Positions 1-64,000 of a stretch of 64,000 nucleotides of DNA are shown here, one piece after another; the stretch's first letter is position 1, and the number at the start of each line of letters is the position of its first letter. The stretch spans positions 44,233-108,232 of the forward strand of contig CAMVEB010000010.1 in the NCBI GenBank assembly GCA_947166385.1, given 5' to 3'. Under the pieces are notes generated by a model. It made no database searches. It worked only from the letters and a program-made list of their open reading frames with translations, and was not told the DNA's origin. The stretch is from an uncultured Clostridia bacterium. GTDB lineage: Bacteria > Bacillota > Clostridia > Christensenellales > Aristaeellaceae. The translations under genes and the position numbers were made by a program.

Positions 1-1733
1 ATGAAGATTTCCTCGTCCTTGAGCTTCAGATTGCGATTCAGATATTTTTCAATGTTGAAAGCGTTCTTTGGATCATAATCCGACAGGTATTTGTAGTTGG
101 GATGTTGAGTGATGTCATACTTTTCCGACAGGAACGGTCTTACGCCGCGAACCTGAAGGATGCACTTGCTGCCGTCCATGACGGCAAGCTCATCAATGGA
201 CATAAGATCTTTGCCGATTTTCTGGTAATTCCGGGTAGATGAATTCTCCCGGCCGCGGGTTTCACCCATGTTGTAGTAATCGATTGTTTCCTTGCCGAGG
301 ATCTCTGTCACTTCCTTGAGGGTGGTTTTTTCCTTGCCGCCCAGGAAAACAAAAGAGTCCATATTGCCGATGATCGTGTCAGCGTTGTCCTTGTAGATTG
401 CTTTCAGCTGACTCTGCGCCTGAAGTACAAGGCAAGCTGAGATTTCACGGCTTCGGATTGTGGCCACCAGCTTTTCCAGATTGGGAATTTGGCCGATGTT
501 GGCGCACTCGTCTATCAGACAGCGAACATGTACGGGGAGCCTTCCGCCGTATACATCGTCTGCTTTTTCGCAAAGTAGGTTGAACAGCTGGGAATAAACC
601 ATGCTGATCAAAAAATTGAACGAGGAATCCGTATCGGACATAATCAGGAACAGGGCGGATTTCTCATCGCCCAGAGTGTCGAGCTCAAGCTCGTCATAGG
701 ATGTGATTTCCCGCAGCTCCGCGATATCGAATACCGCGAGCCGCGCGCCGCATGAAATGAGGATTGATTTCGCTGTTTTTCCCGCAGCCAGTTTGAATTT
801 CTTGTACTGTCTCACAGCAAAATGCTGGGGATCTCTGGCTTCCAAGCGTTCAAACATCATATCGACTGGATTTTGATAATCCTCATCGTCTTCTCTGGTG
901 TCCATTGAGTTGAGCATGTCAATCATGGTGGAGAAGTTTTGCTCCGGTTCGGGAGCTTCGTAATGGATATAGCCGATCAAAGCGCAGTAGAGCATGGTTT
1001 CGGCTTTGAGCCAGAAATCATCGCCGCCTTTGTTTTCGCCCTTCGTATTCGCAATCAGGGTTGTCACAAGCTTCAGGATGTCCTTTTCTGAATGAATATA
1101 GGCGAAGGGGTTATAATGCATGCTCTTGTTGAAATTGATCGTGTTGAACACTTTAATACGGTAATGATCCTTTTGCAGGAGTTTCCCGCATTCGATCAGG
1201 ATACTGCCCTTGGGGTCTGTCACGACATATGAGCTGTGCAGCTGCATCAGGTTAGGCTTCAGCCAGAACCGTGTTTTACCGGAACCGGAGCCGCCGACAA
1301 TCAGAACATTTTTGTTCCGGGCGTACTTTGGCTTGGGTACCCGGCTTTCCATGGTCAGGCCTTCTGTCTTTGTCAGGATGATGTTCTTCCGGGGATTCGG
1401 GTTCATAAAAGGGACGATATCCGCATGCTTTCCCCAGCAGGCGGAGCCAAATTCCACGTTTTTTCGGAACTTTTTTCTGTCTTTGCCCTTGACCTTTACA
1501 AGCATTCGCAGCATGATACCGAACACAGCCCCAATCAGCAGATCAAACGGATGAAAGCTCGGAAGCGGCGACTGCAGGGCAGCAGTTAATCCCTGTATTC
1601 CATGCAGTAGCTTTTCGGATGCGTTCGCTCCCTCCGCAAGCCGCCAGCTTTCTCCGAACTTGGTTGCCAGGAGGCCAAACAGAACATACGGGATGTTCAT
1701 GATGATCAGTTTTTTTATCTTGTCCCTGGTCAT
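1..1733 (-). CDS. VirD4/TraG-type conjugative coupling ATPase, C-terminus cut by window start
   Basis: This gene is missing from the ORF track because it runs off the window. Reading back from an ATG at 1733 gives at least 577 residues. Two N-terminal hydrophobic segments (about residues 9-24 and 63-79) precede a Walker A motif GGSGSGKT at about 147-154. Further on, a Walker B-like CLIDECANIG is followed by IPNLEKLVATIRSREIS, the signature of type IV coupling proteins (VirD4/TraG/PcfC). In that family the membrane ATPase brings the relaxase-DNA complex to the mating channel. Its start overlaps the pcfB-like stop by 4 bp (ATGA), and pcfB-pcfC order is the known arrangement in Gram-positive conjugation modules. 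No relaxase is visible here; it may lie left of base 1. Confidence 0.93.
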   Translation of the reverse strand, partial: MTRDKIKKLIIMNIPYVLFGLLATKFGESWRLAEGANASEKLLHGIQGLTAALQSPLPSFHPFDLLIGAVFGIMLRMLVKVKGKDRKKFRKNVEFGSACWGKHADIVPFMNPNPRKNIILTKTEGLTMESRVPKPKYARNKNVLIVGGSGSGKTRFWLKPNLMQLHSSYVVTDPKGSILIECGKLLQKDHYRIKVFNTINFNKSMHYNPFAYIHSEKDILKLVTTLIANTKGENKGGDDFWLKAETMLYCALIGYIHYEAPEPEQNFSTMIDMLNSMDTREDDEDYQNPVDMMFERLEARDPQHFAVRQYKKFKLAAGKTAKSILISCGARLAVFDIAELREITSYDELELDTLGDEKSALFLIMSDTDSSFNFLISMVYSQLFNLLCEKADDVYGGRLPVHVRCLIDECANIGQIPNLEKLVATIRSREISACLVLQAQSQLKAIYKDNADTIIGNMDSFVFLGGKEKTTLKEVTEILGKETIDYYNMGETRGRENSSTRNYQKIGKDLMSIDELAVMDGSKCILQVRGVRPFLSEKYDITQHPNYKYLSDYDPKNAFNIEKYLNRNLKLKDEEIF

Positions 1734-2215
1734 CTGCTGATCTCCCTGCGTACCGCGCGGTCTTTGTCCATGCCCTTAATCATCTCGCGGAAGGCGGCTA
1801 TCATCTTGTGAATGGACGGACGCTCTTCGCGGCCGTGCTCAACGAAGTGATCAATGTACTCCTTCATAGCGGATGTAATAGCATCCTTATCCCGGGATTT
1901 GAAGAAAACCAGAAATTGCGGTTTCCCGTCTTTCTCGACTTTCTTCACGGCATAATCCACGCCGTATTTTCTTGCGATCCTGTTGAAGGATCTGAGGTTG
2001 ATGTCATCGCCAATCTCCACATTTTCCACGCCGGCATTCTGGCCAACCAGCTGTTTTACCGTCTGCTTTCCGTGAGGGACAACATCCTTGTGTTCCTGCA
2101 CTTTATGCTTCGAGTAATTCAGAAAATGAATCATGGCTGATTTCAGCGTCTTTCCGGTAAACTTTCCGGAAGATACCATCAGCGTGACCGTGCGATGCTC
2201 AAGCTCTTCCTGCAT
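1730..2215 (-). CDS. PcfB family (DUF3801) conjugation accessory protein
   Basis: This 161-residue protein has no signal peptide or membrane segment. The pattern TGKTLKSAMIHFLNYSKHK, a central SFNRIARKYGVDYAVKK and a FFKSRDKDAITSAMKEY stretch match my memory of the PcfB/DUF3801 family. In pCF10 the family member works with the coupling protein PcfC during substrate docking. It lies directly upstream of the VirD4-like gene with a 4 bp overlap, so the pair is translationally coupled. The start at 2215 has a GGAGGGATGAAAC ribosome site. A terminator just upstream suggests that this pair is transcribed partly independently of the surface-protein genes. Confidence 0.85.
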   Translation of the reverse strand: MQEELEHRTVTLMVSSGKFTGKTLKSAMIHFLNYSKHKVQEHKDVVPHGKQTVKQLVGQNAGVENVEIGDDINLRSFNRIARKYGVDYAVKKVEKDGKPQFLVFFKSRDKDAITSAMKEYIDHFVEHGREERPSIHKMIAAFREMIKGMDKDRAVRREISR

Positions 2216-2232
2216 GTTTCATCCCTCCTTCC

Positions 2233-2268
2233 AAAAAAAGAGATGCCTCTGAGCCAGGGAGGCACCTC
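2233..2268 (-). terminator. Rho-independent terminator between small secreted gene and pcfB
   Basis: On the minus strand GAGGTGCCTC and GAGGCATCTC form a 10 bp stem (one G-T wobble, 9 nt loop) followed by seven Ts. It sits between the stop of the 146-residue secreted protein and the pcfB ribosome site, so it either ends the adhesin transcript or partly attenuates read-through into the transfer genes. Confidence 0.8.
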
Positions 2269-2293
2269 CAGTCGATGCAGGTATGTCTTCGGA

Positions 2294-2734
2294 TCACGCC
2301 TTAATCCAGTCGGTACGGCGCGCGATATACGTTTTTCCTTTGTACACATATCTCACCTTGTACTTGTAGTAGCAGTATCCTCTGCCAACACGAAGGTTGT
2401 ACTCTTCGCCGTAATTGATTCGGAAAATACCGGTTCCCACCCAGATATCTTTGGTGATCCCGGTGCCTTTTCTCAGATAAATGCGTTGATTGTCTACCAC
2501 TTTCCGGGCTTTTCCGCCTTCGCCGACCTTGCACCAGACATCAATGTAAACCTTGAAGTCCTTGGCATTCTTGCTTGCGGAAGTAAACTCGACAGTAATG
2601 ATCTTGGTTCTGGTCTGGTTATTCCAGTCGGAGTGAATAACATGAGCGCTGCCCGCGGCCATCCCGGTAAACGGGATGGCGCAGACCAGCAGCGCAGCCA
2701 TCAAAGCGGCAATAACACGGATGATCTTTTTCAT
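2294..2734 (-). CDS. Small secreted protein of unknown function
   Basis: This 146-residue protein starts with a classic signal peptide: MKK, a hydrophobic stretch to about residue 23, and a likely cleavage site after MAAG. The mature part is beta-rich and basic, with no anchor motif. It contains tandem-looking hydrophilic strands such as KIITVEFTSASKNAKDFKVYIDVW and ends in RRTDWIKA. I do not recognise a family. It begins 4 bp after the 794-residue SpaA-type gene and is the last gene before a terminator, so it is probably co-transcribed with the surface proteins and may be an accessory surface or pilus component. That role is inference from position only. Confidence 0.7.
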   Translation of the reverse strand: MKKIIRVIAALMAALLVCAIPFTGMAAGSAHVIHSDWNNQTRTKIITVEFTSASKNAKDFKVYIDVWCKVGEGGKARKVVDNQRIYLRKGTGITKDIWVGTGIFRINYGEEYNLRVGRGYCYYKYKVRYVYKGKTYIARRTDWIKA

Positions 2735-2738
2735 TGGT

Positions 2739-5123
2739 TTAATCCTCCTGTTTCTTGGGGGACTTCTTCCGGCGGATGATAAACAGCACTCCGCTCACGA
2801 GAATGAACCCGGCTCCCAAGATCATCAGGCCGGTAACAGCCATCTGTACGCCCGTCTGAATCACGGTGTAGTTGACCATGTGCGGCATGGTTTCAGGGAT
2901 TACGTAGTTTTCATCCATGACGACCTTGATGACTTCGCCGGAAACACTGAAGCCTTCCAGCGTTTCGATTTCCTTGATGTAGTACACGCCGCTGTCCTGA
3001 ACGGTGATGCTGACAATGCCGTTTTCGTCAGACACGTATTCGCCCAGGCTTGTTCCTTTTTCATCTTCCAGGCGGAACTTGACGCCAGATAGCGGATTGC
3101 CACTGGAATCAGTCTTCAGGAATTCATAGTGGTTCGGAATGTTCACGCATTTGATCATCTCCGGTGCTTTCCACTTTTCATCCACATGGATCACGATATC
3201 CAGCAGCCTGCAATAGCCTTCAGGCACCTTGCTTTCACGGATAATCCAGTCGCCATAACCGAACTTGGTGAAGGTCAGGCAACCATCCTTATCAGTTTTC
3301 AGCGTTTCAACGATTTCGGCAGTGTTGGCGTTCATGAGAACAAACTCAATGCCTTCCATGGGCTTTCCGGAGGTATCAGTCTTCTGCAGCGGCAGTTCCT
3401 GCGGAATGTTCACAAATCCCTGTGTCGGTTTTTCGGGATTGACGTATTTCTCGTTCACAGTGACGATGTTTTCTTTTGTGGAGAGCAGATAGCCATCCGG
3501 AGCTTTGGTCTCGCGTACCGTATAGCGGCCCTGCTCCACATGGGTGAAGCTGATTATACCGTCTTTATCGGAAACAGCGGTCATTACCAGTTTGCCTTCT
3601 TCGTTGAACAGTCCGAACTCGGCATCAGCCAGGGCTTTTCCATCCTGGTCAACCTTCTGCATCAGGATCTCTGTGGGAATATTGTTGATAATGGCCAGTG
3701 GTTCCTTCGGATTGATGAAGGTGCCATCCACAGTCACGGGCACGCGGGTATAGTCACGGACATAACCCGGCAGCGGTTCCTTTTCCTGAATGTAGTAGTC
3801 GCCATAAGGCACCTTTTCAAAGGTCGCAAAGCCTTTTTCATCGGTAACAGCGGTCTTGACCAGATAATTGGTATCCGTTGCGTACAGTCCAAACTGAACT
3901 CCCGCCAGAGGCTTACTGGCTTCATCTACCTTCATGATATAGAAGCGGGTGTAGTCATCCGTCACATGAGTGCGGCCGTCCACCTTACCCTCGGAATCCA
4001 CTGTGAAGGAGAACTCGGTCACACACAGTTCATAACCTTCCGGCGCCAGAACTTCCTTATATGTGTACTTCCCGGGCAAAGCAGGGAACGCAGGCACAAA
4101 CCCGTCTTCGCCGGTATAAGCCTTGCAGACGACTTCGCCTTCTTCGTTCCTGACCTCAATCAGCGTATTCGGCAGATAATCAGATCCGGCAATATCCAGC
4201 TTGGCAATTCTGGGAGTACCGTGAACGATCTCATCGATAATGGGAGCCTCGAGTGTGAATTCGCAGATTCCCTCGTCCGTAAGCTGTTTCCGGTCGATAT
4301 CGATATGGTAAGCGGCTTCGTTGATCTTCCACCCGTCCGGGGCGGCGATTTCTTTCAGCGTATAGTGTCCATGCGGGAAGTTCCCGGCAAAGGAAGCTTT
4401 GCCGTCCTTATCGGTCACTGCTACACCGACCAGCGTTCCCTTGGGAAGAGATCCGCCGACATACTTGATCTCTTCATGGTTATAGAGACCGAAAACAAAG
4501 CCTTCGCCCGGAGCGGTTTCAATTTCGCTGGAAACCAGCCCGTTGTCATGCTCTTTGGTTACGATGACCTGCTTTGCTTTTGAAAAATTGATCTTTGCGG
4601 GCAGGAATTCATCTGTAACGCTGACTGTTTCGATCACCACAGGCGTTTTCTGATCCGCGGCCTGAAGCAGTACATCATAGCGGTTTTCATCCACCTTGTA
4701 CCCGGCAGGAGCGCTTTTCTCTACAATGTAGTAGTGCCCCAGCGGAAGCAGCGGGCTTTCATCCTTACCCTCGGCGGTTGTCGTGATGGTTGCGGCGACT
4801 TCATCAGCCTTAAACCATTTGGTTCCTTCTTTGCCAACGATGTCTTCCACGGCACGGATTTCATAAACAGCGCCTTCAAGGTATCCCTCATGATAGTCAG
4901 GCGCATAAACGGTGAACCCGGTGGAATCCTGGGATTCCACGAAACCGGTCAGTACCATGCCTGTCTTTTCCAGGATGATCTTGCCCTTAATAGGCGTATT
5001 CGTAACAAAGATCTCCTGAGTGGTTTCATTCACTTCTTCGCCAAAGACGGCTGCCGGAAGACAGACAAGCAACAGCAGCAGGCTCAGAATCAGCGCGGTG
5101 AATCCTTTTCTTGTGATATTCAT
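2739..5123 (-). CDS. SpaA/CnaB-repeat surface protein with C-terminal membrane anchor
   Basis: This 794-residue protein has a signal peptide (residues 1-28) followed by about seven prealbumin-like CnaB/SpaA domains. Each opens with a K-x-D or EKTG strand (QKVDQDGKAL, LKTDSSGNPL) and closes near a glutamate in RETKAPDGY-type segments. Lys-Asn isopeptide bonds with a catalytic Glu are typical of this fold. The C-terminus is a hydrophobic helix followed by RRKKSPKKQED, the layout of a cell-wall sorting signal. The expected LPxTG is replaced by VIQTG. It is the only one of the three neighbouring surface proteins with an anchor. A class B sortase lies upstream in the same gene string and is the likely partner. 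Confidence 0.9.
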   Translation of the reverse strand: MNITRKGFTALILSLLLLLVCLPAAVFGEEVNETTQEIFVTNTPIKGKIILEKTGMVLTGFVESQDSTGFTVYAPDYHEGYLEGAVYEIRAVEDIVGKEGTKWFKADEVAATITTTAEGKDESPLLPLGHYYIVEKSAPAGYKVDENRYDVLLQAADQKTPVVIETVSVTDEFLPAKINFSKAKQVIVTKEHDNGLVSSEIETAPGEGFVFGLYNHEEIKYVGGSLPKGTLVGVAVTDKDGKASFAGNFPHGHYTLKEIAAPDGWKINEAAYHIDIDRKQLTDEGICEFTLEAPIIDEIVHGTPRIAKLDIAGSDYLPNTLIEVRNEEGEVVCKAYTGEDGFVPAFPALPGKYTYKEVLAPEGYELCVTEFSFTVDSEGKVDGRTHVTDDYTRFYIMKVDEASKPLAGVQFGLYATDTNYLVKTAVTDEKGFATFEKVPYGDYYIQEKEPLPGYVRDYTRVPVTVDGTFINPKEPLAIINNIPTEILMQKVDQDGKALADAEFGLFNEEGKLVMTAVSDKDGIISFTHVEQGRYTVRETKAPDGYLLSTKENIVTVNEKYVNPEKPTQGFVNIPQELPLQKTDTSGKPMEGIEFVLMNANTAEIVETLKTDKDGCLTFTKFGYGDWIIRESKVPEGYCRLLDIVIHVDEKWKAPEMIKCVNIPNHYEFLKTDSSGNPLSGVKFRLEDEKGTSLGEYVSDENGIVSITVQDSGVYYIKEIETLEGFSVSGEVIKVVMDENYVIPETMPHMVNYTVIQTGVQMAVTGLMILGAGFILVSGVLFIIRRKKSPKKQED

Positions 5124-5162
5124 TCGTTTTTATACCTCGTTTCATTGTCGTTATGGGCATAA

Positions 5163-5192
5163 GAAAGGGACAGCAGGGTTTTCCGCTGCCCC
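5163..5192 (-). terminator. Weak terminator or attenuator between two SpaA-type genes
   Basis: On the minus strand GGGGCAGC pairs with GCTGTCCC (8 bp, one wobble) and is followed by TTTCTT. The T-run is interrupted, so partial termination is more likely than full stop. It would lower expression of the anchored protein relative to its upstream neighbour. Confidence 0.45.
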
Positions 5193-5211
5193 ATATTCCG
5201 ATTCAATGCTT

Positions 5212-7215
5212 TCATTCGCCCGGCACCTTGATTGTGACTTCGTATCCGTCATCAATGTAGTCATCCGGAACATGCGTTTCCGCGACCTTGTACTCGCCCC
5301 AGGTAAGCAGCGGGGTTTCAGCGAAGCCGTTCTCGTCTGTTGTCAGGACAGCAACGATCTCTCCGACATCCTCACCATTATGGGAAGGCAGGCCTTTGAC
5401 GCGGGTCACCGTGAAAACAGCACCCGGAAGCCCTTTTTCCGTCTCGTCATCGGTTTTCACGATCTTGATCTTTCCCTGGAGCGGCATGTTTTTCACCGTG
5501 CGTTCAATAGTTTTGTCCATGATGACCGTGATCTTTTCGCTCCACAGGTTATACTTGTAGCCGACAGGGTTTTCGTGTTCCTTAACCAGGTAATCACCAA
5601 CCAGCAAATCCGGGGACGTTGCAATACCGTCATCGTTCGTCACCATGGTGGCGACCACATCGCCTTCGGTTCCGTCATCCTTTACGGCATAGATATCGAA
5701 CTGAAGGCCGGCGATCGCGTGACCGTCCAGTTCGTCGATCTTCTTGATCTTGATCCATCCGGGAGCATCCTCGTTCACAACCGTATCCAGCACCTTGATC
5801 GGATTGATGTAGGTTCCGTCAACATTTAGTCTCCATGTGTTCTTTGAAGCATGGAATCCATACGGTGCGGAGATTTCCTTAATGGTGTACTTGCCATAAG
5901 GAATCTTTTTGAACTGAACAATACCGTCAGCACCGGAAGTTGCTTCCATGATCTTTGCGCCTTTTTCGTTGTACAGGCCAAACACACAGCCCTCGAGAGG
6001 ATCGCCGTTTTCACGGGTTTTTAGCAGTTCAACATGGTTCACTTCATCCTTGATCGTGGTATGACCGATGACTTTGCCATCCTTGGTGACCGTGAAATCC
6101 ATGATCGCCACATTCAGCGCATAGCCCTCAGGCGCATAGGTTTCCTTGAAAGTGTAATTGCCCGGAACAACAGGAATGTCCGGGATTTCACCGTTCTCAT
6201 TTGTGTACTCGCGGTAGATCAGCGTTCTGTTCTCATCGTAAACCTCGATCAGCGCACCTGGCAGTTTTTCAGCACCGGTAATGTCTGTCTTGGTAATGGT
6301 CACAGGAATATAGATCAGTTCGTTCAGAACCGGCTCTGCAAGTTTCACCACAATGGTGTTTTCATTGGCAGCTTTGTTTGCGGAGGTCAGAACCACAGGA
6401 AACTTCTGAGTGCTCAGTTTCCAACCGTCCGGCACCGCCAACTCTTTCAGATAATAATTGCCATGCGGATACAGTCCGGAAATGGTCAGATTACCGTTCT
6501 TATCTGTTTTCGCGGTGGCCATCAGGGTGTTTGCGGGCAGCTGCTGGTTGTTGGCATAGTTGATGACGGAACTGTTATACAGGCCGAAAACAAAGCCTTC
6601 GCCGGCAACGACTTCAATCACCTGATGAACCATGCCGTTTTCCAGATTCGTGATCTTAGTCTGCTCTTTCTTCTTCTCCAGAGAGACCTTAATCGGCAGA
6701 TAAGTATTGGAAGCGGAAACCTTCACTTCAACCACGGCTGTTTTCTTGTCGATCGCGGCCAGGGTGAAATTGCAGCGCTCTGTGCTGTACACATAGCCGT
6801 CAGGCGCGGAAACTTCCACCAGGTAATACTTGCCCAGCGGCAGCAGGCTGGATTTCACGGAGCCCGTGCTTGTCGTTGTCAGCGTTTCGATCTTCTGATC
6901 TTTCGTATAGAAGGTCGTTCCTTCTTTACCGACGATGTCCTCAGCTGCGTGCAATTCGAACTTCGCACCGGCCAGATAGCCATTCTCATATACAGGCTTC
7001 ATAATCGAATAGCCGTTGGCGTCTGTTTCATTCTGGAACCGAACCAGCTGCAGGCCTTTCTTTTCCAGCATTACATCGCCGCGAACGGGGGTGTTTGTCA
7101 CATTCAGCGTGACTGTGACCGTATCATCCGCTGCAGCAGTGGTGAAATTCAGCCATGACAGCAGCATTACCAGCGCCATGAAAAGATGGAGAAATCTGTT
7201 TTTGTTCATATGCAA
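5212..7215 (-). CDS. SpaA/CnaB-repeat secreted surface protein without anchor
   Basis: This 667-residue protein has a signal peptide (MNKNRFLHLFMALVMLLSW) and about six CnaB-type domains, recognisable by opening strands such as ITKTDITGAEKLPGALIEVY and IKIVKTDDETEKGLPGAVF. It ends at VTIKVPGE with no hydrophobic helix or sorting motif, so it cannot be anchored by sortase in the usual way. Its first two domains resemble those of the 794-residue neighbour (GKEGT, LLPLGKYYLVE blocks), which suggests duplication. Its last domain resembles the last domain of the thioester protein upstream. It is probably a stalk or accessory subunit of an element-encoded surface structure used in mating. Confidence 0.88.
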   Translation of the reverse strand: MHMNKNRFLHLFMALVMLLSWLNFTTAAADDTVTVTLNVTNTPVRGDVMLEKKGLQLVRFQNETDANGYSIMKPVYENGYLAGAKFELHAAEDIVGKEGTTFYTKDQKIETLTTTSTGSVKSSLLPLGKYYLVEVSAPDGYVYSTERCNFTLAAIDKKTAVVEVKVSASNTYLPIKVSLEKKKEQTKITNLENGMVHQVIEVVAGEGFVFGLYNSSVINYANNQQLPANTLMATAKTDKNGNLTISGLYPHGNYYLKELAVPDGWKLSTQKFPVVLTSANKAANENTIVVKLAEPVLNELIYIPVTITKTDITGAEKLPGALIEVYDENRTLIYREYTNENGEIPDIPVVPGNYTFKETYAPEGYALNVAIMDFTVTKDGKVIGHTTIKDEVNHVELLKTRENGDPLEGCVFGLYNEKGAKIMEATSGADGIVQFKKIPYGKYTIKEISAPYGFHASKNTWRLNVDGTYINPIKVLDTVVNEDAPGWIKIKKIDELDGHAIAGLQFDIYAVKDDGTEGDVVATMVTNDDGIATSPDLLVGDYLVKEHENPVGYKYNLWSEKITVIMDKTIERTVKNMPLQGKIKIVKTDDETEKGLPGAVFTVTRVKGLPSHNGEDVGEIVAVLTTDENGFAETPLLTWGEYKVAETHVPDDYIDDGYEVTIKVPGE

Positions 7216-7224
7216 TATCCTCCG

Positions 7225-9675
7225 TTATTTGATCCACACAGTAACGGTATATCCGGAATCCAGATACCCGTCAGGAACACCGGTTTCTGTAATCCTGTAC
7301 TCGCCCCAAGGAAGCAGACCGGTCTCGGCAATGCCCTGAGCGTTTGTGGTAATGGTTGCAACAACCTGACCGATGTTCGAAGCATTATCCGATTCAGGCC
7401 CGGACAGACGGGTCACGGTGAAGGTAGCTCCTGCCAGAGGCTTATGCGTCTGGGAATCGGTCTTCACAATGCGTACCTTGCCGGAAATTCGCTTATTGGT
7501 GAATGTACTCTTCGTCACTGAACCGGCAACGACCGTCACGTTTTCGGAAGAAGTGGCAGCCAGGTTATATCCCTGCGGAGCTGTCTTCTCACGGACTGTG
7601 TAGGCACCGGGCTCCAGATCGGTGAACTTCGCAACACCACTGGCGTTTGTGGTCGCGGTTTTGATTACCGTACCGTTTTTCAGCAATTCAAAAACAGCAT
7701 TCTTCAGGAGAATGCCGTCATCGGATTTCTTCGTGACTTCGATCTCACCAAGGGCCAGCTCAAAGGTCACACTGCCTTCCTTCAGGGGATACGGAGATCC
7801 GTAAGTCGGCACTATAATCTTCTGAATGGAAACCTCAGGAACGCCAACCAGGAAATTGGCTTCCTCTGAATCGGAGGAAATGGATTCCATGGTTACCGTG
7901 AACTTCCGCTCTGTGGAAGTAACGCTGATAGTGTCTCCACTCTTGGCGTAGTAGTAGCTGCTGTCAGATCCGCCGGTGTTTCCGGTCAGCGTTCCGACGC
8001 TCTTGGGAATTCGGATCAGATCAGCATCCGTGCTGACGGTGACCTTTCCAATATAATTGGTGCCGGAGACTGTCATGCTCGCATCGGAGAAGGTGATCTT
8101 ACCGGTGATCTTGGAACGGGCAATGCCGTTAGCCGCCAGCCAACGGGCGTAGGTCAGGTAAACAGCGGGAGCGCCGCCGCTGAAAGCATAGAAGTTATCC
8201 ATATCCCAGTAGCTGCGTACGTACTGAGAGCCTTCCAGCTGCTTGATTACTTCGCGCATGGCGAACTGACCGGCGACACGGGACCAGGTATTGTTATGGG
8301 CGTCACTGCGATCAAGCACCATGAAGGGATAGGTATGCCGTAGCACCCAGGCCAGGGCATGCATTGTTTTCTCGCTGAAACGAACGCCTGTCACACCAAC
8401 TCCGGCGCTGGTGTTGCAGAAGGAATCCATATCAACCAATACATACGGACCTTTGGGGGCCTGATTGCTTCCGGAACCTTCACCAGGGCCGTCCTGTGTG
8501 TGCTCCAGACAGTAAACCTCGAAACCTTCCAGATAGTGCGGGGTTGCGTAAATCGTGCCGTGGGCGGATGATTTCGCAATCTGCGGATAATCGCTGTCTT
8601 TACCGGAGCTGCCGTTCAGTCCACTTTGCCATTCCGTAAAACTGCCCAGGCTCACATGGATTTCTTTCAGGGTGAATCCATCCATCGCGGTAGGACTAAA
8701 AGAACGCAGCGCCTTTCTGCCAGTGGAAGTGCGCCGCTGCAGCTGTTCTTTGGTGTAGGCATAATCGGTTACGGTGCAGGCGGTCTTGTCAGTATCCTGG
8801 GTTTCCTTAGCCAGTACATAGACTGAACCGTAGGCTGTCCACTTCAGGGAACCGTTCTTGAGCTCGTCGCCATACAGATACCGGACTTTGTACCAGTAGT
8901 CACCATTGGCATCCCGGAGGACATCCTCGATCTGAACAACGGCATCACGAACAAAAACGCCGACAAACAGATCGCTTGTGATCCGACTGGATTCGTCCGA
9001 TTTATCCATATCCGTGAAAACCCAGGTGTCTTTGGTCACATGCACGAAGTCACCAGCCTGATGAGGCGGGAGTTCCTCCGGTTCTTCTTCCTCAGGCTCT
9101 TCTTCAGGTTCTTCCGTCAGCTCTTCAGTCGTTTCCGGTTCCTTTTCCGGTTCTTTTTCCGGCTCTTCGGTCGGTTCCTCAACCGGATCGTCCGTGGGTT
9201 CAGTGTCCAGATCCTCCAGAGAAATTCCTGTGGGTACAATCACCAGATCCTCGAGGAGCTCGGGCGTTTCATCCTCGGATTCTTCAGAAGGCTCTTCGAC
9301 AGGTGTAATCGGACTGATAGGTTCGTCTACCGGTTCATCTGCCGGTTCTTCCGTTTCGTCTGCCGGATCATCCTCATCTTCGGGGATGTCTTCATCTTCC
9401 GTCAGATCTTCATCTTCGGGAAGATCGGAGTCATCCTCATCGGGAGTATCCTCGTCTTCGTCAGGAAGGTCCCCGTCATCATCCGGCGCTTCTTCCGGTG
9501 CGGCACTGAGAAGTGTTTCGGCCTGGACAATCTCAATCTCTTCATCCATAATGACGGAAAGTTCAGTATCACTTTCCAGCGGTTCTTCGGTTTCCGGCGT
9601 TTCAGCCAGGGAAACAGTGCAGGAAAGCAGCATAATCAGGGAAAGAATAAATGTCAGAATACGTTTTGCTTTCAT
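7225..9675 (-). CDS. Thioester-domain adhesin with acidic stalk and CnaB domains
   Basis: This 816-residue secreted protein has a signal peptide (1-23) and a very acidic Glu/Asp/Pro-rich stretch (about 55-205). An SH3-like beta region (about 208-290) comes next, followed by a domain with YCLEH (Cys about 389) and VAGQFAMREV (Gln about 470). That Cys/QxA pairing is the signature of Gram-positive thioester adhesin domains, which form a Cys-Gln bond able to attach covalently to host or partner surfaces. Two CnaB-type domains follow (about 645-730 and 731-816). There is no C-terminal anchor. It is downstream of the sortase gene and upstream of two other SpaA-type genes. The thioester assignment rests on motif spacing only. 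Confidence 0.85.
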   Translation of the reverse strand: MKAKRILTFILSLIMLLSCTVSLAETPETEEPLESDTELSVIMDEEIEIVQAETLLSAAPEEAPDDDGDLPDEDEDTPDEDDSDLPEDEDLTEDEDIPEDEDDPADETEEPADEPVDEPISPITPVEEPSEESEDETPELLEDLVIVPTGISLEDLDTEPTDDPVEEPTEEPEKEPEKEPETTEELTEEPEEEPEEEEPEELPPHQAGDFVHVTKDTWVFTDMDKSDESSRITSDLFVGVFVRDAVVQIEDVLRDANGDYWYKVRYLYGDELKNGSLKWTAYGSVYVLAKETQDTDKTACTVTDYAYTKEQLQRRTSTGRKALRSFSPTAMDGFTLKEIHVSLGSFTEWQSGLNGSSGKDSDYPQIAKSSAHGTIYATPHYLEGFEVYCLEHTQDGPGEGSGSNQAPKGPYVLVDMDSFCNTSAGVGVTGVRFSEKTMHALAWVLRHTYPFMVLDRSDAHNNTWSRVAGQFAMREVIKQLEGSQYVRSYWDMDNFYAFSGGAPAVYLTYARWLAANGIARSKITGKITFSDASMTVSGTNYIGKVTVSTDADLIRIPKSVGTLTGNTGGSDSSYYYAKSGDTISVTSTERKFTVTMESISSDSEEANFLVGVPEVSIQKIIVPTYGSPYPLKEGSVTFELALGEIEVTKKSDDGILLKNAVFELLKNGTVIKTATTNASGVAKFTDLEPGAYTVREKTAPQGYNLAATSSENVTVVAGSVTKSTFTNKRISGKVRIVKTDSQTHKPLAGATFTVTRLSGPESDNASNIGQVVATITTNAQGIAETGLLPWGEYRITETGVPDGYLDSGYTVTVWIK

Positions 9676-9693
9676 ATGTTTGGGTTTCTCCTC

Positions 9694-10719
9694 TCATTGT
9701 TCCACACCCATAACCAACAGCCGGCCTTGTACGCCGCCAAAGCTGCGGTCGCAGGTGATCAGGGTAATAATGTGATCAGTTTCGGATACCTCAATACCGG
9801 TATCGTAAAAGGCTTTCTTCCTGGCACGGTTTACGAACTTCAGGAAGGCATTGTCATCCTTGAAGGAAGCTGTTGAAGCATCCCAGTCGGACACCGTGTG
9901 ATTCAGCACGGCAAAGATCCGATAAGTTCTTTTGCCGTATATGGTGTTGAGCTGAATAGTCTGGTGGCTTTTCCAGTATGATTCGTTTTTGTACTGCAGA
10001 AGGGTTGAAAACATAGCAGTACTGTTGCTCAGGTGATGACCGTAGATCGCAATATTCTGACTGGGTGTTTCATAGTCTGATGTAGTCAGGGAAAACAGCG
10101 TACCCAGTTTGCTTTGCTGGCCTGTGATCAGATGATGAAGGTAATAGTCAGTACGGTCAGACCGGACAACAGGATAGTTAATCACCGTTCCCGGAATCGT
10201 CAGCCAGGCAACATAATCCTTGTTATCAGTAGCGGCATTCTGCGGTTTTGCGGAAGGCTTTGGTGTTGTTGCCGCGGCATTTTCCTGGAGCGGTTTCTTG
10301 GTTTGAGCAGGCTGCATTGGTTCAGACGTTGATTGTTCCTCAAACTCTTCTGTTTCATCGTCCTGGGCCGATTCTTCAGTAATTTCGGCAGCGTGTACAG
10401 GTTCCACCACATAGAATTCATCAGCCGGTTCCTCATCTTCTGCTGTGATCGCTTCTGTTTCAGAAGGCTCTTCCGTGGGTGGTTCTGTTGCTTCCGGTTC
10501 CGATTCTGTTTCTTCCTGCTGACTGTCTTCCGGCAGATCTTTAGTTTCTTGGGTTTCAGCTGCCTGAGCCCGTATTTCTTCCGCCAGAAGCGCGTATATG
10601 TTGTCATCCGCTGAAATTTCCTGCTGTTGTGAGATCATGGGAATCACGATCATCGCAACACCGGCTACAAACAACAGAAACAGCAGAAACAGAAAAAAAC
10701 GATTATTGGGCAATCTCAA
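9694..10719 (-). CDS. Class B sortase with long acidic linker
   Basis: This membrane-bound transpeptidase joins surface proteins to the cell wall or to each other. An N-terminal membrane segment (FFLFLLFLLFVAGVAMIVI) is followed by a roughly 120-residue Glu/Thr/Pro-rich linker and the catalytic domain. His lies in IYGHHLS, Cys in LITCDRS and Arg in QGRLLVMG, in class B order with the WLTIPGTVINYPVV start. The ORF track begins at a GTG (10740) lacking a ribosome site. AAAGGAGG lies 7 nt before a TTG at 10719, which I prefer. The linker is unusually long for a sortase and resembles the acidic stalk of the adjacent thioester adhesin. The substrate is probably the VIQTG-tailed SpaA protein. Confidence 0.92.
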   Translation of the reverse strand: MRLPNNRFFLFLLFLLFVAGVAMIVIPMISQQQEISADDNIYALLAEEIRAQAAETQETKDLPEDSQQEETESEPEATEPPTEEPSETEAITAEDEEPADEFYVVEPVHAAEITEESAQDDETEEFEEQSTSEPMQPAQTKKPLQENAAATTPKPSAKPQNAATDNKDYVAWLTIPGTVINYPVVRSDRTDYYLHHLITGQQSKLGTLFSLTTSDYETPSQNIAIYGHHLSNSTAMFSTLLQYKNESYWKSHQTIQLNTIYGKRTYRIFAVLNHTVSDWDASTASFKDDNAFLKFVNRARKKAFYDTGIEVSETDHIITLITCDRSFGGVQGRLLVMGVEQ

Positions 10720-10752
10720 AGGCAATTCCTCCTTTCGCACGTTGGAAGGGCA

Positions 10753-10778
10753 TAAAAAAAGACGGCCTCTTTACCGTC
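10753..10778 (-). terminator. Rho-independent terminator at the end of parB
   Basis: On the minus strand GACGG, a short loop and CCGTC are followed by seven Ts. The stem touches the parB stop codon and comes directly before the sortase gene, so parAB and the sortase/adhesin genes can be expressed at different levels. Confidence 0.75.
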
Positions 10779-11718
10779 ATCTGGATTGTTCCTTTTCCCG
10801 CTGCCTTTTCAGGTAGTTTTCCAGGAGCTTGATAATGATCTGCTCAATCTTCTGGATGGAATAGGATTTGGGAAAGTACTTTTTCAGCGTATCATGGCTC
10901 AGCGTGATGGAGTCCCGCAGCGGCTTCTTCTCTTCCATCATGATGTCAGTGAGCTTTTCCTTGGTTGCTTCGCCGCTCTCGCTCATTTTTCGGATGCGCT
11001 GCGCCTGGGAAAGTGACGGAGTGTTCTGCGTTTCTTCCAGAGCAACGGCAACATCTCTCTGCTCAGATGGATTCAAGTAAGAAAGTTCAACAGCGGGAGT
11101 CAGCGCCAGCCGCCCTTCATCCACCATTTCTTGTAGTTCCGGATTTAAGTTATTCAGGCGGATTAAGCGTTGAATTTGCTTTCTGCTGTCCGGCGAATTT
11201 TCTGCCACAATATCAATACTACGTCGACCATCTAACTTGTGGCCATCATGGCCACAAGTTAAGTCGCTTCTCTGACCTTGATGTTTCAAGGCTTCCAGCT
11301 TCATCTGATACGCCTTGGCTCTTTCAGTGGGAGGGATCTCATCCCGCTGCTGGAGATTGGAATCGACCATCAGAATGGTGGCTTCATCGTTATCCAGGTT
11401 CCGGATAAGCACAGGTACTTCCTCAATCCCGGCCAGTTCACAGGCGTGTTTGCGCCGGTGACCGGAGATGATCTCATATCCGCCGCCGTCGAGAGGCCTT
11501 GCAATAAGCGGAATCATGACCCCGAATTCCTTAACGCTCTCTACCATTTCCATCATGCGCTTGTCATCGACAACGCTGAAGGGATGATCTTTAAAAGGAA
11601 ACAGCTCTGTGATCGGAATCTTCTGAATCTGCTCCGGCGCGGCACCGTTTCGACTTTGCTCCGTGGAGAAGATATCATCGTATGGGGTCAGGCTTATGTT
11701 TGATCCGTTCGGCTTCAT
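10777..11718 (-). CDS. parB: ParB/Spo0J-family partition protein
   Basis: This 313-residue DNA-binding CTPase-type partition protein has its ParB N-terminal core at about 30-125. The core includes the GGYEIISGHRRKHACELAG box that corresponds to the GERRxRA motif of the family, and a helix-turn-helix region (SPDSRKQIQRLIRLNNL) follows. It would bind a centromere-like site and recruit ParA for segregation of an excised or circular form of the element. The ATG at 11718 has GGAGG 9 nt upstream and overlaps the parA end by 44 bp. A perfect 29 bp palindrome lies inside the gene, in a variable loop between the core and the HTH. Confidence 0.93.
   Translation of the reverse strand: MKPNGSNISLTPYDDIFSTEQSRNGAAPEQIQKIPITELFPFKDHPFSVVDDKRMMEMVESVKEFGVMIPLIARPLDGGGYEIISGHRRKHACELAGIEEVPVLIRNLDNDEATILMVDSNLQQRDEIPPTERAKAYQMKLEALKHQGQRSDLTCGHDGHKLDGRRSIDIVAENSPDSRKQIQRLIRLNNLNPELQEMVDEGRLALTPAVELSYLNPSEQRDVAVALEETQNTPSLSQAQRIRKMSESGEATKEKLTDIMMEEKKPLRDSITLSHDTLKKYFPKSYSIQKIEQIIIKLLENYLKRQREKEQSR
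11233..11261. repeat. Perfect 29 bp palindrome inside parB, candidate parS
   Basis: TAACTTGTGGCCAT and its exact reverse complement flank a single central C at 11247. A 14-base perfect arm is far beyond chance and is placed in a variable segment of ParB (coding LTCGHDGHKL), where sequence could be shaped by DNA function. It does not match the chromosomal parS consensus TGTTTCACGTGAAACA. A ParB binding site is the simplest inference; a transcript hairpin is the alternative. Confidence 0.55.
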
Positions 11719-12495
11719 GCTGCATCACCTCCTTCGTCAGAGCGTGATACGCATTGGCGACTTTGCCGCCGGGATCGTGTTCAAAGATACTTTTCCCTTC
11801 AGAACTGATCTCAGCCGCACGGACGGAATGAGGGATCTCTGTTTCAAACACTTTGATCTTACCGCCGTATGTGTCACGGATCAGGTTGCTGATCATCCGT
11901 GCGTTGTTTGTCCGGTTATCCACCATTGTCAGCAGAATCCCGTCTATCTCAAGCTTTGGATTGATCTGCCGCCGTACCTTTGCAATGGTTTGAAGCAGCT
12001 GCTCCAGACCTTTTGCGGAAAGGTAGTTTGCCTGAACAGGAATGATCACCTTGTTGGAAGCGGCCAGTGCGTTAATGGTCAGCATGCCCAGGGAAGGCAT
12101 ACAGTCGATCAGGATATGATCGTAATCCTTCCTATATTCATTCAGGACATACTTGAGCATTGATTCCCGGCTCATGGCGTTCACCAGAGAAACCTCCGTC
12201 CCGGCCAGCGCGATGCTTGACGGCATTAGATCCATGCCCTCAGGGTGATGGATAATGCCTTCGCCGGGGACGGGAGTTTGATCGTTCATAACCTTGGTCA
12301 TGAGATCAGCCAGTGTGACCGGAAGGTTATCCGGCTGCGGATTGCCCAGGGAAATCGTCATGGATGCCTGCGGGTCTGTGTCCACCAGAAGAACTCGCTT
12401 GCCCTCCTGTACAAGCGCAGCGCCCAGATTGACGCAGCTCGTGCTCTTTGCAACGCCGCCTTTCTGGTTCACAAGCGCCGTTACTGTGGGGGCCA
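11675..12495 (-). CDS. parA: ParA/Soj-family partition ATPase
   Basis: This deviant Walker A ATPase has the motif QKGGVAKSTS near residue 12, VLLVDTDPQAS as the A-prime motif and HILIDCMPSLG as Walker B, all as in Soj/ParA. It has no N-terminal HTH, so it is a type Ib-like or chromosomal-type ParA. The track starts at 12502, but GGAGGAGGT ends exactly at that ATG, which is too close. The ATG at 12495 has proper spacing, giving about 273 residues (MAPTVTALVNQ). It is the first substantial gene of a parA-parB pair and overlaps a 33-codon leader ORF. Confidence 0.93.
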
Positions 12496-12582
12496 TAGGC
12501 ATACCTCCTCCATAACCGGCTTCACATACGCATCAACGTATATGATGATGAACAATCCGTCTGTGATGATTAGGATTACCAT
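12481..12582 (-). CDS. 33-residue hydrophobic leader peptide before parA
   Basis: A short ORF (MVILIITDGLFIIIYVDAY...) has an excellent AGGAGG site 6 nt before its ATG at 12582 and ends inside the start of parA. The N-terminal half is a single hydrophobic segment. It may be a real membrane peptide or a coupling leader that delivers ribosomes to the parA start. The longer track version (from 12687) lacks a ribosome site and would run through the upstream hairpin. Confidence 0.5.
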   Translation of the reverse strand: MVILIITDGLFIIIYVDAYVKPVMEEVCLWPPQ

Positions 12583-12608
12583 AAGCAGCCTCCTTACAGA
12601 ATAGAATA

Positions 12609-12639
12609 GAAAAAGCACCGGCGCGTATTGCGTCGATGC
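12609..12639 (-). terminator. Terminator-like hairpin in the parAB leader, possible attenuator
   Basis: On the minus strand GCATCGACGC and GCGCCGGTGC pair (10 positions, one wobble, one mismatch, 5 nt loop) and are followed by TTTTTC. It lies between the likely promoter and the first ribosome site, where an intrinsic terminator would act as an attenuator. Confidence 0.5.
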
Positions 12640-12664
12640 CCTCTGCCAAACCTGGCACGATAAC

Positions 12665-12691
12665 ATTATCAGACTTTTCCCCTTCAATCAA
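12665..12691 (-). promoter_or_regulatory. Possible parAB promoter
   Basis: On the minus strand TTGATT (12691-12686) and GATAAT (12670-12665) are separated by 15 bp. The hexamers are good but the spacing is shorter than the ideal 17. The position fits the start of the leader hairpin and parAB. The rest of the 380 bp gap (12583-12962) shows no gene. Confidence 0.4.
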
Positions 12692-12795
12692 TAGCGCATC
12701 GTATGCAATTTTGTCTCATCGTTTAGCGTTCAGTCTCAAATTTTCAGGAAAATGGAAAAAAGATGCTTTTCAAACGAAAAATCTGCGGATCATTC

Positions 12796-12824
12796 TTCAG
12801 AACAGGTCGATTCCATGGTATACT
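12796..12824 (+). promoter_or_regulatory. Possible promoter for the HD/HSDR_N pair
   Basis: TTCAGA and TATACT are separated by 17 bp. The -10 is strong and the -35 weak. It points toward the two plus-strand genes that start at 12963; no better promoter is seen nearer to them. Confidence 0.35.
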
Positions 12825-12962
12825 TTCAGGGATTAGAAAACCCATCCGGAGCTTACGTTATAACGTTTTCACCGAGAGAGGTTATGAAGGCCATTTGTTC
12901 CCCGGGATCGGCTAAATAGATCAGATGTTGACACAATGCGGCTATGCAGATTGTGAGAGAAT

Positions 12963-13559
12963 ATGGAGAACAGAATTATAGAGGAAGCGATAGAGTACAT
13001 CCGGACATTGTTCCAGGGGAACAGCGACGGACACGACTTTGATCATACAATGCGAGTTTATCATACAGCCATGGAGATTGCGGATTCTGAGCCCCGTTGC
13101 AACAGATTAATCGTAGCCCTGGCAGCGCTGCTCCACGACGCGGGTGACTATAAGCTGTTTGAAACGAAGAACAACGCGAACGCCAGAGCTTTTCTGGACT
13201 CTCAGAATATTGATGAAGCAACGGCTTTGCAGATCTGCATGGCCATCAACTCGGTGTCCTTCAGCAAAAACAAAGGCAGATGCCCTGAATTGCTCGAAGG
13301 TAAGATCGTTCAGGATGCTGACAGGCTGGATGCCATCGGAGCCATAGGCATTGCGAGGACTTTCGCTTACGGCGGGAAGCATAGCAGAACACTGGATTCG
13401 TCCATCGAGCATTTTCATGAGAAACTGCTTCTGCTGAAGGCTATGATGCATACGGAAAAAGCGAAGGAACTGGCTGAAAGTCGTCACGCGTTCATGGAAA
13501 GCTTCTTACAAGAATGGGAAAAGGAGCAAGGCAGTAATGAATGTAAAAGCCATCTTTGA
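12963..13559 (+). CDS. HD-domain phosphohydrolase
   Basis: This 198-residue soluble protein has the HD-superfamily metal-binding pattern: His in GHDFDHTMRV, the HD pair in ALLHDAGDYK and a later Asp in IVQDADRLDAIGAIGIART. The order matches YedJ/YpgQ-like nucleotide phosphohydrolases (family knowledge), but the substrate cannot be read from sequence. The ATG has only a weak GAGAG-type site. It overlaps the following HSDR_N nuclease gene by 23 bp, and this plus-strand pair interrupts an otherwise minus-strand element. That suggests a separately acquired cargo pair, possibly for defence. Confidence 0.85.
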   Translation: MENRIIEEAIEYIRTLFQGNSDGHDFDHTMRVYHTAMEIADSEPRCNRLIVALAALLHDAGDYKLFETKNNANARAFLDSQNIDEATALQICMAINSVSFSKNKGRCPELLEGKIVQDADRLDAIGAIGIARTFAYGGKHSRTLDSSIEHFHEKLLLLKAMMHTEKAKELAESRHAFMESFLQEWEKEQGSNECKSHL

Positions 13560-13995
13560 TCGTTATAAAGTCACCGTAGAGGATGATAAGTGCTTTGACC
13601 TAATACGTCAGATCCATGTCAAAGCGACGCCGGAAGAGATTGTTCGCCAGAAGACAATCAAGTATTTGATGAAACGTCTGGAAGTCCCGCAGGCAAAAAT
13701 CATCATTGAAAGATCATTGGGCTCTTTGGGCGTGAAAGGCAGCAAAAAAAGGATTGATATCGGAATACTTGATGAGAATGACCTTATTATGGCTGTAATT
13801 GAATGCAAGGCTTCCTTGTTGGGGATTGATGAAGCTGCGCATGCGCAAGCAGAGGACTATTTTAAGCTGCTGAATACGCGGTATTTCTTTGTGACCGATG
13901 GAAATACATTCACAGGATACTTTTATAACACGGTTCAGTTTATCAGGCTTGAAGAAATACCAAAGTATAAAAATGCCCTGACAGGTTGTAAATGA
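13537..13995 (+). CDS. Stand-alone type I restriction R-subunit N-terminal (HSDR_N) nuclease domain
   Basis: This 152-residue protein consists only of the HSDR_N-like PD-(D/E)xK fold: KRIDIGILDENDLIMAVIECKA supplies D...ExK, followed by the QAEDYFKLLNTRYFFVTDG segment typical of the family. No helicase or specificity subunit is attached or nearby, so this is not a complete restriction enzyme. The start at 13537 lies inside the HD gene, with GGAGCAAGGCAGTA upstream. Coupling to the HD hydrolase suggests that the two act together. The gene ends inside a bidirectional terminator hairpin. Confidence 0.8.
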   Translation: MNVKAIFDRYKVTVEDDKCFDLIRQIHVKATPEEIVRQKTIKYLMKRLEVPQAKIIIERSLGSLGVKGSKKRIDIGILDENDLIMAVIECKASLLGIDEAAHAQAEDYFKLLNTRYFFVTDGNTFTGYFYNTVQFIRLEEIPKYKNALTGCK

Positions 13996-14006
13996 ACTGT
14001 CAGGGC
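13975..14006. terminator. Bidirectional Rho-independent terminator
   Basis: GCCCTGACAG and CTGTCAGGGC form a perfect 10 bp stem with a 12 nt loop that contains the TGA of the HSDR_N gene. ATTTTT follows on the plus strand and ATTTTTAT on the minus strand. It separates two converging transcripts. Confidence 0.9.
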
Positions 14007-14012
14007 TGATTT

Positions 14013-14459
14013 TTAGCACATCTTTGTAGGGATATCGGCTTCCGTAAGGTCGTTGAGCAATGTGTCCAGGTTTTTCAGGGCAATATCATGTCTTCGATAT
14101 CCCCATGTCCGGGAATGATGAAGCTTGATGGATATTTCATTGAGAGGCATATGCTGCAGGTGGTGATATGTCAGCAGATCCTCGTCATCCTGTTCTTCGA
14201 GGCCGTTCATTTTCCCAGTGATGAAATCAACAAGCGCGGAATAGTAATCAGAAGCAATCCGCAATTCATCTTTCGCTTCGGAAAGCCGCAGAATCGAATC
14301 TTCAAACGAGTGCACGTTTCTGGAACGGGAAACCACTTCTCCTTCCAGAGAAGACGTGATCCGTTCGGCCATGCACTTGTACAGCTCCACCTTTCGGGCG
14401 GCGGTGTTGATATTCCGCTCCGAAGCCTCAATTCTCTTAAAGATTTCAATTGCTGTCAT
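14013..14459 (-). CDS. DUF1492/ArpU-like regulator of mobile elements
   Basis: This 148-residue protein is mainly helical. Its end, TYHHLQHMPLNEISIKLHHSRTWGYRRHDIALKNL, resembles a sigma region 4-like helix-turn-helix as seen in DUF1492 or ArpU-type late regulators of phages and ICEs. The N-terminal half (FKRIEASERNINTAARKVELYKCM) is coiled-coil-like. It ends the replication-module operon and stops 7 bp from the shared terminator. Function as a transcription regulator is inferred from fold and context. Confidence 0.6.
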   Translation of the reverse strand: MTAIEIFKRIEASERNINTAARKVELYKCMAERITSSLEGEVVSRSRNVHSFEDSILRLSEAKDELRIASDYYSALVDFITGKMNGLEEQDDEDLLTYHHLQHMPLNEISIKLHHSRTWGYRRHDIALKNLDTLLNDLTEADIPTKMC

Positions 14460-14500
14460 TTTTCTTTCCTCTGCTCTTAACGCGATATGCGTTTGCTTTT

Positions 14501-14740
14501 TCAGTTTCTGCTGTTATCATCCGGCTTCCAGGTGAGGATGAACTGATCATTCTGATTCCTCATCTGATTTTTCAGCCGGGTGTTTGCCTTCCTGCGGGAT
14601 TGCTTTGCCTTGTGGCGCTTTTTCCTGCATTCCTGGATGTACCTATATTCCTGTGACTTGGCTGACTTCTTTTCGGCCATCACATGAGCTATTGCTTTGC
14701 CTTCCGTGGGGCAGGAATAGTGTTCACTGTTCAGATACAT
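14501..14740 (-). CDS. Small basic protein of unknown function
   Basis: This 79-residue, Lys/Arg-rich protein has a predicted helical, highly charged middle (RYIQECRKKRHKAKQSRRKANTRLKNQ). The ATG at 14740 has GGAGG 9 nt upstream and starts 5 bp beyond the preceding stop, so it is very likely translated. I do not recognise a family. The charge suggests nucleic acid binding, as for many small proteins in element replication modules. Confidence 0.6.
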   Translation of the reverse strand: MYLNSEHYSCPTEGKAIAHVMAEKKSAKSQEYRYIQECRKKRHKAKQSRRKANTRLKNQMRNQNDQFILTWKPDDNSRN

Positions 14741-14745
14741 GATCG

Positions 14746-14985
14746 TTATCCTCCGTTTTTTTTCTTTGCTTTCTCTTCGATATAGTCAATCAATGCCAGG
14801 AAAATATGGCCTGCCAGCGGATGATTGTCCCAGGCAGCGCATACCTTACCCATTTCCTGCACCGTCTGAAGCCACCAATCAGGAGCGCACTCATCGCTGT
14901 TGGCCGGCGGATTGCAGTGCGTTTTCAGGAAAATAAAGGCATGGCGCATGATTTCACGTTCTTCCGATGTCAGAGTCTGTTCCAT
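14746..14985 (-). CDS. Small protein of unknown function, coupled to primase gene
   Basis: This 79-residue protein from MEQTLTSEEREIM contains HCNPPANSDECAPDWWLQTVQEMGKV. I chose 14985 over the track start (15024) because AAGGAGG stands 9 nt before it. The gene overlaps the end of the primase-helicase by 32 bp, so the two are translationally coupled. No family recognised. Confidence 0.6.
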   Translation of the reverse strand: MEQTLTSEEREIMRHAFIFLKTHCNPPANSDECAPDWWLQTVQEMGKVCAAWDNHPLAGHIFLALIDYIEEKAKKKNGG

Positions 14986-17029
14986 TTCCTGCGTCCTCCT
15001 TAAAGGGAAAACCTTCGATTTCATTCATGTCTACCTGTGTGAAACCTTCCGCCCAGCTGTATGCGGGCACTCCGCCTCTGATATCCGTCATGGTCTTGCA
15101 TGTGCCGTCGAAATAGAGAAGAATCATTTCATCCACAACACCGAGATCACGGTTTTTCATGATTTCAATCGCATTGCCGACATCCGGGGCAATGTTCAGC
15201 TTCGGATAGATCTCTTTTACCCTGGTGAGGAAATCGTTATTCACCCGATGTACCATGAACACGTTGTCCGCTGTGTTGCTCAGGTCGCCGGTGCCGCTGA
15301 TATCATTCTTCCGCAGGAACGATTCCGTCTTTCGCGGATGGCAGATAAAGTGGATGTGAACATTCAGCTGCTTTGCCGCCTGTGAAAGGGTCTGAACGAT
15401 TTGAGACTGGATCTCATACTTGTCCGAGGTTCCGACAGGCAGGTTCAGCGACATCAGATTGTCTATGATGACAACATCAGACCCCTTTTCCTTCACCCAG
15501 TTAAAGATGACCGATGCTACAGTTTCCCAATTGCTGCCGTAATCGTTGTTGTAAATCGCCAGCGATCCGCTCAGTCGTTTGTTCAGGTATTCCTTAATTC
15601 CGGCTTTCAGGCGGTAATGCCGGGGAGACAGTGGGTCTTCCTCCACATTGTCCCGACCGGCTGCCTGCAGATACAGCCAGTACTTGACAAGCTTTGGCGG
15701 CATCTCGCCGGAGAACATGGCAACCTTATATCCCTGGTGAACAGCTGTAAGACCTAGCTGACTGACCAGTGTCGACTTGCCGGAAGAGTTTGATCCCGAC
15801 CAGATCGAGAGCTCGCCCTTGTTGAATCCGCCGATCAGCGCGTCCAGCTTTCCGAGCTTGGACTGAATAGTGGTGATTTTGCTGCGGTCATAGTCTTCAA
15901 CATCGGCAATGTCCAGCATCGTAGGCTTCTGAACGACTGCCGGGGCCTGCTGCACAGCTGTGGCGGGAGCAGCCGTCTGCGAAACCTGTTCGCTGCCGTT
16001 TGAGATTCGCGGCAGCGGAGCGACCTGCTGAGCCTGAAACACACTGTTGGAATAAGCGGAAGGATCGACTTTCGCCCGAAACTCATGCCAGCCAAAGCCT
16101 GAGCAGCCATTGTGAAAACATTTGAAGCCTAACCGCCCGTCGTTTGAGACAAACACAGCCGAATCCGGTGCCTTGTGATCACTGTTGAAAGGGCATTCCG
16201 ACAGGATGTACTTGGTCAGGTTGCCGCTTTCGATCTTCCGGGCCACGCTGATATTGTGGCTGGCCAGGAAAGAATCCATATCGAACGGAGTCGAGGCATA
16301 TCTGTTCGATAAAGTACTCGAGGGCGTCATCTTTTCCCACTCGCCGGCAACCGCTCTTACAAGCGCCATGGGTGTAGGCTGAATGGGGTTCGGCGCGTGA
16401 AGAATCTTGCTTTCCCTGTGGGGACGTTCGGGAGAATTCGCGCCTTTGCGGGCAACCGTGCCGTAGAGTTTCGTGATTCTGGCCGGGTTGTAAACCGCTG
16501 TGTCAATCTGTACCGCTTCGGAAGAGAACCACAGATCCAGCACTTTCAGGAACTGGGAAATGATATCTTTGCTTGAAATCTCTGCCTTGATCTTGTACAG
16601 CAGGTGATAACCGTTTCCGCTGTCGGCGGCGATCGGTTCGCTGAATCCCAGCTTTTTCAGGTGCAGATAGACAGCCCTGGCTGTTTTACGGGCTTGTTCT
16701 TTTTCACCGTCTGTGGCGCTTACGCCGGAAGGACGAACGGGATCGGCATCAATCAGAATCCAGCTGTAGCCGATAATGTCCCGATCTGAGGTCGTTTCCT
16801 TGGGATTGGGCATCAGGACTTCCCGCTGCGCCCGGGAATAACAGCCCGGATCAATGCAGTTCATGGTCTGATAAAAGGTACGGCCCTTATAACGTGCAAG
16901 TTGCTTTTCGATATTGGCGCTGTTTGCCTTAAAAAGCCCGCTGATTGTAGGCTTAGGATCAATGCTGCGGATCTCGATAACATCTTCCGGATCATGAAGC
17001 AGCAGAAGACTACTCAGTATTCCGTCCAT
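14954..17029 (-). CDS. Primase-helicase (AEP-like primase, zinc finger, RecA-like helicase)
   Basis: About 691 residues. The N-terminal third has a primase-like WILIDADPVRPSG (metal-binding DxD) and DSGNGYHLLYKI. A central CPFNSDH...CFHNGC cluster fits a primase zinc finger. The C-terminal half has Walker A SGSNSSGKST, Walker B VVIIDNLMSL and a FICHPRK sensor, as in DnaB/RepA-type or Twinkle-like helicases. Such fusions start and unwind replication forks on mobile elements. The track start (17074) lacks a ribosome site; GAGGAG lies 8 nt before the ATG at 17029. It overlaps the upstream initiator gene by 16 bp, consistent with one replication operon. Confidence 0.88.
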   Translation of the reverse strand: MDGILSSLLLLHDPEDVIEIRSIDPKPTISGLFKANSANIEKQLARYKGRTFYQTMNCIDPGCYSRAQREVLMPNPKETTSDRDIIGYSWILIDADPVRPSGVSATDGEKEQARKTARAVYLHLKKLGFSEPIAADSGNGYHLLYKIKAEISSKDIISQFLKVLDLWFSSEAVQIDTAVYNPARITKLYGTVARKGANSPERPHRESKILHAPNPIQPTPMALVRAVAGEWEKMTPSSTLSNRYASTPFDMDSFLASHNISVARKIESGNLTKYILSECPFNSDHKAPDSAVFVSNDGRLGFKCFHNGCSGFGWHEFRAKVDPSAYSNSVFQAQQVAPLPRISNGSEQVSQTAAPATAVQQAPAVVQKPTMLDIADVEDYDRSKITTIQSKLGKLDALIGGFNKGELSIWSGSNSSGKSTLVSQLGLTAVHQGYKVAMFSGEMPPKLVKYWLYLQAAGRDNVEEDPLSPRHYRLKAGIKEYLNKRLSGSLAIYNNDYGSNWETVASVIFNWVKEKGSDVVIIDNLMSLNLPVGTSDKYEIQSQIVQTLSQAAKQLNVHIHFICHPRKTESFLRKNDISGTGDLSNTADNVFMVHRVNNDFLTRVKEIYPKLNIAPDVGNAIEIMKNRDLGVVDEMILLYFDGTCKTMTDIRGGVPAYSWAEGFTQVDMNEIEGFPFKEDAGNGTDSDIGRT

Positions 17030-17736
17030 GCGGATCGCTCCTCTCTTTCGCTCAGGTCGATATAGTCTTCCCATTTTCCGTCAAGCCATTTTGCTGCCCT
17101 GGGGATATACTTGCCGTTATCCTGAAGCCATTCTCTGGAGCACTTTGCGTTCTCCAGTGCCGCAATCAGGGTTTCTGTCGGCACTTTCATCTCCATCCAG
17201 GCTTTTCTGGCCGCGGATTTCTCCTCATGCCGGGGGTATGCTTTCCAGAAGATTTCGAAAACCTGGTCGCGGTAAGAAAGTGTTCTTGGTCTTTCTTGGT
17301 TATATTTTTGGTTGTGCTCATTTCGTGGGCAGCCAATGCCCATATCGTGAGCAGCTACGTTCATATCTTGGGCATTTGTGCCCATATTGTGGGCAACTGG
17401 GCTTGTCGGCATGGCGGTTGCTGGCCTGACATTCTCCTGACAGATCTCACTCCAGCCGATCACCGTGTACAATGCTCCGTCAGAGTTGCGAGAAACGCTG
17501 ATGAGTCCTTTGCAGAACAGGGATTCAATGTGCTTTGCTGTTCCGTTTCTGCTCCATCCGAGGGCTTTTGCGATACTGACAACGGACGATTGAAACTGTC
17601 CAGGCTTCAGATGTCCGTAAAAGTTATGGCTGGCGCGAAGCAGAAAAAAGAAATACAGTGCCGCATCATATCCGTCTTCCCAGATACGCGAATCCAGAAT
17701 GGTTCTGGAGATTTTGACAAAACCCGTAGGTTCCAT
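17014..17736 (-). CDS. Replication initiator, DnaD/lambda-O-like, with internal iterons
   Basis: About 240 residues. The N-terminal winged-helix part (TGFVKISRTILDSRIWEDG ... SVVSIAKALGWSRNGTAKHIESL) matches phage replisome organisers. The C-terminus (FEIFWKAYPRHEEKSAARKAW) is the block common in O-like and DnaD-like phage replication proteins. The linker holds four 7-residue repeats (AHNMGTN, AQDMNVA, AHDMGIG type) that reflect iterons in the DNA. The ATG at 17736 has AGG 8 nt upstream; the track used a GTG 9 bases earlier. It precedes and overlaps the primase-helicase gene. The arrangement of origin inside initiator gene is known from lambda O. Confidence 0.8.
   Translation of the reverse strand: MEPTGFVKISRTILDSRIWEDGYDAALYFFFLLRASHNFYGHLKPGQFQSSVVSIAKALGWSRNGTAKHIESLFCKGLISVSRNSDGALYTVIGWSEICQENVRPATAMPTSPVAHNMGTNAQDMNVAAHDMGIGCPRNEHNQKYNQERPRTLSYRDQVFEIFWKAYPRHEEKSAARKAWMEMKVPTETLIAALENAKCSREWLQDNGKYIPRAAKWLDGKWEDYIDLSEREERSAWTEY
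17318..17395. repeat. Four phased iterons within the initiator gene, candidate replication origin
   Basis: Consensus YCATATCGTGGGCA occurs at 17318, 17340, 17361 and 17382, with spacings of 22, 21 and 21 bp (two helical turns). Copies read TCATTTCGTGGGCA, CCATATCGTGAGCA, TCATATCTTGGGCA and CCATATTGTGGGCA. An AT-rich tract (TTATATTTTTGG, about 17300-17311) lies next to them and could be the unwinding element. Layout equals that of the lambda origin inside gene O. Confidence 0.65.
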
Positions 17737-17758
17737 GTTATTCACCTGCCAATCAATC

Positions 17759-17789
17759 CCCCAGAGCAGGCAGACCGCCTGCCCTGGGG
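17759..17789 (-). promoter_or_regulatory. Strong hairpin before the initiator ribosome site
   Basis: CCCCAG-AG-CAGGC pairs with GCCTG-CC-CTGGGG. There is no T-run after it on the minus strand, so it is unlikely to be a full terminator. It sits immediately upstream of the ribosome site of the initiator gene and may set its expression relative to the SSB-like gene. Confidence 0.4.
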
Positions 17790-17802
17790 ATAAGGTATTG
17801 GA

Positions 17803-18519
17803 TCAGAAGGGAGTATCCTGATCATCGGTATAGTGCATCGGAAGCAGAGATGCTTCAGGCGCGTACATTGTGGGTGAGACGACTGGAGCAGTCGGCGGTA
17901 TCGCTTCCGGCATGGGAGGAATAGCGCTTGCAGGGATAACAGGAGCAATCGCTTGCTGGATCGTATCCGGAATCTGTCTTGCCGCGGATGAAACAGGTGG
18001 ATAGCCCTGGACGATATGGGATGCACGGCGCTTCATGGGACGGAATGTTCCATTGCGGATCACGGAAACAGGAATGAATTTGCCGATTTCTGTAAAAATG
18101 CAGCCGTTGTATTCGTTTTCCCGAACAGAGATTCCGACCGTCATTCCTTTCAGGGAATCGGTGTTCCAGTTCCAGTTGAATCCTGGATTGCTTGCCATGA
18201 TTGCTCCCATAGTCAGATTGAAGCGGTCCAGCATCCACAGATCTTCCTGCTGAAGATTGTTGGTCGGGCAGAAAATCCTGTAGACTCCGCGGTAACGGGC
18301 CGGATACTGGCCGCCTTCCTGCGCACGGTAGTCCTTCAGGAAAAATCCGGCATACGGGCCTTCCGTGATTTCCACTGTGAAAACCAGCATCTGGTTTCCA
18401 TCAGCACGGTTTTCCGCACGGGCATCCTGGATCACAGCGATATAACCGCCAACCGGCAGCTGTGCGCGGAACTGTTCCTGCATGGGCCTGAAGCCGTTGA
18501 AGGGATTCACATTACTCAT
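17803..18519 (-). CDS. SSB-like single-strand DNA binding protein of a mobile element
   Basis: About 238 residues. The N-terminal 130 residues form a beta-rich block (GGYIAVIQDARAENRADGNQMLVFTVEITEGPYAGFF) like DUF669/phage SSB-type OB-fold proteins. A long Pro/Ala/Ile-rich linker is followed by the acidic tail YTDDQDTPF. That tail resembles the DDDIPF tip by which SSB recruits replication proteins. I start at 18519 because AGGAGG is 9 nt upstream; the track ATG six codons earlier overlaps that site. It overlaps the zinc-ribbon gene end by 8 bp and precedes the initiator. The SSB role is inferred from tail and context. Confidence 0.65.
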   Translation of the reverse strand: MSNVNPFNGFRPMQEQFRAQLPVGGYIAVIQDARAENRADGNQMLVFTVEITEGPYAGFFLKDYRAQEGGQYPARYRGVYRIFCPTNNLQQEDLWMLDRFNLTMGAIMASNPGFNWNWNTDSLKGMTVGISVRENEYNGCIFTEIGKFIPVSVIRNGTFRPMKRRASHIVQGYPPVSSAARQIPDTIQQAIAPVIPASAIPPMPEAIPPTAPVVSPTMYAPEASLLPMHYTDDQDTPF

Positions 18520-18790
18520 CTTCTTCATCCTCCTCATTTCCGTCAGTCAGAAGCATTGGAGCGATTATCGTTTCCAGGACTTGTATCTGGTTCATCCATG
18601 CCTTTCGCATATAGCAGCGAACGCAAATGTACTCTCGAGCAAAAAAGTTCGGGCTTTCCCTTGATGGGAATACAGCATCAATCATTGAAAACGTCTTTCC
18701 GCACCGCGTGCACGTGGTAAATGTGTTTTCAATGGTTACTCCGAGAATCTCTCCGGGTGCTACGTCTTTGGGTACCTTGATAAAAACCAC
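18512..18790 (-). CDS. Small zinc-ribbon protein
   Basis: About 92 residues with two CxxC pairs (CTRCGKTF and CVRCYMRK) forming a treble-clef or ribbon-like zinc site. The track begins at a GTG (18832) with no ribosome site. AAAGGAGG lies 8 nt before a GTG at 18790, which I prefer. It is the first gene of the replication operon and overlaps the SSB-like gene. No specific family recognised; nucleic acid binding is likely but unproven. Confidence 0.6.
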   Translation of the reverse strand: MVFIKVPKDVAPGEILGVTIENTFTTCTRCGKTFSMIDAVFPSRESPNFFAREYICVRCYMRKAWMNQIQVLETIIAPMLLTDGNEEDEEDE

Positions 18791-18954
18791 TTTTTCGTCC
18801 TCCTTTTGGGGGCCGTTTTTTTTGCCCCTCACTTGATGTGGTAAAAAATCGCTGTTTTAAGTCACTTTTTGAAAAATTTCTTTGAATAAAATTGAATCCT
18901 TGTGCTTACCAACAGGGATGAGCCCTTTGTTTTCAATGCTTGCAGGCTTATAGA

Positions 18955-19461
18955 TCACTCGAAATTTGTGACGTAGTAATCACGCAGCTCCTTCAGCAGC
19001 TTCCGGATGCGGCGATTTGCGGTTTTCTGCGGAATCCCAAGACGGCTCCCGATCTCATAACTGGTGAGCTTTTCCATGCACATCGTTAAGATGAGATCCC
19101 CATCCTCACAGATGAGCCGAGCCTGGGCGAACATGCGCTCAATGGTGTCTGTATGTTCGGCAATCTCCGCGGGGCCGGGCGTCGGATCAACAGCCAGGTG
19201 TTCCCCGTAGGCAACGCTGTGTTCCGGATCATCGGTCATAAAGGTTTCTTCGTAGCTGACAAAGATGCCGGAAAAGTGCCAGGGACAGATTGCACAGTCA
19301 CCATTGCAGCGCCAGTAGCTTGTCTGCCCGCAGGTGCCGTTTTTACGCGCTTCATTACGAGTATCATTGATCATCTTGTACCAACTCCTTTTCATTTCAC
19401 CGGTGATTTCGATTTCGATTCCATTGATTTTGATCGTGACTTTCTTTTCCTGAGACTTCAT
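18955..19461 (-). CDS. Sigma-70 region 4-like regulator with cysteine-rich N-terminal part
   Basis: This 168-residue protein ends in LTSYEIGSRLGIPQKTANRRIRKLLKELRDYY, a helix-turn-helix very like sigma region 4. The middle (IERMFAQARLICEDGDLILTMCMEKL) resembles the helices before it in small phage or ICE sigma-like regulators. The N-terminal part is unusual: a beta-strand pair (VTIKINGIEIEITGEMKRSWYKM) and a Cys cluster CGQTSYWRCNGDCAICPWH that could hold zinc or an Fe-S cluster. It probably activates element genes. Its ribosome site (GGAGGAATC) lies inside a hairpin, so translation may be controlled. Confidence 0.65.
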   Translation of the reverse strand: MKSQEKKVTIKINGIEIEITGEMKRSWYKMINDTRNEARKNGTCGQTSYWRCNGDCAICPWHFSGIFVSYEETFMTDDPEHSVAYGEHLAVDPTPGPAEIAEHTDTIERMFAQARLICEDGDLILTMCMEKLTSYEIGSRLGIPQKTANRRIRKLLKELRDYYVTNFE

Positions 19462-19467
19462 GCTTCC

Positions 19468-19502
19468 GATTCCTCCGTTCGTTTTTTCCGAATGGAGGAA
19501 TC
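19468..19502 (-). promoter_or_regulatory. Hairpin sequestering the ribosome site of the sigma-like gene
   Basis: On the minus strand GATTCCTCCATTCG pairs with CGAACGGAGGAATC (13 of 14) around a 7 nt A-rich loop. The 3' arm contains GGAGG, 10 nt before the ATG at 19461, and the 5' arm supplies a perfect anti-SD CCTCC. The remainder of the 410 bp gap (19462-19871) has no supported gene. Confidence 0.6.
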
Positions 19503-19770
19503 AGCCAAAGAAGGGTGCATTTAATAGCGCTGCCAACCATAGCGAACTCTCCATTCGTGTGGTCTGCAGCAACCCTTGCTCAGGTTGTGCGGGTATGTCG
19601 GCTGGCTTTCGGTAAGCAAGCCCCGCGGAAAAACGCGTGTCGCAGGGACCTCCGGTCAGCGTCCTCGGATTTATTATTCTTTTCCCGGAAACGCGGTCTG
19701 GTTATTGATTTGCGGCCGTGAGGGAGAAGCATAATAACTGGTTTGGTGTGTCCTCATCGGGAGGACTGGG

Positions 19771-19824
19771 AAAAAATAAAGGCCAGGAATGCCTTCTCCC
19801 AATCGGGTAAGGCAAATCCTGGCC
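19771..19824 (-). terminator. Strong Rho-independent terminator after the 72-residue gene
   Basis: On the minus strand GGCCAGGA...AAGGC pairs stepwise with GCCTT...TCCTGGCC, with an inner CCC/GGG step, and is followed by TTTATTTTTTCC. It ends transcription from the small gene at 19872-20090 before the sigma-like gene. Confidence 0.88.
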
Positions 19825-19871
19825 GTCCAGCAGCTCTGTGGATCAAGTAGATATTCGATTCAGATCATGTA

Positions 19872-20090
19872 CTAATCCGGGGGCAGATGATACCTGTCTA
19901 CGCGGAGAAAGGAATACCCTTCGCGACGAAGGATCGTGCAGTTTCTTTCCATGGTAAACGTGATCTCCCCGCCAACAGGCAGGTAGATCAGGATTCTTTC
20001 TCTTCCTCTTCCGCAGATACGCTCAATAACGCCGTTGTAGGGATCAGCGGTGCACACCGTGTGCTGATCCAAGTCTTTAATCGTTTCCAT
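19872..20090 (-). CDS. Small protein of unknown function
   Basis: 72 residues (METIKDLDQHTVCTADPYNGV...), predicted beta-rich and without membrane segments. GGAGG lies 5 nt before the ATG and a strong terminator follows, so it is a complete one-gene transcript. It is divergent from the ImmR-like repressor across a gap with GGTAA/TTACC palindromes, so it may belong to the same switch. No family recognised. Confidence 0.6.
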   Translation of the reverse strand: METIKDLDQHTVCTADPYNGVIERICGRGRERILIYLPVGGEITFTMERNCTILRREGYSFLRVDRYHLPPD

Positions 20091-20248
20091 AGCGTCCTCC
20101 GTACTTTCTCAGATTCTGGTGCAATGATAATCCCGGAGTTTCAGCGTAGCAGAACAGGCGTAACGATCAGAGGTTCCGTGTGCGGATTATGGTCATCTCC
20201 GCGGAACGTGCATCATCGCTCACCGGAAAACGATTGAGATGCAATAGA

Positions 20249-20264
20249 GGTAACCATAGTTACC
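20249..20264. promoter_or_regulatory. Palindromic operator candidate 1
   Basis: GGTAAC-CATA-GTTACC is a perfect inverted repeat in the divergent gap between the 72-residue gene and the ImmR-like repressor. Its half-site recurs in the second palindrome and in the immR promoter spacer, as expected for repressor binding sites. Confidence 0.6.
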
Positions 20265-20331
20265 GCGAATGGGTAAAAAAATTTGCCCCCAGACATTTTG
20301 CATCCCCCTCTCTGCATCGTCCGATTTCTCG

Positions 20332-20351
20332 TCGGTAACTTTGCTTACCGA
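20332..20351. promoter_or_regulatory. Palindromic operator candidate 2
   Basis: TCGGTAACTTTGCTTACCGA is an inverted repeat (TCGGTAA/TTACCGA, 6 nt centre) with the same GGTAA half-site as candidate 1, 48-67 bp before the -35 of the immR promoter. The rest of the 368 bp gap shows no gene. Confidence 0.55.
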
Positions 20352-20398
20352 GAATATCACAGTCAAAAAATAAAGTCAAGAGGTTTACGAAAAAAATG

Positions 20399-20427
20399 TT
20401 GATTATTGTTACCACCTGTGTTATACT
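20399..20427 (+). promoter_or_regulatory. Promoter of the ImmR-like repressor operon
   Basis: TTGATT and TATACT with 17 bp between. The spacer holds GTTACC (20408-20413), the half-site of both palindromes upstream, which suggests autoregulation by the XRE-type protein. Confidence 0.7.
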
Positions 20428-20458
20428 CCTTGCAGATTAAGGAAAGGAGCGGCGACAG

Positions 20459-20854
20459 ATGGCTATAAACTATGAAGAAACCTTGGGCCAAATCATTAAG
20501 CGTAAACGTCTTCAGCTTGGCATGAGTCTCCGCGATCTTGCCAAAGAAGCCGGTGTTACCCATGTCGCGATTCTGCGAATTGAAGAAGATAAGTATAAGA
20601 TTGTTGATCCTAAAATTTTGACGGCAATCGCGAACGCGCTGCATCTGGATCGGCTTTTCCTGCTTTCCCTGAATGGTGCAGGTGTAGAGGATGAAGATAT
20701 CCGGATCATTGCCCGCGCAGCCGGGAAGCTGAATCCGGAACAGAGGCAGCAGATGCTTGAAATGCTGAGAGGATCTTTCGCTGAGGCTTTCAAGAACACC
20801 TCGAGCGATGACCTGGATGACACAGAGGATGAATATCTCGATGAACGTGTTTGA
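20459..20854 (+). CDS. XRE-family repressor, ImmR-like
   Basis: 131 residues. An N-terminal helix-turn-helix (LGQIIKRKRLQLGMSLRDLAKEAGVTHVAILRIEEDKY) of the XRE/cI type fills residues 8-60. The rest is helical and acidic and ends with EDEYLDERV. The next gene is an ImmA-like metallopeptidase; in ICEBs1 and relatives ImmA cleaves ImmR to switch the element on. AGGAG stands 9 nt before the ATG. Likely sites are the GGTAA/TTACC repeats upstream, including one in its own promoter. Confidence 0.88.
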   Translation: MAINYEETLGQIIKRKRLQLGMSLRDLAKEAGVTHVAILRIEEDKYKIVDPKILTAIANALHLDRLFLLSLNGAGVEDEDIRIIARAAGKLNPEQRQQMLEMLRGSFAEAFKNTSSDDLDDTEDEYLDERV

Positions 20855-22340
20855 TCGTTCCTTTGAAAGAAAAGAGGCAGTCCAAAAATCCGCTGAATTG
20901 CTGCGGGATATGAGGACTGCCTCTTTCCCGCTTGATGTGCATGGATTGCTGTCCGCTTTCGGACAGCAAATTAAACTTGTGCCGTACGCGGAGCTCGGAA
21001 CGAATCCACAGGCTAAAGCTACGGATGTAAATCCGCAGATGATGAGTAAGGATGGATTCTGTACGCGGGTCCGGGACGCACTGATTGAATACGGCGATGG
21101 GTTTGTGGAAGGCTCTGTCTGGTATGTCTATTATGATGACAAAGCCTGGAAATCCCGGATTCGCTTTACCCTGATGCATGAACTAGGGCATATCACACTC
21201 CGGCACCATCAGCTCCTGAATATGGATACGCTGATCGATCTGGACAACAATCCGGAGTACAAAGCCGCTGACAAGCAGGCAGACTTATTCAGTATTAATG
21301 TTCTTGCCCCGGCACCAGCTGTTTACAGGATTCTGAAAGAGCATGGGTTCACTTATAACAAAAGGAAGGCTGACTGGCAGCTGACGAATCCGAACGCTCC
21401 GTTTTTGCAGAATCTTGGAGATGTACCGCATCCGGAAGTGCTGATTATGACAGCGTTTGGTCTTTCTCAGCCTGCGGCGAACTGGCGCTTGCATGAATTG
21501 CCTCTGGAATTGGAAGTCTGGAGACAGATTGATCCCGATCTTTATAGTCTTGTGGAGAAGCTTCCGCAACGTGCCGGTTGGTTCTGTTGGGTATGCCATA
21601 CTCGCAGGCGAACAACTTCCATGTACTGCCCAGGCTGCGGAAAAGGATTTCACTACGAGTTCAAGGATTTTGGGAAATTCACGCGGCCTGTCATGGGATT
21701 GCGGAAAAATGGCCAGTTTGAATTCTGCTCGGTCTGTGGAAACACTGATTTCCCGGAAACCGCGGAGTTCTGCCCAATTTGCGGAAGTCCTGTCGTGAAT
21801 GAATGCGAAAACGCATTTCAGACAGACGGAGATTTTATTCGCAGCGGGATGGAGATCATTCGCGGAACACATCGCTGCAGGCCTGGCGATATCTACTGCG
21901 GAACATGCGGAGTGCTTACCGCATTCGGAAGAAGGCACGGACCAAAGGAGAACATGTGGCTTCCGACACCAACCAGTGATCGGTGCCGGACCGTGAAAAC
22001 CCATTACCCAGAAGCTATACCGACGGATGACGGAAAACTGCTGAAATGTCCGGCCTGCGGAAGCACCAGAACCATGCGGGATGGAAGATACTGTGCGGAC
22101 TGCAAACAACCTCTGCAAAATGTTTGTGATTCCGAGGGCCAAAGCGTTCACTCCTGCGGAGCAAATGACCGGTATTGTAGCATTTGCGGAAAGCCGACAA
22201 TCTTCCATCAGGCAGGATGGCTCCCGGAATACACCGAAACCAGGGAGTTTGCGGAATTGCTGGATGCGGAAAAGCACGGCATGAGGGAACACACAGCCCG
22301 ATTACTGATCCATCCGGATGGAGAAATCTGCGTATTGTAA
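20841..22340 (+). CDS. ImmA/IrrE-type metallopeptidase with multiple zinc ribbons
   Basis: About 499 residues. The N-terminal quarter is the ImmA/IrrE (DUF955) domain with the zinc-metalloprotease motif HELGH in FTLMHELGHITLRHH, the family that cleaves ImmR-type repressors. Usual ImmA proteins end after about 150-200 residues. Here the protein continues with about five CxxC pairs in ribbon-like units (CWVC...YCPGC, FCSVCGN...FCPICG, YCGTCG, KCPACG...YCADCK, YCSICG). I chose 20841 over 20808 because AGAGG precedes it, but the spacing is long. It overlaps the repressor gene by 14 bp. The ribbons may sense DNA, RNA or metal; this is open. Confidence 0.85.
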   Translation: MNVFDRSFERKEAVQKSAELLRDMRTASFPLDVHGLLSAFGQQIKLVPYAELGTNPQAKATDVNPQMMSKDGFCTRVRDALIEYGDGFVEGSVWYVYYDDKAWKSRIRFTLMHELGHITLRHHQLLNMDTLIDLDNNPEYKAADKQADLFSINVLAPAPAVYRILKEHGFTYNKRKADWQLTNPNAPFLQNLGDVPHPEVLIMTAFGLSQPAANWRLHELPLELEVWRQIDPDLYSLVEKLPQRAGWFCWVCHTRRRTTSMYCPGCGKGFHYEFKDFGKFTRPVMGLRKNGQFEFCSVCGNTDFPETAEFCPICGSPVVNECENAFQTDGDFIRSGMEIIRGTHRCRPGDIYCGTCGVLTAFGRRHGPKENMWLPTPTSDRCRTVKTHYPEAIPTDDGKLLKCPACGSTRTMRDGRYCADCKQPLQNVCDSEGQSVHSCGANDRYCSICGKPTIFHQAGWLPEYTETREFAELLDAEKHGMREHTARLLIHPDGEICVL

Positions 22341-22358
22341 GTGTGGAGGTTACCGTAA

Positions 22359-23120
22359 ATGCTTGATTCCAGAGAGTTTACTTTCACGGCATACCAGGAC
22401 AGCCGGACTCAGCAGCACGAGAGTTTTGTCACTGGACTCTCGGGGCCGCTTCTTCTTGCCGTTCATAACAAGACTGGCGAGAAATATATTGTCAAACATA
22501 CTTACGGGCACAATGCCGCCAACGAATATGTTGCCTGCTGGCTTGCTGATAAGATCGGTGTGCCGGCACCGAAAGCCTTCCTGCTTTCAAGAAGCAATCT
22601 CTTCACCACGAAATATGCTGTCGCGATCTCGTTTATTGAAGGCATTCAGGCTGTCAAGGCAAGCGAGTTGTCCTCAGAACAGGTAGATGATGTGGTGAAG
22701 CAATTCGCCTTCAACAGTCTGACAATTCCCGATGATAAGGTGCAAATGAGCGCTGCGGGTAATCATGTTTATTCATATGATTTCTCCGAGCGCTTTTGTG
22801 TTGAAGATGAAGGGCTTCTCCGAGCGTTTCAGTTTGATGAGGAAACGGGAATTAATGCGGCAAAGGCGACACTTCAGGAGTTTAAAAGGCATTTGCAATA
22901 CGTCACATTTGACCTGCCTGGGGTTGCTGCCGAATATGGCATTGATCCTGAAAAGCAAAAAGCCGACATGATCGCTACGGCAAAGCAGGTATTGACGATT
23001 ACAGAATCGGAAATCCGATCTCTTTCAGACGAATTGATTGAGATGTATCCTGTCGGTTATGGCGTTTACTACGAAGAATGTATTCGCCTGATCCAGAAAT
23101 ACGTCAGCAGACTCGCATAG
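22359..23120 (+). CDS. HipA-like kinase-fold protein
   Basis: 253 residues. The N-terminal part resembles the short HipA-like fold: LLLAVHNKTGEKYIVKH (beta strand with Lys) and NEYVACWLADKIGVPAPKAFLL. A YDFSE segment sits where the metal-binding Asp of the kinase would be. The usual HxD catalytic loop is not evident. The start at 22359 has GGAGG 9 nt upstream, 18 bp after the ImmA-like gene. A toxin role as for HipA is possible, but no HipB-type partner is next to it unless the XRE protein serves; I regard activity as uncertain. Confidence 0.6.
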   Translation: MLDSREFTFTAYQDSRTQQHESFVTGLSGPLLLAVHNKTGEKYIVKHTYGHNAANEYVACWLADKIGVPAPKAFLLSRSNLFTTKYAVAISFIEGIQAVKASELSSEQVDDVVKQFAFNSLTIPDDKVQMSAAGNHVYSYDFSERFCVEDEGLLRAFQFDEETGINAAKATLQEFKRHLQYVTFDLPGVAAEYGIDPEKQKADMIATAKQVLTITESEIRSLSDELIEMYPVGYGVYYEECIRLIQKYVSRLA

Positions 23121-23134
23121 GTGGAGGACGGAAG

Positions 23135-23992
23135 ATGGAAACAGCGCTCATCATGGAAGGCGGGGCCATGCGCGGTATGTTTACCTGCGGGGTGATTGAC
23201 GTGCTTATGCAGCACGGCATCACTTTTGATGGCGCGGCAGGAATCTCTGCCGGCGCTGTTTTCGGCTGCAACTTCAAATCTGGGCAGATTGGCCGCCCGA
23301 TTCGCTATAACAAGAAATACTGTGCTGATCCCCGCTATTGCAGTGTCCGATCAATGCTTCGGACCGGCGACCTGTACGGCGCTGATTTCTGCTATCGGGA
23401 ACTCCCGGATGAACTGGACATTTTTGACCGTGAAGCTTTCCGAAACAATCCGCTTCAGTTCTATGTCGGAGCGACAGATGTTCAAACAGGCAAACCTGTT
23501 TATCATCTGTGCACAGACGGCGGAACAGAAGATATGCTCTGGTTCCGGGCTTCCGCATCCATGCCCATGGTTTCCAGACCGGTGAAGATTAATGATTTGC
23601 TGCTGCTGGACGGTGGAATAACGGACGCTGTTCCATATGCCTATATGGAAAAACAGGGTTATTGCCGCAATGTCATTGTCCTGACTCAGCCGAAGGGCTA
23701 CAGGAAAGAACCCACGTCAGTCATAGCGATGATGAAAATTATGCTTCGGAAGTATCCCTGCATTACTGATGCCATGGCTATCCGTCACCAAATGTATAAC
23801 CGTCAGATGGATGAAATTGACGGGCGTGAAGCTTCCGGGGAATCCCTTGTGATCCGGCCTCCGCAGTCCCTGCAGATCGGTCATACAGAAAAGAACCCGG
23901 ATGAACTGGAAAGAGTCTACCAGATCGGCGTTCGCGAAGCCGAAAAGAAACTTGATGATATTAAGAGTTTTCTCGCCGGAGGTGAAGCATAG
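23135..23992 (+). CDS. Patatin-like phospholipase
   Basis: About 285 residues. The fold is clear from the oxyanion block LIMEGGAMRGMFTCGVIDVL, the nucleophile elbow GISAGAV (GxSxG) and the catalytic Asp in LLLDGGITDAVP. These hydrolases cleave acyl chains from lipids; this one has no signal peptide and is cytoplasmic. The track start (23078) lies in the preceding gene; GGAGG lies 7 nt before the ATG at 23135. The tail (VYQIGVREAEKKLDDIKSFL) resembles the C-terminal region of YjjU-like bacterial patatins. Patatins also act as defence effectors, but the neighbours here look metabolic. Confidence 0.9.
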   Translation: METALIMEGGAMRGMFTCGVIDVLMQHGITFDGAAGISAGAVFGCNFKSGQIGRPIRYNKKYCADPRYCSVRSMLRTGDLYGADFCYRELPDELDIFDREAFRNNPLQFYVGATDVQTGKPVYHLCTDGGTEDMLWFRASASMPMVSRPVKINDLLLLDGGITDAVPYAYMEKQGYCRNVIVLTQPKGYRKEPTSVIAMMKIMLRKYPCITDAMAIRHQMYNRQMDEIDGREASGESLVIRPPQSLQIGHTEKNPDELERVYQIGVREAEKKLDDIKSFLAGGEA

Positions 23993-23993
23993 C

Positions 23994-24677
23994 ATGAAAA
24001 TCGGCATCATTTCTGATACCCATGATCTGCTCCGACCAGAAGTGGTTGAAGCGCTTCAGGGATGCGACTGCATTCTCCACTGCGGGGATATCAGCAGTCA
24101 GCGTATTCTTGATCAGCTGGAACAGATCGCGCCCGTAAAGGTTGTCCGCGGAAACAATGATAAGGAATGGGCTGAACAACTGCCGATGTTTCTGGATTTC
24201 GAACTGGGCGGACTTCGTATTTACATGACCCATAAGAAAAAGGATCTGCCCAAAGATATGACAGCTTATGACCTGGTGATCTACGGCCACACCCACCAAT
24301 ATGCTGAGGTTTGGCAGAAACCTGTCGGCAAAAAGCGAACCTTGCTGTTTAATCCCGGAAGCTGCGGACCGCGCCGTTTTATCCAGCCGATCACCATGGC
24401 TATATTGAGAATTGATCCGGACGGATGGGTACTAAAGCAAGTCCAGATTCCGCACTCAGCCAGGGAAAAAGCCCCTAAGGTTGACAGCGGAAACATTTAC
24501 AAACAGATTGAAGTTGTGATTCATGATACAGAAAAAGGCTTATCGGTTGATTCCATCGCACAGAAGCGTGGTCTTGACCCAGCACTGGTAGAACAGATCG
24601 TCAGGTTATATGTGACGCACCCCGGTGTGACAGTGGACGGCATCATGACAAAGATAGGACTGCTGGGAAAGCTCTGA
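23994..24677 (+). CDS. YfcE/MJ0936-type phosphodiesterase with C-terminal extension
   Basis: About 227 residues. Metallophosphoesterase motifs are all present: ISDTHD, HCGDI, GNND and YGHTHQYAE. The order and small size match the YfcE/MJ0936 family of phosphodiesterases. Beyond the usual end (about 165 residues) there is a 60-residue tail with a helix-turn-helix-like pattern (SVDSIAQKRGLDPALVEQIVRLY). The ATG at 23994 follows the patatin stop by a few bases with GGAGG upstream. The natural substrate is not known from sequence. Confidence 0.9.
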   Translation: MKIGIISDTHDLLRPEVVEALQGCDCILHCGDISSQRILDQLEQIAPVKVVRGNNDKEWAEQLPMFLDFELGGLRIYMTHKKKDLPKDMTAYDLVIYGHTHQYAEVWQKPVGKKRTLLFNPGSCGPRRFIQPITMAILRIDPDGWVLKQVQIPHSAREKAPKVDSGNIYKQIEVVIHDTEKGLSVDSIAQKRGLDPALVEQIVRLYVTHPGVTVDGIMTKIGLLGKL

Positions 24678-24692
24678 GATCGGAGGGACAGT

Positions 24693-25217
24693 ATGCGATT
24701 GTTTGTGGGGCTTCGGCCGTCTGAGGAGTTTCGGGCTGCATTGTCTGTGCTACAGTCCCGGCTTCAGTCTGCCGGTGTTGCCGCAAGATATCTTGATTCT
24801 TCCAATCTTCATCTGACTCTGGCTTTTATCGGAGAATGGCCGGAGAACGTCTCCGCGATTCTTCCGCCGGTGGAGCAGCCGTTCACCCTGACCCTTTCCG
24901 GCATTGGCTTTTTCCCGGAAGCAAAGGTGATCTGGGCTGGAGTTCAGAAATCCGCCGCTTTGGATCATCTGGCACAGCAGGTTCGTGAAAAGCTGACAGC
25001 AGCAGATATCCCGTTTGATCCGAAGCCCTTCGTTCCGCATATTACGCTGGGCCGAAAACCGGCCGTCCCTGAATCTGTCAATCTCTCCGGGATTATGATC
25101 CCTCCTGCTGTTATGACCGTAGAGGACGTTTCACTCTACAGATCCGACCGCGGAGAGAACGGAACGGTTTATTCCGTAATCGGCAGCACTACTGAGAAAG
25201 GAGAAGCGGCGCGATGA
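24693..25217 (+). CDS. thpR: RNA 2',3'-cyclic phosphodiesterase
   Basis: 174 residues. The two HxTx motifs of the 2H phosphoesterase family are present as HLTLAFIG and HITLGRKP. The start MRLFVGLRPSEEFR is typical of ThpR/LigT, which opens 2',3'-cyclic phosphate ends of RNA. Length matches the family. Gene ends with a 4 bp ATGA overlap onto the next phosphoesterase gene. Such proteins can also act on cyclic oligonucleotides, but nothing here shows it. Confidence 0.9.
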   Translation: MRLFVGLRPSEEFRAALSVLQSRLQSAGVAARYLDSSNLHLTLAFIGEWPENVSAILPPVEQPFTLTLSGIGFFPEAKVIWAGVQKSAALDHLAQQVREKLTAADIPFDPKPFVPHITLGRKPAVPESVNLSGIMIPPAVMTVEDVSLYRSDRGENGTVYSVIGSTTEKGEAAR

Positions 25218-25954
25218 GCTTGTTTGCAATCGGAGACCTGCATCTTCATTTCCAGTCAGAATTGAAGGCACCCGGTCAGCTTCATGAACCGGTCTGGAAA
25301 AATCATGACGTGAAATTCCGGCAAAACTGTGAAAAGCTGATCAAACCGGATGACACTCTGGTATTGGTCGGAGATCACAGCTGGGGAAAGAAGCTCCCGG
25401 AATGTGAAAAGGATATGGAATATATCTGCTCACTTCCCGGAAGGAAGATCCTGCTTCGCGGGAACCATGATATGTTCTGGGATGCAAAGAAAACAGACGC
25501 GCTGAACAAGCAGTATGCCGGAAAACTGTTTTTCCTTCAGAACAACTATGCTTCTTATCAGGATTACGCGATTGTCGGAACCAAAGGATACACTTTTGAA
25601 GGCCCGTTCTATATGCGCGGAAATAAAATCGTAGGCTGGGACGGGGTTGCGGAATCTATTTCTGTGAAGCGCATTGAGCGTGAAACAGAACGCCTGAGGC
25701 TGTCATTTGAAGCCGCGATAAAAGACGGGTACAGCCGGTTCATTATGTTTCTGCATTATCCGCCCACCAATGTAATGGAGAGAAACAGTGATTTTACCGC
25801 CATGGCCGAGAAATATAAGGTGGAACAGGTCATTTATGCGCACTGCCATGGAGAGCATCGTTTTCATGACAGCATCGAGGGCCGGCATCACGGAATCATG
25901 TTCCGGCTGGTTTCCGGCGACTACCTGAATTGGGTGCCGCTGCAAATATTGTGA
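25214..25954 (+). CDS. Calcineurin-like metallophosphoesterase
   Basis: 246 residues with all metallophosphoesterase blocks: IGDLHLHF, LVLVGDHSWGK (H replacing the usual N-rich motif), LLRGNHDMFW and a late YAHCHGEHR. It differs from the YfcE-type neighbour, having extra segments, and resembles the larger uncharacterised phosphoesterases of Clostridia. ATGA overlap with thpR shows translational coupling. Substrate unknown. Confidence 0.88.
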   Translation: MSLFAIGDLHLHFQSELKAPGQLHEPVWKNHDVKFRQNCEKLIKPDDTLVLVGDHSWGKKLPECEKDMEYICSLPGRKILLRGNHDMFWDAKKTDALNKQYAGKLFFLQNNYASYQDYAIVGTKGYTFEGPFYMRGNKIVGWDGVAESISVKRIERETERLRLSFEAAIKDGYSRFIMFLHYPPTNVMERNSDFTAMAEKYKVEQVIYAHCHGEHRFHDSIEGRHHGIMFRLVSGDYLNWVPLQIL

Positions 25955-25963
25955 GGTGATCGT

Positions 25964-26422
25964 TTGACTGTTTATGTTGACGCGGATGCCTGTCCGGTTA
26001 CGCGGATAGCGGAGCGGATTGCCAAAGAACACGGCATTCCTGTTACGCTGCTTTGTGACACCAACCATCAGCTGACCTCCGATTACAGCACTGTCAAGGT
26101 GATTGGCGCAGGTGCGGATGCAGTGGATATCGCATTGATCAATCTCTGCTATCGCGGGGATATCGTTGTCACACAGGATTATGGAGTAGCAGCGCTGGCT
26201 CTTGGCAAAGGCGCAAGGGCGATCCATCAGAGCGGTAAATGGTATACCGATGAGAATATTGATGGCCTGCTGATGGAACGTCATCTGGCAAAGAAAGCAA
26301 GACGCAGCGGAAAGCATCACCTGAAGGGCCCGGCGAAGCGTACAGAGGAAGATGATAAACGCTTCGCGGAAAGTTTTGAACGAATGATCCAGGAGGCACT
26401 AAATGAAATCCATTCTGATTAA
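25964..26422 (+). CDS. YaiI/YqxD family protein (DUF188)
   Basis: 152 residues. The block VYVDADACPVTRIAERIAKEHGIPVTLLCDTNHQL and later DIVVTQDYGVAALALGKGARA are hallmarks of YaiI/YqxD, a PIN-like fold of unknown function. Translation starts at TTG (25964) with GAGGTGATCG upstream, 9 bp after the previous stop. The end overlaps the start of the next small gene by 20 bp. Confidence 0.92.
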   Translation: MTVYVDADACPVTRIAERIAKEHGIPVTLLCDTNHQLTSDYSTVKVIGAGADAVDIALINLCYRGDIVVTQDYGVAALALGKGARAIHQSGKWYTDENIDGLLMERHLAKKARRSGKHHLKGPAKRTEEDDKRFAESFERMIQEALNEIHSD

Positions 26423-26621
26423 GGATACCACCCGGGAAGAACGCATCCGGATTGTTCATCAAGCGCTCTGGGGTTCCTGCGGAATTGATTGTGAGTTCTG
26501 TTCCGGCTGTGATAACCGAGGCGGCGGCCGTATTGAAAGCATTTACCAGCCATACATTGACGGACTGAAGGAAATCCGGGAAATCAACGCAGATTATACT
26601 GCTCCGTTTGTACGGGGCTGA
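26403..26621 (+). CDS. Small cysteine-cluster protein
   Basis: 72 residues with a CGIDCEFCSGCDNRGGG cluster of four Cys that could hold a metal. GGAGG is 7 nt before the ATG. It lies within a tight gene string between YaiI and an HD protein. I have a sense that this family is common in Clostridia but cannot name a function. Confidence 0.7.
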   Translation: MKSILIKDTTREERIRIVHQALWGSCGIDCEFCSGCDNRGGGRIESIYQPYIDGLKEIREINADYTAPFVRG

Positions 26622-26640
26622 ATCAACGAGGAGAAAAAGT

Positions 26641-27108
26641 ATGAGCAGGATCAAAGATTTACAGAAACAGGTTTTTAAAGTGCTGGCGGATACTGACGAA
26701 CCGATGAAGGCCATGGCTCATCTGCACGGCGTATCCCTTGCCGCTGTAATGATTGCTAAGCAGCGCGGCCAAGACCCTGAACTGGCTGCAATGGCGGGAC
26801 TTTTACATGACTTATGGGCATATAAGTCCGGCTCTTATGATGACCATGCCCATCTCGGTGCTGATTATGCCCGGAAAGTGCTCGGAAAAATGGAGATCAC
26901 CACGGTAGATGAGACAGAAATCATCTGTGACGCTATCTGGCATCATGATGACAAAGCAAGTATTGACAGTCCGTTTGCCGAAGTATTGAAGGATGCGGAT
27001 GTGATTGATCACTGTTTAACTGACCCGACGAAAGAAATCAAGGAAAAAGAGCGTTCGAGATATGAGAAGCTGTGTCGGGATTTCAGGCTGACGGAGGTTG
27101 CAGAATGA
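26641..27108 (+). CDS. HD-domain hydrolase
   Basis: About 155 residues. His in MAHLHGVSLAA, the HD pair in GLLHDLWAYK, a second His pair (AIWHHDDKAS) and a late Asp (LKDADVIDH) match the HD superfamily. It is different from the HD protein at 12963. GAGGAG precedes the ATG at 26641 (11 codons inside the track ORF). It overlaps the next gene by 4 bp (ATGA). Substrate unknown, probably a nucleotide. Confidence 0.85.
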   Translation: MSRIKDLQKQVFKVLADTDEPMKAMAHLHGVSLAAVMIAKQRGQDPELAAMAGLLHDLWAYKSGSYDDHAHLGADYARKVLGKMEITTVDETEIICDAIWHHDDKASIDSPFAEVLKDADVIDHCLTDPTKEIKEKERSRYEKLCRDFRLTEVAE

Positions 27109-27386
27109 CTGTAGCGGTAATGACCTTTCGGCTTCGTGCTCCATGGGTACACAGCCTGAAGGAAAAGCGGATGATTGTCAAAAGCCTGACAGTAAAGCTG
27201 CAGAATAAGTTTCATGTTTCTGCCGCAGAGGTTGACGAACAGGATACGCATCAGCTGATCGTGATCGGCGTAGCGGCAATCGTTCCGCATAACGCGATGG
27301 CAGACAGCCTAATGGAGGAAATCTCCCTGTTCGTGGAAGAGAACTGCGAAGCGGAGATCCTGGATGAAGTACACGAAATCAGATGA
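27105..27386 (+). CDS. DUF503 (YlxP-like) protein
   Basis: 93 residues from MTVAVMTFRLRAPWVHSLKEKRMIVKSL, the opening of the DUF503/YlxP family. In Bacilli and Clostridia the usual ylxP gene stands by infB and rbfA; here it lies in a different cluster, so this may be a second copy. Start overlaps the HD gene stop (ATGA). Function unknown. Confidence 0.85.
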   Translation: MTVAVMTFRLRAPWVHSLKEKRMIVKSLTVKLQNKFHVSAAEVDEQDTHQLIVIGVAAIVPHNAMADSLMEEISLFVEENCEAEILDEVHEIR

Positions 27387-27405
27387 TTGATGTGGAGGAG
27401 TACCG

Positions 27406-27732
27406 ATGGATACATTCTCGTTGGTTATCATTGTGTTAGTTGCCGGAAGCTTTCTCTATGCCGGATATAACATCTGGCGAACGAAGAAAAACGGTATCGA
27501 GACAGATGCTTTTGTGACGCGCATTGAAGAGCGAGAATCGCATGATTCAGATGGTACGACATATTACGATGATTATTATGTCCGCTATCAGGATCAGGAA
27601 GGCAGAACAATAGAAGCGATAATATCGAATCCGAAGAGGAAGGGATTAGTGCTTGGCGCACGTATCAGGATTTGTTACCTGCCGGAGAAACCGAACTCTG
27701 TCGTTTATATCGGTTTGAAAAACGATGAATGA
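27406..27732 (+). CDS. Small membrane protein, DUF3592-like
   Basis: 108 residues. One N-terminal membrane helix (FSLVIIVLVAGSFLYAGYNIW) is followed by a beta-rich soluble part (VRYQDQEGRTIEAIISNPKRK ... GARIRICYLPEKPNSVVYI) like the DUF3592 extracytoplasmic fold. GGAGG precedes the ATG. It shares its 3' end with the following Nudix ORF region. Role unknown. Confidence 0.7.
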   Translation: MDTFSLVIIVLVAGSFLYAGYNIWRTKKNGIETDAFVTRIEERESHDSDGTTYYDDYYVRYQDQEGRTIEAIISNPKRKGLVLGARIRICYLPEKPNSVVYIGLKNDE

Positions 27733-27755
27733 CATATCAGGAAAGGCACTTTGAG

Positions 27756-28304
27756 ATGACTGAATTATTCGATATTGTGGATGAGACTGGTCAGCCAACA
27801 GGAAAAGTCATCAGCCGGGACGAAGCGCATCAAAAAGGCACACTTCATCGTACGGCCCATGTATGGCTGGTGAAGAAAAAGCCGGCAGGTTACGATATTC
27901 TTCTGCAAAAGCGCAGCGAAGAAAAAGACTCATTTCCAGGTATGTATGATACATCTTCTGCCGGTCATATTTCCGCCGGAGAAGAACCTCTGCCTTCAGC
28001 ATTACGGGAGCTGAGAGAAGAACTGGGGTTATCAGCATCACCGGAAGAGCTAAAGTATGCCGGAACGTTCCGTATCCAGTATGAGAAAGAGTTTCACGGG
28101 CATATGTTCCGGGACAATGAGGTAACGAGAGTCTATGTATATGATAAGCCGGTAAGCATTCAGGATTTGACGCTCCAGGAAAGTGAAGTCTCCGAAGTGC
28201 GCTGGTTTGATTTGGATGAAGTGTGGGATGAGATACATCGAAGCCGGGAAAGATTTTGTGTCCCGACTGCCGGGCTCAATGTGCTGAGAGAGTACCTGAG
28301 GTGA
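27756..28304 (+). CDS. Nudix hydrolase, IPP isomerase/YfcD-like
   Basis: About 182 residues. A full Nudix box is visible (GHISAGEEPLPSALRELREELGL), preceded by DIVDETGQPTGKVISRDEAHQKGTLHRTAHVWLV, which is typical of the IPP-isomerase-like Nudix subgroup such as YfcD. The IPP isomerase active-site Cys is not evident, so pyrophosphatase activity is more likely. The track begins at 27729; I prefer the ATG at 27756 (AGGAAAGG upstream). Confidence 0.88.
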   Translation: MTELFDIVDETGQPTGKVISRDEAHQKGTLHRTAHVWLVKKKPAGYDILLQKRSEEKDSFPGMYDTSSAGHISAGEEPLPSALRELREELGLSASPEELKYAGTFRIQYEKEFHGHMFRDNEVTRVYVYDKPVSIQDLTLQESEVSEVRWFDLDEVWDEIHRSRERFCVPTAGLNVLREYLR

Positions 28305-28310
28305 TGCGAA

Positions 28311-29003
28311 ATGAACGCGAAACGCGGATATGTGCCGGAGGATGAAAGGAATTTCTCAATCTCAGCACTGGAAACAATGCGGACTGCTTCCCGTCACATT
28401 AATTATCTGATTAACGAAGGCTATGATCTGAAGTCGGCATCAACCTTTGTGGGAAACCATTTCCTGCTTTCTGAACGCCAGCGGCTTGCCATCGTGAGAA
28501 GCCTGGCTACAAAGGAACAACTGGAGACCCGAATGGGAAAGACAAACGAAAACGGTGCAGAAGTCTGGGTTGATGGCTTCAACATGATTATCACTCTGGA
28601 GGTTCTGTTCTGCGATTCTATCCTGTTTACCTGTATGGACGGAACAATCAGGGATCTCGCTGCTCTCAGAGGGACATATCGGATCATTCCGGAAACAACG
28701 GACGCAACAAGTATGTTGCTTGATGTCTTGCTTGAAGCAGGAGTTGAATCCATTCATATTCTTCTCGATGAGCCTGTATCGAATTCCGGACGATTGAAGG
28801 CTCTTATTGCTGATATCGGGGAAAAGTATCCATTCACCCTGGACATTCAGATCCGAAAGGATGTAGACCACGAATTGTACGGGAAGGAAAATGTGATCAC
28901 ATCGGATTCCGTCATATTGGATAACTGCAAAAGCTGGATCAACCTGACGCCTAAATGCCTGGAAAAGTATGGTGGACATGCGCTGAAAGTGTGGCAAGAA
29001 TAA
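28311..29003 (+). CDS. DUF434-family protein
   Basis: 230 residues. An N-terminal helical block (LETMRTASRHINYLINEGYDLKSASTFVGNHFLLSERQRLAI) is followed by a Rossmann-like domain (VWVDGFNMIITLEVLF ... IRDLAALRGTY ... VITSDSVILDNC), matching the two-part DUF434/DUF5616 proteins. The WVDGFN and SDSVILD acids suggest a PIN-like metal-binding site, but activity is unknown. GAGG precedes the ATG. It is the last gene of the plus-strand cluster, ending 6 bp before a terminator. Confidence 0.8.
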   Translation: MNAKRGYVPEDERNFSISALETMRTASRHINYLINEGYDLKSASTFVGNHFLLSERQRLAIVRSLATKEQLETRMGKTNENGAEVWVDGFNMIITLEVLFCDSILFTCMDGTIRDLAALRGTYRIIPETTDATSMLLDVLLEAGVESIHILLDEPVSNSGRLKALIADIGEKYPFTLDIQIRKDVDHELYGKENVITSDSVILDNCKSWINLTPKCLEKYGGHALKVWQE

Positions 29004-29030
29004 AAAAACGCAGAGTATAGGCACTCTGCG
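29002..29030. terminator. Terminator between DUF434 gene and addB
   Basis: CGCAGAGT and ACTCTGCG form an 8 bp stem. On the minus strand it is followed by seven Ts, a full intrinsic terminator for addB; on the plus strand only CAGGTTT follows, so termination of the DUF434 operon is weaker. Confidence 0.82.
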
Positions 29031-29090
29031 CAGGTTTAATACCGGTTATCGCTCACTTGACAATCAGCCTCTATGGCCGATCCTTGTCCT

Positions 29091-32000
29091 TTAAACCTGT
29101 GTAATCTCAATTCTCCGCTTGTGGTCGATCTCAACGATCTTGCATCCGGGGATAGTGCTGTCATGCTTGCAGGCGTTCGGGTGATCACACCAGGTGCAGG
29201 GTGATTCCATTCCATCCTTGACAGGTTTAGGAGAAGCTTCGCCTCTGTAGATCAGCGTCACACGATCCGCTACCGCTCCGATGGCACAGTCTTCTACCGC
29301 GTACATCTCCTCGGCACTGACTGCTGAGACAGTATCGTTTGTTTCCAGCCTTTTCGCAATCTTCACAGGCTTTGCGGCTTCCTGAACCTGTTCCTCATCC
29401 AGAATCATACCGGATGTTTGCAGGTCTTTATCGATCTGTGTGTTGATCTGATCTGCATCCTCACTTCCGACAAGCACATCCTTGATTGGCTGGTAAAGCC
29501 CGCCTGCCGCTTCATAACCATCCAAACCCAGCCTTGCCGCGCGGATATACAGCGGGAGCTGGAGCTGAAGACCGGCAACAATGGAATTCTGTTTGACTTC
29601 CTTGTTGGACATCTTGTTGTCCACAATCATGAAGTACTTTTTCCCGTCTGCGGTTTCCAGTACATCAATACGGTCAATTCGGCCAGAGAAAGCAACAGAG
29701 TCCCCGTCAGAAGTCTTTATCTGTATTGCCGGGATTTTGGTCTTTCCGGTTGCGTCAGGCGTACCAAACGGGACTTCCGCAGCCATAGGCAGGAAGTGCG
29801 GCTTCTGCTGGAACGAGCGCATCATGCTTGCGATGGATGTTCGGACACCGCGGATAATCCCCGCACCCTGATAACGGTGCATGGTGTCAGAAGTCAGAAT
29901 TCCGCCCTCCCATTTCTTTACACGCTCTTTCAAGATTTGGTTCAGGAGCTTCGTTTGCGTTTCCTCGGAAAGATTAGGCCATTCCGGAAGCTTCATGGCT
30001 TTTTCCAGGAACATCTGCAGTACGTCATGGTTGAATGTGCCCTGTTCATTCCGCTGGAAGGCATAGGTCCCAGTCGGAACGAGCCCCAGTCCGTACTGCA
30101 GGAAGTGCCGGTACGGACACGAACCAAAGGTTTCCACGCGGGAGATGGTCATGCCGTGCGTAATGTAGAGCCTCCGGGCCTGCTCCGGCGTGATGCTGGC
30201 AGACGGAACCGTAACATGCAATCCGTTTAGGATGCTTTCGATCTTCTTTTTCCATTCGTCGGTCTTATACAGAGAACTGAGGGCATTCTTCCAAAGAGCG
30301 TCATCCGGAGAATCACCCTGCAGGAAGCTGTCTTTACTATCCTTGGTTTCACGCAGCCTGACAGCCAGCGCTTCCAGTGCAAAGGCCGGTGCAAAGGGCC
30401 GAATGTCCGTTTCCATGAGACCGCCGGTCACGTTCCCAGGATTTGTCTCTTCAATGGTTTTCGACAGCCGCTTGAAAGCAGTGGAAGGAGTCATAACACC
30501 ACCGCTGGGTTTTGCGCTGGAACAGGAAATCATCAGTTCCTGACGCGCCAGGGAAACCGCCTGATAAACATCCTGCTTCTGGCGGGCGGCAAGATCCATC
30601 AGTGATTGACCAATCTTGCTGTACGGCCTTTCCATGTTAAGGGGATCTTCCGTTGCCGCCTCTTCACTTTCTTCGCCTTCTTCATCATCCTCTTCAATTT
30701 CCGGCTCGTGCTGATCATCGGAATACAGTTCTTTGTAGAATTTCTGATTAGCCTCTTCGATGAACTCTTCCAGCTGGCTGCGCTCATGTTCAGAGAGAAT
30801 GCTTGCACTGGCTGCAATCTCATTTTCCTGCAATCCCATGACAATCATGCAGCGGACACCGGAAGAGAAGAACATCTGCGGCGGCGCGACCATGACAGCG
30901 CCGGAGAGCTGCGGCAGGGATTTTATCTTTCTTGAAGCCAGCGAGGATTCAAGCATCGCGCACAGGTCGTGCAGCGGAAGCGGTTCGTCACCGATAAATG
31001 TTGCTACAGTGTCGAGCAGCTCATTGACGGCAGTCCATACCTGCCGGTTTCTGTCAATACCCAGGTCATCTCCCTGAGAAGCCAGGACTTCCTCCTGCGC
31101 CTGAAGACAATCGTAGATCTTTGCATCCGTGACGAACTCAAAGAGGAGCGTTGCGGCCTCTTTGCCGGTGCAGGCTTTCTTGGACAGCTTTTTCTTCAGT
31201 TCAACGATGGGATCGATCAGCGCTTGCCGGAGTTCTTCCAGAGACTGCACTTTCTCTTTTTTGCTGTCCTTTTCGGGAATATGGAACGGTTTCAGCCATC
31301 TTGAGCGATGAATGCCGTTCTCCCGGGCATAGTTTTCCATGTCCATGATTTCTTTGGGCTTCATGTCCGTGAAACCGGTCTTGATCAGCCGAAGTACATC
31401 TTCCTGGCAGAAGTTCAGCCGCAGAATCCGCAGAAGGCTCAGGAAATACTGTGCGTATCCGCTCATCAGGATCGGCTGGTCCTGCTTTGCGTTGAAGGGG
31501 ATTCCGGACGCGGAAAGCGTCAGCGGCAACAGAGAAGGAAGCGTGTTCTGCTCACAGACCGCGATGGCCATATCCTCCCAAGGTATGCCTGCCCGATGCC
31601 AGTCTATCAGCGTCTGACAGGCATGCTGGCATTCCAGATAAGAGTTTTTTGCGTAGTACATGTGAACATGGGACATGTCCGGAACATTTGTCTGAGCCAG
31701 TTCAGCCATGGCGGCTTTCTGGACTGTGCCCGGATCATCCCGGATGACATACGTTTCTTCCTTGTTCTTATAGATTCTCTCGCTGCCGAACTTACCGAGA
31801 GCATAGATATTCTTCTCTACATAGGCAATACCGGCATCGATCTGCGGTATGATTTCCTCCCGCTCAATGGAGTATGCCACATGTTTACGTTTCAGATAGT
31901 ACTTCAGTGCCTGAACAGAATCATTGGCGGCCCTGAATATGTCACGGTCAGGGCCTACGTCATCGCTAATCAGCCCGATCACGATCTCGTCAGCACCGTA

Positions 32001-32642
32001 GCCGTCATCTGAGGAAGCGGCTTCCACAAGGTTCAGGATATCATGTGTAATATAGTCGAAGCCGAAAATCAGAAGCTGACTATTCTGAACGATTCCGCTT
32101 TGGCGAATCAGACTGACAGCGGACATCCATTGACCCACTGTATCCTCAAACCCTTTTTCAAGGATTTGTTGATATCCGTCCCAGATCAGCGCGACATCTT
32201 CCAGTTTTGCTTCCGTGCGGCGGCTGGAGGGCGTATACTGTCTCAGGAATCCAGGAGTCAGCTTGGCACGGGTAAAGTCGTCGATTTGTCCGGCAATCTT
32301 TGCGGCCAGCGTTGGCTGTGCCACAGAATCCTTGTAATACTTGAGTTCGTCCCGATAGTGATGCAGCACCTGGGAGATAATCATGTTCTGTCCGTCACCG
32401 GAGATAGGCTTTTTGTTTCCACGTCCCGTCAGTTCCCGGACTTCACGGATCAGCGAAGACGGAGAGAAGATCTTCAGGTCAAAGATGCCTCCGTCACGGC
32501 TCCGGTTCACGATTTCCGTTTCACAGGCAAGCGTAAAGGATTCCGGAATCAAAACCACCGGATTGGAAGCACGATCTATCTCTTTGATCAGGCTGGGGAT
32601 CAGTCCTGGCGCTCTGGTTGTAACGACGCGAATGAGTGCCAT
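29091..32642 (-). CDS. addB: AddB, helicase-nuclease subunit B
   Basis: 1183 residues. AddB with AddA forms the helicase-nuclease that resects double-strand breaks for RecA repair and degrades foreign DNA. The C-terminal nuclease is seen in GRIDRIDVLETADGKKYFMIVDNKMSNKE (DxK in place of DYK). The Fe-S cysteines are Cys in GSCPYRHFLQYG and CTWCDHPNACKHD. The N-terminus lacks the GxGKT Walker A of Bacillus AddB (here RVVTTRAPGLIPSLI). GAGGAGGG stands 7 nt before the ATG. An IS110 element now separates it from addA, so it may depend on a new promoter or on read-through. Confidence 0.92.
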   Translation of the reverse strand: MALIRVVTTRAPGLIPSLIKEIDRASNPVVLIPESFTLACETEIVNRSRDGGIFDLKIFSPSSLIREVRELTGRGNKKPISGDGQNMIISQVLHHYRDELKYYKDSVAQPTLAAKIAGQIDDFTRAKLTPGFLRQYTPSSRRTEAKLEDVALIWDGYQQILEKGFEDTVGQWMSAVSLIRQSGIVQNSQLLIFGFDYITHDILNLVEAASSDDGYGADEIVIGLISDDVGPDRDIFRAANDSVQALKYYLKRKHVAYSIEREEIIPQIDAGIAYVEKNIYALGKFGSERIYKNKEETYVIRDDPGTVQKAAMAELAQTNVPDMSHVHMYYAKNSYLECQHACQTLIDWHRAGIPWEDMAIAVCEQNTLPSLLPLTLSASGIPFNAKQDQPILMSGYAQYFLSLLRILRLNFCQEDVLRLIKTGFTDMKPKEIMDMENYARENGIHRSRWLKPFHIPEKDSKKEKVQSLEELRQALIDPIVELKKKLSKKACTGKEAATLLFEFVTDAKIYDCLQAQEEVLASQGDDLGIDRNRQVWTAVNELLDTVATFIGDEPLPLHDLCAMLESSLASRKIKSLPQLSGAVMVAPPQMFFSSGVRCMIVMGLQENEIAASASILSEHERSQLEEFIEEANQKFYKELYSDDQHEPEIEEDDEEGEESEEAATEDPLNMERPYSKIGQSLMDLAARQKQDVYQAVSLARQELMISCSSAKPSGGVMTPSTAFKRLSKTIEETNPGNVTGGLMETDIRPFAPAFALEALAVRLRETKDSKDSFLQGDSPDDALWKNALSSLYKTDEWKKKIESILNGLHVTVPSASITPEQARRLYITHGMTISRVETFGSCPYRHFLQYGLGLVPTGTYAFQRNEQGTFNHDVLQMFLEKAMKLPEWPNLSEETQTKLLNQILKERVKKWEGGILTSDTMHRYQGAGIIRGVRTSIASMMRSFQQKPHFLPMAAEVPFGTPDATGKTKIPAIQIKTSDGDSVAFSGRIDRIDVLETADGKKYFMIVDNKMSNKEVKQNSIVAGLQLQLPLYIRAARLGLDGYEAAGGLYQPIKDVLVGSEDADQINTQIDKDLQTSGMILDEEQVQEAAKPVKIAKRLETNDTVSAVSAEEMYAVEDCAIGAVADRVTLIYRGEASPKPVKDGMESPCTWCDHPNACKHDSTIPGCKIVEIDHKRRIEITQV

Positions 32643-32712
32643 CAGACATCCCTCCTCGTATTATAGAGTAGTAGTTTATAGAGCTCCTCTCCAAGAGCTT
32701 GTGCTACACTGC

Positions 32713-32822
32713 TGGGGATGCTGTGGATTGGTGCATCCCTCCTACCGCTTGACGGTTCTTGAAAGGCTCCAACCACAGCCCCCTTGTTTGTTCGTTAATC
32801 AGTTAGATACCGCTCGACGGTT
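32713..32822 (+). ncRNA. Candidate IS110 bridge-RNA region in the left end
   Basis: GCTGTGG-A-TTGG (from 32720) pairs with CCAA-CCACAGC (to 32779), extended by GGGG/CCCC, around a 37 nt loop. The loop contains TACCGCTTGACGGTT (32743), repeated as TACCGCTCGACGGTT at 32808; each can fold as ACCG/CGGT. Large internal-loop hairpins upstream of the transposase are where IS110-group bridge RNAs are encoded. The exact RNA ends are unknown. Confidence 0.5.
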
Positions 32823-32897
32823 TATATGGAACGAGGTTACGAGTGCAAGAGGTACTGTGGACCCAGCAGCATCAATAAACCAAAGGAGAGAATAACC

Positions 32898-34073
32898 ATG
32901 GTATACCTTGGAATTGATGTCGCCAAAGACAAGCACGACTGCTACATCGTAAACTCGGACGGAGAAGTTCTGGCAGACGTTTTCACCATCCCGAATGACC
33001 AGATCGGCTTCAACCTTCTCTTCCAGACGCTCCAATCTGTAGCACCGGATCTGAGCAAAGTAAAAGTAGGACTTGAGGCTACTGGCCATTACAGCTACAA
33101 CATTCTCGGATTTCTCCTCGGCAAAGGTCTCGCCACCTTTGTCATCAACCCGCTCCACACCAATCTGTTTCGGAAATCAACCAGTCTACGCCGGACGAAA
33201 ACAGATAAAGTGGATGCGCGTACCATTGCAGCGATGTTGGCTTCAGATGTAGTCCTCACGTCCTACACAGCCAAATCATACCACAATGAAGAACTGAAGT
33301 CACTGACAAGATACAGATTCGACAAGGTGCAGGAACGGGCTAAGCTGAAATCATCCGTTGCCCGCCTTGTCAACATCCTGTTCCCGGAATTGGAAAAGCT
33401 GGTTCCAACACTCCATATGCATACAGTTTATGCACTATTGGCCGAATTTCCGGGAGCACGCCAAATCGCATCCTGTCATCTTACCCGGTTAACTCACCTG
33501 CTTTCTGAATCTTCCAAAGGTCGTTACAAACGAGACAAAGCCATTCAGATCCGTGAGACTGCCAGAAACTCTATTGGATCGGTAATGCCTGCCAAATCCC
33601 TGGAGTTAAAACACACCATTCACCTGATCGAGGTTCTCACTGAGGAAATCGATGAAATCGAACTCTCAATTAAGCGAATTATGGATGCAGATCCATCTCC
33701 AATCCTTACGATTCCTGGAATAAGCTACCGGATGGGAGCCATGATCCTGGGGGAAATCGGAGACTTCTCCCGTTTCACTTCACCCGACCAGATTCTTGCT
33801 TATGCCGGGCTGTCTCCGTCTACATACCAATCTGGCAAACTGGACAATGCTTATCCTCACATGGAGAAACGAGGCTCACACTATCTCCGCTTCGCTTTGT
33901 TCAATGCCACCCGGTTCGTCTGCAACTGGGATCCGACTTTCGCTGCATATCTGGCGAAGAAGCGAGCCGAAGGAAAACACTACTACGTTGCCATATCTCA
34001 TGCGGCTAAGAAACTTGTCAGGCTGATCTTCGCTCTGGTCAGATCTGGCCAGGCATATTCACCGGCATCTTGA
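32898..34073 (+). CDS. IS110-family transposase (DEDD recombinase)
   Basis: 391 residues. The N-terminal RuvC-like DEDD domain is seen in YLGIDVAKDKHDCYIV, VGLEATGHY and TKTDKVDARTIAAML. The C-terminal Tnp domain has ILTIPGISYRMGAMILGEIGDF and AGLSPSTYQSGK with the likely catalytic Ser. Length is normal and the frame intact, so it may be active. I start at 32898 (GGAGAGAATAACC before the ATG); the track ORF begins 24 codons earlier in the non-coding end. Confidence 0.95.
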   Translation: MVYLGIDVAKDKHDCYIVNSDGEVLADVFTIPNDQIGFNLLFQTLQSVAPDLSKVKVGLEATGHYSYNILGFLLGKGLATFVINPLHTNLFRKSTSLRRTKTDKVDARTIAAMLASDVVLTSYTAKSYHNEELKSLTRYRFDKVQERAKLKSSVARLVNILFPELEKLVPTLHMHTVYALLAEFPGARQIASCHLTRLTHLLSESSKGRYKRDKAIQIRETARNSIGSVMPAKSLELKHTIHLIEVLTEEIDEIELSIKRIMDADPSPILTIPGISYRMGAMILGEIGDFSRFTSPDQILAYAGLSPSTYQSGKLDNAYPHMEKRGSHYLRFALFNATRFVCNWDPTFAAYLAKKRAEGKHYYVAISHAAKKLVRLIFALVRSGQAYSPAS

Positions 34074-34136
34074 TGCTGTACCCTTCGGAGCCTGAACTCT
34101 TTTTCGCTGACGCTCAAGCAGCCGGCGCAGCGAACT

Positions 34137-34259
34137 TTTGACAAACCGAAGCATTCAAGTGCTACACTCCCTTTTTGCGAGGGCGGCTGTAGCTTTGTTT
34201 GCTGTACCCTCCATCGCCCTCGCTCGACCGATCCCAGCACTTGAATGCTGTTTGTCAAA
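34137..34259. repeat. 123 bp nested inverted repeat at the addA end
   Basis: Outer arms TTTGACAAA-(5 nt)-GCATTCAAGTGCT and AGCACTTGAATGC-(2 nt)-TTTGTCAAA enclose inner arms GCGAGGGCG (34177) and CGCCCTCGC (34215). It may be a small palindromic element or MITE, or the right end of the IS110 element. The addA frame reads through it and stops inside the left arm. Confidence 0.7.
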
Positions 34260-37200
34260 TGCGGCGGTGGTTTGCGAATTTTCCTCTGATTTCCTCCTCT
34301 CAAAGACTTGACTTTTAATAGTTAGTCTTTCAACGGGGTAGGCTTTGCCGGCACGAAGTGCGAACAGCCACATCTCCTTTACTTTCACGCGGGTAAGTCG
34401 CTCTAGCGCTGCCCGGTACCAGTTCATCTGCATCTCATGCCTGGGAACAAAGGTTTCCGGAGCGGTATCATGATCAGTCTTATAGTCGATCAGAATCCAC
34501 TCATCATTTTCCTTGAAAGCACAGTCAATGATACCCTGAACCATGGTAGGGCCATGAGGATCAATCCGCATGGTGAAGGTGGCTTCACGTTTAATCTCTT
34601 TGCTTTCCAGCATCCGCTTCCCAAGATCGCTCTGGAAGAAGGAAACAACTCCGTTTAACCGGATCATTTTTGCTTCATCCTCTGTCAGAATGTGCCTCTC
34701 CCGCATCCGTGCCATTTCAGCACGGATAATCTGATCAGCGCTGGCTCCTTCTTTCCGAAGCTCATCCAGATTGATCAGGCGGATAAAGCGGTGGGTAGCG
34801 GTACCGATGTTGACCGCGGCAACAGTTTCCTGTTCGTCTTCCAGGAACGCCGGCTTGGAAGCAACAGAACTGAGACGGAAGGTACGAACTGCTTCTTCCG
34901 TCTTTCGTTTATCCTCAAGCGTTTCTTCACTGTCATCATCAGACAGAGGTTTCACATGTTGGGTGATAGTCGTAACGCTGGTCTTCAGCGGAGCAGGCTC
35001 TGCATGCTCCGGAGTAAACAGCAGCATGGGTTCATCGCTTTCGAGCACGCTTTCAATCCGGGAGTCCACGGTGTCCGCCGCTTCCTCTGTTTCTTCAATG
35101 GCCTTTCCGGAAACACAGGAAACCCGCCAGAGATCATCTTCGTTGGTCTCATCAACTTCTGGCAGCTTCACCCGCTGCAGTACGGCAGGCATGATCATAT
35201 CCAGCATGCTGTCCGTCTTCCAGATTCTGGCTGCCCGGGTCTGATTTATCCAGAGCTTTTCGTCTCCTTCTTTGTAGGAGCCGATCAGGCAAAGCTTCTG
35301 CATGGCACGGGTCATGGCCACATACAGAAGCCGAGTACCTTCTGAGATGTTCTTCCGCAATGCCTGAATGTCGAAGGCATCCTTGCCCTGGGAATCCATT
35401 GTGCTGTGCTTTCTGCGCTGAATGGCGGGAAGATAAAGCCCTAACGCACCGCCGGAAGAAGAAACATTGATGCGCAGCTTCTCGTCATTCCGTTTTCTGC
35501 GAATACTCTTCTGCAGATCCATGAGGATAACAACCGGGAACTCAAGACCTTTGCTCTTGTGCATGGTCATGACGCGAACAAAGTTGTCTCCGACACCCAT
35601 GGCAGGATGGTCATCACTGTCGCTCTGCTTAGTTTCGCTGGCTTCCCGAAGGGAACTGATGAAGTCTGACAGCCGCATGTTCCCGGCTTTCTGTCCGTCC
35701 AGTGCTCTCTGGTACAGCGCATCGAGGTTTGCCTGACGCGCTTTTCCGTCCGGATAGGCTCCGCGGGCAGCATATACGCCGGTTTCCCGCATCAGCCACC
35801 AGATGAAATCCGGTACCGGCATGCCCTCGCAGATCTTTCTCCATACGTTCAGCTGATCGACTACCTGCTTACAGCGGATGTCTATCGGTTTTTCGTTCCG
35901 TTCTACGCACAACTCAAAGGCTTCGTAGAAAGGCACATATTCATTCTTCTCAAGCCGGATATCCGCCAGTTCGCTTTCTGTGAACAGGAAAGGCGTATTG
36001 ATCAACGTTCCGACCAGCGCGTCGTCATTGTGCAGGTTGTCGATGACGGTCAGGAGGCTCAGGAAAGACTTAACTTCAGCAAGCCCGAAGAAGTCCGGCG
36101 CGCCTTCATACATGACCGGGATATGCATTTTTTTCAGATGATCCACAATGGCCGAAGCGGCACCTTTGGCGACTTTCACAAGAATGACGATATCCTTGTA
36201 CAGGTAATGCTCCTTGCTGCTGGACTCAGACGAGGGGGTAATCAGGGACTGGATATACCTGCCGGCAACTTCGCATTGGGCCTCCAGTTTATCCGCGTCT
36301 TCTTCGCCTTTTTGTACCAGGAACACATCAATCGGCCCGAAGTCGCCCTCGGCATTGCACCGAAGGTTGTCTTCGGGAATATAGTTCATGTCTGTGATCC
36401 GCTCGTCCATGGCTTCTGTGAACACTTCATTCACGGCATCCACAACGCTTTTACAGGAACGGTAGTTATCCATGAAGAAGATCCGGCGCTCTGTCGCGTC
36501 TGCATCATCCGAATAGGTTCTGCGTTCATGCTCGAATAGATCCGGTTCAGCATGGCGGAATCCGTAAATGGATTGCTTGATGTCACCAACCATGAAGAAC
36601 TGATGCCCAGGGCCCGTCAGGGACTTGATAATGGCATCCTGAATGCCGGAAACGTCCTGGCATTCGTCCACATAAATGTACTTGTATTTAGCCAGCAATT
36701 CATTCCGCTTGTCCGGATCGGACATAATACGGTATGCGATCTGCTCCATGTCAGCGTAGTCAATCGCCCCGGCTTCAAGTTTCTGCTTCTCATACTGATC
36801 AGCGGTTTCTCTCAGAAGCAGCTCCAGTCCCCGCAGTTCCTTCTGGATAATGCCGTTCAAGCGTTCATTCTTTTCGTCCAGCATGGCGTCAATGCGTTTG
36901 ACTGCCGTGGAGAATATGCCGTTGGAGCCTTTCATGCTGTTACGGACAGCATCAAATTGCTTTTTCCAGGCTTTGGTAGCATCATCCGACCCACGGGGAA
37001 CAGTTGGCGCTTTCACAAATGCGGCTCCGGTGCCCTGAAGCAGAGCTTTTTTCTCTTCAATTCCTTCAGTGTGGTCATATTTTTCGAGGAAGTCGGCAAT
37101 CAGGTCATCGTCCGCCTGTACCGTATCGTAGCAGGAAGCCAGGGCAAGCGGGTCCTTCAGGAGTTCCCGCTCCTGCCTCAGGCATTCTTCCAATCCCAGT

Positions 37201-37847
37201 ACATCCAGATCAATTGAGGTCATGATCTGCTCATTCCATAGTTCATACGGAGGCTCTTTGACGATTTTCTCAAGGAAATCAAAGGGATCAGGGATGCCCA
37301 TCAGGACGTTATACAGATCCTCGACCATCTTCTGGATGTCTTCCAAGCTGAAAGCGGTCATCAGAAAGCCAACAGCCTGCCTGTCCGCGAGGCTGTACTT
37401 ATCCTTGTTGCTGAAGATCTGCTCTGAGGCATCAGAAAAGCACTCATCCATGATGTGCTTCTTTTCAGCGTCCTTTAACACCCGGGGATTCATGGTTGCC
37501 CCGGCATTATCGTTGAACTCCTTCAGCAGTTGGGTGCAGAAGGAGTGGATAGTGCTGATGGTCGCAGTCTCGATCTCGCTCAGCGCTTTGGAAGCCTGAT
37601 TTACTCCCAACTGAGAAGCCTTCTCAAGGAGATCCCGCAGCTTGTCCTTCATGTTCTGAGCCGCGTCTTTAGTGAAGGTGATCACAAGGAATTGGGAAAT
37701 AGACGCCTCCGGATGACGGATCAGCGTCTCTTTGATCTTCTCCACCATGACGGTGGTCTTTCCTGAGCCGGCAGCCGCTGAAACCAGGATGTTCTGGTTC
37801 TGGGCGTTAATGGCTTCCAACTGGGAAGCATTGAACTTCGTCGGCAC
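34155..37847 (-). CDS. addA: AddA, helicase-nuclease subunit A, with altered C-terminus
   Basis: 1230 residues. UvrD-like helicase with Walker A SAAAGSGKTT near residue 25, YIYVDECQDVSGIQ (motif II), GDIKQSIYGFRHA, MTMHKSKGLEFPVV and LLYVAMTRAMQKL, then a RecB-type nuclease with WILIDYKTDHD. Normal AddA ends soon after the EMWLFALRAGKAYPVERL-like segment. Here about 55 more residues (ERRKSEENSQTTAAF...) are read through the inverted repeat next to the IS110 insertion. Catalytic residues are intact, so activity may remain. It starts at GTG with AAGGGGG upstream. Confidence 0.92.
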   Translation of the reverse strand: MPTKFNASQLEAINAQNQNILVSAAAGSGKTTVMVEKIKETLIRHPEASISQFLVITFTKDAAQNMKDKLRDLLEKASQLGVNQASKALSEIETATISTIHSFCTQLLKEFNDNAGATMNPRVLKDAEKKHIMDECFSDASEQIFSNKDKYSLADRQAVGFLMTAFSLEDIQKMVEDLYNVLMGIPDPFDFLEKIVKEPPYELWNEQIMTSIDLDVLGLEECLRQERELLKDPLALASCYDTVQADDDLIADFLEKYDHTEGIEEKKALLQGTGAAFVKAPTVPRGSDDATKAWKKQFDAVRNSMKGSNGIFSTAVKRIDAMLDEKNERLNGIIQKELRGLELLLRETADQYEKQKLEAGAIDYADMEQIAYRIMSDPDKRNELLAKYKYIYVDECQDVSGIQDAIIKSLTGPGHQFFMVGDIKQSIYGFRHAEPDLFEHERRTYSDDADATERRIFFMDNYRSCKSVVDAVNEVFTEAMDERITDMNYIPEDNLRCNAEGDFGPIDVFLVQKGEEDADKLEAQCEVAGRYIQSLITPSSESSSKEHYLYKDIVILVKVAKGAASAIVDHLKKMHIPVMYEGAPDFFGLAEVKSFLSLLTVIDNLHNDDALVGTLINTPFLFTESELADIRLEKNEYVPFYEAFELCVERNEKPIDIRCKQVVDQLNVWRKICEGMPVPDFIWWLMRETGVYAARGAYPDGKARQANLDALYQRALDGQKAGNMRLSDFISSLREASETKQSDSDDHPAMGVGDNFVRVMTMHKSKGLEFPVVILMDLQKSIRRKRNDEKLRINVSSSGGALGLYLPAIQRRKHSTMDSQGKDAFDIQALRKNISEGTRLLYVAMTRAMQKLCLIGSYKEGDEKLWINQTRAARIWKTDSMLDMIMPAVLQRVKLPEVDETNEDDLWRVSCVSGKAIEETEEAADTVDSRIESVLESDEPMLLFTPEHAEPAPLKTSVTTITQHVKPLSDDDSEETLEDKRKTEEAVRTFRLSSVASKPAFLEDEQETVAAVNIGTATHRFIRLINLDELRKEGASADQIIRAEMARMRERHILTEDEAKMIRLNGVVSFFQSDLGKRMLESKEIKREATFTMRIDPHGPTMVQGIIDCAFKENDEWILIDYKTDHDTAPETFVPRHEMQMNWYRAALERLTRVKVKEMWLFALRAGKAYPVERLTIKSQVFERRKSEENSQTTAAFDKQHSSAGIGRARAMEGTANKATAALAKRECST

Positions 37848-37885
37848 GGGCTAACCCCCTTTCAAACCGGGTAGTGTATGGGGGA

Positions 37886-37914
37886 ATTATACCATGAATC
37901 CCTTTGTTTTTAAA
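37886..37914 (-). promoter_or_regulatory. addA promoter
   Basis: On the minus strand TTTAAA and TATAAT are separated by 17 bp, 40-70 bp before the addA start. It overlaps the divergent promoter of the small plus-strand genes, so the two may compete. Confidence 0.65.
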
Positions 37915-37932
37915 GGCGAAACGTGATATACT
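37904..37932 (+). promoter_or_regulatory. Promoter of two small plus-strand genes
   Basis: TTGTTT and TATACT are separated by 17 bp, ending 44 bp before the ATG at 37976. It overlaps the -35 region of the divergent addA promoter. Confidence 0.65.
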
Positions 37933-37975
37933 TATCTCCTCGGATGCCCGAAAATAAAGGGAAAGGGCGGATTTC

Positions 37976-38146
37976 ATGTACGGAGACAAGAGGGCTTATC
38001 CCAGTCCCTACGATTATCCCAGCGCAGACGACTACTACGAGGCTGTTGATGACTATAACCAGTGGCTGAAAGGCAAAGAGGAAGCGGACGCAATAGCCGC
38101 TGATCTGGCTTATGAAAGACATCTGGAAGAACTGCTGAACAAGTGA
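37976..38146 (+). CDS. 56-residue acidic, tyrosine-rich protein
   Basis: Too short for the ORF track. MYGDKRAYPSPYDYPSADDYYEAVDDY is followed by an acidic helix ending in EELLNK. A good promoter is 44 bp upstream and the ribosome site is AAAGGG-like. Next gene begins 16 bp after the stop. Function unknown. Confidence 0.6.
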   Translation: MYGDKRAYPSPYDYPSADDYYEAVDDYNQWLKGKEEADAIAADLAYERHLEELLNK

Positions 38147-38162
38147 TTGCAGGAGGAGCATT

Positions 38163-38381
38163 ATGCCAAGGAAAAAGAAAGTCTCGGTGGAACAGGAGCA
38201 AGAAAAGCCGGCTCCGAAGAAGAAGGACTACATGATTGCGGTCACGGAAGATGAGTATGATGCCCATCGAGAAGAGCTCGAAAAGCTGGATAACGTAGTA
38301 ATCTTTGTGGATGACGCTGATCGGGATCACTGGATAGGCGCTCAATGGCGACTTGGAGTTGAACCGGATTGGGATTTATAA
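38163..38381 (+). CDS. 72-residue charged protein of unknown function
   Basis: A lysine-rich start (MPRKKKVSVEQEQEKPAPKKKDY) is followed by a compact acidic part ending in WRLGVEPDWDL. AGGAGG lies 6 nt before the ATG, and a strong terminator follows the stop. Co-transcribed with the 56-residue gene. No family recognised. Confidence 0.65.
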   Translation: MPRKKKVSVEQEQEKPAPKKKDYMIAVTEDEYDAHREELEKLDNVVIFVDDADRDHWIGAQWRLGVEPDWDL

Positions 38382-38402
38382 TGGCTTCAAGCGACGAATT
38401 AT

Positions 38403-38424
38403 AAAGGGCTCCAGCCCTTTTTTT
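38403..38424 (+). terminator. Rho-independent terminator before the BREX operon
   Basis: AAAGGGCT and AGCCCTTT meet at a very short loop, followed by seven Ts and TTTTC. It closes the small-gene transcript and insulates the BREX promoter 27 bp further on. Confidence 0.88.
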
Positions 38425-38450
38425 GTTTTCCTCGTCGTCCCAAATTTTGA

Positions 38451-38479
38451 TTGATTTTTGTAGATAATTGTAGTAAAAT
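38451..38479 (+). promoter_or_regulatory. BREX operon promoter with phased direct repeat
   Basis: TTGATT and TAAAAT are 17 bp apart. The region contains TTGTAG-ATAA-TTGTAG (38458-38473), two 6 bp direct repeats one helical turn apart, located between -35 and -10. This is the usual operator form for ribbon-helix-helix repressors, and the first gene encodes such a protein. Confidence 0.72.
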
Positions 38480-38514
38480 ATTTTTATTCATTAATGCGTG
38501 AGAGGACGTTTGTT

Positions 38515-38721
38515 ATGGCACGTGAGAAGAAGGATGGATTAGCATTAAACGTAAGGATCGATGCAGGAATCTACCATGAGCTTGAGAGCATCTGCGATGA
38601 TGCTGGCCAAACCAAGACGAAGGTGGTCGAAAGGGCTCTCCAGGCCTATTTTTCCGACTACAGAAGCAAGCAGGAAAAGCTCAAGATGTTGGAAGATTCC
38701 GCGGTGCTGACGAGAGAATAA
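38515..38721 (+). CDS. Ribbon-helix-helix regulator heading the BREX operon
   Basis: About 68 residues. LALNVRIDAGIYHELESICDDAGQTKTKVVERALQAYF has the strand-helix-helix layout of CopG/Arc-type DNA-binding proteins. I start at 38515 (GAGAGGACG upstream) instead of the track TTG-type start. It is the first gene of the BREX operon and probably represses its own promoter through the TTGTAG repeats. Known BREX regulators (BrxR) are WYL proteins, so this is a different kind. Confidence 0.75.
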   Translation: MAREKKDGLALNVRIDAGIYHELESICDDAGQTKTKVVERALQAYFSDYRSKQEKLKMLEDSAVLTRE

Positions 38722-38750
38722 CGTGTTCTTTGGAACGAAAGAGGCGAAAG

Positions 38751-39371
38751 ATGAGCGTTAAGCAGATTGGAAGCGGCTGCCCGTACAAGGCGAGCATCAC
38801 CAGAGAGCCTTTCCTGTTTTACGAGATGCGTACGACCGCAAAGCTTATGATGGATGGGTTGTCTGACGATGAGATTGTCCAGCGGATTGTAGCAGAGAAC
38901 CTGTTCCAATATCCCACGGAAAGATCTGTAAAGCGTATGGCAAATGCCTGCGTGAAGCGGTTGCGCGGCATGGATGACATGACTCTGGTAAACGCAATCG
39001 CCACCAAACCAATGGATGTGTCCCGACAGGTATGCCTATATGCAATGATGAAGGAACACCGCCTTATCAGCGACTTCATGCTGACAGTTATCGGAGAAAA
39101 ATACCGGACACAGGATTTATCCTTTGGAAAGATTGACGTTAATACATTTTTCCTCCGATTGCAGGAGCAGGATGACGCGGTTGCCACATGGAGCGAGCAG
39201 ACAGTACAGAAGCTCGGCCAGGTAATTGTCCGGATTCTGGTCGATAATGAGTATCTGGATAATACGCGAGCCAACCATCTTAATCCTGTGCTGATTTCCT
39301 CCACCCTTGAAAACTCTCTCCGTGCAGGAAATGATGCATATATGCTTCCTGCCTTTAACTGCTTCTCGTGA
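38751..39371 (+). CDS. brxA: BrxA (DUF1819)
   Basis: About 206 residues. Recognisable by KASITREPFLFYEMRTTAKLMMDGLSDDEIVQRI and the late LGQVIVRILVDNEYLDNT, typical of the DUF1819/BrxA family, a small DNA-binding component of type 1 BREX phage-exclusion systems. ATG at 38751 has GAGGCG upstream. It is followed at once by brxB, the standard order. Confidence 0.9.
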   Translation: MSVKQIGSGCPYKASITREPFLFYEMRTTAKLMMDGLSDDEIVQRIVAENLFQYPTERSVKRMANACVKRLRGMDDMTLVNAIATKPMDVSRQVCLYAMMKEHRLISDFMLTVIGEKYRTQDLSFGKIDVNTFFLRLQEQDDAVATWSEQTVQKLGQVIVRILVDNEYLDNTRANHLNPVLISSTLENSLRAGNDAYMLPAFNCFS

Positions 39372-39381
39372 GGTGATGAGT

Positions 39382-39939
39382 ATGCAAACGATCGAAGAAC
39401 GTTTGGATCGCGTCAGGAAACTACTGAGTGACAGTGATTTCCTTTCCGGAAAAGGACTAAGCAATGAAGTCAATTTCCGAATTTTCCCTTATGATCCCAA
39501 GGATGAAATGGCCGTACGCCATTTTACAGAGCAGATACTCACAGACACATCGTTACCTTGCCGGATCATACATCGGAATCTGTATAAGGTATTTCTGGAA
39601 ATCTGCGATGATATCGGAATTCTGGATACCATTCCGGATATGGAAGCTGAAGACGGGAGCGCTTATCTGCTTGAACAGATCCATGAGGCAATCGGTGAAT
39701 CTGAGTTTGTTGCAAAGATTGACTATCCGGATCACGCGCCGGGAGATGTTGTTCTGCTGACTGGCGTGGGTGAAGTTTTTCCCTTCATGCGGATTCACGC
39801 TTTACTTGAAGGATTGCAGCCTTATTTCACGGGCGTTCCTATTGTTGTTCTTTATCCCGGCGACTATGACGGACATCATGTAAAGCTGTTCGGAAGGCTG
39901 CCAGCCAATGATTACTATCGTGCATTCAGCATTGTTTAA
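39382..39939 (+). CDS. brxB: BrxB (DUF1788)
   Basis: About 185 residues beginning MQTIEERLDRVRKLLSDSDFL. The block NEVNFRIFPYDPKDEMAVRHF and the late VLLTGVGEVFPFMRIHALLEGLQ match DUF1788/BrxB. Its exact biochemical role in BREX is not known. The start at 39382 (GAGGTGATGAGT upstream) is inside the track ORF. It lies between brxA and brxC as expected. Confidence 0.92.
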   Translation: MQTIEERLDRVRKLLSDSDFLSGKGLSNEVNFRIFPYDPKDEMAVRHFTEQILTDTSLPCRIIHRNLYKVFLEICDDIGILDTIPDMEAEDGSAYLLEQIHEAIGESEFVAKIDYPDHAPGDVVLLTGVGEVFPFMRIHALLEGLQPYFTGVPIVVLYPGDYDGHHVKLFGRLPANDYYRAFSIV

Positions 39940-39953
39940 GGAGGAAGCCTCAA

Positions 39954-42900
39954 ATGATTATTCGTGATATGTTTGAAAAGCCGATCGACCGGCCCATTAA
40001 CGGCGTCATCAAAGTTGACGAAGAAGTGGAAAAGGTCATCGAGCAGGAAGTTGGTGAGTATGTTATCACCAATGAGCTGAAAAAGCACTTCATCACCTTC
40101 TTCAGCTTCTATGCTGATGCACTGGATATTCCGACCGCCGATATTGGCGTGTGGATCTCCGGCTTCTTTGGAAGCGGTAAATCTCACTTCCTGAAGATGC
40201 TCTCCTACATTATGGAGAATAAGGAAATTGGCGGTGTCAGGACTGTGGAACGCTTCCGCGAAAAGTTTGAGGATGACCCGGCCACTTTCATGCTGATTGA
40301 TAAAGCGACTAAGCCTGAAACGGAAACGATCCTGTTCAACATCGGGATTCAGAGTTCCATCAACAAAGACGACACCGCAGTTCAACGTGTGTTCGCCAAG
40401 GTCTTCTATGAGCACTTGGGACTATACGGCAGGAACCTGAAAGTAGCGCAACTGGAGTATTACATTCTCCGGCAAGGAAAGTATGATGCTTTCAAGGCAG
40501 CATATCAGAAGCGAAGCGGCAAGATCTGGGAGGATGACCGTCAGGGATTCGCCTTCAAAGGCAAGTTTATTGTCCCGACACTGATGGAAGTACTCGATAT
40601 GAGCGAGGATCATGCTAACGCTTGGTTCAAGGATAAAGCGCCGATCGAATTCTCCATTGAGCTTCTGGTTTCCCAGATCAAAGAATACGTGGAGAGCAAG
40701 TCAAAGGACTTTCATCTGTTGTTCATGGCAGACGAAGTTGGTCAGTATGTGGGCACCAACGTCAGTCTCCTGCTTGACCTGCAGGGCGTGATCGAAAAGC
40801 TGGGCAGTGAGTGCAAAGGAAGGGTCTGGGTCATCTGTACCGGCCAGTCCGCGCTGGATGAAATCATTAAGGTTCGTTCCGATGAGTTCTCACGGATTCA
40901 GGATCGTTTCAAGACCCGCCTGAGCCTGTCATCCTCTTCTGTGGACGAAGTTATTCAGCGCCGTCTGCTCAAGAAGACTCCCGAGGCGGAAGCCCTGCTG
41001 GAAAACGAGTATGATCAGAACGCGGCGGTACTGCGTAATCTGTTTGCTTTCACCACAAACATCGTTGCCATTAAGAGGGATTATCTTGGCGGGCAGGAGT
41101 TCGCCGCAAACTATCCCTTTATTCCATACCAGTTCATTCTGTTGCAGCGTGTGTTCACTGAAATCCGTCGGCATGGCAATTCCGGTAAGAACTCATCGGA
41201 CAGTGCGCGTCCGATGTTGGCAGGTTTCCAGGAAGCCATCACCATGGTTACGGAGCAGGATACGGTGAAGAGTATTCTTGATAAAGACGAGAATGCCATT
41301 GTTCCGTTCTTCCGATTCTATGACACAGTGCATCGTTCTCTTGATCCTGCTATTCGGAACGTTATTGAAAAAGCTATCCGAGACGCAGAGAAAGGATTTG
41401 GCATTCAGAAGGACGATGTCAACGTTCTGAAACTACTGTATCTCCTGCGCTACATTCAGGAATACATGCCCGCCACCCTGGACAATCTGACCATCCTGAT
41501 GGCTGACGATATCCGGATGGACAAACTGGCCCGCAAGGCTGAGATTCAGGCAAGTCTGGATCGCTTAATGAGCCAGAATTATATTGCCAGACATGCAGAT
41601 CAGTATAATTTCCTGACGGACGAAGAACAGGACATCCAGCGTGAAATTACCAACACCCCTGTTGACACAGCAAAGATCTCTGAACGTATCGGCGGCATTA
41701 TCTATGGCAGCATCTACACGAACAAGAAATTCCACTTCGGCAAGTCCGATTTCCCATTCGATCAGTTAGTTGATGGCCATGCTATTGGTGTTCTGACCGG
41801 TGGTATGCGGCTGCGTGTGTTGACAGATGCTACTCCCGAGGAGATGAAGACTGATTTCAGGCTGATGACGGAAAGCAAGGGTAAAGAAGTTGTCGTCGTG
41901 CTCGCAGAGACAGATTACTTCAAGGCATTGGAAAGCGCCATGAAGATCCGCCAGTATGTCAAAGGACAGAACCTCACACAGAAGCCCAAGTCTGTCCAAG
42001 ATATCATTCGTGATCAGCAGGAAGAAGCCACTCGTCTGGAAGAAAGGGCAGAACAGCAGATTCGTCAAGCAATCGAGGAAGGCGTTCTCTTCGCAGACGG
42101 TGAAAAGCTTGATCTGCATGGCGGGGATGCAAAATCCAGAATTGATAAGGCACTGGAATACCTTGTAACTCACGTATACAGCGAATTGGACAAGATTACC
42201 CGATTTGCAGATTCAGATGCAGACGTTATTGCTGTACTGAATGGAACATCAAGTGATAGCCTCGCTTATGGCATGCAGCATAATCAGGAAGCTGCTGATG
42301 CCATCTATGAGCGGCTTGTTCTGCAAGACAAGAAAAAGATGCCCACTTCTATGGCTGATATCCAGAAGTGGTTCAGCGATATGCCCTATGGTTGGAGAGA
42401 AATCGATATTGCCGCTGTTGTAGCCAAGCTGATCTTTGAGCAGAGGGTAACAATCAAGTATGCCGGATCTACGATTCAGCCAGACAATCCTAAACTGCCA
42501 GATCTTCTGCGCAAGAAAACCGAAACCGGCAAGACTTCCATCAGCATGCGCCACATCATTGCGAAGGAGCAGTTGAAGACAGTGCGTCTTTTCCTTCAGG
42601 ACTATTTCGACGTCATGAGTATTCCTGAAGACGAGGACGGACTTGTTCACTTCATTATCGAGAAGTTTGGCGAACAGAAAAAGCATTATGAAGAGCTGGA
42701 TGCACGCTATAACGGACACAAGTATCCGGATCGCGTGATCCTTTCAAAGGCTCTGACGCTGACCAACGAGATCCTGCAGCAGCAGAAAGACAACGCCGCG
42801 CTGATCAGCCGTATTCAGCAGCGTGAAGGAGATCTGGAAGACAGCCGGGACGATATGGGTCGTCTGGAAGCCTTCTTTGCAACTCAGGTGGATACTTTTG

Positions 42901-43538
42901 ATAAGGCAACTCGCTTCATGGAAGACATCAACAACGATCTGGAATATGTGGATGTTAACGAAAATGCGCATAAGGCACTTTGTGAAATCCGCCTGATTCT
43001 GATGATTCCGCAGCAGGGACCTTACAACTATAAACGCATTCCCGAACTGAACACCCACATGGCAACAGTCACAACTGTCCACGATCAACTGCTGGAGACA
43101 AAACGTCAGGATCTTCAGGAACGAATTGCTGCCGGCATGGGCGCTGTGCATGAATTGATTGGTGCGAATCCAACAGACGAGCATCTGAAGAGCTATCTTA
43201 CAAAGGCTGATGCGTATTTTGTCAGTCGGCGCGAAAAGGTCAAAGAACTGACCAGTCTGGCTTTACTGGATGGCATGGTACAGCCGATGCAGGATTATAC
43301 GGATGATATCGTCGACAAGATTAACAAGTATCTCCATCCACAACCCAAGTCCACACCCAAACCCGACCCCAATCCTTCTCCGGCACCTCAGCCCAAGCGC
43401 ATCAAGCAGGTATACCGCAATTACACATTCCCTGCCCAGCGGTTAGGGAGCGAGGCCGAGATTGATGCTTATGTGGAAGGCATCCGAGCAAAGCTGAAGA
43501 GCGCTCTAAATGGCGTAGACATACTGGATGTGAAGTAA
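39954..43538 (+). CDS. brxC: BrxC, large BREX ATPase
   Basis: 1194 residues. Walker A WISGFFGSGKSHFLKML lies near residue 70 and a Walker B-like FHLLFMADEVGQYV near 260. The N-terminus (MFEKPIDRPINGVIKVDE) and long helical C-terminal half are typical of BrxC/PglY, the AAA+ ATPase required for phage exclusion in type 1 BREX. A proline-rich linker (PKSTPKPDPNPSPAPQP) precedes the last 50 residues. AGGAGG is 9 nt before the ATG. Full length. Confidence 0.95.
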   Translation: MIIRDMFEKPIDRPINGVIKVDEEVEKVIEQEVGEYVITNELKKHFITFFSFYADALDIPTADIGVWISGFFGSGKSHFLKMLSYIMENKEIGGVRTVERFREKFEDDPATFMLIDKATKPETETILFNIGIQSSINKDDTAVQRVFAKVFYEHLGLYGRNLKVAQLEYYILRQGKYDAFKAAYQKRSGKIWEDDRQGFAFKGKFIVPTLMEVLDMSEDHANAWFKDKAPIEFSIELLVSQIKEYVESKSKDFHLLFMADEVGQYVGTNVSLLLDLQGVIEKLGSECKGRVWVICTGQSALDEIIKVRSDEFSRIQDRFKTRLSLSSSSVDEVIQRRLLKKTPEAEALLENEYDQNAAVLRNLFAFTTNIVAIKRDYLGGQEFAANYPFIPYQFILLQRVFTEIRRHGNSGKNSSDSARPMLAGFQEAITMVTEQDTVKSILDKDENAIVPFFRFYDTVHRSLDPAIRNVIEKAIRDAEKGFGIQKDDVNVLKLLYLLRYIQEYMPATLDNLTILMADDIRMDKLARKAEIQASLDRLMSQNYIARHADQYNFLTDEEQDIQREITNTPVDTAKISERIGGIIYGSIYTNKKFHFGKSDFPFDQLVDGHAIGVLTGGMRLRVLTDATPEEMKTDFRLMTESKGKEVVVVLAETDYFKALESAMKIRQYVKGQNLTQKPKSVQDIIRDQQEEATRLEERAEQQIRQAIEEGVLFADGEKLDLHGGDAKSRIDKALEYLVTHVYSELDKITRFADSDADVIAVLNGTSSDSLAYGMQHNQEAADAIYERLVLQDKKKMPTSMADIQKWFSDMPYGWREIDIAAVVAKLIFEQRVTIKYAGSTIQPDNPKLPDLLRKKTETGKTSISMRHIIAKEQLKTVRLFLQDYFDVMSIPEDEDGLVHFIIEKFGEQKKHYEELDARYNGHKYPDRVILSKALTLTNEILQQQKDNAALISRIQQREGDLEDSRDDMGRLEAFFATQVDTFDKATRFMEDINNDLEYVDVNENAHKALCEIRLILMIPQQGPYNYKRIPELNTHMATVTTVHDQLLETKRQDLQERIAAGMGAVHELIGANPTDEHLKSYLTKADAYFVSRREKVKELTSLALLDGMVQPMQDYTDDIVDKINKYLHPQPKSTPKPDPNPSPAPQPKRIKQVYRNYTFPAQRLGSEAEIDAYVEGIRAKLKSALNGVDILDVK

Positions 43539-43559
43539 GAATCAGGAGGCTATGGCTTC

Positions 43560-46500
43560 ATGGATAAGAACGCAATCAAAAAGTATGCCATCTGGGCACG
43601 AAGAGAACTGATCGCCCGTGTGTCCCAGAAAGCGGAACAGTATGGCATTACGGAACAGAATATTATTGATGAAAACGCGGAGAAAATTCAAGGCGTAGTG
43701 CTGACGCCTGCCCAGGTACGGCAACGCCAGACACTGATCCAGCTTATCCGCCGGGATAGCTATCAGCAAGCCATGGAAGAAGTGGCCTATACCTGGTTTA
43801 ACCGCTTTATTGCTCTGCGCTTCATGGAAGTCAATGATTACCTGCCCGGCCACACCAGCGTTTTTACCGATGATCAAAATGCGTTCAAACCAAAGATTTT
43901 GTCTGATGCTTTGCATCTGGAACTCCCTGGAATGAGCATGGACAAAGTAATTGAACTGAAAGAAGCCAATAAGTCCGAAGAACTCTACCAGTATTTGTTA
44001 ATTACTCTCTGTAACTATCTGAATACTATTCTTCCAGGAATGTTCCAGCGAATTGATGACTATACTGAGCTTCTTTTCCCGGAACATCTTTTGCGTGAAG
44101 GAAGCGTGCTTGAGCAATTGGTAGCCATGATCCCGCGGGAAGACTGGCTAGACGCTGTGCAGATCATCGGCTGGCTGTATCAGTATTACAACGCCGAGCC
44201 CAAGGATCAGGTATTTGCAAATCTGAAAAAGAATATCAAGATCAGCAAGGAAAACATTCCTGCAGCCACTCAGCTTTTCACTCCGGATTGGATCGTGCGC
44301 TACATGGTCGAAAACAGCCTAGGCCGTCTATGGGTGGAAGGCCATCCGAATGACAACCTGAAATCCGGATGGAAATACTATTTGGAGGAGGCTGAGCAGG
44401 AATCGGAAGTACAAGCACAGCTTGTGAAGATTCGGGAGCTGTATGCCCAAATGAAGCCGGAGGAGATCCGCTGCATCGATCCCTGTATGGGCAGTGGGCA
44501 TATACTGGTTTATCTCTTTGATGTTCTGGTACAGATTTATGAAGCCTATGGTTATCCAACCCGAGAAGCGGTAGCGAGCATTGTTCAAAACAATCTCTGG
44601 GGATTGGATATTGATGACCGTGCTGCACAACTGGCCTACTTTTCTGTCATGATGAAGGCACGCCAGTACGATAAAGGCTGGTTCCGACGCGGAATTGAAC
44701 CACATGTGTTTGCATTGCAAGATAGTCCTGAAATTAAAGAGGAGATCTTAGATCGCTTTGGAGAGCAGAGGGACGCAGCATCTCGAGTAGTAGATACTTT
44801 TAAGAACGCCAAGGAATATGGCAGCATCATTCAACCAGATGTGTCTTTGGAAGAGTTGGATGCTTTGCAACAAGTGTTAATCCATCAAGACGAGATGTCT
44901 ACAATGGGAAATCTGGCAACTCAAGCTATAGTCGATGAGATGATCAGTATAATGAACCCACTGATTCTTCAGGCACGTGCTTTGACACAAAAATACCATG
45001 TAGTAGTTACAAATCCTCCCTATATGGGTAGTAACGGTATGAGTGAAGCTTTGTCTGAATACGTGAATAAATATTATCAAGATGAAAAATCAGATATGTT
45101 TGCGGTTTTCATTGAACGTGCCAAGCAGATGACAGATGAATCAATGTACTATGCTCTAATTACACAGCCTTCAATTCTTTTTCTTGCATCCTTTGAGAAG
45201 CTTAGAAGACGAATTGTTATGGAGCAAAACATCAGCTCATGGGTTCATATGGGGCGCGGGATATTTGGCATTGACTTTGGATCAACAGCATTTGTCCTAA
45301 GAAACTCATATATTAAACACTTCTGCGCAAGATTTTTTAGGCTACATGCACGCACCTTCCAATATATCAATCCTGACGATATTGAAAGATTGTTTCTACT
45401 TGCTGCACGAGATGAGTCTTTCACATATGATTTTAGCAAATATGATACTAAAACATTCTCATTTGATGAGCAAGTTGTCCTCGATGAGCTAGATGATTCA
45501 AGCGATATTACGGTTGGAGAACAAAAGCTTCATTATTACGCCTTCCAAGACAATTTTAAACTGTTACCAAGCACACCTATTGCTTACTGGGCTGGAACAT
45601 CTGTTTTCTCGGCATTTGAAAAAGGCAGACCGATTAAGAGCATTGCGTCGCCCGTTGAAGGCATCAAAACAGGTGATAATGAAAGATTCCTACGATATTG
45701 GTTCGAAGTAGATGCAACTGCAACTGTTCTTCTTAATAATGGATCTCCAAAATGGTACAAACATGCAAAGGGTGGGCCGTATAGGCGTTGGTATGGAAAT
45801 CTTGAATATGTGATTAATTGGCAGAACAATGGCGAAGAACTACGCCACTTTAAAAAAGCCACTATATCAAATGAACATCTCTTCTTCACTGATGCATTCA
45901 CATGGTCATATATATCTGCCGGGAAGATTTCAACACGATGTGTAGGGAATGATATTTTATACAACAATAAAGGCCCTGCCTGTTATTGTTCAAAAGATAT
46001 AAAATACTATCTGCTTGGGCTAAGTAATAGTGTGGTATTTAACTATATCCTTGGATTTTGGGCAGCCACAATGGACTACAAGCCAGGTAATATTGCAGCA
46101 TTCCCTTACCTCAACATTGAAGATAAAAACACAATTAACGTGTTAGTTGAGGATAGTATTACTTTATCGAGAATTGACTGGGATTCATTTGAAATCTCTT
46201 GGGATTTTGATGTTCATCCCATTGTCCGCTGGAGTCGCAATCTGCGTGATGCTACATCAATTGCAGAAACCCTGGATTACTATTACGGCTATACACCTGA
46301 AGTGCATAGCACCGTGGAGCTCTGCTATATGCTTTGGCAAGGCGAATGTGACGATCGCTTTAAGAAACTGAAAGCCAATGAAGAAGAACTAAATAGAATC
46401 TTCATTGACATCTATGAATTGCAGAACGAATTGACGTCTGAAGTGACTGATAGAGATGTAACCGTCCGTAAAGCTGATCTAGGTCGTGACATCCGTAGCC

Positions 46501-47195
46501 TTGTTTCCTACGCTGTTGGTTGCATGTTGGGTCGGTATTCTCTGGATAAAAATGGACTGATTTACGCTGGAGGAGAATGGGATGCATCGCAATATGCGAC
46601 TTATCCTGCCGATGCCGATGGTGTTTTACCGATTACGGATGATGAGTACTTCTCTGATGATATAGTAACCATGTTTGTGGGCTGGACCAGGATTGTATTT
46701 GGTCCAGATAGTCTGGAAGATAATTTAAAGTATATCGCTACTGCCTTGTATCCCAATGGTGGCGGCACTGCACGTGAACTCATTCGCCAGTACTTCCTGA
46801 ACGATTTCTACAAGGATCACTTAAAGATATATCAGAAACGGCCCATTTACTGGCTGTTTGATGCGGGCAAGAAAAATAGCTTCAAGTGTCTGATCTATCT
46901 GCATCGCTATCGCCCAGACACCATTGCCCGTGTGCGCACTGACTATGTTCATGAAATGCAGGCTCGCTATCGCACTACTATGGAGGAGCTTACTCACCGA
47001 GTAGATACTGCTGTTGGTTCCGAGCGTGTCCGCTTACAAAAACAACTGACAAAGATTCAAGGTCAGGAAGAAGAACTACGCAAGTATGAGGAAAAAATTC
47101 ACCACTATGCCGATATGATGCTCCAATTAGACTTGGATGATGGTGTGAAAATGAACTATACAAAGCTGGCAGACGTGCTGGCACCGATTAAGTAA
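43560..47195 (+). CDS. pglX: PglX (BrxX), BREX adenine methyltransferase, copy 1
   Basis: 1211 residues. Methyltransferase motif I is IDPCMGSGHILVY (about 305) and the catalytic NPPY lies in VVVTNPPYMGS (about 485). The family modifies adenine in a non-palindromic site to mark self DNA and takes part in exclusion. The middle part (about 540-850) has fewer shared residues with copy 2 and is AT-richer, as expected for the target-recognition region. AGGAGG precedes the ATG. Full length and intact. Confidence 0.95.
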   Translation: MDKNAIKKYAIWARRELIARVSQKAEQYGITEQNIIDENAEKIQGVVLTPAQVRQRQTLIQLIRRDSYQQAMEEVAYTWFNRFIALRFMEVNDYLPGHTSVFTDDQNAFKPKILSDALHLELPGMSMDKVIELKEANKSEELYQYLLITLCNYLNTILPGMFQRIDDYTELLFPEHLLREGSVLEQLVAMIPREDWLDAVQIIGWLYQYYNAEPKDQVFANLKKNIKISKENIPAATQLFTPDWIVRYMVENSLGRLWVEGHPNDNLKSGWKYYLEEAEQESEVQAQLVKIRELYAQMKPEEIRCIDPCMGSGHILVYLFDVLVQIYEAYGYPTREAVASIVQNNLWGLDIDDRAAQLAYFSVMMKARQYDKGWFRRGIEPHVFALQDSPEIKEEILDRFGEQRDAASRVVDTFKNAKEYGSIIQPDVSLEELDALQQVLIHQDEMSTMGNLATQAIVDEMISIMNPLILQARALTQKYHVVVTNPPYMGSNGMSEALSEYVNKYYQDEKSDMFAVFIERAKQMTDESMYYALITQPSILFLASFEKLRRRIVMEQNISSWVHMGRGIFGIDFGSTAFVLRNSYIKHFCARFFRLHARTFQYINPDDIERLFLLAARDESFTYDFSKYDTKTFSFDEQVVLDELDDSSDITVGEQKLHYYAFQDNFKLLPSTPIAYWAGTSVFSAFEKGRPIKSIASPVEGIKTGDNERFLRYWFEVDATATVLLNNGSPKWYKHAKGGPYRRWYGNLEYVINWQNNGEELRHFKKATISNEHLFFTDAFTWSYISAGKISTRCVGNDILYNNKGPACYCSKDIKYYLLGLSNSVVFNYILGFWAATMDYKPGNIAAFPYLNIEDKNTINVLVEDSITLSRIDWDSFEISWDFDVHPIVRWSRNLRDATSIAETLDYYYGYTPEVHSTVELCYMLWQGECDDRFKKLKANEEELNRIFIDIYELQNELTSEVTDRDVTVRKADLGRDIRSLVSYAVGCMLGRYSLDKNGLIYAGGEWDASQYATYPADADGVLPITDDEYFSDDIVTMFVGWTRIVFGPDSLEDNLKYIATALYPNGGGTARELIRQYFLNDFYKDHLKIYQKRPIYWLFDAGKKNSFKCLIYLHRYRPDTIARVRTDYVHEMQARYRTTMEELTHRVDTAVGSERVRLQKQLTKIQGQEEELRKYEEKIHHYADMMLQLDLDDGVKMNYTKLADVLAPIK

Positions 47196-47210
47196 GTTGG
47201 AGGTTTCCCG

Positions 47211-49835
47211 ATGGACACTGAGAAAGTGATCTCTGATCTGAATAAGCGCTTCGCACAGCCATTGCCACCCTACTATAAACGCAGGGTGATCTTCTGGATG
47301 GATGAAGATCGTGAGTATGCTGACCAACTTGACGATTTTGTATTAGAAAACGCCAAGCTCATACAGTTGACGGGCAATAATCTTTTTACTGTTAAAAAGC
47401 TTATAGGATACGACGATCCCTATAGTAACTATGTCGTCTACTGTCCGGTCTCTTATGAAAAGTTGGAGGACAATTGGCTTTTGGACGTACAGCTGTACAG
47501 CGGTGAACAGTATCGTACAGATCTGATTTCTCAATGGATGTCGGAAATGCACTTGTTTGACAGTCAAAATATGCGTGATTTGGTCAAACGTTATCGTAAA
47601 TTCTTTAATGCCAAAGATCGTCGGGCTAAGATTGCGGATATGCCTGCCATCAACACTCCGGTTCAGGTGCATCTTGCAGTCATGAGTGCTATTGTTGGTA
47701 TCAAGCAGCCCCAACCTAACGCCATAATCAAATCAGTGCTGGAATCAGGGTTAGATCTGGAAACTAACGATGTTTACAAGGCTATGATTGATTATGGCGC
47801 GAAGGATGCTTTCTGGCAGCTGGTAACCAAGGCATCCGGATACAACGAGGAGGACATTAGCCTCCGACGTGTCGCAACTCATATTCTGCTGACTGCCTGC
47901 ACACGTACCATGAAGGCGGAGAATTTGAGTGGACTGGAACGGTATATCTCCCCACCACATCAGGCAAGGTGCTATGACCTGGTTTCCGAATGGCTACATT
48001 CCGACGACAAACAAAGCCTATACAGTATTGCAAGAGAGGTCGAAGAAGAAGTCCTGTTATCGTATCGTTTTGACAAGTTGCCTATCGCTGATCTTCTAGA
48101 AACTGAATGCTTCCCATGTGTCAACGAATGCATTCTGAAACGAATTATGAAGGATATCAGCAATGAGATTGTTGATATTGATACGATCACAACTGCTGTT
48201 CAGAAACGCCGTACATGTGTTTGGTATGATACAGTTGGTATCTACTACGATGGATTGCTCCAGGTTGCAAACATGCAAGGTTTCTATCTGGAACACGCAA
48301 CGGGATTCCATGAAGCCCAACCGGAAGTATCTTGGAAAGCATATACGGAAGATTACTATCGCATGGATACATACTACCGGCTTTTCCACGTTGCTTACAG
48401 TGAGAGTCTAAAAGGATACAAAGAAAACATTACAGACTTGTTTGCTCATGTAGCTGATCAAGTAGAAATGCTCTACGTCAATTGGTTCATGCAAGAGCTT
48501 GGTGAAAACTGGACAAACATCAGCGAAGATGATCTGAAAGAATACGGATACGTTCGTAACATTCCACGTCAAGTTGATTTCTATAAGAACCGCGTTGTTG
48601 TTAGAAGAAATCCCTCCACAGGGCGCCCAGAGCGGAACAAGACTTTCGTGGTGATTTCCGATGCACTTCGTTATGAAGTTGCCGCTGGGCTTACAGAGGT
48701 TCTTAAACGAGAGCAACAGGCCAAGGTGACACTGGACAGCATGCAGGCTATTTTTCCGACCATCACGAAGTTTGGCATGGCTGCGCTGCTGCCTCATAAG
48801 GAATTGTCCATCAATATTGATAACGGGGTCGTAAAAGTATTAGCCGATGGAGTTTCCACAGACAGTAATTACCGGGATAAGATCCTAAAGTCCACCAACC
48901 CGAAGAGTCTGGCTGTACGATATGAGGATATTGTCAGTTTAAAGCAAAAAGAAGTACGTGACCTTATCGCTGGTATGGAGGTTATCTATATCTATCATGA
49001 TCGTGTCGACGCTTCCAGTCATGGCAATGAAGCAGATGTGTTTACTGCCTGCGATACAGCCATTCGAGAACTGCATGGTCTTGTAAAAAAGATCACAGGT
49101 GATATGAACGGCACCCATATTATTATCACCGCGGATCACGGTTTCCTGTATACGCATGACCCTTTATCCGAAAGCGACAAGGTGGGAAAAGCATCCTTCA
49201 CAGAACAGAGTATCGAATATGGACGGCGTTATGCGATTCTAAAAGAAGGATCTCAACCAGATTATCTGATGCCGATTCGTATGTGCGAAGCCGGTGCTGG
49301 ATACGAAGGTTATGCGCCACGAGAAAGCATCCGGATTAAAATGCCAGGTGCCGGTCTGAACTTCGTGCATGGTGGAGCCAGTTTGCAGGAAATGGTAGTT
49401 CCGGTGATTGCTTATCAGCATCTACGCAATGATAGCAAGGAGTATAAAGATAACAAGGCTAAGTATGATACCAAACCAGTCACGATCAGTCTGCTGTCTG
49501 CGTCACATCAGGTTAGCAACATGATCTTCAGTCTGGAGTTTTATCAGAAGGAAGCCGTAAACGCAAACTGGAATGCGGAAACTTATCTTCTTTACTTCAC
49601 AGATGCGTCTGGGCATCCGATCAGTGACACTCAAAAGCTAATTGCCGATAAAACAGATGCAGATAATCGTGCCCGTACCTGGCGGGTAACATTTAACCTG
49701 AAGCAACAGAAGTATGATCAGCATACCTCATATTATCTGATTATTCAGGATGAACGCGGACTGCAGTTGCCGCAGCGCGAGGAATTCCATATCATCATCG
49801 CCATGGCAATTGATGAGTTCAACTTTTTTGACTGA
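47211..49835 (+). CDS. pglZ: PglZ (BrxZ), alkaline phosphatase-like BREX protein
   Basis: 874 residues. The alkaline-phosphatase-superfamily core is seen in TFVVISDALRYEVAAGL, YIYHDRVDASSHGNE and HIIITADHGFLYTHD, the metal-binding blocks of the PglZ domain. PglZ is required in all BREX types and appears to act as a metal-dependent nuclease or phosphodiesterase. Order pglX-pglZ fits type 1. GGAGG lies 9 nt before the ATG. Confidence 0.95.
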   Translation: MDTEKVISDLNKRFAQPLPPYYKRRVIFWMDEDREYADQLDDFVLENAKLIQLTGNNLFTVKKLIGYDDPYSNYVVYCPVSYEKLEDNWLLDVQLYSGEQYRTDLISQWMSEMHLFDSQNMRDLVKRYRKFFNAKDRRAKIADMPAINTPVQVHLAVMSAIVGIKQPQPNAIIKSVLESGLDLETNDVYKAMIDYGAKDAFWQLVTKASGYNEEDISLRRVATHILLTACTRTMKAENLSGLERYISPPHQARCYDLVSEWLHSDDKQSLYSIAREVEEEVLLSYRFDKLPIADLLETECFPCVNECILKRIMKDISNEIVDIDTITTAVQKRRTCVWYDTVGIYYDGLLQVANMQGFYLEHATGFHEAQPEVSWKAYTEDYYRMDTYYRLFHVAYSESLKGYKENITDLFAHVADQVEMLYVNWFMQELGENWTNISEDDLKEYGYVRNIPRQVDFYKNRVVVRRNPSTGRPERNKTFVVISDALRYEVAAGLTEVLKREQQAKVTLDSMQAIFPTITKFGMAALLPHKELSINIDNGVVKVLADGVSTDSNYRDKILKSTNPKSLAVRYEDIVSLKQKEVRDLIAGMEVIYIYHDRVDASSHGNEADVFTACDTAIRELHGLVKKITGDMNGTHIIITADHGFLYTHDPLSESDKVGKASFTEQSIEYGRRYAILKEGSQPDYLMPIRMCEAGAGYEGYAPRESIRIKMPGAGLNFVHGGASLQEMVVPVIAYQHLRNDSKEYKDNKAKYDTKPVTISLLSASHQVSNMIFSLEFYQKEAVNANWNAETYLLYFTDASGHPISDTQKLIADKTDADNRARTWRVTFNLKQQKYDQHTSYYLIIQDERGLQLPQREEFHIIIAMAIDEFNFFD

Positions 49836-49853
49836 TTGTTAAGGAGCAAGTTC

Positions 49854-52800
49854 ATGGATAAGAATGCCATCAAGAAATTTTCAACTTGGGCACGGCGGGA
49901 ATTAATCGAGCGCATCCGCCAGCAAGCATATCGCTACGGAGTAGAAAACGCTAATGCGGATCCTTATGCCGACTCTGCTCATGGGGGTGTGCTAACCCCA
50001 AAGCAGCGTAGCCAGCGTCAAGCGTTGATTGAGCGGATGCAGGCAAAAGGATATGAGACGACCATTGAAGAAGTGGCCTATACTTGGTTTGATCGATTTT
50101 GTTCCTTAAGGTTCATGGAGGTCAATGGTTATTTACCGGGAAAAACGCGCATGTTTTCAGACGAAAACGGCGCTTTCCATCCACAGATTCTATCAAATGC
50201 TTTGAATGTTGAGCTTGATGGATTAGACATTAATACTGTGATTCAACTGAAAGAAGAAAATAAAACTGAAGAGTTGTTTAAGTATCTTCTTCTAACTATG
50301 TGTAATGTTCTGAAACCGGTTTTAACACTGTTTCAACCCGATGATCGCGGATGCTATTTGTCAGATCGGGATTATACCTGGCTACTGTTGCCGGATAATC
50401 TACTCCGGGAAGGCAGTGTCCCGGAACAAATGGTCCTGACAATTCCGGAGGATGACTGGAAAGATGCTGTGCAGATCGTTGGGTGGCTCTACCAGTATTA
50501 CAATGCAGAACCAAAGGATCAGGTATTCGCCAATCTGAAGAAGAATATCAAGATCAGTAAAAAGGATATTCCTGCTGCCACTCAGCTTTTTACCCCGGAC
50601 TGGATTGTTCGCTACATGGTTGAAAACAGTTTGGGACGCTTTTGGTTAGAAGGGCATCCTGATGAAAACCTGAAAACTAACTGGAAATATTATCTGGAGG
50701 AAGCTGAGCAGGAGCCAGAAGTCCAGGCACAGCTTGCCAAGCTTCGGGAAAGCTATGCTGCCATCAAACCAGAAGAGCTTTTGTGCATTGACCCCTGTAT
50801 GGGCAGCGGACACATCCTTGTTTATATGTTCGATGTACTAGTACAGATTTACGAAGCTTATGGATATCCTACACGCGAGGCTGTCGCAAGCATTGTGGAG
50901 AAGAACCTTTGGGGGCTGGATATTGATGACCGTGCTGCGCAGTTGGCCAATTTTGCGGTTATGATGAAGGCCCGGCAGTATGATAAGGGGTGGTTCCGGA
51001 GAGGAATACAGCCTCATGTGATGGCTGTTCAGGAGAGCAATGGGATTGACAGGAATCATCTACGTTTTATGGGGAACAGCCTAAGTGAATTTGAACGAAA
51101 CAATGCTGTTACACAGATTGATACTTTATTAGACGAGTTTGTTGACGCAAAAGAGTATGGCTCCATTTTGAAACCGCAGAAATATGATTTGGATTTATTA
51201 AAATGTTTTATCGAAGCAACTACTCCTGAACAACAATTGTCAATGGAGGAAGCTGGAATTGAAAGAACTCAGGAACAGTTACGGCAAATAATTGAACAAT
51301 CATATGTTTTAACGCAGAAATACCAAGTTGTTGTTACTAATCCACCATATATGGGATCAACGGGTATGAGCGAAAAACTATCCATATATACAAAAACAAA
51401 TTATCCTGACTCAAAAAGCGACATGAGCACAGTCTTTATGGAGCGTTGTCTTAGTTTTTGCTGTGATTGTGGCTTGATGTCAATGATTAATATACCAGTA
51501 TGGATGTTCCTTTCAAGTTTTGATAAGCTCCGTAAAAACATTGTTGAAAACAATACATACATTAACATGGTACATCCTGGCCGTGGTATATTTGGTTCTG
51601 ACTTTGGTACCACAGCTTTTGTTATCGAAAATCATCGAATCACAAATTATATAGGGCACTATTGTCGTTTGTTTGATAAAAAAGGAGAAGTCGAAAGCGT
51701 TGATGCGCGTGAAAAAGCTTTACTTTCAGGCAAAGGCCGATTCTTTGCCAAGCAAGAAACGTTCTCTAAAATTCCTGGAACGCCTTTGGCTTATTGGGTA
51801 AGCAAAGAATTCATCGATTCATTTAGTTTTGAGAATCTTTATAAATTTGCTCCAACAAAGCAGGGCATCGCGACAGCAAACAATGACCATTATCTACGAT
51901 TTTGGTTTGAAGTAAGCAATAGTAATATTGCATGGAACATTTTATCTCATGAGCAATCATTAGAAACAGACAATAAATGGTATCCATATAATAAGGGTGG
52001 CGTTTTTAGAAGATGGTATGGAAATAGAGAATATGTGCTTAATTGGCAATACGATGGAAAAGAGTTACGCAACGATAGTAAGGCAGTAATTAGGAATCCT
52101 GCTAATTACTTTCTTCCCGGCTGTACTTGGTCTGATGTTACAATGAGTGGATTCTCAGTGCGTATTTCCGATCCTGGCTTCATCAATGACAGTGCAGGCC
52201 CCATGTGTTTCCCTAGCGATGATACAATAGACTATACACTAGCATTATTGAATAGCAAACCAATACAAAGCTTTCTCGAACTGTTAACACCCAATTTTCA
52301 TTATCGTGAAGGCCCTGTTGGCTTATTGCCTTTTAAGATTGAGCAAAAAGAAAAAGTCGATATATTAAGCAAAAGATGTCAGGAATTATCGAAAAAGGAC
52401 TGGGATTCTTTTGAAGCATCCTGGGATTTCCAGTGCCATCCAATCGTACTTGCTGAACAACAAATCAAAACGAACCCCGCAGACGCTCTTGCGGATGCAT
52501 TGTGCGCAGGGGATCTTTCAAAAGTATCTGCGCCGATAGAATCATGTTACAGAGTCTGGGAAGGGCAATGTAAAACCAGGTTCAATCTACTTAAGCAGAA
52601 TGAAGAAGAATTGAATCGTATTTTCATCGATACTTATGGTTTGCAAAATGAACTGTCTCCAGAAGTAGCCGACAAGGATGTGACCGTTCGCAATGCCGAT
52701 TTGGGGCGTGACATTCGAAGTCTCATTTCCTATGCGGTAGGCTGTATGTTTGGTCGCTATTCTCTGAATAAACCGGGTCTACAGTTTGCAGGTGGAAACT

Positions 52801-53429
52801 GGCAACAATGGCTAAACGAACAGGGTGAGATGCGATATATACCTGATAAAGATGGTATACTTCCCATTACCGATGATGAATATTTTAACGATGATATTGT
52901 CACAATGTTTATTGATTGGCTAAAGAAAGTTTTTGATCCGGAAACTATAGAAGACAATCTTAAGTTTATCGCCTCAGCGCTTTATCCGAAGGGAAATGGA
53001 ACTGCACGTGAACTGATCAGACAGTACTTCCTGAACGATTTCTATAAGGATCATATAAAGAACTAGCAAAAGCGTCCGATATACTGGATGTTTGATTCGG
53101 GTAAGAAGAACGGACTTAAGTGCTTAGTTTACATGCATCGCTGGACAAAAGATATAGTTGCCCGTGTTCGCACAGACTATGTACATGAGATGCAGAGCCG
53201 CTACCGCACAGCCATTGAAGAACTGTCTCATCGCGTAGATAGCGTAAGCGGCTCCGAGCGGGTACGACTGCAGAAGCAGCTTACAAAGATTCAGGAACAA
53301 GATATAGAACTGCTGAAATATGAAGAAAAAGTACACCATTTAGCAGATCAGATGATCACAATTGATCTGGATGATGGGGTGAAACATAATTACTCCATTT
53401 TCGAAGATGTATTAGCACCGATCAAGTAA
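49854..53429 (+). pseudogene. pglX: Second PglX methyltransferase, interrupted by an in-frame amber codon
   Basis: The frame from 49854 (AAGGAGC before the ATG) has IDPCMGSGHILVY and VVVTNPPYMGS like copy 1. After KDHIKN it meets TAG at 53064-53066, then continues in the same frame for 121 codons (QKRPIYWMFDSGKKNGLKCL...) to the normal end. Copy 1 has Tyr at this place (KIYQKRPIYW), so one base change explains the stop. The catalytic core is upstream, so a shortened protein of about 1070 residues could still be made. N- and C-terminal thirds resemble copy 1 while the middle differs, so specificity is probably different. Confidence 0.88.
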
Positions 53430-53462
53430 TTAATGACTTAATCGCTGAAGGGAGGGTTGACA

Positions 53463-56345
53463 GTGAGTGGATATTTTGCAGAACGATATATGAGCGTATC
53501 TTATCCTATTGACAGTGCCTCAAGCAAAGGACTTCGAAATGCGCAACTTGGTGCTGTTCATGCTGTGTCATCCTTTTTTACCCTTCATGATAAACAAGCG
53601 GCAATTATCGTGATGCCAACCGGTGCGGGAAAAACAGCTGTTCTCATGATGGTTCCGTACCTCCTGCGCAAGAACAAGATTTTAATAGTGACTCCCAGTA
53701 AGATGGTGCGCGGTCAGATTGCCGAGGATTTTTCAGAACTAATCACATTGTGTAAAGCTAATGTCTTCCCTGAAGAAATGCCAAAACCGATTGTCTATGA
53801 GATGGAACATCGGTATAGCGAGGACATAAACGATAACTTGCAAGCTGCTGATGTAATTATTGCAACACCGAATTGCGCATTAACATTAAGCGAAACTGAA
53901 TGGGCAAAAAACAATATTGATCTGGTCGAAGTTGATGAGGCACATCATTCACCTGCAAAAACATGGACACAGGTCTTAATCAATTTGGGAGACGCAGCGC
54001 ATGTACTTTTTACCGCTACTCCTTTTAGATTGGACAGGAAGGAAATAGTTGGTGAAATTGTTTTCGACTATCCGCTCTCTCAGGCATATTCTGACGGAAT
54101 ATATGGTGAACTACAATACATACCGGTCGATCCTACAGATAATCCAGATTTAAGTATTGCTCAAAAAGCCGAAGAAGTGTATTACAATGATAAAGAAGCC
54201 GGATTTAAGCATTTTCTCATGGTACGAACAGACACAAAAGAAAATGCTGAAATGCTGGAAAGAATCTATGCAGAAAACACCAAATTAAAACTGAAACGCA
54301 TCGACAGCTCACTAACGCATTCATCCATCAAATCATGTTTGAATCAGTTGAGATCCGGTGATCTTGACGGCATCATTTGCGTAGATATGTTAGGAGAAGG
54401 CTATGATTTCCCAAATTTAAAGATTGCAGCCATTCACGCTCCACACAAATCGCTTGCAGCCACATTACAGTTCATCGGTAGATTCGCTCGCACTAATGCT
54501 TCCGACATTGGTACAGCAAAGTTTATTGCAGTAAACGACTCGGAACTGGAAATAGAAAATAAAAAGCTGTATTCAAATGATGCAGTTTGGCAAGATATGA
54601 TCATCGGTTTGAGTGAAGAAAAAAACCGAACAGAATTAGAAAACCGTCGCTATTATCATGAATATGTCAATGATGATGTTGATGTGACTACCAATGTTCC
54701 ACTTCAGGCTATACGGCCAAATTGCCACGATCGTATTTATCGCATCCGAGAATTCAATTTTGCAGGAAATTTCCCAGACGGCTGTAATGTTGCTAATCGT
54801 GTGCGTCGCAGCAAGAAAGATAATACAATCATTGGCATTGGCCTTGATAATGTCTCGCCTCTATGGTTAAGTAACGGAAATAAGATTGATTCAACTTATG
54901 TCTTATATATTGTTCACTATCAACAAGAAACAAAGATGCTGCATATCTATAGTCCTAAGCATACTGAAGTAGTATATGATGAAATAGCTTCAGCATTCTC
55001 TACCGGCTATGAATTAATTCCTAAGTCTGAAATATATCGCGTTTTAGGAGAATTGCAGGGATTTGAGATTTTTAACTCGGGAATGCTCAATAGACAAGCA
55101 GAATCTGGTGAATCATATAGGATTATGGCTGGCTCTGATGTGAGCAGCGCTATTGATCCCAATACAGGCCGTTTATATTCAGCAGGACATGCTTTTTGCA
55201 AAGCACGAGACTCAAAGTCCGATGAAGAGATTACAATTGGATATAGCAGCGCTTCAAAAGTGTGGAGTAGCTCATATTTAGATTTACGTGATTTTATTGC
55301 TTGGTTTGACTCAGTAGGCAGAAAAATAGCAAATAAATCGATTGTAGTAAAAACAAATACGAACTTTGATTTGCTTCCTAAAGCTGAGATGTTGTATGAA
55401 TATCCTAATAATATTTTTTACGGCGTTTTCTCAGGTAGAACTTATACAAGTCCACCGATTGTTTCTGATCAGATTGGTGAAAACTCAATCCTTCTCACAG
55501 ACTGTTCAATTGTTATCCGGGAGCAGAAAAAGGATGCTGTTGTTATAGAAATTGTTATGAGGCATGGTTCTGCTCTTCTTAGATGCGATACTCATGGGCA
55601 GTATTCTTTTTTGAACGATTCCTTTACTGTTCGCGGTGGCTTTGGAACAATGTTGTTATCTGATTATCTATGTGATTATCCTGTTATTTTCAGAACACTT
55701 GATGACAGAACAATTCATGGTATGGATGTATATTCTGGAAATGCGAATATGCTGCCTTTCGATTCTTCTCTAATTAAAGGTGTTGATTGGAACAGCCTTA
55801 ATGTTGATACTTCCTTGGAATATGGCGTAGCAGCACCTAATAAAAGAGTTTCCATACAAGATGGCTTAGAACGATTACTGATAGATAATCCTGAAAACAA
55901 ATTTATAGTTTACGATCATGGTAGCGGCGAAGTTGCCGACTATATTGCTGTTCAAGAAAGAGGAAACGAACTTCACATTATTCTTTATCATGTTAAGCGT
56001 ATGAGTGCGAAAACTTACAACAGTAGCGTTGATGATGTATATGAAGTTTGCGGCCAAGCAGTAAAATCACTTATGTGGTTTATGCCTCGTGGCAGGTTGC
56101 CAGAGAGATTAATTCACCGCAAGAAGCAACGCACCAAATTCATGGTTAAAGGGGATTTTGATGAGCTTATAACAGCACTCCGGAACACTAATCGATTAGT
56201 GCGCGGAAAAATTGCCGTAGTTCAACCTTCAATAAGTGCTTCCGTTGAGCTTCCTGGAAAAATTGCAGAAGTTCTTGGAGCTACGTCAAATTTCATTACA
56301 AGGGCTGGAAAAGTCAACGAGTTTATGATAATTGGCAGCAATTAA
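53463..56345 (+). CDS. SF2 DEAD/DEAH-type helicase of the BREX operon
   Basis: About 960 residues. Walker A VMPTGAGKTAVL, motif II EVDEAHHS, motif III FTATPFR and motif VI QFIGRFARTN show an SF2 helicase of the type III restriction/DEAH class. The long C-terminal half has no recognised motif. I prefer GTG at 53463 (GGAGGG 6 nt upstream) to the track TTG. Helicases are found in some BREX loci between pglZ and brxL, so this is a likely auxiliary BREX gene rather than an inserted one. Confidence 0.88.
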   Translation: MSGYFAERYMSVSYPIDSASSKGLRNAQLGAVHAVSSFFTLHDKQAAIIVMPTGAGKTAVLMMVPYLLRKNKILIVTPSKMVRGQIAEDFSELITLCKANVFPEEMPKPIVYEMEHRYSEDINDNLQAADVIIATPNCALTLSETEWAKNNIDLVEVDEAHHSPAKTWTQVLINLGDAAHVLFTATPFRLDRKEIVGEIVFDYPLSQAYSDGIYGELQYIPVDPTDNPDLSIAQKAEEVYYNDKEAGFKHFLMVRTDTKENAEMLERIYAENTKLKLKRIDSSLTHSSIKSCLNQLRSGDLDGIICVDMLGEGYDFPNLKIAAIHAPHKSLAATLQFIGRFARTNASDIGTAKFIAVNDSELEIENKKLYSNDAVWQDMIIGLSEEKNRTELENRRYYHEYVNDDVDVTTNVPLQAIRPNCHDRIYRIREFNFAGNFPDGCNVANRVRRSKKDNTIIGIGLDNVSPLWLSNGNKIDSTYVLYIVHYQQETKMLHIYSPKHTEVVYDEIASAFSTGYELIPKSEIYRVLGELQGFEIFNSGMLNRQAESGESYRIMAGSDVSSAIDPNTGRLYSAGHAFCKARDSKSDEEITIGYSSASKVWSSSYLDLRDFIAWFDSVGRKIANKSIVVKTNTNFDLLPKAEMLYEYPNNIFYGVFSGRTYTSPPIVSDQIGENSILLTDCSIVIREQKKDAVVIEIVMRHGSALLRCDTHGQYSFLNDSFTVRGGFGTMLLSDYLCDYPVIFRTLDDRTIHGMDVYSGNANMLPFDSSLIKGVDWNSLNVDTSLEYGVAAPNKRVSIQDGLERLLIDNPENKFIVYDHGSGEVADYIAVQERGNELHIILYHVKRMSAKTYNSSVDDVYEVCGQAVKSLMWFMPRGRLPERLIHRKKQRTKFMVKGDFDELITALRNTNRLVRGKIAVVQPSISASVELPGKIAEVLGATSNFITRAGKVNEFMIIGSN

Positions 56346-56366
56346 TCGAAAGGCTGGTGAAAAAAG

Positions 56367-58421
56367 ATGGGTAGTGTTTTTCTTACTTCCAGAGAAGAAA
56401 TTAAGGATAAACTCCGTCAGCACTTTGATGGAAAGATTGTCCGCAAGGATCTTACTAAGAAAATCAAGGAAGGCGCCAATGTGCCTGTTTATGTCCTAGA
56501 GTTTTTGCTGGGACAATACTGTTCTTCTGATGATGACGCGATCATTGAACGCGGTGTTCAGCATGTAAAGCGGATTCTGGCGGATAACTTTGTGCGTCCG
56601 GATGAAGCTCAAAAGATCCTGTCACAGTTGCGGCAGAAAGGCAGCTATACGGTAATCGATAAGATCACGGTTGGCCTGAACATCAAAAATGACAAGTATG
56701 AAGCCGAGTTCTCAAATCTTGGCCTGAAAGGGTTACCGATCAGCGAAGAGTATCCGGAACGCTTCGATCGGCTGCTTTGCGGCGGCATCTGGTGCATCGT
56801 ACAGCTTGATTATGAATTCAATGAAGAAGAAAAGCATGGATCTCCCATCAGTATTCGTAAACTGACACCCATTCAAATGCCTCATGTAGATATTGACGAA
56901 CTGAAAGAAGGCCGAAAAGCATTCACCAAAGAAGAATGGATGGATGTGCTGCTCCGATCCATCGGTATGGAACCCGATTCTCTTAAACCACGCGAAAAAT
57001 GGTTGCTGCTGGCACGAATGATTCCTCTTGTGGAGAACAATTTCAATCTTTGCGAACTTGGCCCGCGTTCCACTGGTAAGAGTCATCTGTTCAAAGAGAT
57101 ATCACCGAACAGTATTCTTGTTTCTGGTGGGCAAACTACTGTTGCAAATTTGTTTTACAACATGGCGCGAAAGACGGTGGGTTTGGTCGGCTTGTGGGAT
57201 GTTGTCGCTTTTGATGAAGTAGCGGGAATCAACTTTAAGGATAAAGACGGCATCCAGATCATGAAAGACTACATGGCCTCCGGATCTTTTGCTCGCGGGA
57301 AAGAAGAAAAAGCAGCCTCTGCTTCTATGGTGTTCGTAGGCAACATAAATCAAAGCGTAGATGTGCTGTTAAAGACCAGTAGCCTATTTGATCCATTCCC
57401 TCCGGAAATGGGGACGGATACTGCTTTTCTTGATCGTATGCATTGCTATATACCCGGTTGGGAGATTCCTAAATTCCGTCCTGAGCATTTTACAAATGAC
57501 TGGGGGTTCATCACTGACTATCTTGCAGAATTCCTGCGTGAACTGCGGAAAGAGCAGTTCGGAGATGCTCTGGATCAGTATTATCATCTGGGGCGCAATC
57601 TGAATCAACGCGATACGATTGCTGTCCGACGCATGGTTGGCGGTTTCATCAAACTTCTGTACCCAGACGGCATCTATACAAAGGAGGAACTGGAGGAAAT
57701 CCTAGTTCTGGCTTTGGAAATGCGCAGGCGCGTAAAAGAACAGTTGAAAAAACTGGGTGGCATGGAATTTTATGACGTTAACTTCAGTTATATCGACAAC
57801 GAAACTTTTGAAGAACACTTTGTTTCCGTTCCAGAACAGGGTGGCGGTAAGCTGATTCCAGACGGAGTGTGCAATCCCGGCAATGTGTATACCATTTCCC
57901 AGGGTAAGAGCGGCATGATCGGCGTGTTCCGACTGGAAAGCCAGATGCTTCCCGGGAATGGCAAGTTTGAACGTACGGGCCTTTCGAGCGATCAAAAGGC
58001 GAAAGAATCGACCAATACCGCCTTCAATTTCCTGAAAGCAAACAGTAATCACATCAGCGGTACAATCAGCACCACACAGAAAGATTATATTATTGGGTAT
58101 CAAGATCTACAAGGAATCGGCATGACAAACCAGCTGGCTTTGCCAACACTAATTGCGCTATGCTCGATCGCATTGAACAAACCGACTCTGAGTAATTTGG
58201 CGGTGCTGGGTGAAATCAGTATCAGCGGAACGATTCAAAAGGTGAATGAATTGGCCAATGCTTTGCAAGTCTGCTTGGACAGCGGAGCGAAAAAAGTGCT
58301 ACTTCCGATCACCAGTGCTGCTGATTTATCAACGGTACCGGCAGAATTGATTGGCTGCTTCAATATCATTTTCTATCAGAGCGCTGAGGATGCGGTGTTT
58401 AAGTCCCTAGGGGTAGATTAA
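56367..58421 (+). CDS. brxL: BrxL, Lon-like AAA+ protein
   Basis: 684 residues. Walker A LGPRSTGKSHLFKEI and Walker B VAFDEVAGINF mark the AAA+ domain. The C-terminal LAVLGEISISGTIQKVNELANALQVCLDSGAKKVLLP resembles the Lon protease domain but lacks an obvious catalytic Ser-Lys pair. BrxL is the last core gene of type 1 BREX and is needed for phage exclusion but not for methylation. GGCTGGTG precedes the ATG. Confidence 0.95.
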   Translation: MGSVFLTSREEIKDKLRQHFDGKIVRKDLTKKIKEGANVPVYVLEFLLGQYCSSDDDAIIERGVQHVKRILADNFVRPDEAQKILSQLRQKGSYTVIDKITVGLNIKNDKYEAEFSNLGLKGLPISEEYPERFDRLLCGGIWCIVQLDYEFNEEEKHGSPISIRKLTPIQMPHVDIDELKEGRKAFTKEEWMDVLLRSIGMEPDSLKPREKWLLLARMIPLVENNFNLCELGPRSTGKSHLFKEISPNSILVSGGQTTVANLFYNMARKTVGLVGLWDVVAFDEVAGINFKDKDGIQIMKDYMASGSFARGKEEKAASASMVFVGNINQSVDVLLKTSSLFDPFPPEMGTDTAFLDRMHCYIPGWEIPKFRPEHFTNDWGFITDYLAEFLRELRKEQFGDALDQYYHLGRNLNQRDTIAVRRMVGGFIKLLYPDGIYTKEELEEILVLALEMRRRVKEQLKKLGGMEFYDVNFSYIDNETFEEHFVSVPEQGGGKLIPDGVCNPGNVYTISQGKSGMIGVFRLESQMLPGNGKFERTGLSSDQKAKESTNTAFNFLKANSNHISGTISTTQKDYIIGYQDLQGIGMTNQLALPTLIALCSIALNKPTLSNLAVLGEISISGTIQKVNELANALQVCLDSGAKKVLLPITSAADLSTVPAELIGCFNIIFYQSAEDAVFKSLGVD

Positions 58422-58463
58422 AAAGGAATCATATGAGAGCTATTGGGGATGGAGGTGATGGAT

Positions 58464-59267
58464 TTGTGTCTTGATATTGCAAGATTCTTGTTTTGGAACA
58501 TCCATCACCAATATGCTAATTTGGTGCGTTCGCTAGAATATAGTGAGTTGAACCAAATCGATGTTGTGGCTTTATGTGAAATGCCTGATATTATTCCTAA
58601 TACAAATATTCATGGATATTCTCAGATAGAACATATTGATAGTGCTTGTAATGATATTGGAATCTTTATTCGAACCCTTGTCAATGGAGAAAAAAACTAT
58701 TTTCGTGAAAAACCGCATTTTTGTTTGCTACGATTGAATCAATTTGGTATCAATTTTTTAGTCATGCATCTTAATTCAGGGTTATATAATTCACGCGATG
58801 GACGAATTCTTGATATCAGTATTGCGCGTTCTGATATTGAGCGGATTGAGAAAAAATACGGTGATAAAAGGACGTTGATCGTGGGAGATATGAATATAGG
58901 CTTGTTTGATGAAGAGATGTTATCGTTTAATGGTTTCAATGCATGTTTCTTTAAAAGCGAATTAAAAAAGCAGACTCGGACACTACACGGCGAAAAGCGA
59001 GACTTGTTATACAATCCAATGCTTCAAGTATATAAAGATAGTCGGGAACAATCTGTCCCCAAAGGAACATATTATTATAACCAGCCACCTTATTGGTTTT
59101 GCTTTGACCACATTCTAATGAAACCGGAACTTGTTCCTTATTTTACAGATAACAGTCTTACTATATTGGGGAAATTGGGTGATTATCCGTTGATCACCAA
59201 TAACAAACCAATTAAAACAGTAAGTGATCATATGCCAGTACAATTTGAATTGGAGGTATCAAAATGA
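58464..59267 (+). CDS. DNase I-like EEP-family nuclease or phosphatase
   Basis: About 267 residues. The endonuclease/exonuclease/phosphatase motifs are in order: FLFWNIHH, ALCEMPD, LVMHLNSG, VGDMNIG, CFDHILM and VSDHMPVQF. Substrate may be DNA, RNA or a phosphorylated lipid. Several starts are possible; GGAGGT lies 7 nt before TTG at 58464, so I prefer it to 58443. It begins shortly after brxL and overlaps the next gene by 4 bp (ATGA). Its base composition is AT-richer than the BREX core, suggesting separate acquisition. Confidence 0.85.
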   Translation: MCLDIARFLFWNIHHQYANLVRSLEYSELNQIDVVALCEMPDIIPNTNIHGYSQIEHIDSACNDIGIFIRTLVNGEKNYFREKPHFCLLRLNQFGINFLVMHLNSGLYNSRDGRILDISIARSDIERIEKKYGDKRTLIVGDMNIGLFDEEMLSFNGFNACFFKSELKKQTRTLHGEKRDLLYNPMLQVYKDSREQSVPKGTYYYNQPPYWFCFDHILMKPELVPYFTDNSLTILGKLGDYPLITNNKPIKTVSDHMPVQFELEVSK

Positions 59268-59791
59268 AGGGCGAATCATTATGGATAACTTCTGTTGACG
59301 ATCATGAACCATCAAAGCCTGTGTTGGATTTCATTAAAGAACAAGCTAGTTATCTTTCGGAAGAAACAGGCGGAAAAGTTAAAGCGGTTCTTGCACCTGC
59401 CGGAACATCTTGGCGAAGCATCATTAGCTCTTTATCTCTCTTCTCTGAGGATTCATATCATCCTACCCATCATAGCAATGCAAATGATGCGTCTTCTCTA
59501 TATAAAAAACGGACATATGAATTCTATATTGTTGACGAGAAACATAATTATGAATTGTCAGTTTTCCAGATTACATGCAATGATACGTTGCCAGCATCGC
59601 TTGCTATTGAGCCTACAATTGCATCGGAGGCGGGATTTGAAACTAACATTACCGATATTCAAGTAAACAGCCTAAAAGAATTTATTTCCATGTTTGAAGA
59701 GATTATCCGCAGCAATAAAGTAATGTACATTATTGACAGGCTGATAAAAATGCATAGTAATGATCACCAAAATGTTGAGGAGAATCAGTAA
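59264..59791 (+). CDS. Unknown protein coupled to the EEP nuclease
   Basis: 175 residues, soluble, no recognised motif. It contains LAPAGTSWRSIISSLSLFSED and a beta-rich middle (YEFYIVDEKHNYELSVFQITCND), and ends with a helical acidic segment. The ATGA overlap with the EEP gene shows tight coupling, so it may be a partner or inhibitor of that nuclease. That is inference from gene order alone. Confidence 0.65.
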   Translation: MKGESLWITSVDDHEPSKPVLDFIKEQASYLSEETGGKVKAVLAPAGTSWRSIISSLSLFSEDSYHPTHHSNANDASSLYKKRTYEFYIVDEKHNYELSVFQITCNDTLPASLAIEPTIASEAGFETNITDIQVNSLKEFISMFEEIIRSNKVMYIIDRLIKMHSNDHQNVEENQ

Positions 59792-59793
59792 TC

Positions 59794-60108
59794 ATGGTTG
59801 GAAGGTATAAAGTCATTACTCTGTGCGGAAGCACTCGCTTTAAGGATGCTTTTATGGAGGCACAAAAGCGCCTGACACTGGAGGGAAACATTGTCATCAG
59901 TGTTGGACTGTTTGGCCATTCTGGAGATGATGAAGTATGGATTGAAGGCACTAAAGAAATGCTTGATGATATGCATAAACGCAAAATCGATATGGCTGAC
60001 GAAGTGCTTATTATCAACGTTGGAGGCTATGTTGGTTCCAGCACCAGATCGGAGATTGAGTATGCTAAGGCACATGGCAAACCGGTTCACTATCTAGAAC
60101 AACAGTAG
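59794..60108 (+). CDS. Nucleoside 2-deoxyribosyltransferase-like protein (DUF4406-like)
   Basis: 104 residues. ITLCGSTRFKDAFMEAQKRLTLEGNIVISVGLF and MADEVLIINVGGYVGSSTRSEIEYAKAHGKPVHYLE match the small Rossmann-like nucleoside deoxyribosyltransferase/DUF4406 fold. Members cleave or exchange N-glycosidic bonds of nucleotides; related folds act as NAD+ or nucleotide-signal enzymes in defence. Here it follows the EEP and unknown genes with a 2 bp gap, so the three form one unit. Catalytic activity is not proven by sequence. Confidence 0.8.
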   Translation: MVGRYKVITLCGSTRFKDAFMEAQKRLTLEGNIVISVGLFGHSGDDEVWIEGTKEMLDDMHKRKIDMADEVLIINVGGYVGSSTRSEIEYAKAHGKPVHYLEQQ

Positions 60109-60221
60109 AAACAAACAAGGCAGGCGGTACGCAGCATGACACTAGTCAAGAAGTCCGAGATACTAATTGTTTATAAGGTTGTATAGTATTGATCCTTAAT
60201 TTGATAAGCAGGTGAAAAAAC

Positions 60222-61292
60222 TTGGACATTGTTACAATTCTCGTTTTGTTTATTGTCGGCTGCTTTGTTTTAATGTGTGTTGTGGGATACAGGCAACACA
60301 AATATGGAACTGGCGGTAAAGTGAAAATGCAGTTGAAGGACGATGATACCGGAAGAGTAACCCGCAGCGGGATTGGCCACTCTTATGGAAGTGCTGCAGT
60401 GGATTTGTGTTCAAAACTGTACTACAGTGCACCCACAACGAAGATTAGTGGAATTCAGGATCGAATTGATTCGATAAACAAGGTTATCAATGAGTACCAG
60501 GGAAGAATGAAGGAAGCTGATCTGCGAACATGTGAATCTTATCGGATCCGTCTTGTCAGCAAAATTAATGATTTGAAGCGACAGGAAGAAGAACGAAAAA
60601 GAACTGCTGAAGCTGAACGACAGAAAAAACTGCAAGAGCAAAGAGAACAAAACAAAAGAATTGCTGCTGAAAGAAAACAGAAGGAGAAGGAAAAAGAACA
60701 GGCTCGGGTTGAAAAAGAAAAACAAATGTCCGAACAAAAACGGTACATTGCAGCTCAACGTAGGCTGATGACAGATTCGCTTAGATATGATGTAATGCAC
60801 AGAGATGGATTTCGGTGTGTTCTGTGTGGTTCTTCCCCAAAGAATGATCCCAATATAGTATTACATGTAGATCATATTCTTCCGTTGGCGAAGGGTGGCA
60901 AGACGGAAATGTCCAATTTGCGTACTCTTTGTGAAAGATGTAATTTGGGGAAACGTGATAAGCTTGAAAGCGGAACGACTGTTTCGCCGGATCAATTTGT
61001 CGAATTGGTTAAGAAAAGTGAATCGGCTACCAATGCGAAAGCCTCTTCTGCAGACGACTCAAAAAAGCTTAATTCTGTGTCTCATATGGCTGATGTTTTG
61101 GAACTTCTGAAACAGGAAGGTGTTTCTTTTATTGACAAACGGGCTGCTGGAGGCGCTCTGTGGGTAATCGGTGGCCACGAGTTGGATGATATGATGGCTC
61201 ATATTAAACGAAAAGGTTTAGCTTTTGTGTTCAGCGAAAAGGGTGGAAAAGCAACAAAGGGACAATCAGCATGGTGGTATAAAGCAGATTGA
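60222..61292 (+). CDS. Membrane-anchored coiled-coil HNH endonuclease
   Basis: 356 residues. One N-terminal membrane helix (VTILVLFIVGCFVLMCVVGY) is followed by a long Glu/Lys/Gln-rich coiled coil (about 100-185). The HNH nuclease comes next: RDGFRCVLCGSS, VLHVDHILPLAKGGKTEMSNLRTLCERCNLGKRD, with both zinc CxxC pairs intact. A last domain (about 285-356) has MADVLELLKQEGVSFIDKRAAGGALWVIGG and ends GQSAWWYKAD. Start is TTG with AGGTG upstream. Membrane tethering would place the nuclease where phage or plasmid DNA enters; this role is inferred. The 113 bp before it show no clear promoter. Confidence 0.88.
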   Translation: MDIVTILVLFIVGCFVLMCVVGYRQHKYGTGGKVKMQLKDDDTGRVTRSGIGHSYGSAAVDLCSKLYYSAPTTKISGIQDRIDSINKVINEYQGRMKEADLRTCESYRIRLVSKINDLKRQEEERKRTAEAERQKKLQEQREQNKRIAAERKQKEKEKEQARVEKEKQMSEQKRYIAAQRRLMTDSLRYDVMHRDGFRCVLCGSSPKNDPNIVLHVDHILPLAKGGKTEMSNLRTLCERCNLGKRDKLESGTTVSPDQFVELVKKSESATNAKASSADDSKKLNSVSHMADVLELLKQEGVSFIDKRAAGGALWVIGGHELDDMMAHIKRKGLAFVFSEKGGKATKGQSAWWYKAD

Positions 61293-61322
61293 AGTGCTAC
61301 TTAGTCAGGAAGGATGGAGGCA

Positions 61323-62066
61323 ATGAAAAAGCCACTCATTTCGCAATTCTCTGGTAGAATTAAAAAAATGCGGATTATCAGCGGATTTGCATGTTACGGT
61401 GGCCGACTTCTTGCTTACGATGAAACCGAACAAAGGATCACGATCAATGATCGTGGACAAGTATGGCTTACTCGGTATGACAGAGCTCCGAATCCATTTT
61501 ATCCTGATCAAATGTATTCAAAGCAATATTTTCGGTTGTCTCCAGAATCGACAAATCGGATTATAGATGCAGGGACAGAATTCTTCTGTCAGTATAAATA
61601 CCAGAGTATGCGTGATTCTCAAAAATGGTGTGCATATTTGGAAAATACTGAAGGGAAGCTTTTTTATACAGAAGGCACAAGAACATATGAATATCCTCTG
61701 GATACTCGCAATTTGACAGATGCAATTCGGGAAGAATTAGGCATTCAGGATCTGCTGTTGGTCGGTAATGATACATGGGATGAAGAAAATTGGGAGGATC
61801 CAGTACCTTGCTGGTATGAGTCGGCTTCGTTCGAGGAAGTATTCCAACAGGCAGAGATCGGATTGGATTCGGATCATGATCGTCGGGTAGAATTATTGAG
61901 AGCACTTGAATACCATTATTGGGATTATGAAGGTCCAGATGTTGAGAAGATTAAACGAATCCAGCGCTTGATGCACAGGTATGTTTTGACATTGGAATCG
62001 GAAAGGGCAGTAAAAGAAGATAAAAACAGCTTTACTTGGGAAGAATTGGCGGAGGACGAAGAATAA
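61323..62066 (+). CDS. Unknown protein at the end of the defence island
   Basis: About 247 residues. No signal peptide; aromatic-rich with CYGGRLLAYDETEQRITINDRGQVWLTRY at the start and a helical acidic end. No motif recognised. GGAGG lies 3 nt before the ATG at 61323, while the track start (61314) has AGGAAGG directly abutting it, so either may be used. It follows the HNH gene by about 30 bp and may be part of the same unit. No T-run terminator is seen after it. Confidence 0.65.
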   Translation: MKKPLISQFSGRIKKMRIISGFACYGGRLLAYDETEQRITINDRGQVWLTRYDRAPNPFYPDQMYSKQYFRLSPESTNRIIDAGTEFFCQYKYQSMRDSQKWCAYLENTEGKLFYTEGTRTYEYPLDTRNLTDAIREELGIQDLLLVGNDTWDEENWEDPVPCWYESASFEEVFQQAEIGLDSDHDRRVELLRALEYHYWDYEGPDVEKIKRIQRLMHRYVLTLESERAVKEDKNSFTWEELAEDEE

Positions 62067-62138
62067 TATGTATTAGTCTTATAAGGAAATTCGTTGTGGC
62101 GATGAGAGTATTTATGATCATAGCCTTTAATCTGTCTC

Positions 62139-62156
62139 CAGGCGAATCAACGCCTG
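62139..62156. other. Hairpin without T-run after the defence island
   Basis: CAGGCG-AATCAA-CGCCTG is a perfect 6 bp hairpin between the last island gene and the HU promoter. With no T-run it is not a typical intrinsic terminator; it could be a protein site or RNA end-stabiliser. Confidence 0.35.
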
Positions 62157-62161
62157 AAATG

Positions 62162-62190
62162 TTGCCATGATATGGATAACATGCTATAAT
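62162..62190 (+). promoter_or_regulatory. Promoter of the HU gene
   Basis: TTGCCA and TATAAT are separated by exactly 17 bp, 43 bp before the HU start codon. It is among the best sigma-A-type promoters of the window, as expected for an abundant nucleoid protein. Confidence 0.8.
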
Positions 62191-62232
62191 CCCTTGAATC
62201 ATAAGCTCTGGAGGGCAGAAAGGACGGTATCT

Positions 62233-62505
62233 ATGAATAAGGGAGAACTGATCAATGTTGTGGCCGCGAATGGTCTGACCAAGAAGGATGCTGAAACTGC
62301 TATCAATGCCGTTTTTGGCGCTATCGGAGATGCTCTGGCAAAGGGCGAAGCTGTTCAGTTGATTGGCTTTGGTACCTTTGGCGTGAAAGATCGCGGCGCT
62401 CGTGAAGGCCGTAATCCGCGGACTGGCGAAGTCGTGAAGATCAAGGCCTCTAAGGTCCCCACCTTTAAAGCGGGCAAAGCACTTAAAGATAAAGTCGCCA
62501 AATAA
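62233..62505 (+). CDS. HU-family nucleoid protein
   Basis: 90 residues ([28 protein letters not shown]...). The HU/IHF core is complete, including [26 protein letters not shown] with the beta-arm and its tip Pro. Length is normal for HU. HU bends and compacts DNA. The track start is 22 codons too early; the ATG at 62233 is preceded by GGACGG. It shares a transcript with the histone H1-like gene. Confidence 0.95.
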
Positions 62506-62526
62506 CAGACAAGGAAGGTAAAAATT

Positions 62527-62886
62527 ATGGCTACGAAGAAAAAGGTTGCTGAGGAAATCAAGGAAGAAGTTAAGACTGTAGAGACCAAGGCTAAAAAAGC
62601 TGCCACAGCTGTTAAAAAGGCTCCGGCCAAGGCAAAGACCGCTGTAAAAGCAGAGGCCGCCAAAGTGGAAAAGAAGGTTGCTGAAAAGAAAACCGCTGCC
62701 AAGAAAGCGCCTGCCGCTAAGAAAGCACTGAATGTTGTGATCCAGAGCAAGATGGGTGGATCAATCACGCCTGCAGAGGTTGCCGCAAAGGTTCCGAAGG
62801 ATGCTGTGAACGCCTATGTGAAGGTTGAGGAGAACAAGATCTACTGGACATCTGATAAAGATGCCGGTAGCGTCGATATCTGGTAA
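62527..62886 (+). CDS. DUF6465-type protein with histone H1-like N-terminal tail
   Basis: 119 residues. The first 70 are Lys/Ala/Pro repeats (KKAATAVKKAPAKAKTAVKAE) like eukaryotic H1 and bacterial AlgP/HctB-like tails. The rest is a compact domain (LNVVIQSKMGGSITPAEVAAKVPKDAVNAYVKVEENKIYW), which I place in the DUF6465 family of Clostridia. It lies 22 bp after the HU gene, so DNA binding is likely. AAGGAAGG precedes the ATG. Confidence 0.82.
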   Translation: MATKKKVAEEIKEEVKTVETKAKKAATAVKKAPAKAKTAVKAEAAKVEKKVAEKKTAAKKAPAAKKALNVVIQSKMGGSITPAEVAAKVPKDAVNAYVKVEENKIYWTSDKDAGSVDIW

Positions 62887-62901
62887 GCATAAATCGCAGA
62901 A

Positions 62902-63093
62902 TTATACAGAGAATTGAAAAACTCCTATGCCGTAGTCCTCGTGACGGTCATAGGAGTTTTTCTTGCGGTTATAAAGCTTCTTGCTTTCAACGGTTTTCGT
63001 AACCGGGCTGAATTCCCAGGTGACGCGCCGCTGACGGTTGAGTTCCTTCTGAGCTTTCTTGCTCAGCTTCCCCTTGGGAATAAACCTGGCCAT
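62902..63093 (-). CDS. Small basic protein, candidate ArfA/BrfA-like ribosome-rescue factor
   Basis: 63 residues from MARFIPKGKLSKKAQKELNRQRR. The family is common in Clostridia and has a basic KKLYNRKK segment before a short acidic end. AGGGAGC lies 8 nt before the ATG at 63093; the track start is 14 codons earlier. The last 20 codons form the stem and loop of a strong terminator, with its T-run encoding Val-Phe four codons before the stop. Transcripts would then lack a stop codon, as in arfA and brfA, whose product is made only when tmRNA fails. This function is inferred from layout and charge. Confidence 0.65.
   Translation of the reverse strand: MARFIPKGKLSKKAQKELNRQRRVTWEFSPVTKTVESKKLYNRKKNSYDRHEDYGIGVFQFSV
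62917..62961. terminator. Bidirectional terminator inside the 3' end of the small basic gene
   Basis: AAAAACTCCTATG and CATAGGAGTTTTT form a perfect 13 bp stem, with an inner 4 bp CCGT/ACGG stem on the minus strand. Each strand ends with five Ts. On the plus strand it ends the HU/DUF6465 transcript; on the minus strand it lies before the stop codon (62902-62904). Confidence 0.9.
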
Positions 63094-63398
63094 GATCATC
63101 AGCTCCCTTCGCATGGCGTGGATGTATTGTATCATAGGCGGAAGAGGGCAGCAAGTGCGGTTGTATTTCGGCTGTTGGAACTGGCTGTTTTTTATTTGCC
63201 GAAATCCAGCAACTTCTCGGAAACATTGGCAAATGAATCATACAGAAATACTCTGAAGACCTTACAAGAATTCAACTGTTCTGTAGGTCTACCGCTTTTT
63301 TTGGAATCTTTCGAGCGGCTCTTCGGAAACCCTGTTGGAAAATCGTCATTTTCTTAGGAGAAATTCCATCAGATCTTTGCAAATCGAAAATGAAAAAG

Positions 63399-63445
63399 GA
63401 CCAGACCGTCACCCGATTTTTGTGAATCAGATGTACAATCTGGTC
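63399..63445 (-). terminator. Likely terminator after tRNA-Arg
   Basis: On the minus strand GACCAGA and TCTGGTC pair around a 33 nt loop, followed by CTTTTTC. It starts 8 bases after the encoded CCA. The rest of the gap 63094-63452 shows no gene or clear signal. Confidence 0.55.
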
Positions 63446-63452
63446 AAGCCAT

Positions 63453-63529
63453 TGGCACACCCGGCGGGATTCGAACCCACGGCCTGCCGCTTAGGAGGCG
63501 GCCGCTCTATCCTACTGAGCTACGGGTGC
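63453..63529 (-). tRNA. tRNA-Arg (anticodon CCT)
   Basis: On the minus strand GCACCCG begins the acceptor stem, TAGCTCAGTAGGATAGAGC is the D arm, CCGC-CTCCTAA-GCGG gives anticodon CCT, and GTTCGAATC is the T loop. CGGGTGT closes the acceptor and CCA is encoded. Position 1-72 is a G-T wobble. The 41 bases from the anticodon loop to the 5' end (63490-63530) are repeated exactly at 63726-63766. Confidence 0.95.
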
Positions 63530-63725
63530 ATGCCTTGATTTACAAGGTTTCCAGCGTTTTGAGCTAGGCGCTCTTGCAAACATTTTGGGACCTGTGTTTG
63601 CAGGTTGTCCGCACTGGATCGAACAAGTTCCGGAGCCTTTCCGAACGTGCCTTTGCAAATTCGGTGGTTTTCCCTGTCGCCTGACAATTTTCATTTTCCA
63701 TCAAAGGGCTTTTGACGGTCAACAT

Positions 63726-63766
63726 CTTAGGAGGCGGCCGCTCTATCCTACTGAGCTACGGGTGCA
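63726..63766. repeat. 41 bp perfect copy of the 5' half of tRNA-Arg
   Basis: The sequence equals 63490-63530 base for base: from the anticodon loop through the D arm and acceptor 5' strand plus one base. Both flanks differ at once. The 195 bp between the two copies hold no gene. Such a duplication that starts at the anticodon loop is what tRNA-targeting integration or imprecise excision leaves. Other sequence from 63531 to 63915 shows no gene. Confidence 0.85.
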
Positions 63767-63870
63767 GGTATTTAACGGAGGGAATTATCCTGGGTTTTAC
63801 ATGTTTTGTCAATTCGTTAATAATCAGATGGAAAAGACAGAAAAGATTTTGGCGCATTTAAATTAAACTT

Positions 63871-63904
63871 GAAAAGGAGGGACTGTTTTTATGATAGTCC
63901 CTCC
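63871..63904 (-). terminator. Rho-independent terminator of the gene at the window end
   Basis: GGAGGGACT and AGTCCCTCC form a perfect 9 bp stem with an 11 nt loop; on the minus strand TTTTC follows. It lies 11 bp beyond the stop of the partial minus-strand ORF. Confidence 0.75.
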
Positions 63905-63915
63905 TCTGTCTGCAT

Positions 63916-64000
63916 TTATGTTTTATTGCCAGGGTGCATAACAATGAACCATAATAAGCCTCCTGCTGTCTTCACAGTCCTGCGATATCGTGGCGAATCA
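63916..64000 (-). CDS. C-terminal end of an unknown minus-strand gene
   Basis: On the minus strand a frame entering from beyond the window reads DSPRYRRTVKTAGGLLWFIVMHPGNKT and stops at 63916. A good terminator follows directly, which supports it being a gene end. Too short to name a product. Confidence 0.4.
   Translation of the reverse strand, partial: DSPRYRRTVKTAGGLLWFIVMHPGNKT

Follow-up and report, generated by a model that had tools for sequence, protein, structure and literature searches.

Three open reading frames follow the BREX-1 operon in the window (the whole 64,000-nucleotide stretch of contig CAMVEB010000010.1, from an uncultured Clostridia bacterium, that was analysed here), and an earlier note read them as a single self-contained effector module. 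The locus therefore raises the question of which of the three genes belong together, and of what the resulting unit might do. Conserved linkage in other genomes, which the note itself had set as the test that could refute it, gives a divided answer: the first two genes pass as a unit found in widely separated lineages, and the three-gene set fails.

Gene arrangement behind BrxL

All three frames exist at the positions originally proposed (including the ATGA overlap and the 2-bp gap) and are encoded on the forward strand. BrxL, the last core gene of the BREX-1 operon (56367..58421), is followed after 42 bp by a 267-aa gene for an EEP-superfamily phosphohydrolase/nuclease (58464..59267), for which we favour the TTG start at 58464, with a strong ribosome-binding site (GGAGGTGAT, 58451..58459), the in-frame ATG codons at 58449 or 58458 being possible alternatives. 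The second gene (59264..59791, 175 aa, hereafter the partner) overlaps the EEP stop codon by ATGA, carries its own GGAGGT upstream and, judging from this arrangement, is translationally coupled to the EEP gene; the third (59794..60108, 104 aa) starts 2 bp past the stop of the partner gene. The GC content, initially described as lower than that of the BREX core, is so for the EEP (34.6%) and partner (37.3%) genes and not for the third one (43.8%), as the BREX genes range from 39 to 49% (BrxL 45.8%).

An EEP-superfamily enzyme and a partner of no known family

The assignment of the first gene to the EEP nucleases is borne out: the window protein gives sub-threshold matches in Pfam, yet its family profile matches solved exodeoxyribonuclease III (ExoIII) at E about 1e-5, and its structure model (pLDDT 86; a predicted beta-sandwich flanked by helices) retrieves LINE-1 endonuclease, APE1 and ExoIII in Foldseek (E 4e-11 to 1e-9), together with DNase I. 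The residues that typify the superfamily (catalytic Asn, Glu, Asp-x-Asn, Asp and a final Asp-His) are found in the window protein, whose catalytic set (N12, E39, H102, D142, N144, D215, D255 and H256) is complete; across the alignment columns of 37 homologues N12, E39, D142-x-N144, D215 and H256 are invariant and D255 is nearly so. By its residues and its modelled fold, the protein is an EEP-superfamily enzyme with intact catalytic residues, and we infer that it is a nuclease whose target would be nucleic acid.

The partner is a divergent member of an unnamed family. It matches the partner encoded by a prophage copy of the pair recovered among viral contigs (L033; BLASTP E=7e-9 over 157 aa), and the family profile, which includes the window protein, scores it at E=1e-28. 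The model (pLDDT 83) runs from one helix and a strand through a variable insert and antiparallel strands to two C-terminal helices and shows no DNA-binding domain; the conserved features are a P..I.EQ..L...T helix and an N-terminal LW(P/G) motif that is poorly ordered in the model. The description of the middle protein as lacking a known fold agrees with structure prediction, as fold searches gave nothing reliable against PDB (best E 0.48) or viral models (best E 0.03), and a sequence search of PDB gave no convincing match. The family has no model in Pfam (a single marginal match, by one member, E 0.006) and no match in NCBIfam. PADLOC-DB 2023 likewise holds no model for the window partner (1 of 41 partners matched marginally, E=0.009) and none that matches the window EEP or the 37 family EEPs. 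At two loci the partner domain is continued by a further domain, OLD-like TOPRIM in one (L122:1057-2049) and a HATPase_c_4 region in the other (L079:6639-8324), in both cases still directly behind the EEP gene; the partner domain therefore behaves as a module.

Conservation of the two-gene unit

The pair was reached from the window EEP through a weak match on two Acinetobacter plasmids, where a small gene lies next downstream, and then through profiles that included clostridial homologues. The same order (an EEP gene, then a small gene of about 106-190 aa) recurs in records of Klebsiella, E. coli, Edwardsiella, Proteus, Photobacterium and A. baumannii, and a profile search of Clostridia yielded two closer copies whose second gene aligns with the 175-aa protein of the window. 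Lone lookups with the window's own partner and EEP proteins had found no pair, owing to the strong divergence of the window copy (its EEP has an end branch of 2.98, and its identity to any relative does not exceed 32%). A first alignment of nine EEP sequences was too divergent for a pattern search, and the E. coli genomes contained no DNA closely matching the pEC904 pair. For the partners of plasmid type, P0005 was not significant against the Acinetobacter-type partner profile alone and reached only E=1.8e-4 (probability 48%) with the clostridial profile, so that by sequence they are probable, not certain, members of the family.

Scanning 84,980 species genomes with the resulting EEP alignment gave 49 loci that span about 11 phyla (Bacillota, Pseudomonadota, Bacteroidota, Cyanobacteriota, Chloroflexota, Planctomycetota, Verrucomicrobiota, Acidobacteriota, Myxococcota and Thermodesulfobacteriota among the bacteria, and one archaeon, Methanothrix). 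The partner profile recognised a gene directly downstream of the EEP gene in 45 of the 49; because the scan targeted EEP genes, detection of the partner was not built into this result. Of the others, one shows the partner start and loses the rest at the contig end (L076), one has a divergent, Acinetobacter-type partner behind the EEP gene (L084), one has a frame overlapping the EEP gene that the partner profile does not recognise (L083) and one is interrupted by a transposase (L055). Two further EEP matches (L016 and L017, from G141 and G169) proved to be other EEP enzymes without a partner and were excluded.

Both genes are also rare together. Among 391 genomes of the class Clostridia the EEP profile matched three and the partner profile the same three, adjacently (with one additional marginal partner match, in a 1281-residue frame); among 115 genomes of another family both matched the same two, again adjacently. 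As one genome is common to both surveys, this amounts to four distinct genomes among about 500. Furthermore, EEP and partner distance matrices correlate over 39 loci (r=0.85; none of 2000 permutations as high), which demonstrates a cohesive unit rather than an interaction between the proteins. Taken together, the EEP gene and the 175-aa gene form a conserved, ancient two-gene unit, and the earlier suggestion of a self-contained, apparently undescribed module holds for these two genes; we found no description of the pair in the open-licence literature.

Decayed copies were encountered as well. The EEP gene is broken beside a whole partner in L015, L047, L068, L080 and probably L082, and the reverse applies to L037; in L064 (6001-6756) a deletion has left a single frame in which the N-terminal portion of the EEP runs into the partner's C-terminal end, making this locus a decayed copy in which the partner persists only as a remnant on a truncated EEP. 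The asymmetry is a weak hint of a toxic EEP and is not significant, since by our reckoning gene length alone gives such a split with a chance of about 30%.

The third gene and the slot behind BrxL

The label of the third gene as deoxyribosyltransferase-like is plausible and weakly founded: it scores 15.9 bits against DUF4406 (cut-off 22; E=0.018) and E=0.011 against the PHROG nucleoside deoxyribosyltransferase (NDT) family, which leaves it below the level of family membership. Among 150 relatives, 25 carry homologues (80-90% identical), the source genome has four copies, and the flanks are unrelated from copy to copy. No copy retrieved from outside the window stands beside an EEP pair, and no similarly placed gene was seen in the EEP pair loci read elsewhere. 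As it recurs without the pair and among unrelated flanks, the NDT-like gene is not part of the unit; the three-gene unit was rejected, and with it goes the proposed set of a nuclease plus a base-removing enzyme, for which there is no sign. The copies (59794-60108 in the window; L019-L032 and L102-L121) have sharp edges and unrelated surroundings and look like a lone moving gene, and several lie in defence islands with BREX, McrC-like and restriction genes.

At three other BREX-1 loci, including the second BREX of the source genome, an NDT-like copy is found a few kb downstream of BrxL. Between BrxL and the NDT-like gene these loci contain, respectively, a 1017-aa metallophosphoesterase with a STAND NTPase (L102), a 241-aa protein followed by a McrB-like AAA protein and McrC (L103), and a 254-aa protein followed by a protein with a sub-threshold match to Swt1-like HEPN (L104), at the place that the EEP pair occupies in the window. 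In this genus a variable slot extends from BrxL to the NDT-like gene. On the basis of four loci, we read it as a place at the 3' end of BREX where effectors are exchanged; two further BrxL loci (L105 and L106) are without the NDT-like gene. The proteins of 241-254 aa, of no known family, stand directly behind BrxL (L103:5236-5961 and L104:3628-4392), before the McrBC and HEPN-like genes.

None of the five other BrxL loci inspected in the genus carries the pair, which was rejected as a core component of BREX; a 2026 survey of BREX (PMC12839542) does not mention EEP. The window's own PglX frame (49836-53429) contains an in-frame stop at 53064-53066, near its C-terminal end, after which the last 113 residues resume the same frame from 53088; its relatives in L102, L103 and L104 are without the stop. 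The stop could reflect an impaired BREX in the window or an error of assembly.

Other genomic settings

Locus by locus, defence genes were repeatedly noted as neighbours of the pair. In three clostridial genomes (L038, L039 and L041) type I operons carry the pair between hsdS and hsdR (the window pair itself follows BREX, outside any type I hsd operon); elsewhere it is found behind AbiD (L002) or an Abi gene (L003 and L095), near a DRT-class reverse transcriptase (UG31; L033), behind a PycTM/2TM effector of Pycsar type (L051), behind GmrSD (L123) and, in Acinetobacter phages, between the phage integrase and an FRG gene (L092 and L093). It is also carried by plasmids of 3-5 kb with little other annotation; on the cryptic 3-3.5 kb plasmids of E. 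coli, Klebsiella and Edwardsiella (L007, L004 and L010) it is nearly the sole annotated cargo. In L046 a gene for the RNA ligase RtcB (1859-3358) lies just upstream of the pair, which possibly hints at RNA damage or is due to chance. Many copies occupy ordinary chromosomal settings (flanked by gnd and zwf in Methylovulum and by fabD and fabG in a KSB1 bin, near recA in Chitinophaga; gene names read by eye). Such placement is not typical of defence genes.

Proposed function and alternatives

We consider it fairly probable (roughly 0.6) that the EEP gene and the 175-aa gene constitute one two-gene antiviral effector module, controlled by the partner and accessory to BREX in this genome. The intact active site of the hydrolase, its tight coupling to a small, non-enzymatic partner and the settings that it shares with antiviral effectors are best accounted for by a nuclease effector that the partner restrains and triggers. 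Under this proposal, the EEP protein would be a metal-dependent phosphodiesterase that is freed or switched on in infected cells and there cleaves nucleic acid; the partner would be a control subunit without enzymatic activity, which binds the enzyme, silences it as long as the cell is uninfected and detects the trigger. The module would act as an exchangeable accessory effector at the end of the BREX-1 operon, between BrxL and the NDT-like gene, and may, by analogy with PrrC and EcoprrI, serve as a back-up once BREX is blocked. In this scheme the contact between the two proteins, the partner's roles as repressor and sensor, and the coupling to BREX are all putative. Its generalisation, by which a widespread, undescribed antiviral system couples an EEP nuclease to a governing partner from a family of new fold, travels as a cartridge behind BREX or inside type I operons and is released when host restriction is disabled, is one that we advance tentatively and regard as rather doubtful.

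Other readings deserve consideration. Two genes that often overlap by a few bases, the presence of the pair with little else annotated on tiny Klebsiella, Edwardsiella and E. coli plasmids, and the weak tendency of the EEP gene to be broken oftener than the partner would all suit a plain toxin-antitoxin or addiction cassette, in which an EEP toxin and a partner antitoxin maintain plasmids, prophages and islands with no direct antiviral role. We think this unlikely, given that the BrxL slot and the hsdS-hsdR position are common to antiviral effectors, that the partner is fused to TOPRIM or HATPase domains at some loci, that a toxin gene in first place is the less usual order and that a DNA-binding domain is not visible in the partner model.

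Less probable still is a restriction-type nuclease, with EEP and partner constitutively active on foreign or modified DNA and sparing that of the host, instead of a held-back suicide effector: the nearest solved relatives in sequence and fold (ExoIII, APE1, LINE-1 EN and DNase I) do act on DNA, and the pair is placed inside type I RM, BREX and GmrSD loci, but it has no recognisable modification-reading or methyltransferase domain and also occurs alone on plasmids without a modification gene. The stable chromosomal settings in Methylovulum, Chitinophaga and others, together with the clustering of phylum labels in the EEP tree, could speak for a housekeeping pair (repair or nucleotide processing) that has drifted into a defence island here; its very patchy presence (3/391 and 2/115 genomes), its repeated occurrence on phages and plasmids and the commonness of decayed copies make this highly improbable.

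The antiviral module controlled by its partner is hence the reading that we retain. The defence catalogue searched (PADLOC-DB 2023) has missed a two-gene family that extends over about 11 phyla and is also found on phages and plasmids; one of its two proteins belongs to no known family or fold. Moreover, an exchangeable slot bounded by BrxL and the NDT-like gene points to swappable effectors in BREX operons, which bears on how BREX restriction comes to an end and supplies direct candidates.

Comparison with known systems

Among catalogued systems, the neighbours of the pair match PADLOC-DB 2023 entries (BREX, AbiD, DRT and type I RM), whereas the pair itself is without a model. The McrBC, metallophosphoesterase-STAND and Swt1-like HEPN genes behind BrxL in the same genus share its position and encode unrelated proteins. 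With ExoIII/APE1-type EEP nucleases the window EEP family has the fold, the pattern of catalytic residues and the profile match in common; identity is about 13-17%, and, unlike these enzymes, the family has its own YNPMW, GTYYY and FDQ motifs, a His at position 102 and a partner gene nearly always alongside. The closest parallel in position is provided by prrC, which encodes a single NTPase-linked tRNase (anticodon nuclease) and is embedded in the type Ic restriction operon EcoprrI (PMC2610378, PMC3874165): as in L038, L039 and L041, an extra nuclease gene lies inside a restriction operon, although the EEP pair, unlike PrrC, consists of an enzyme and a separate small partner, and the comparison is one of positional analogy, not of membership.
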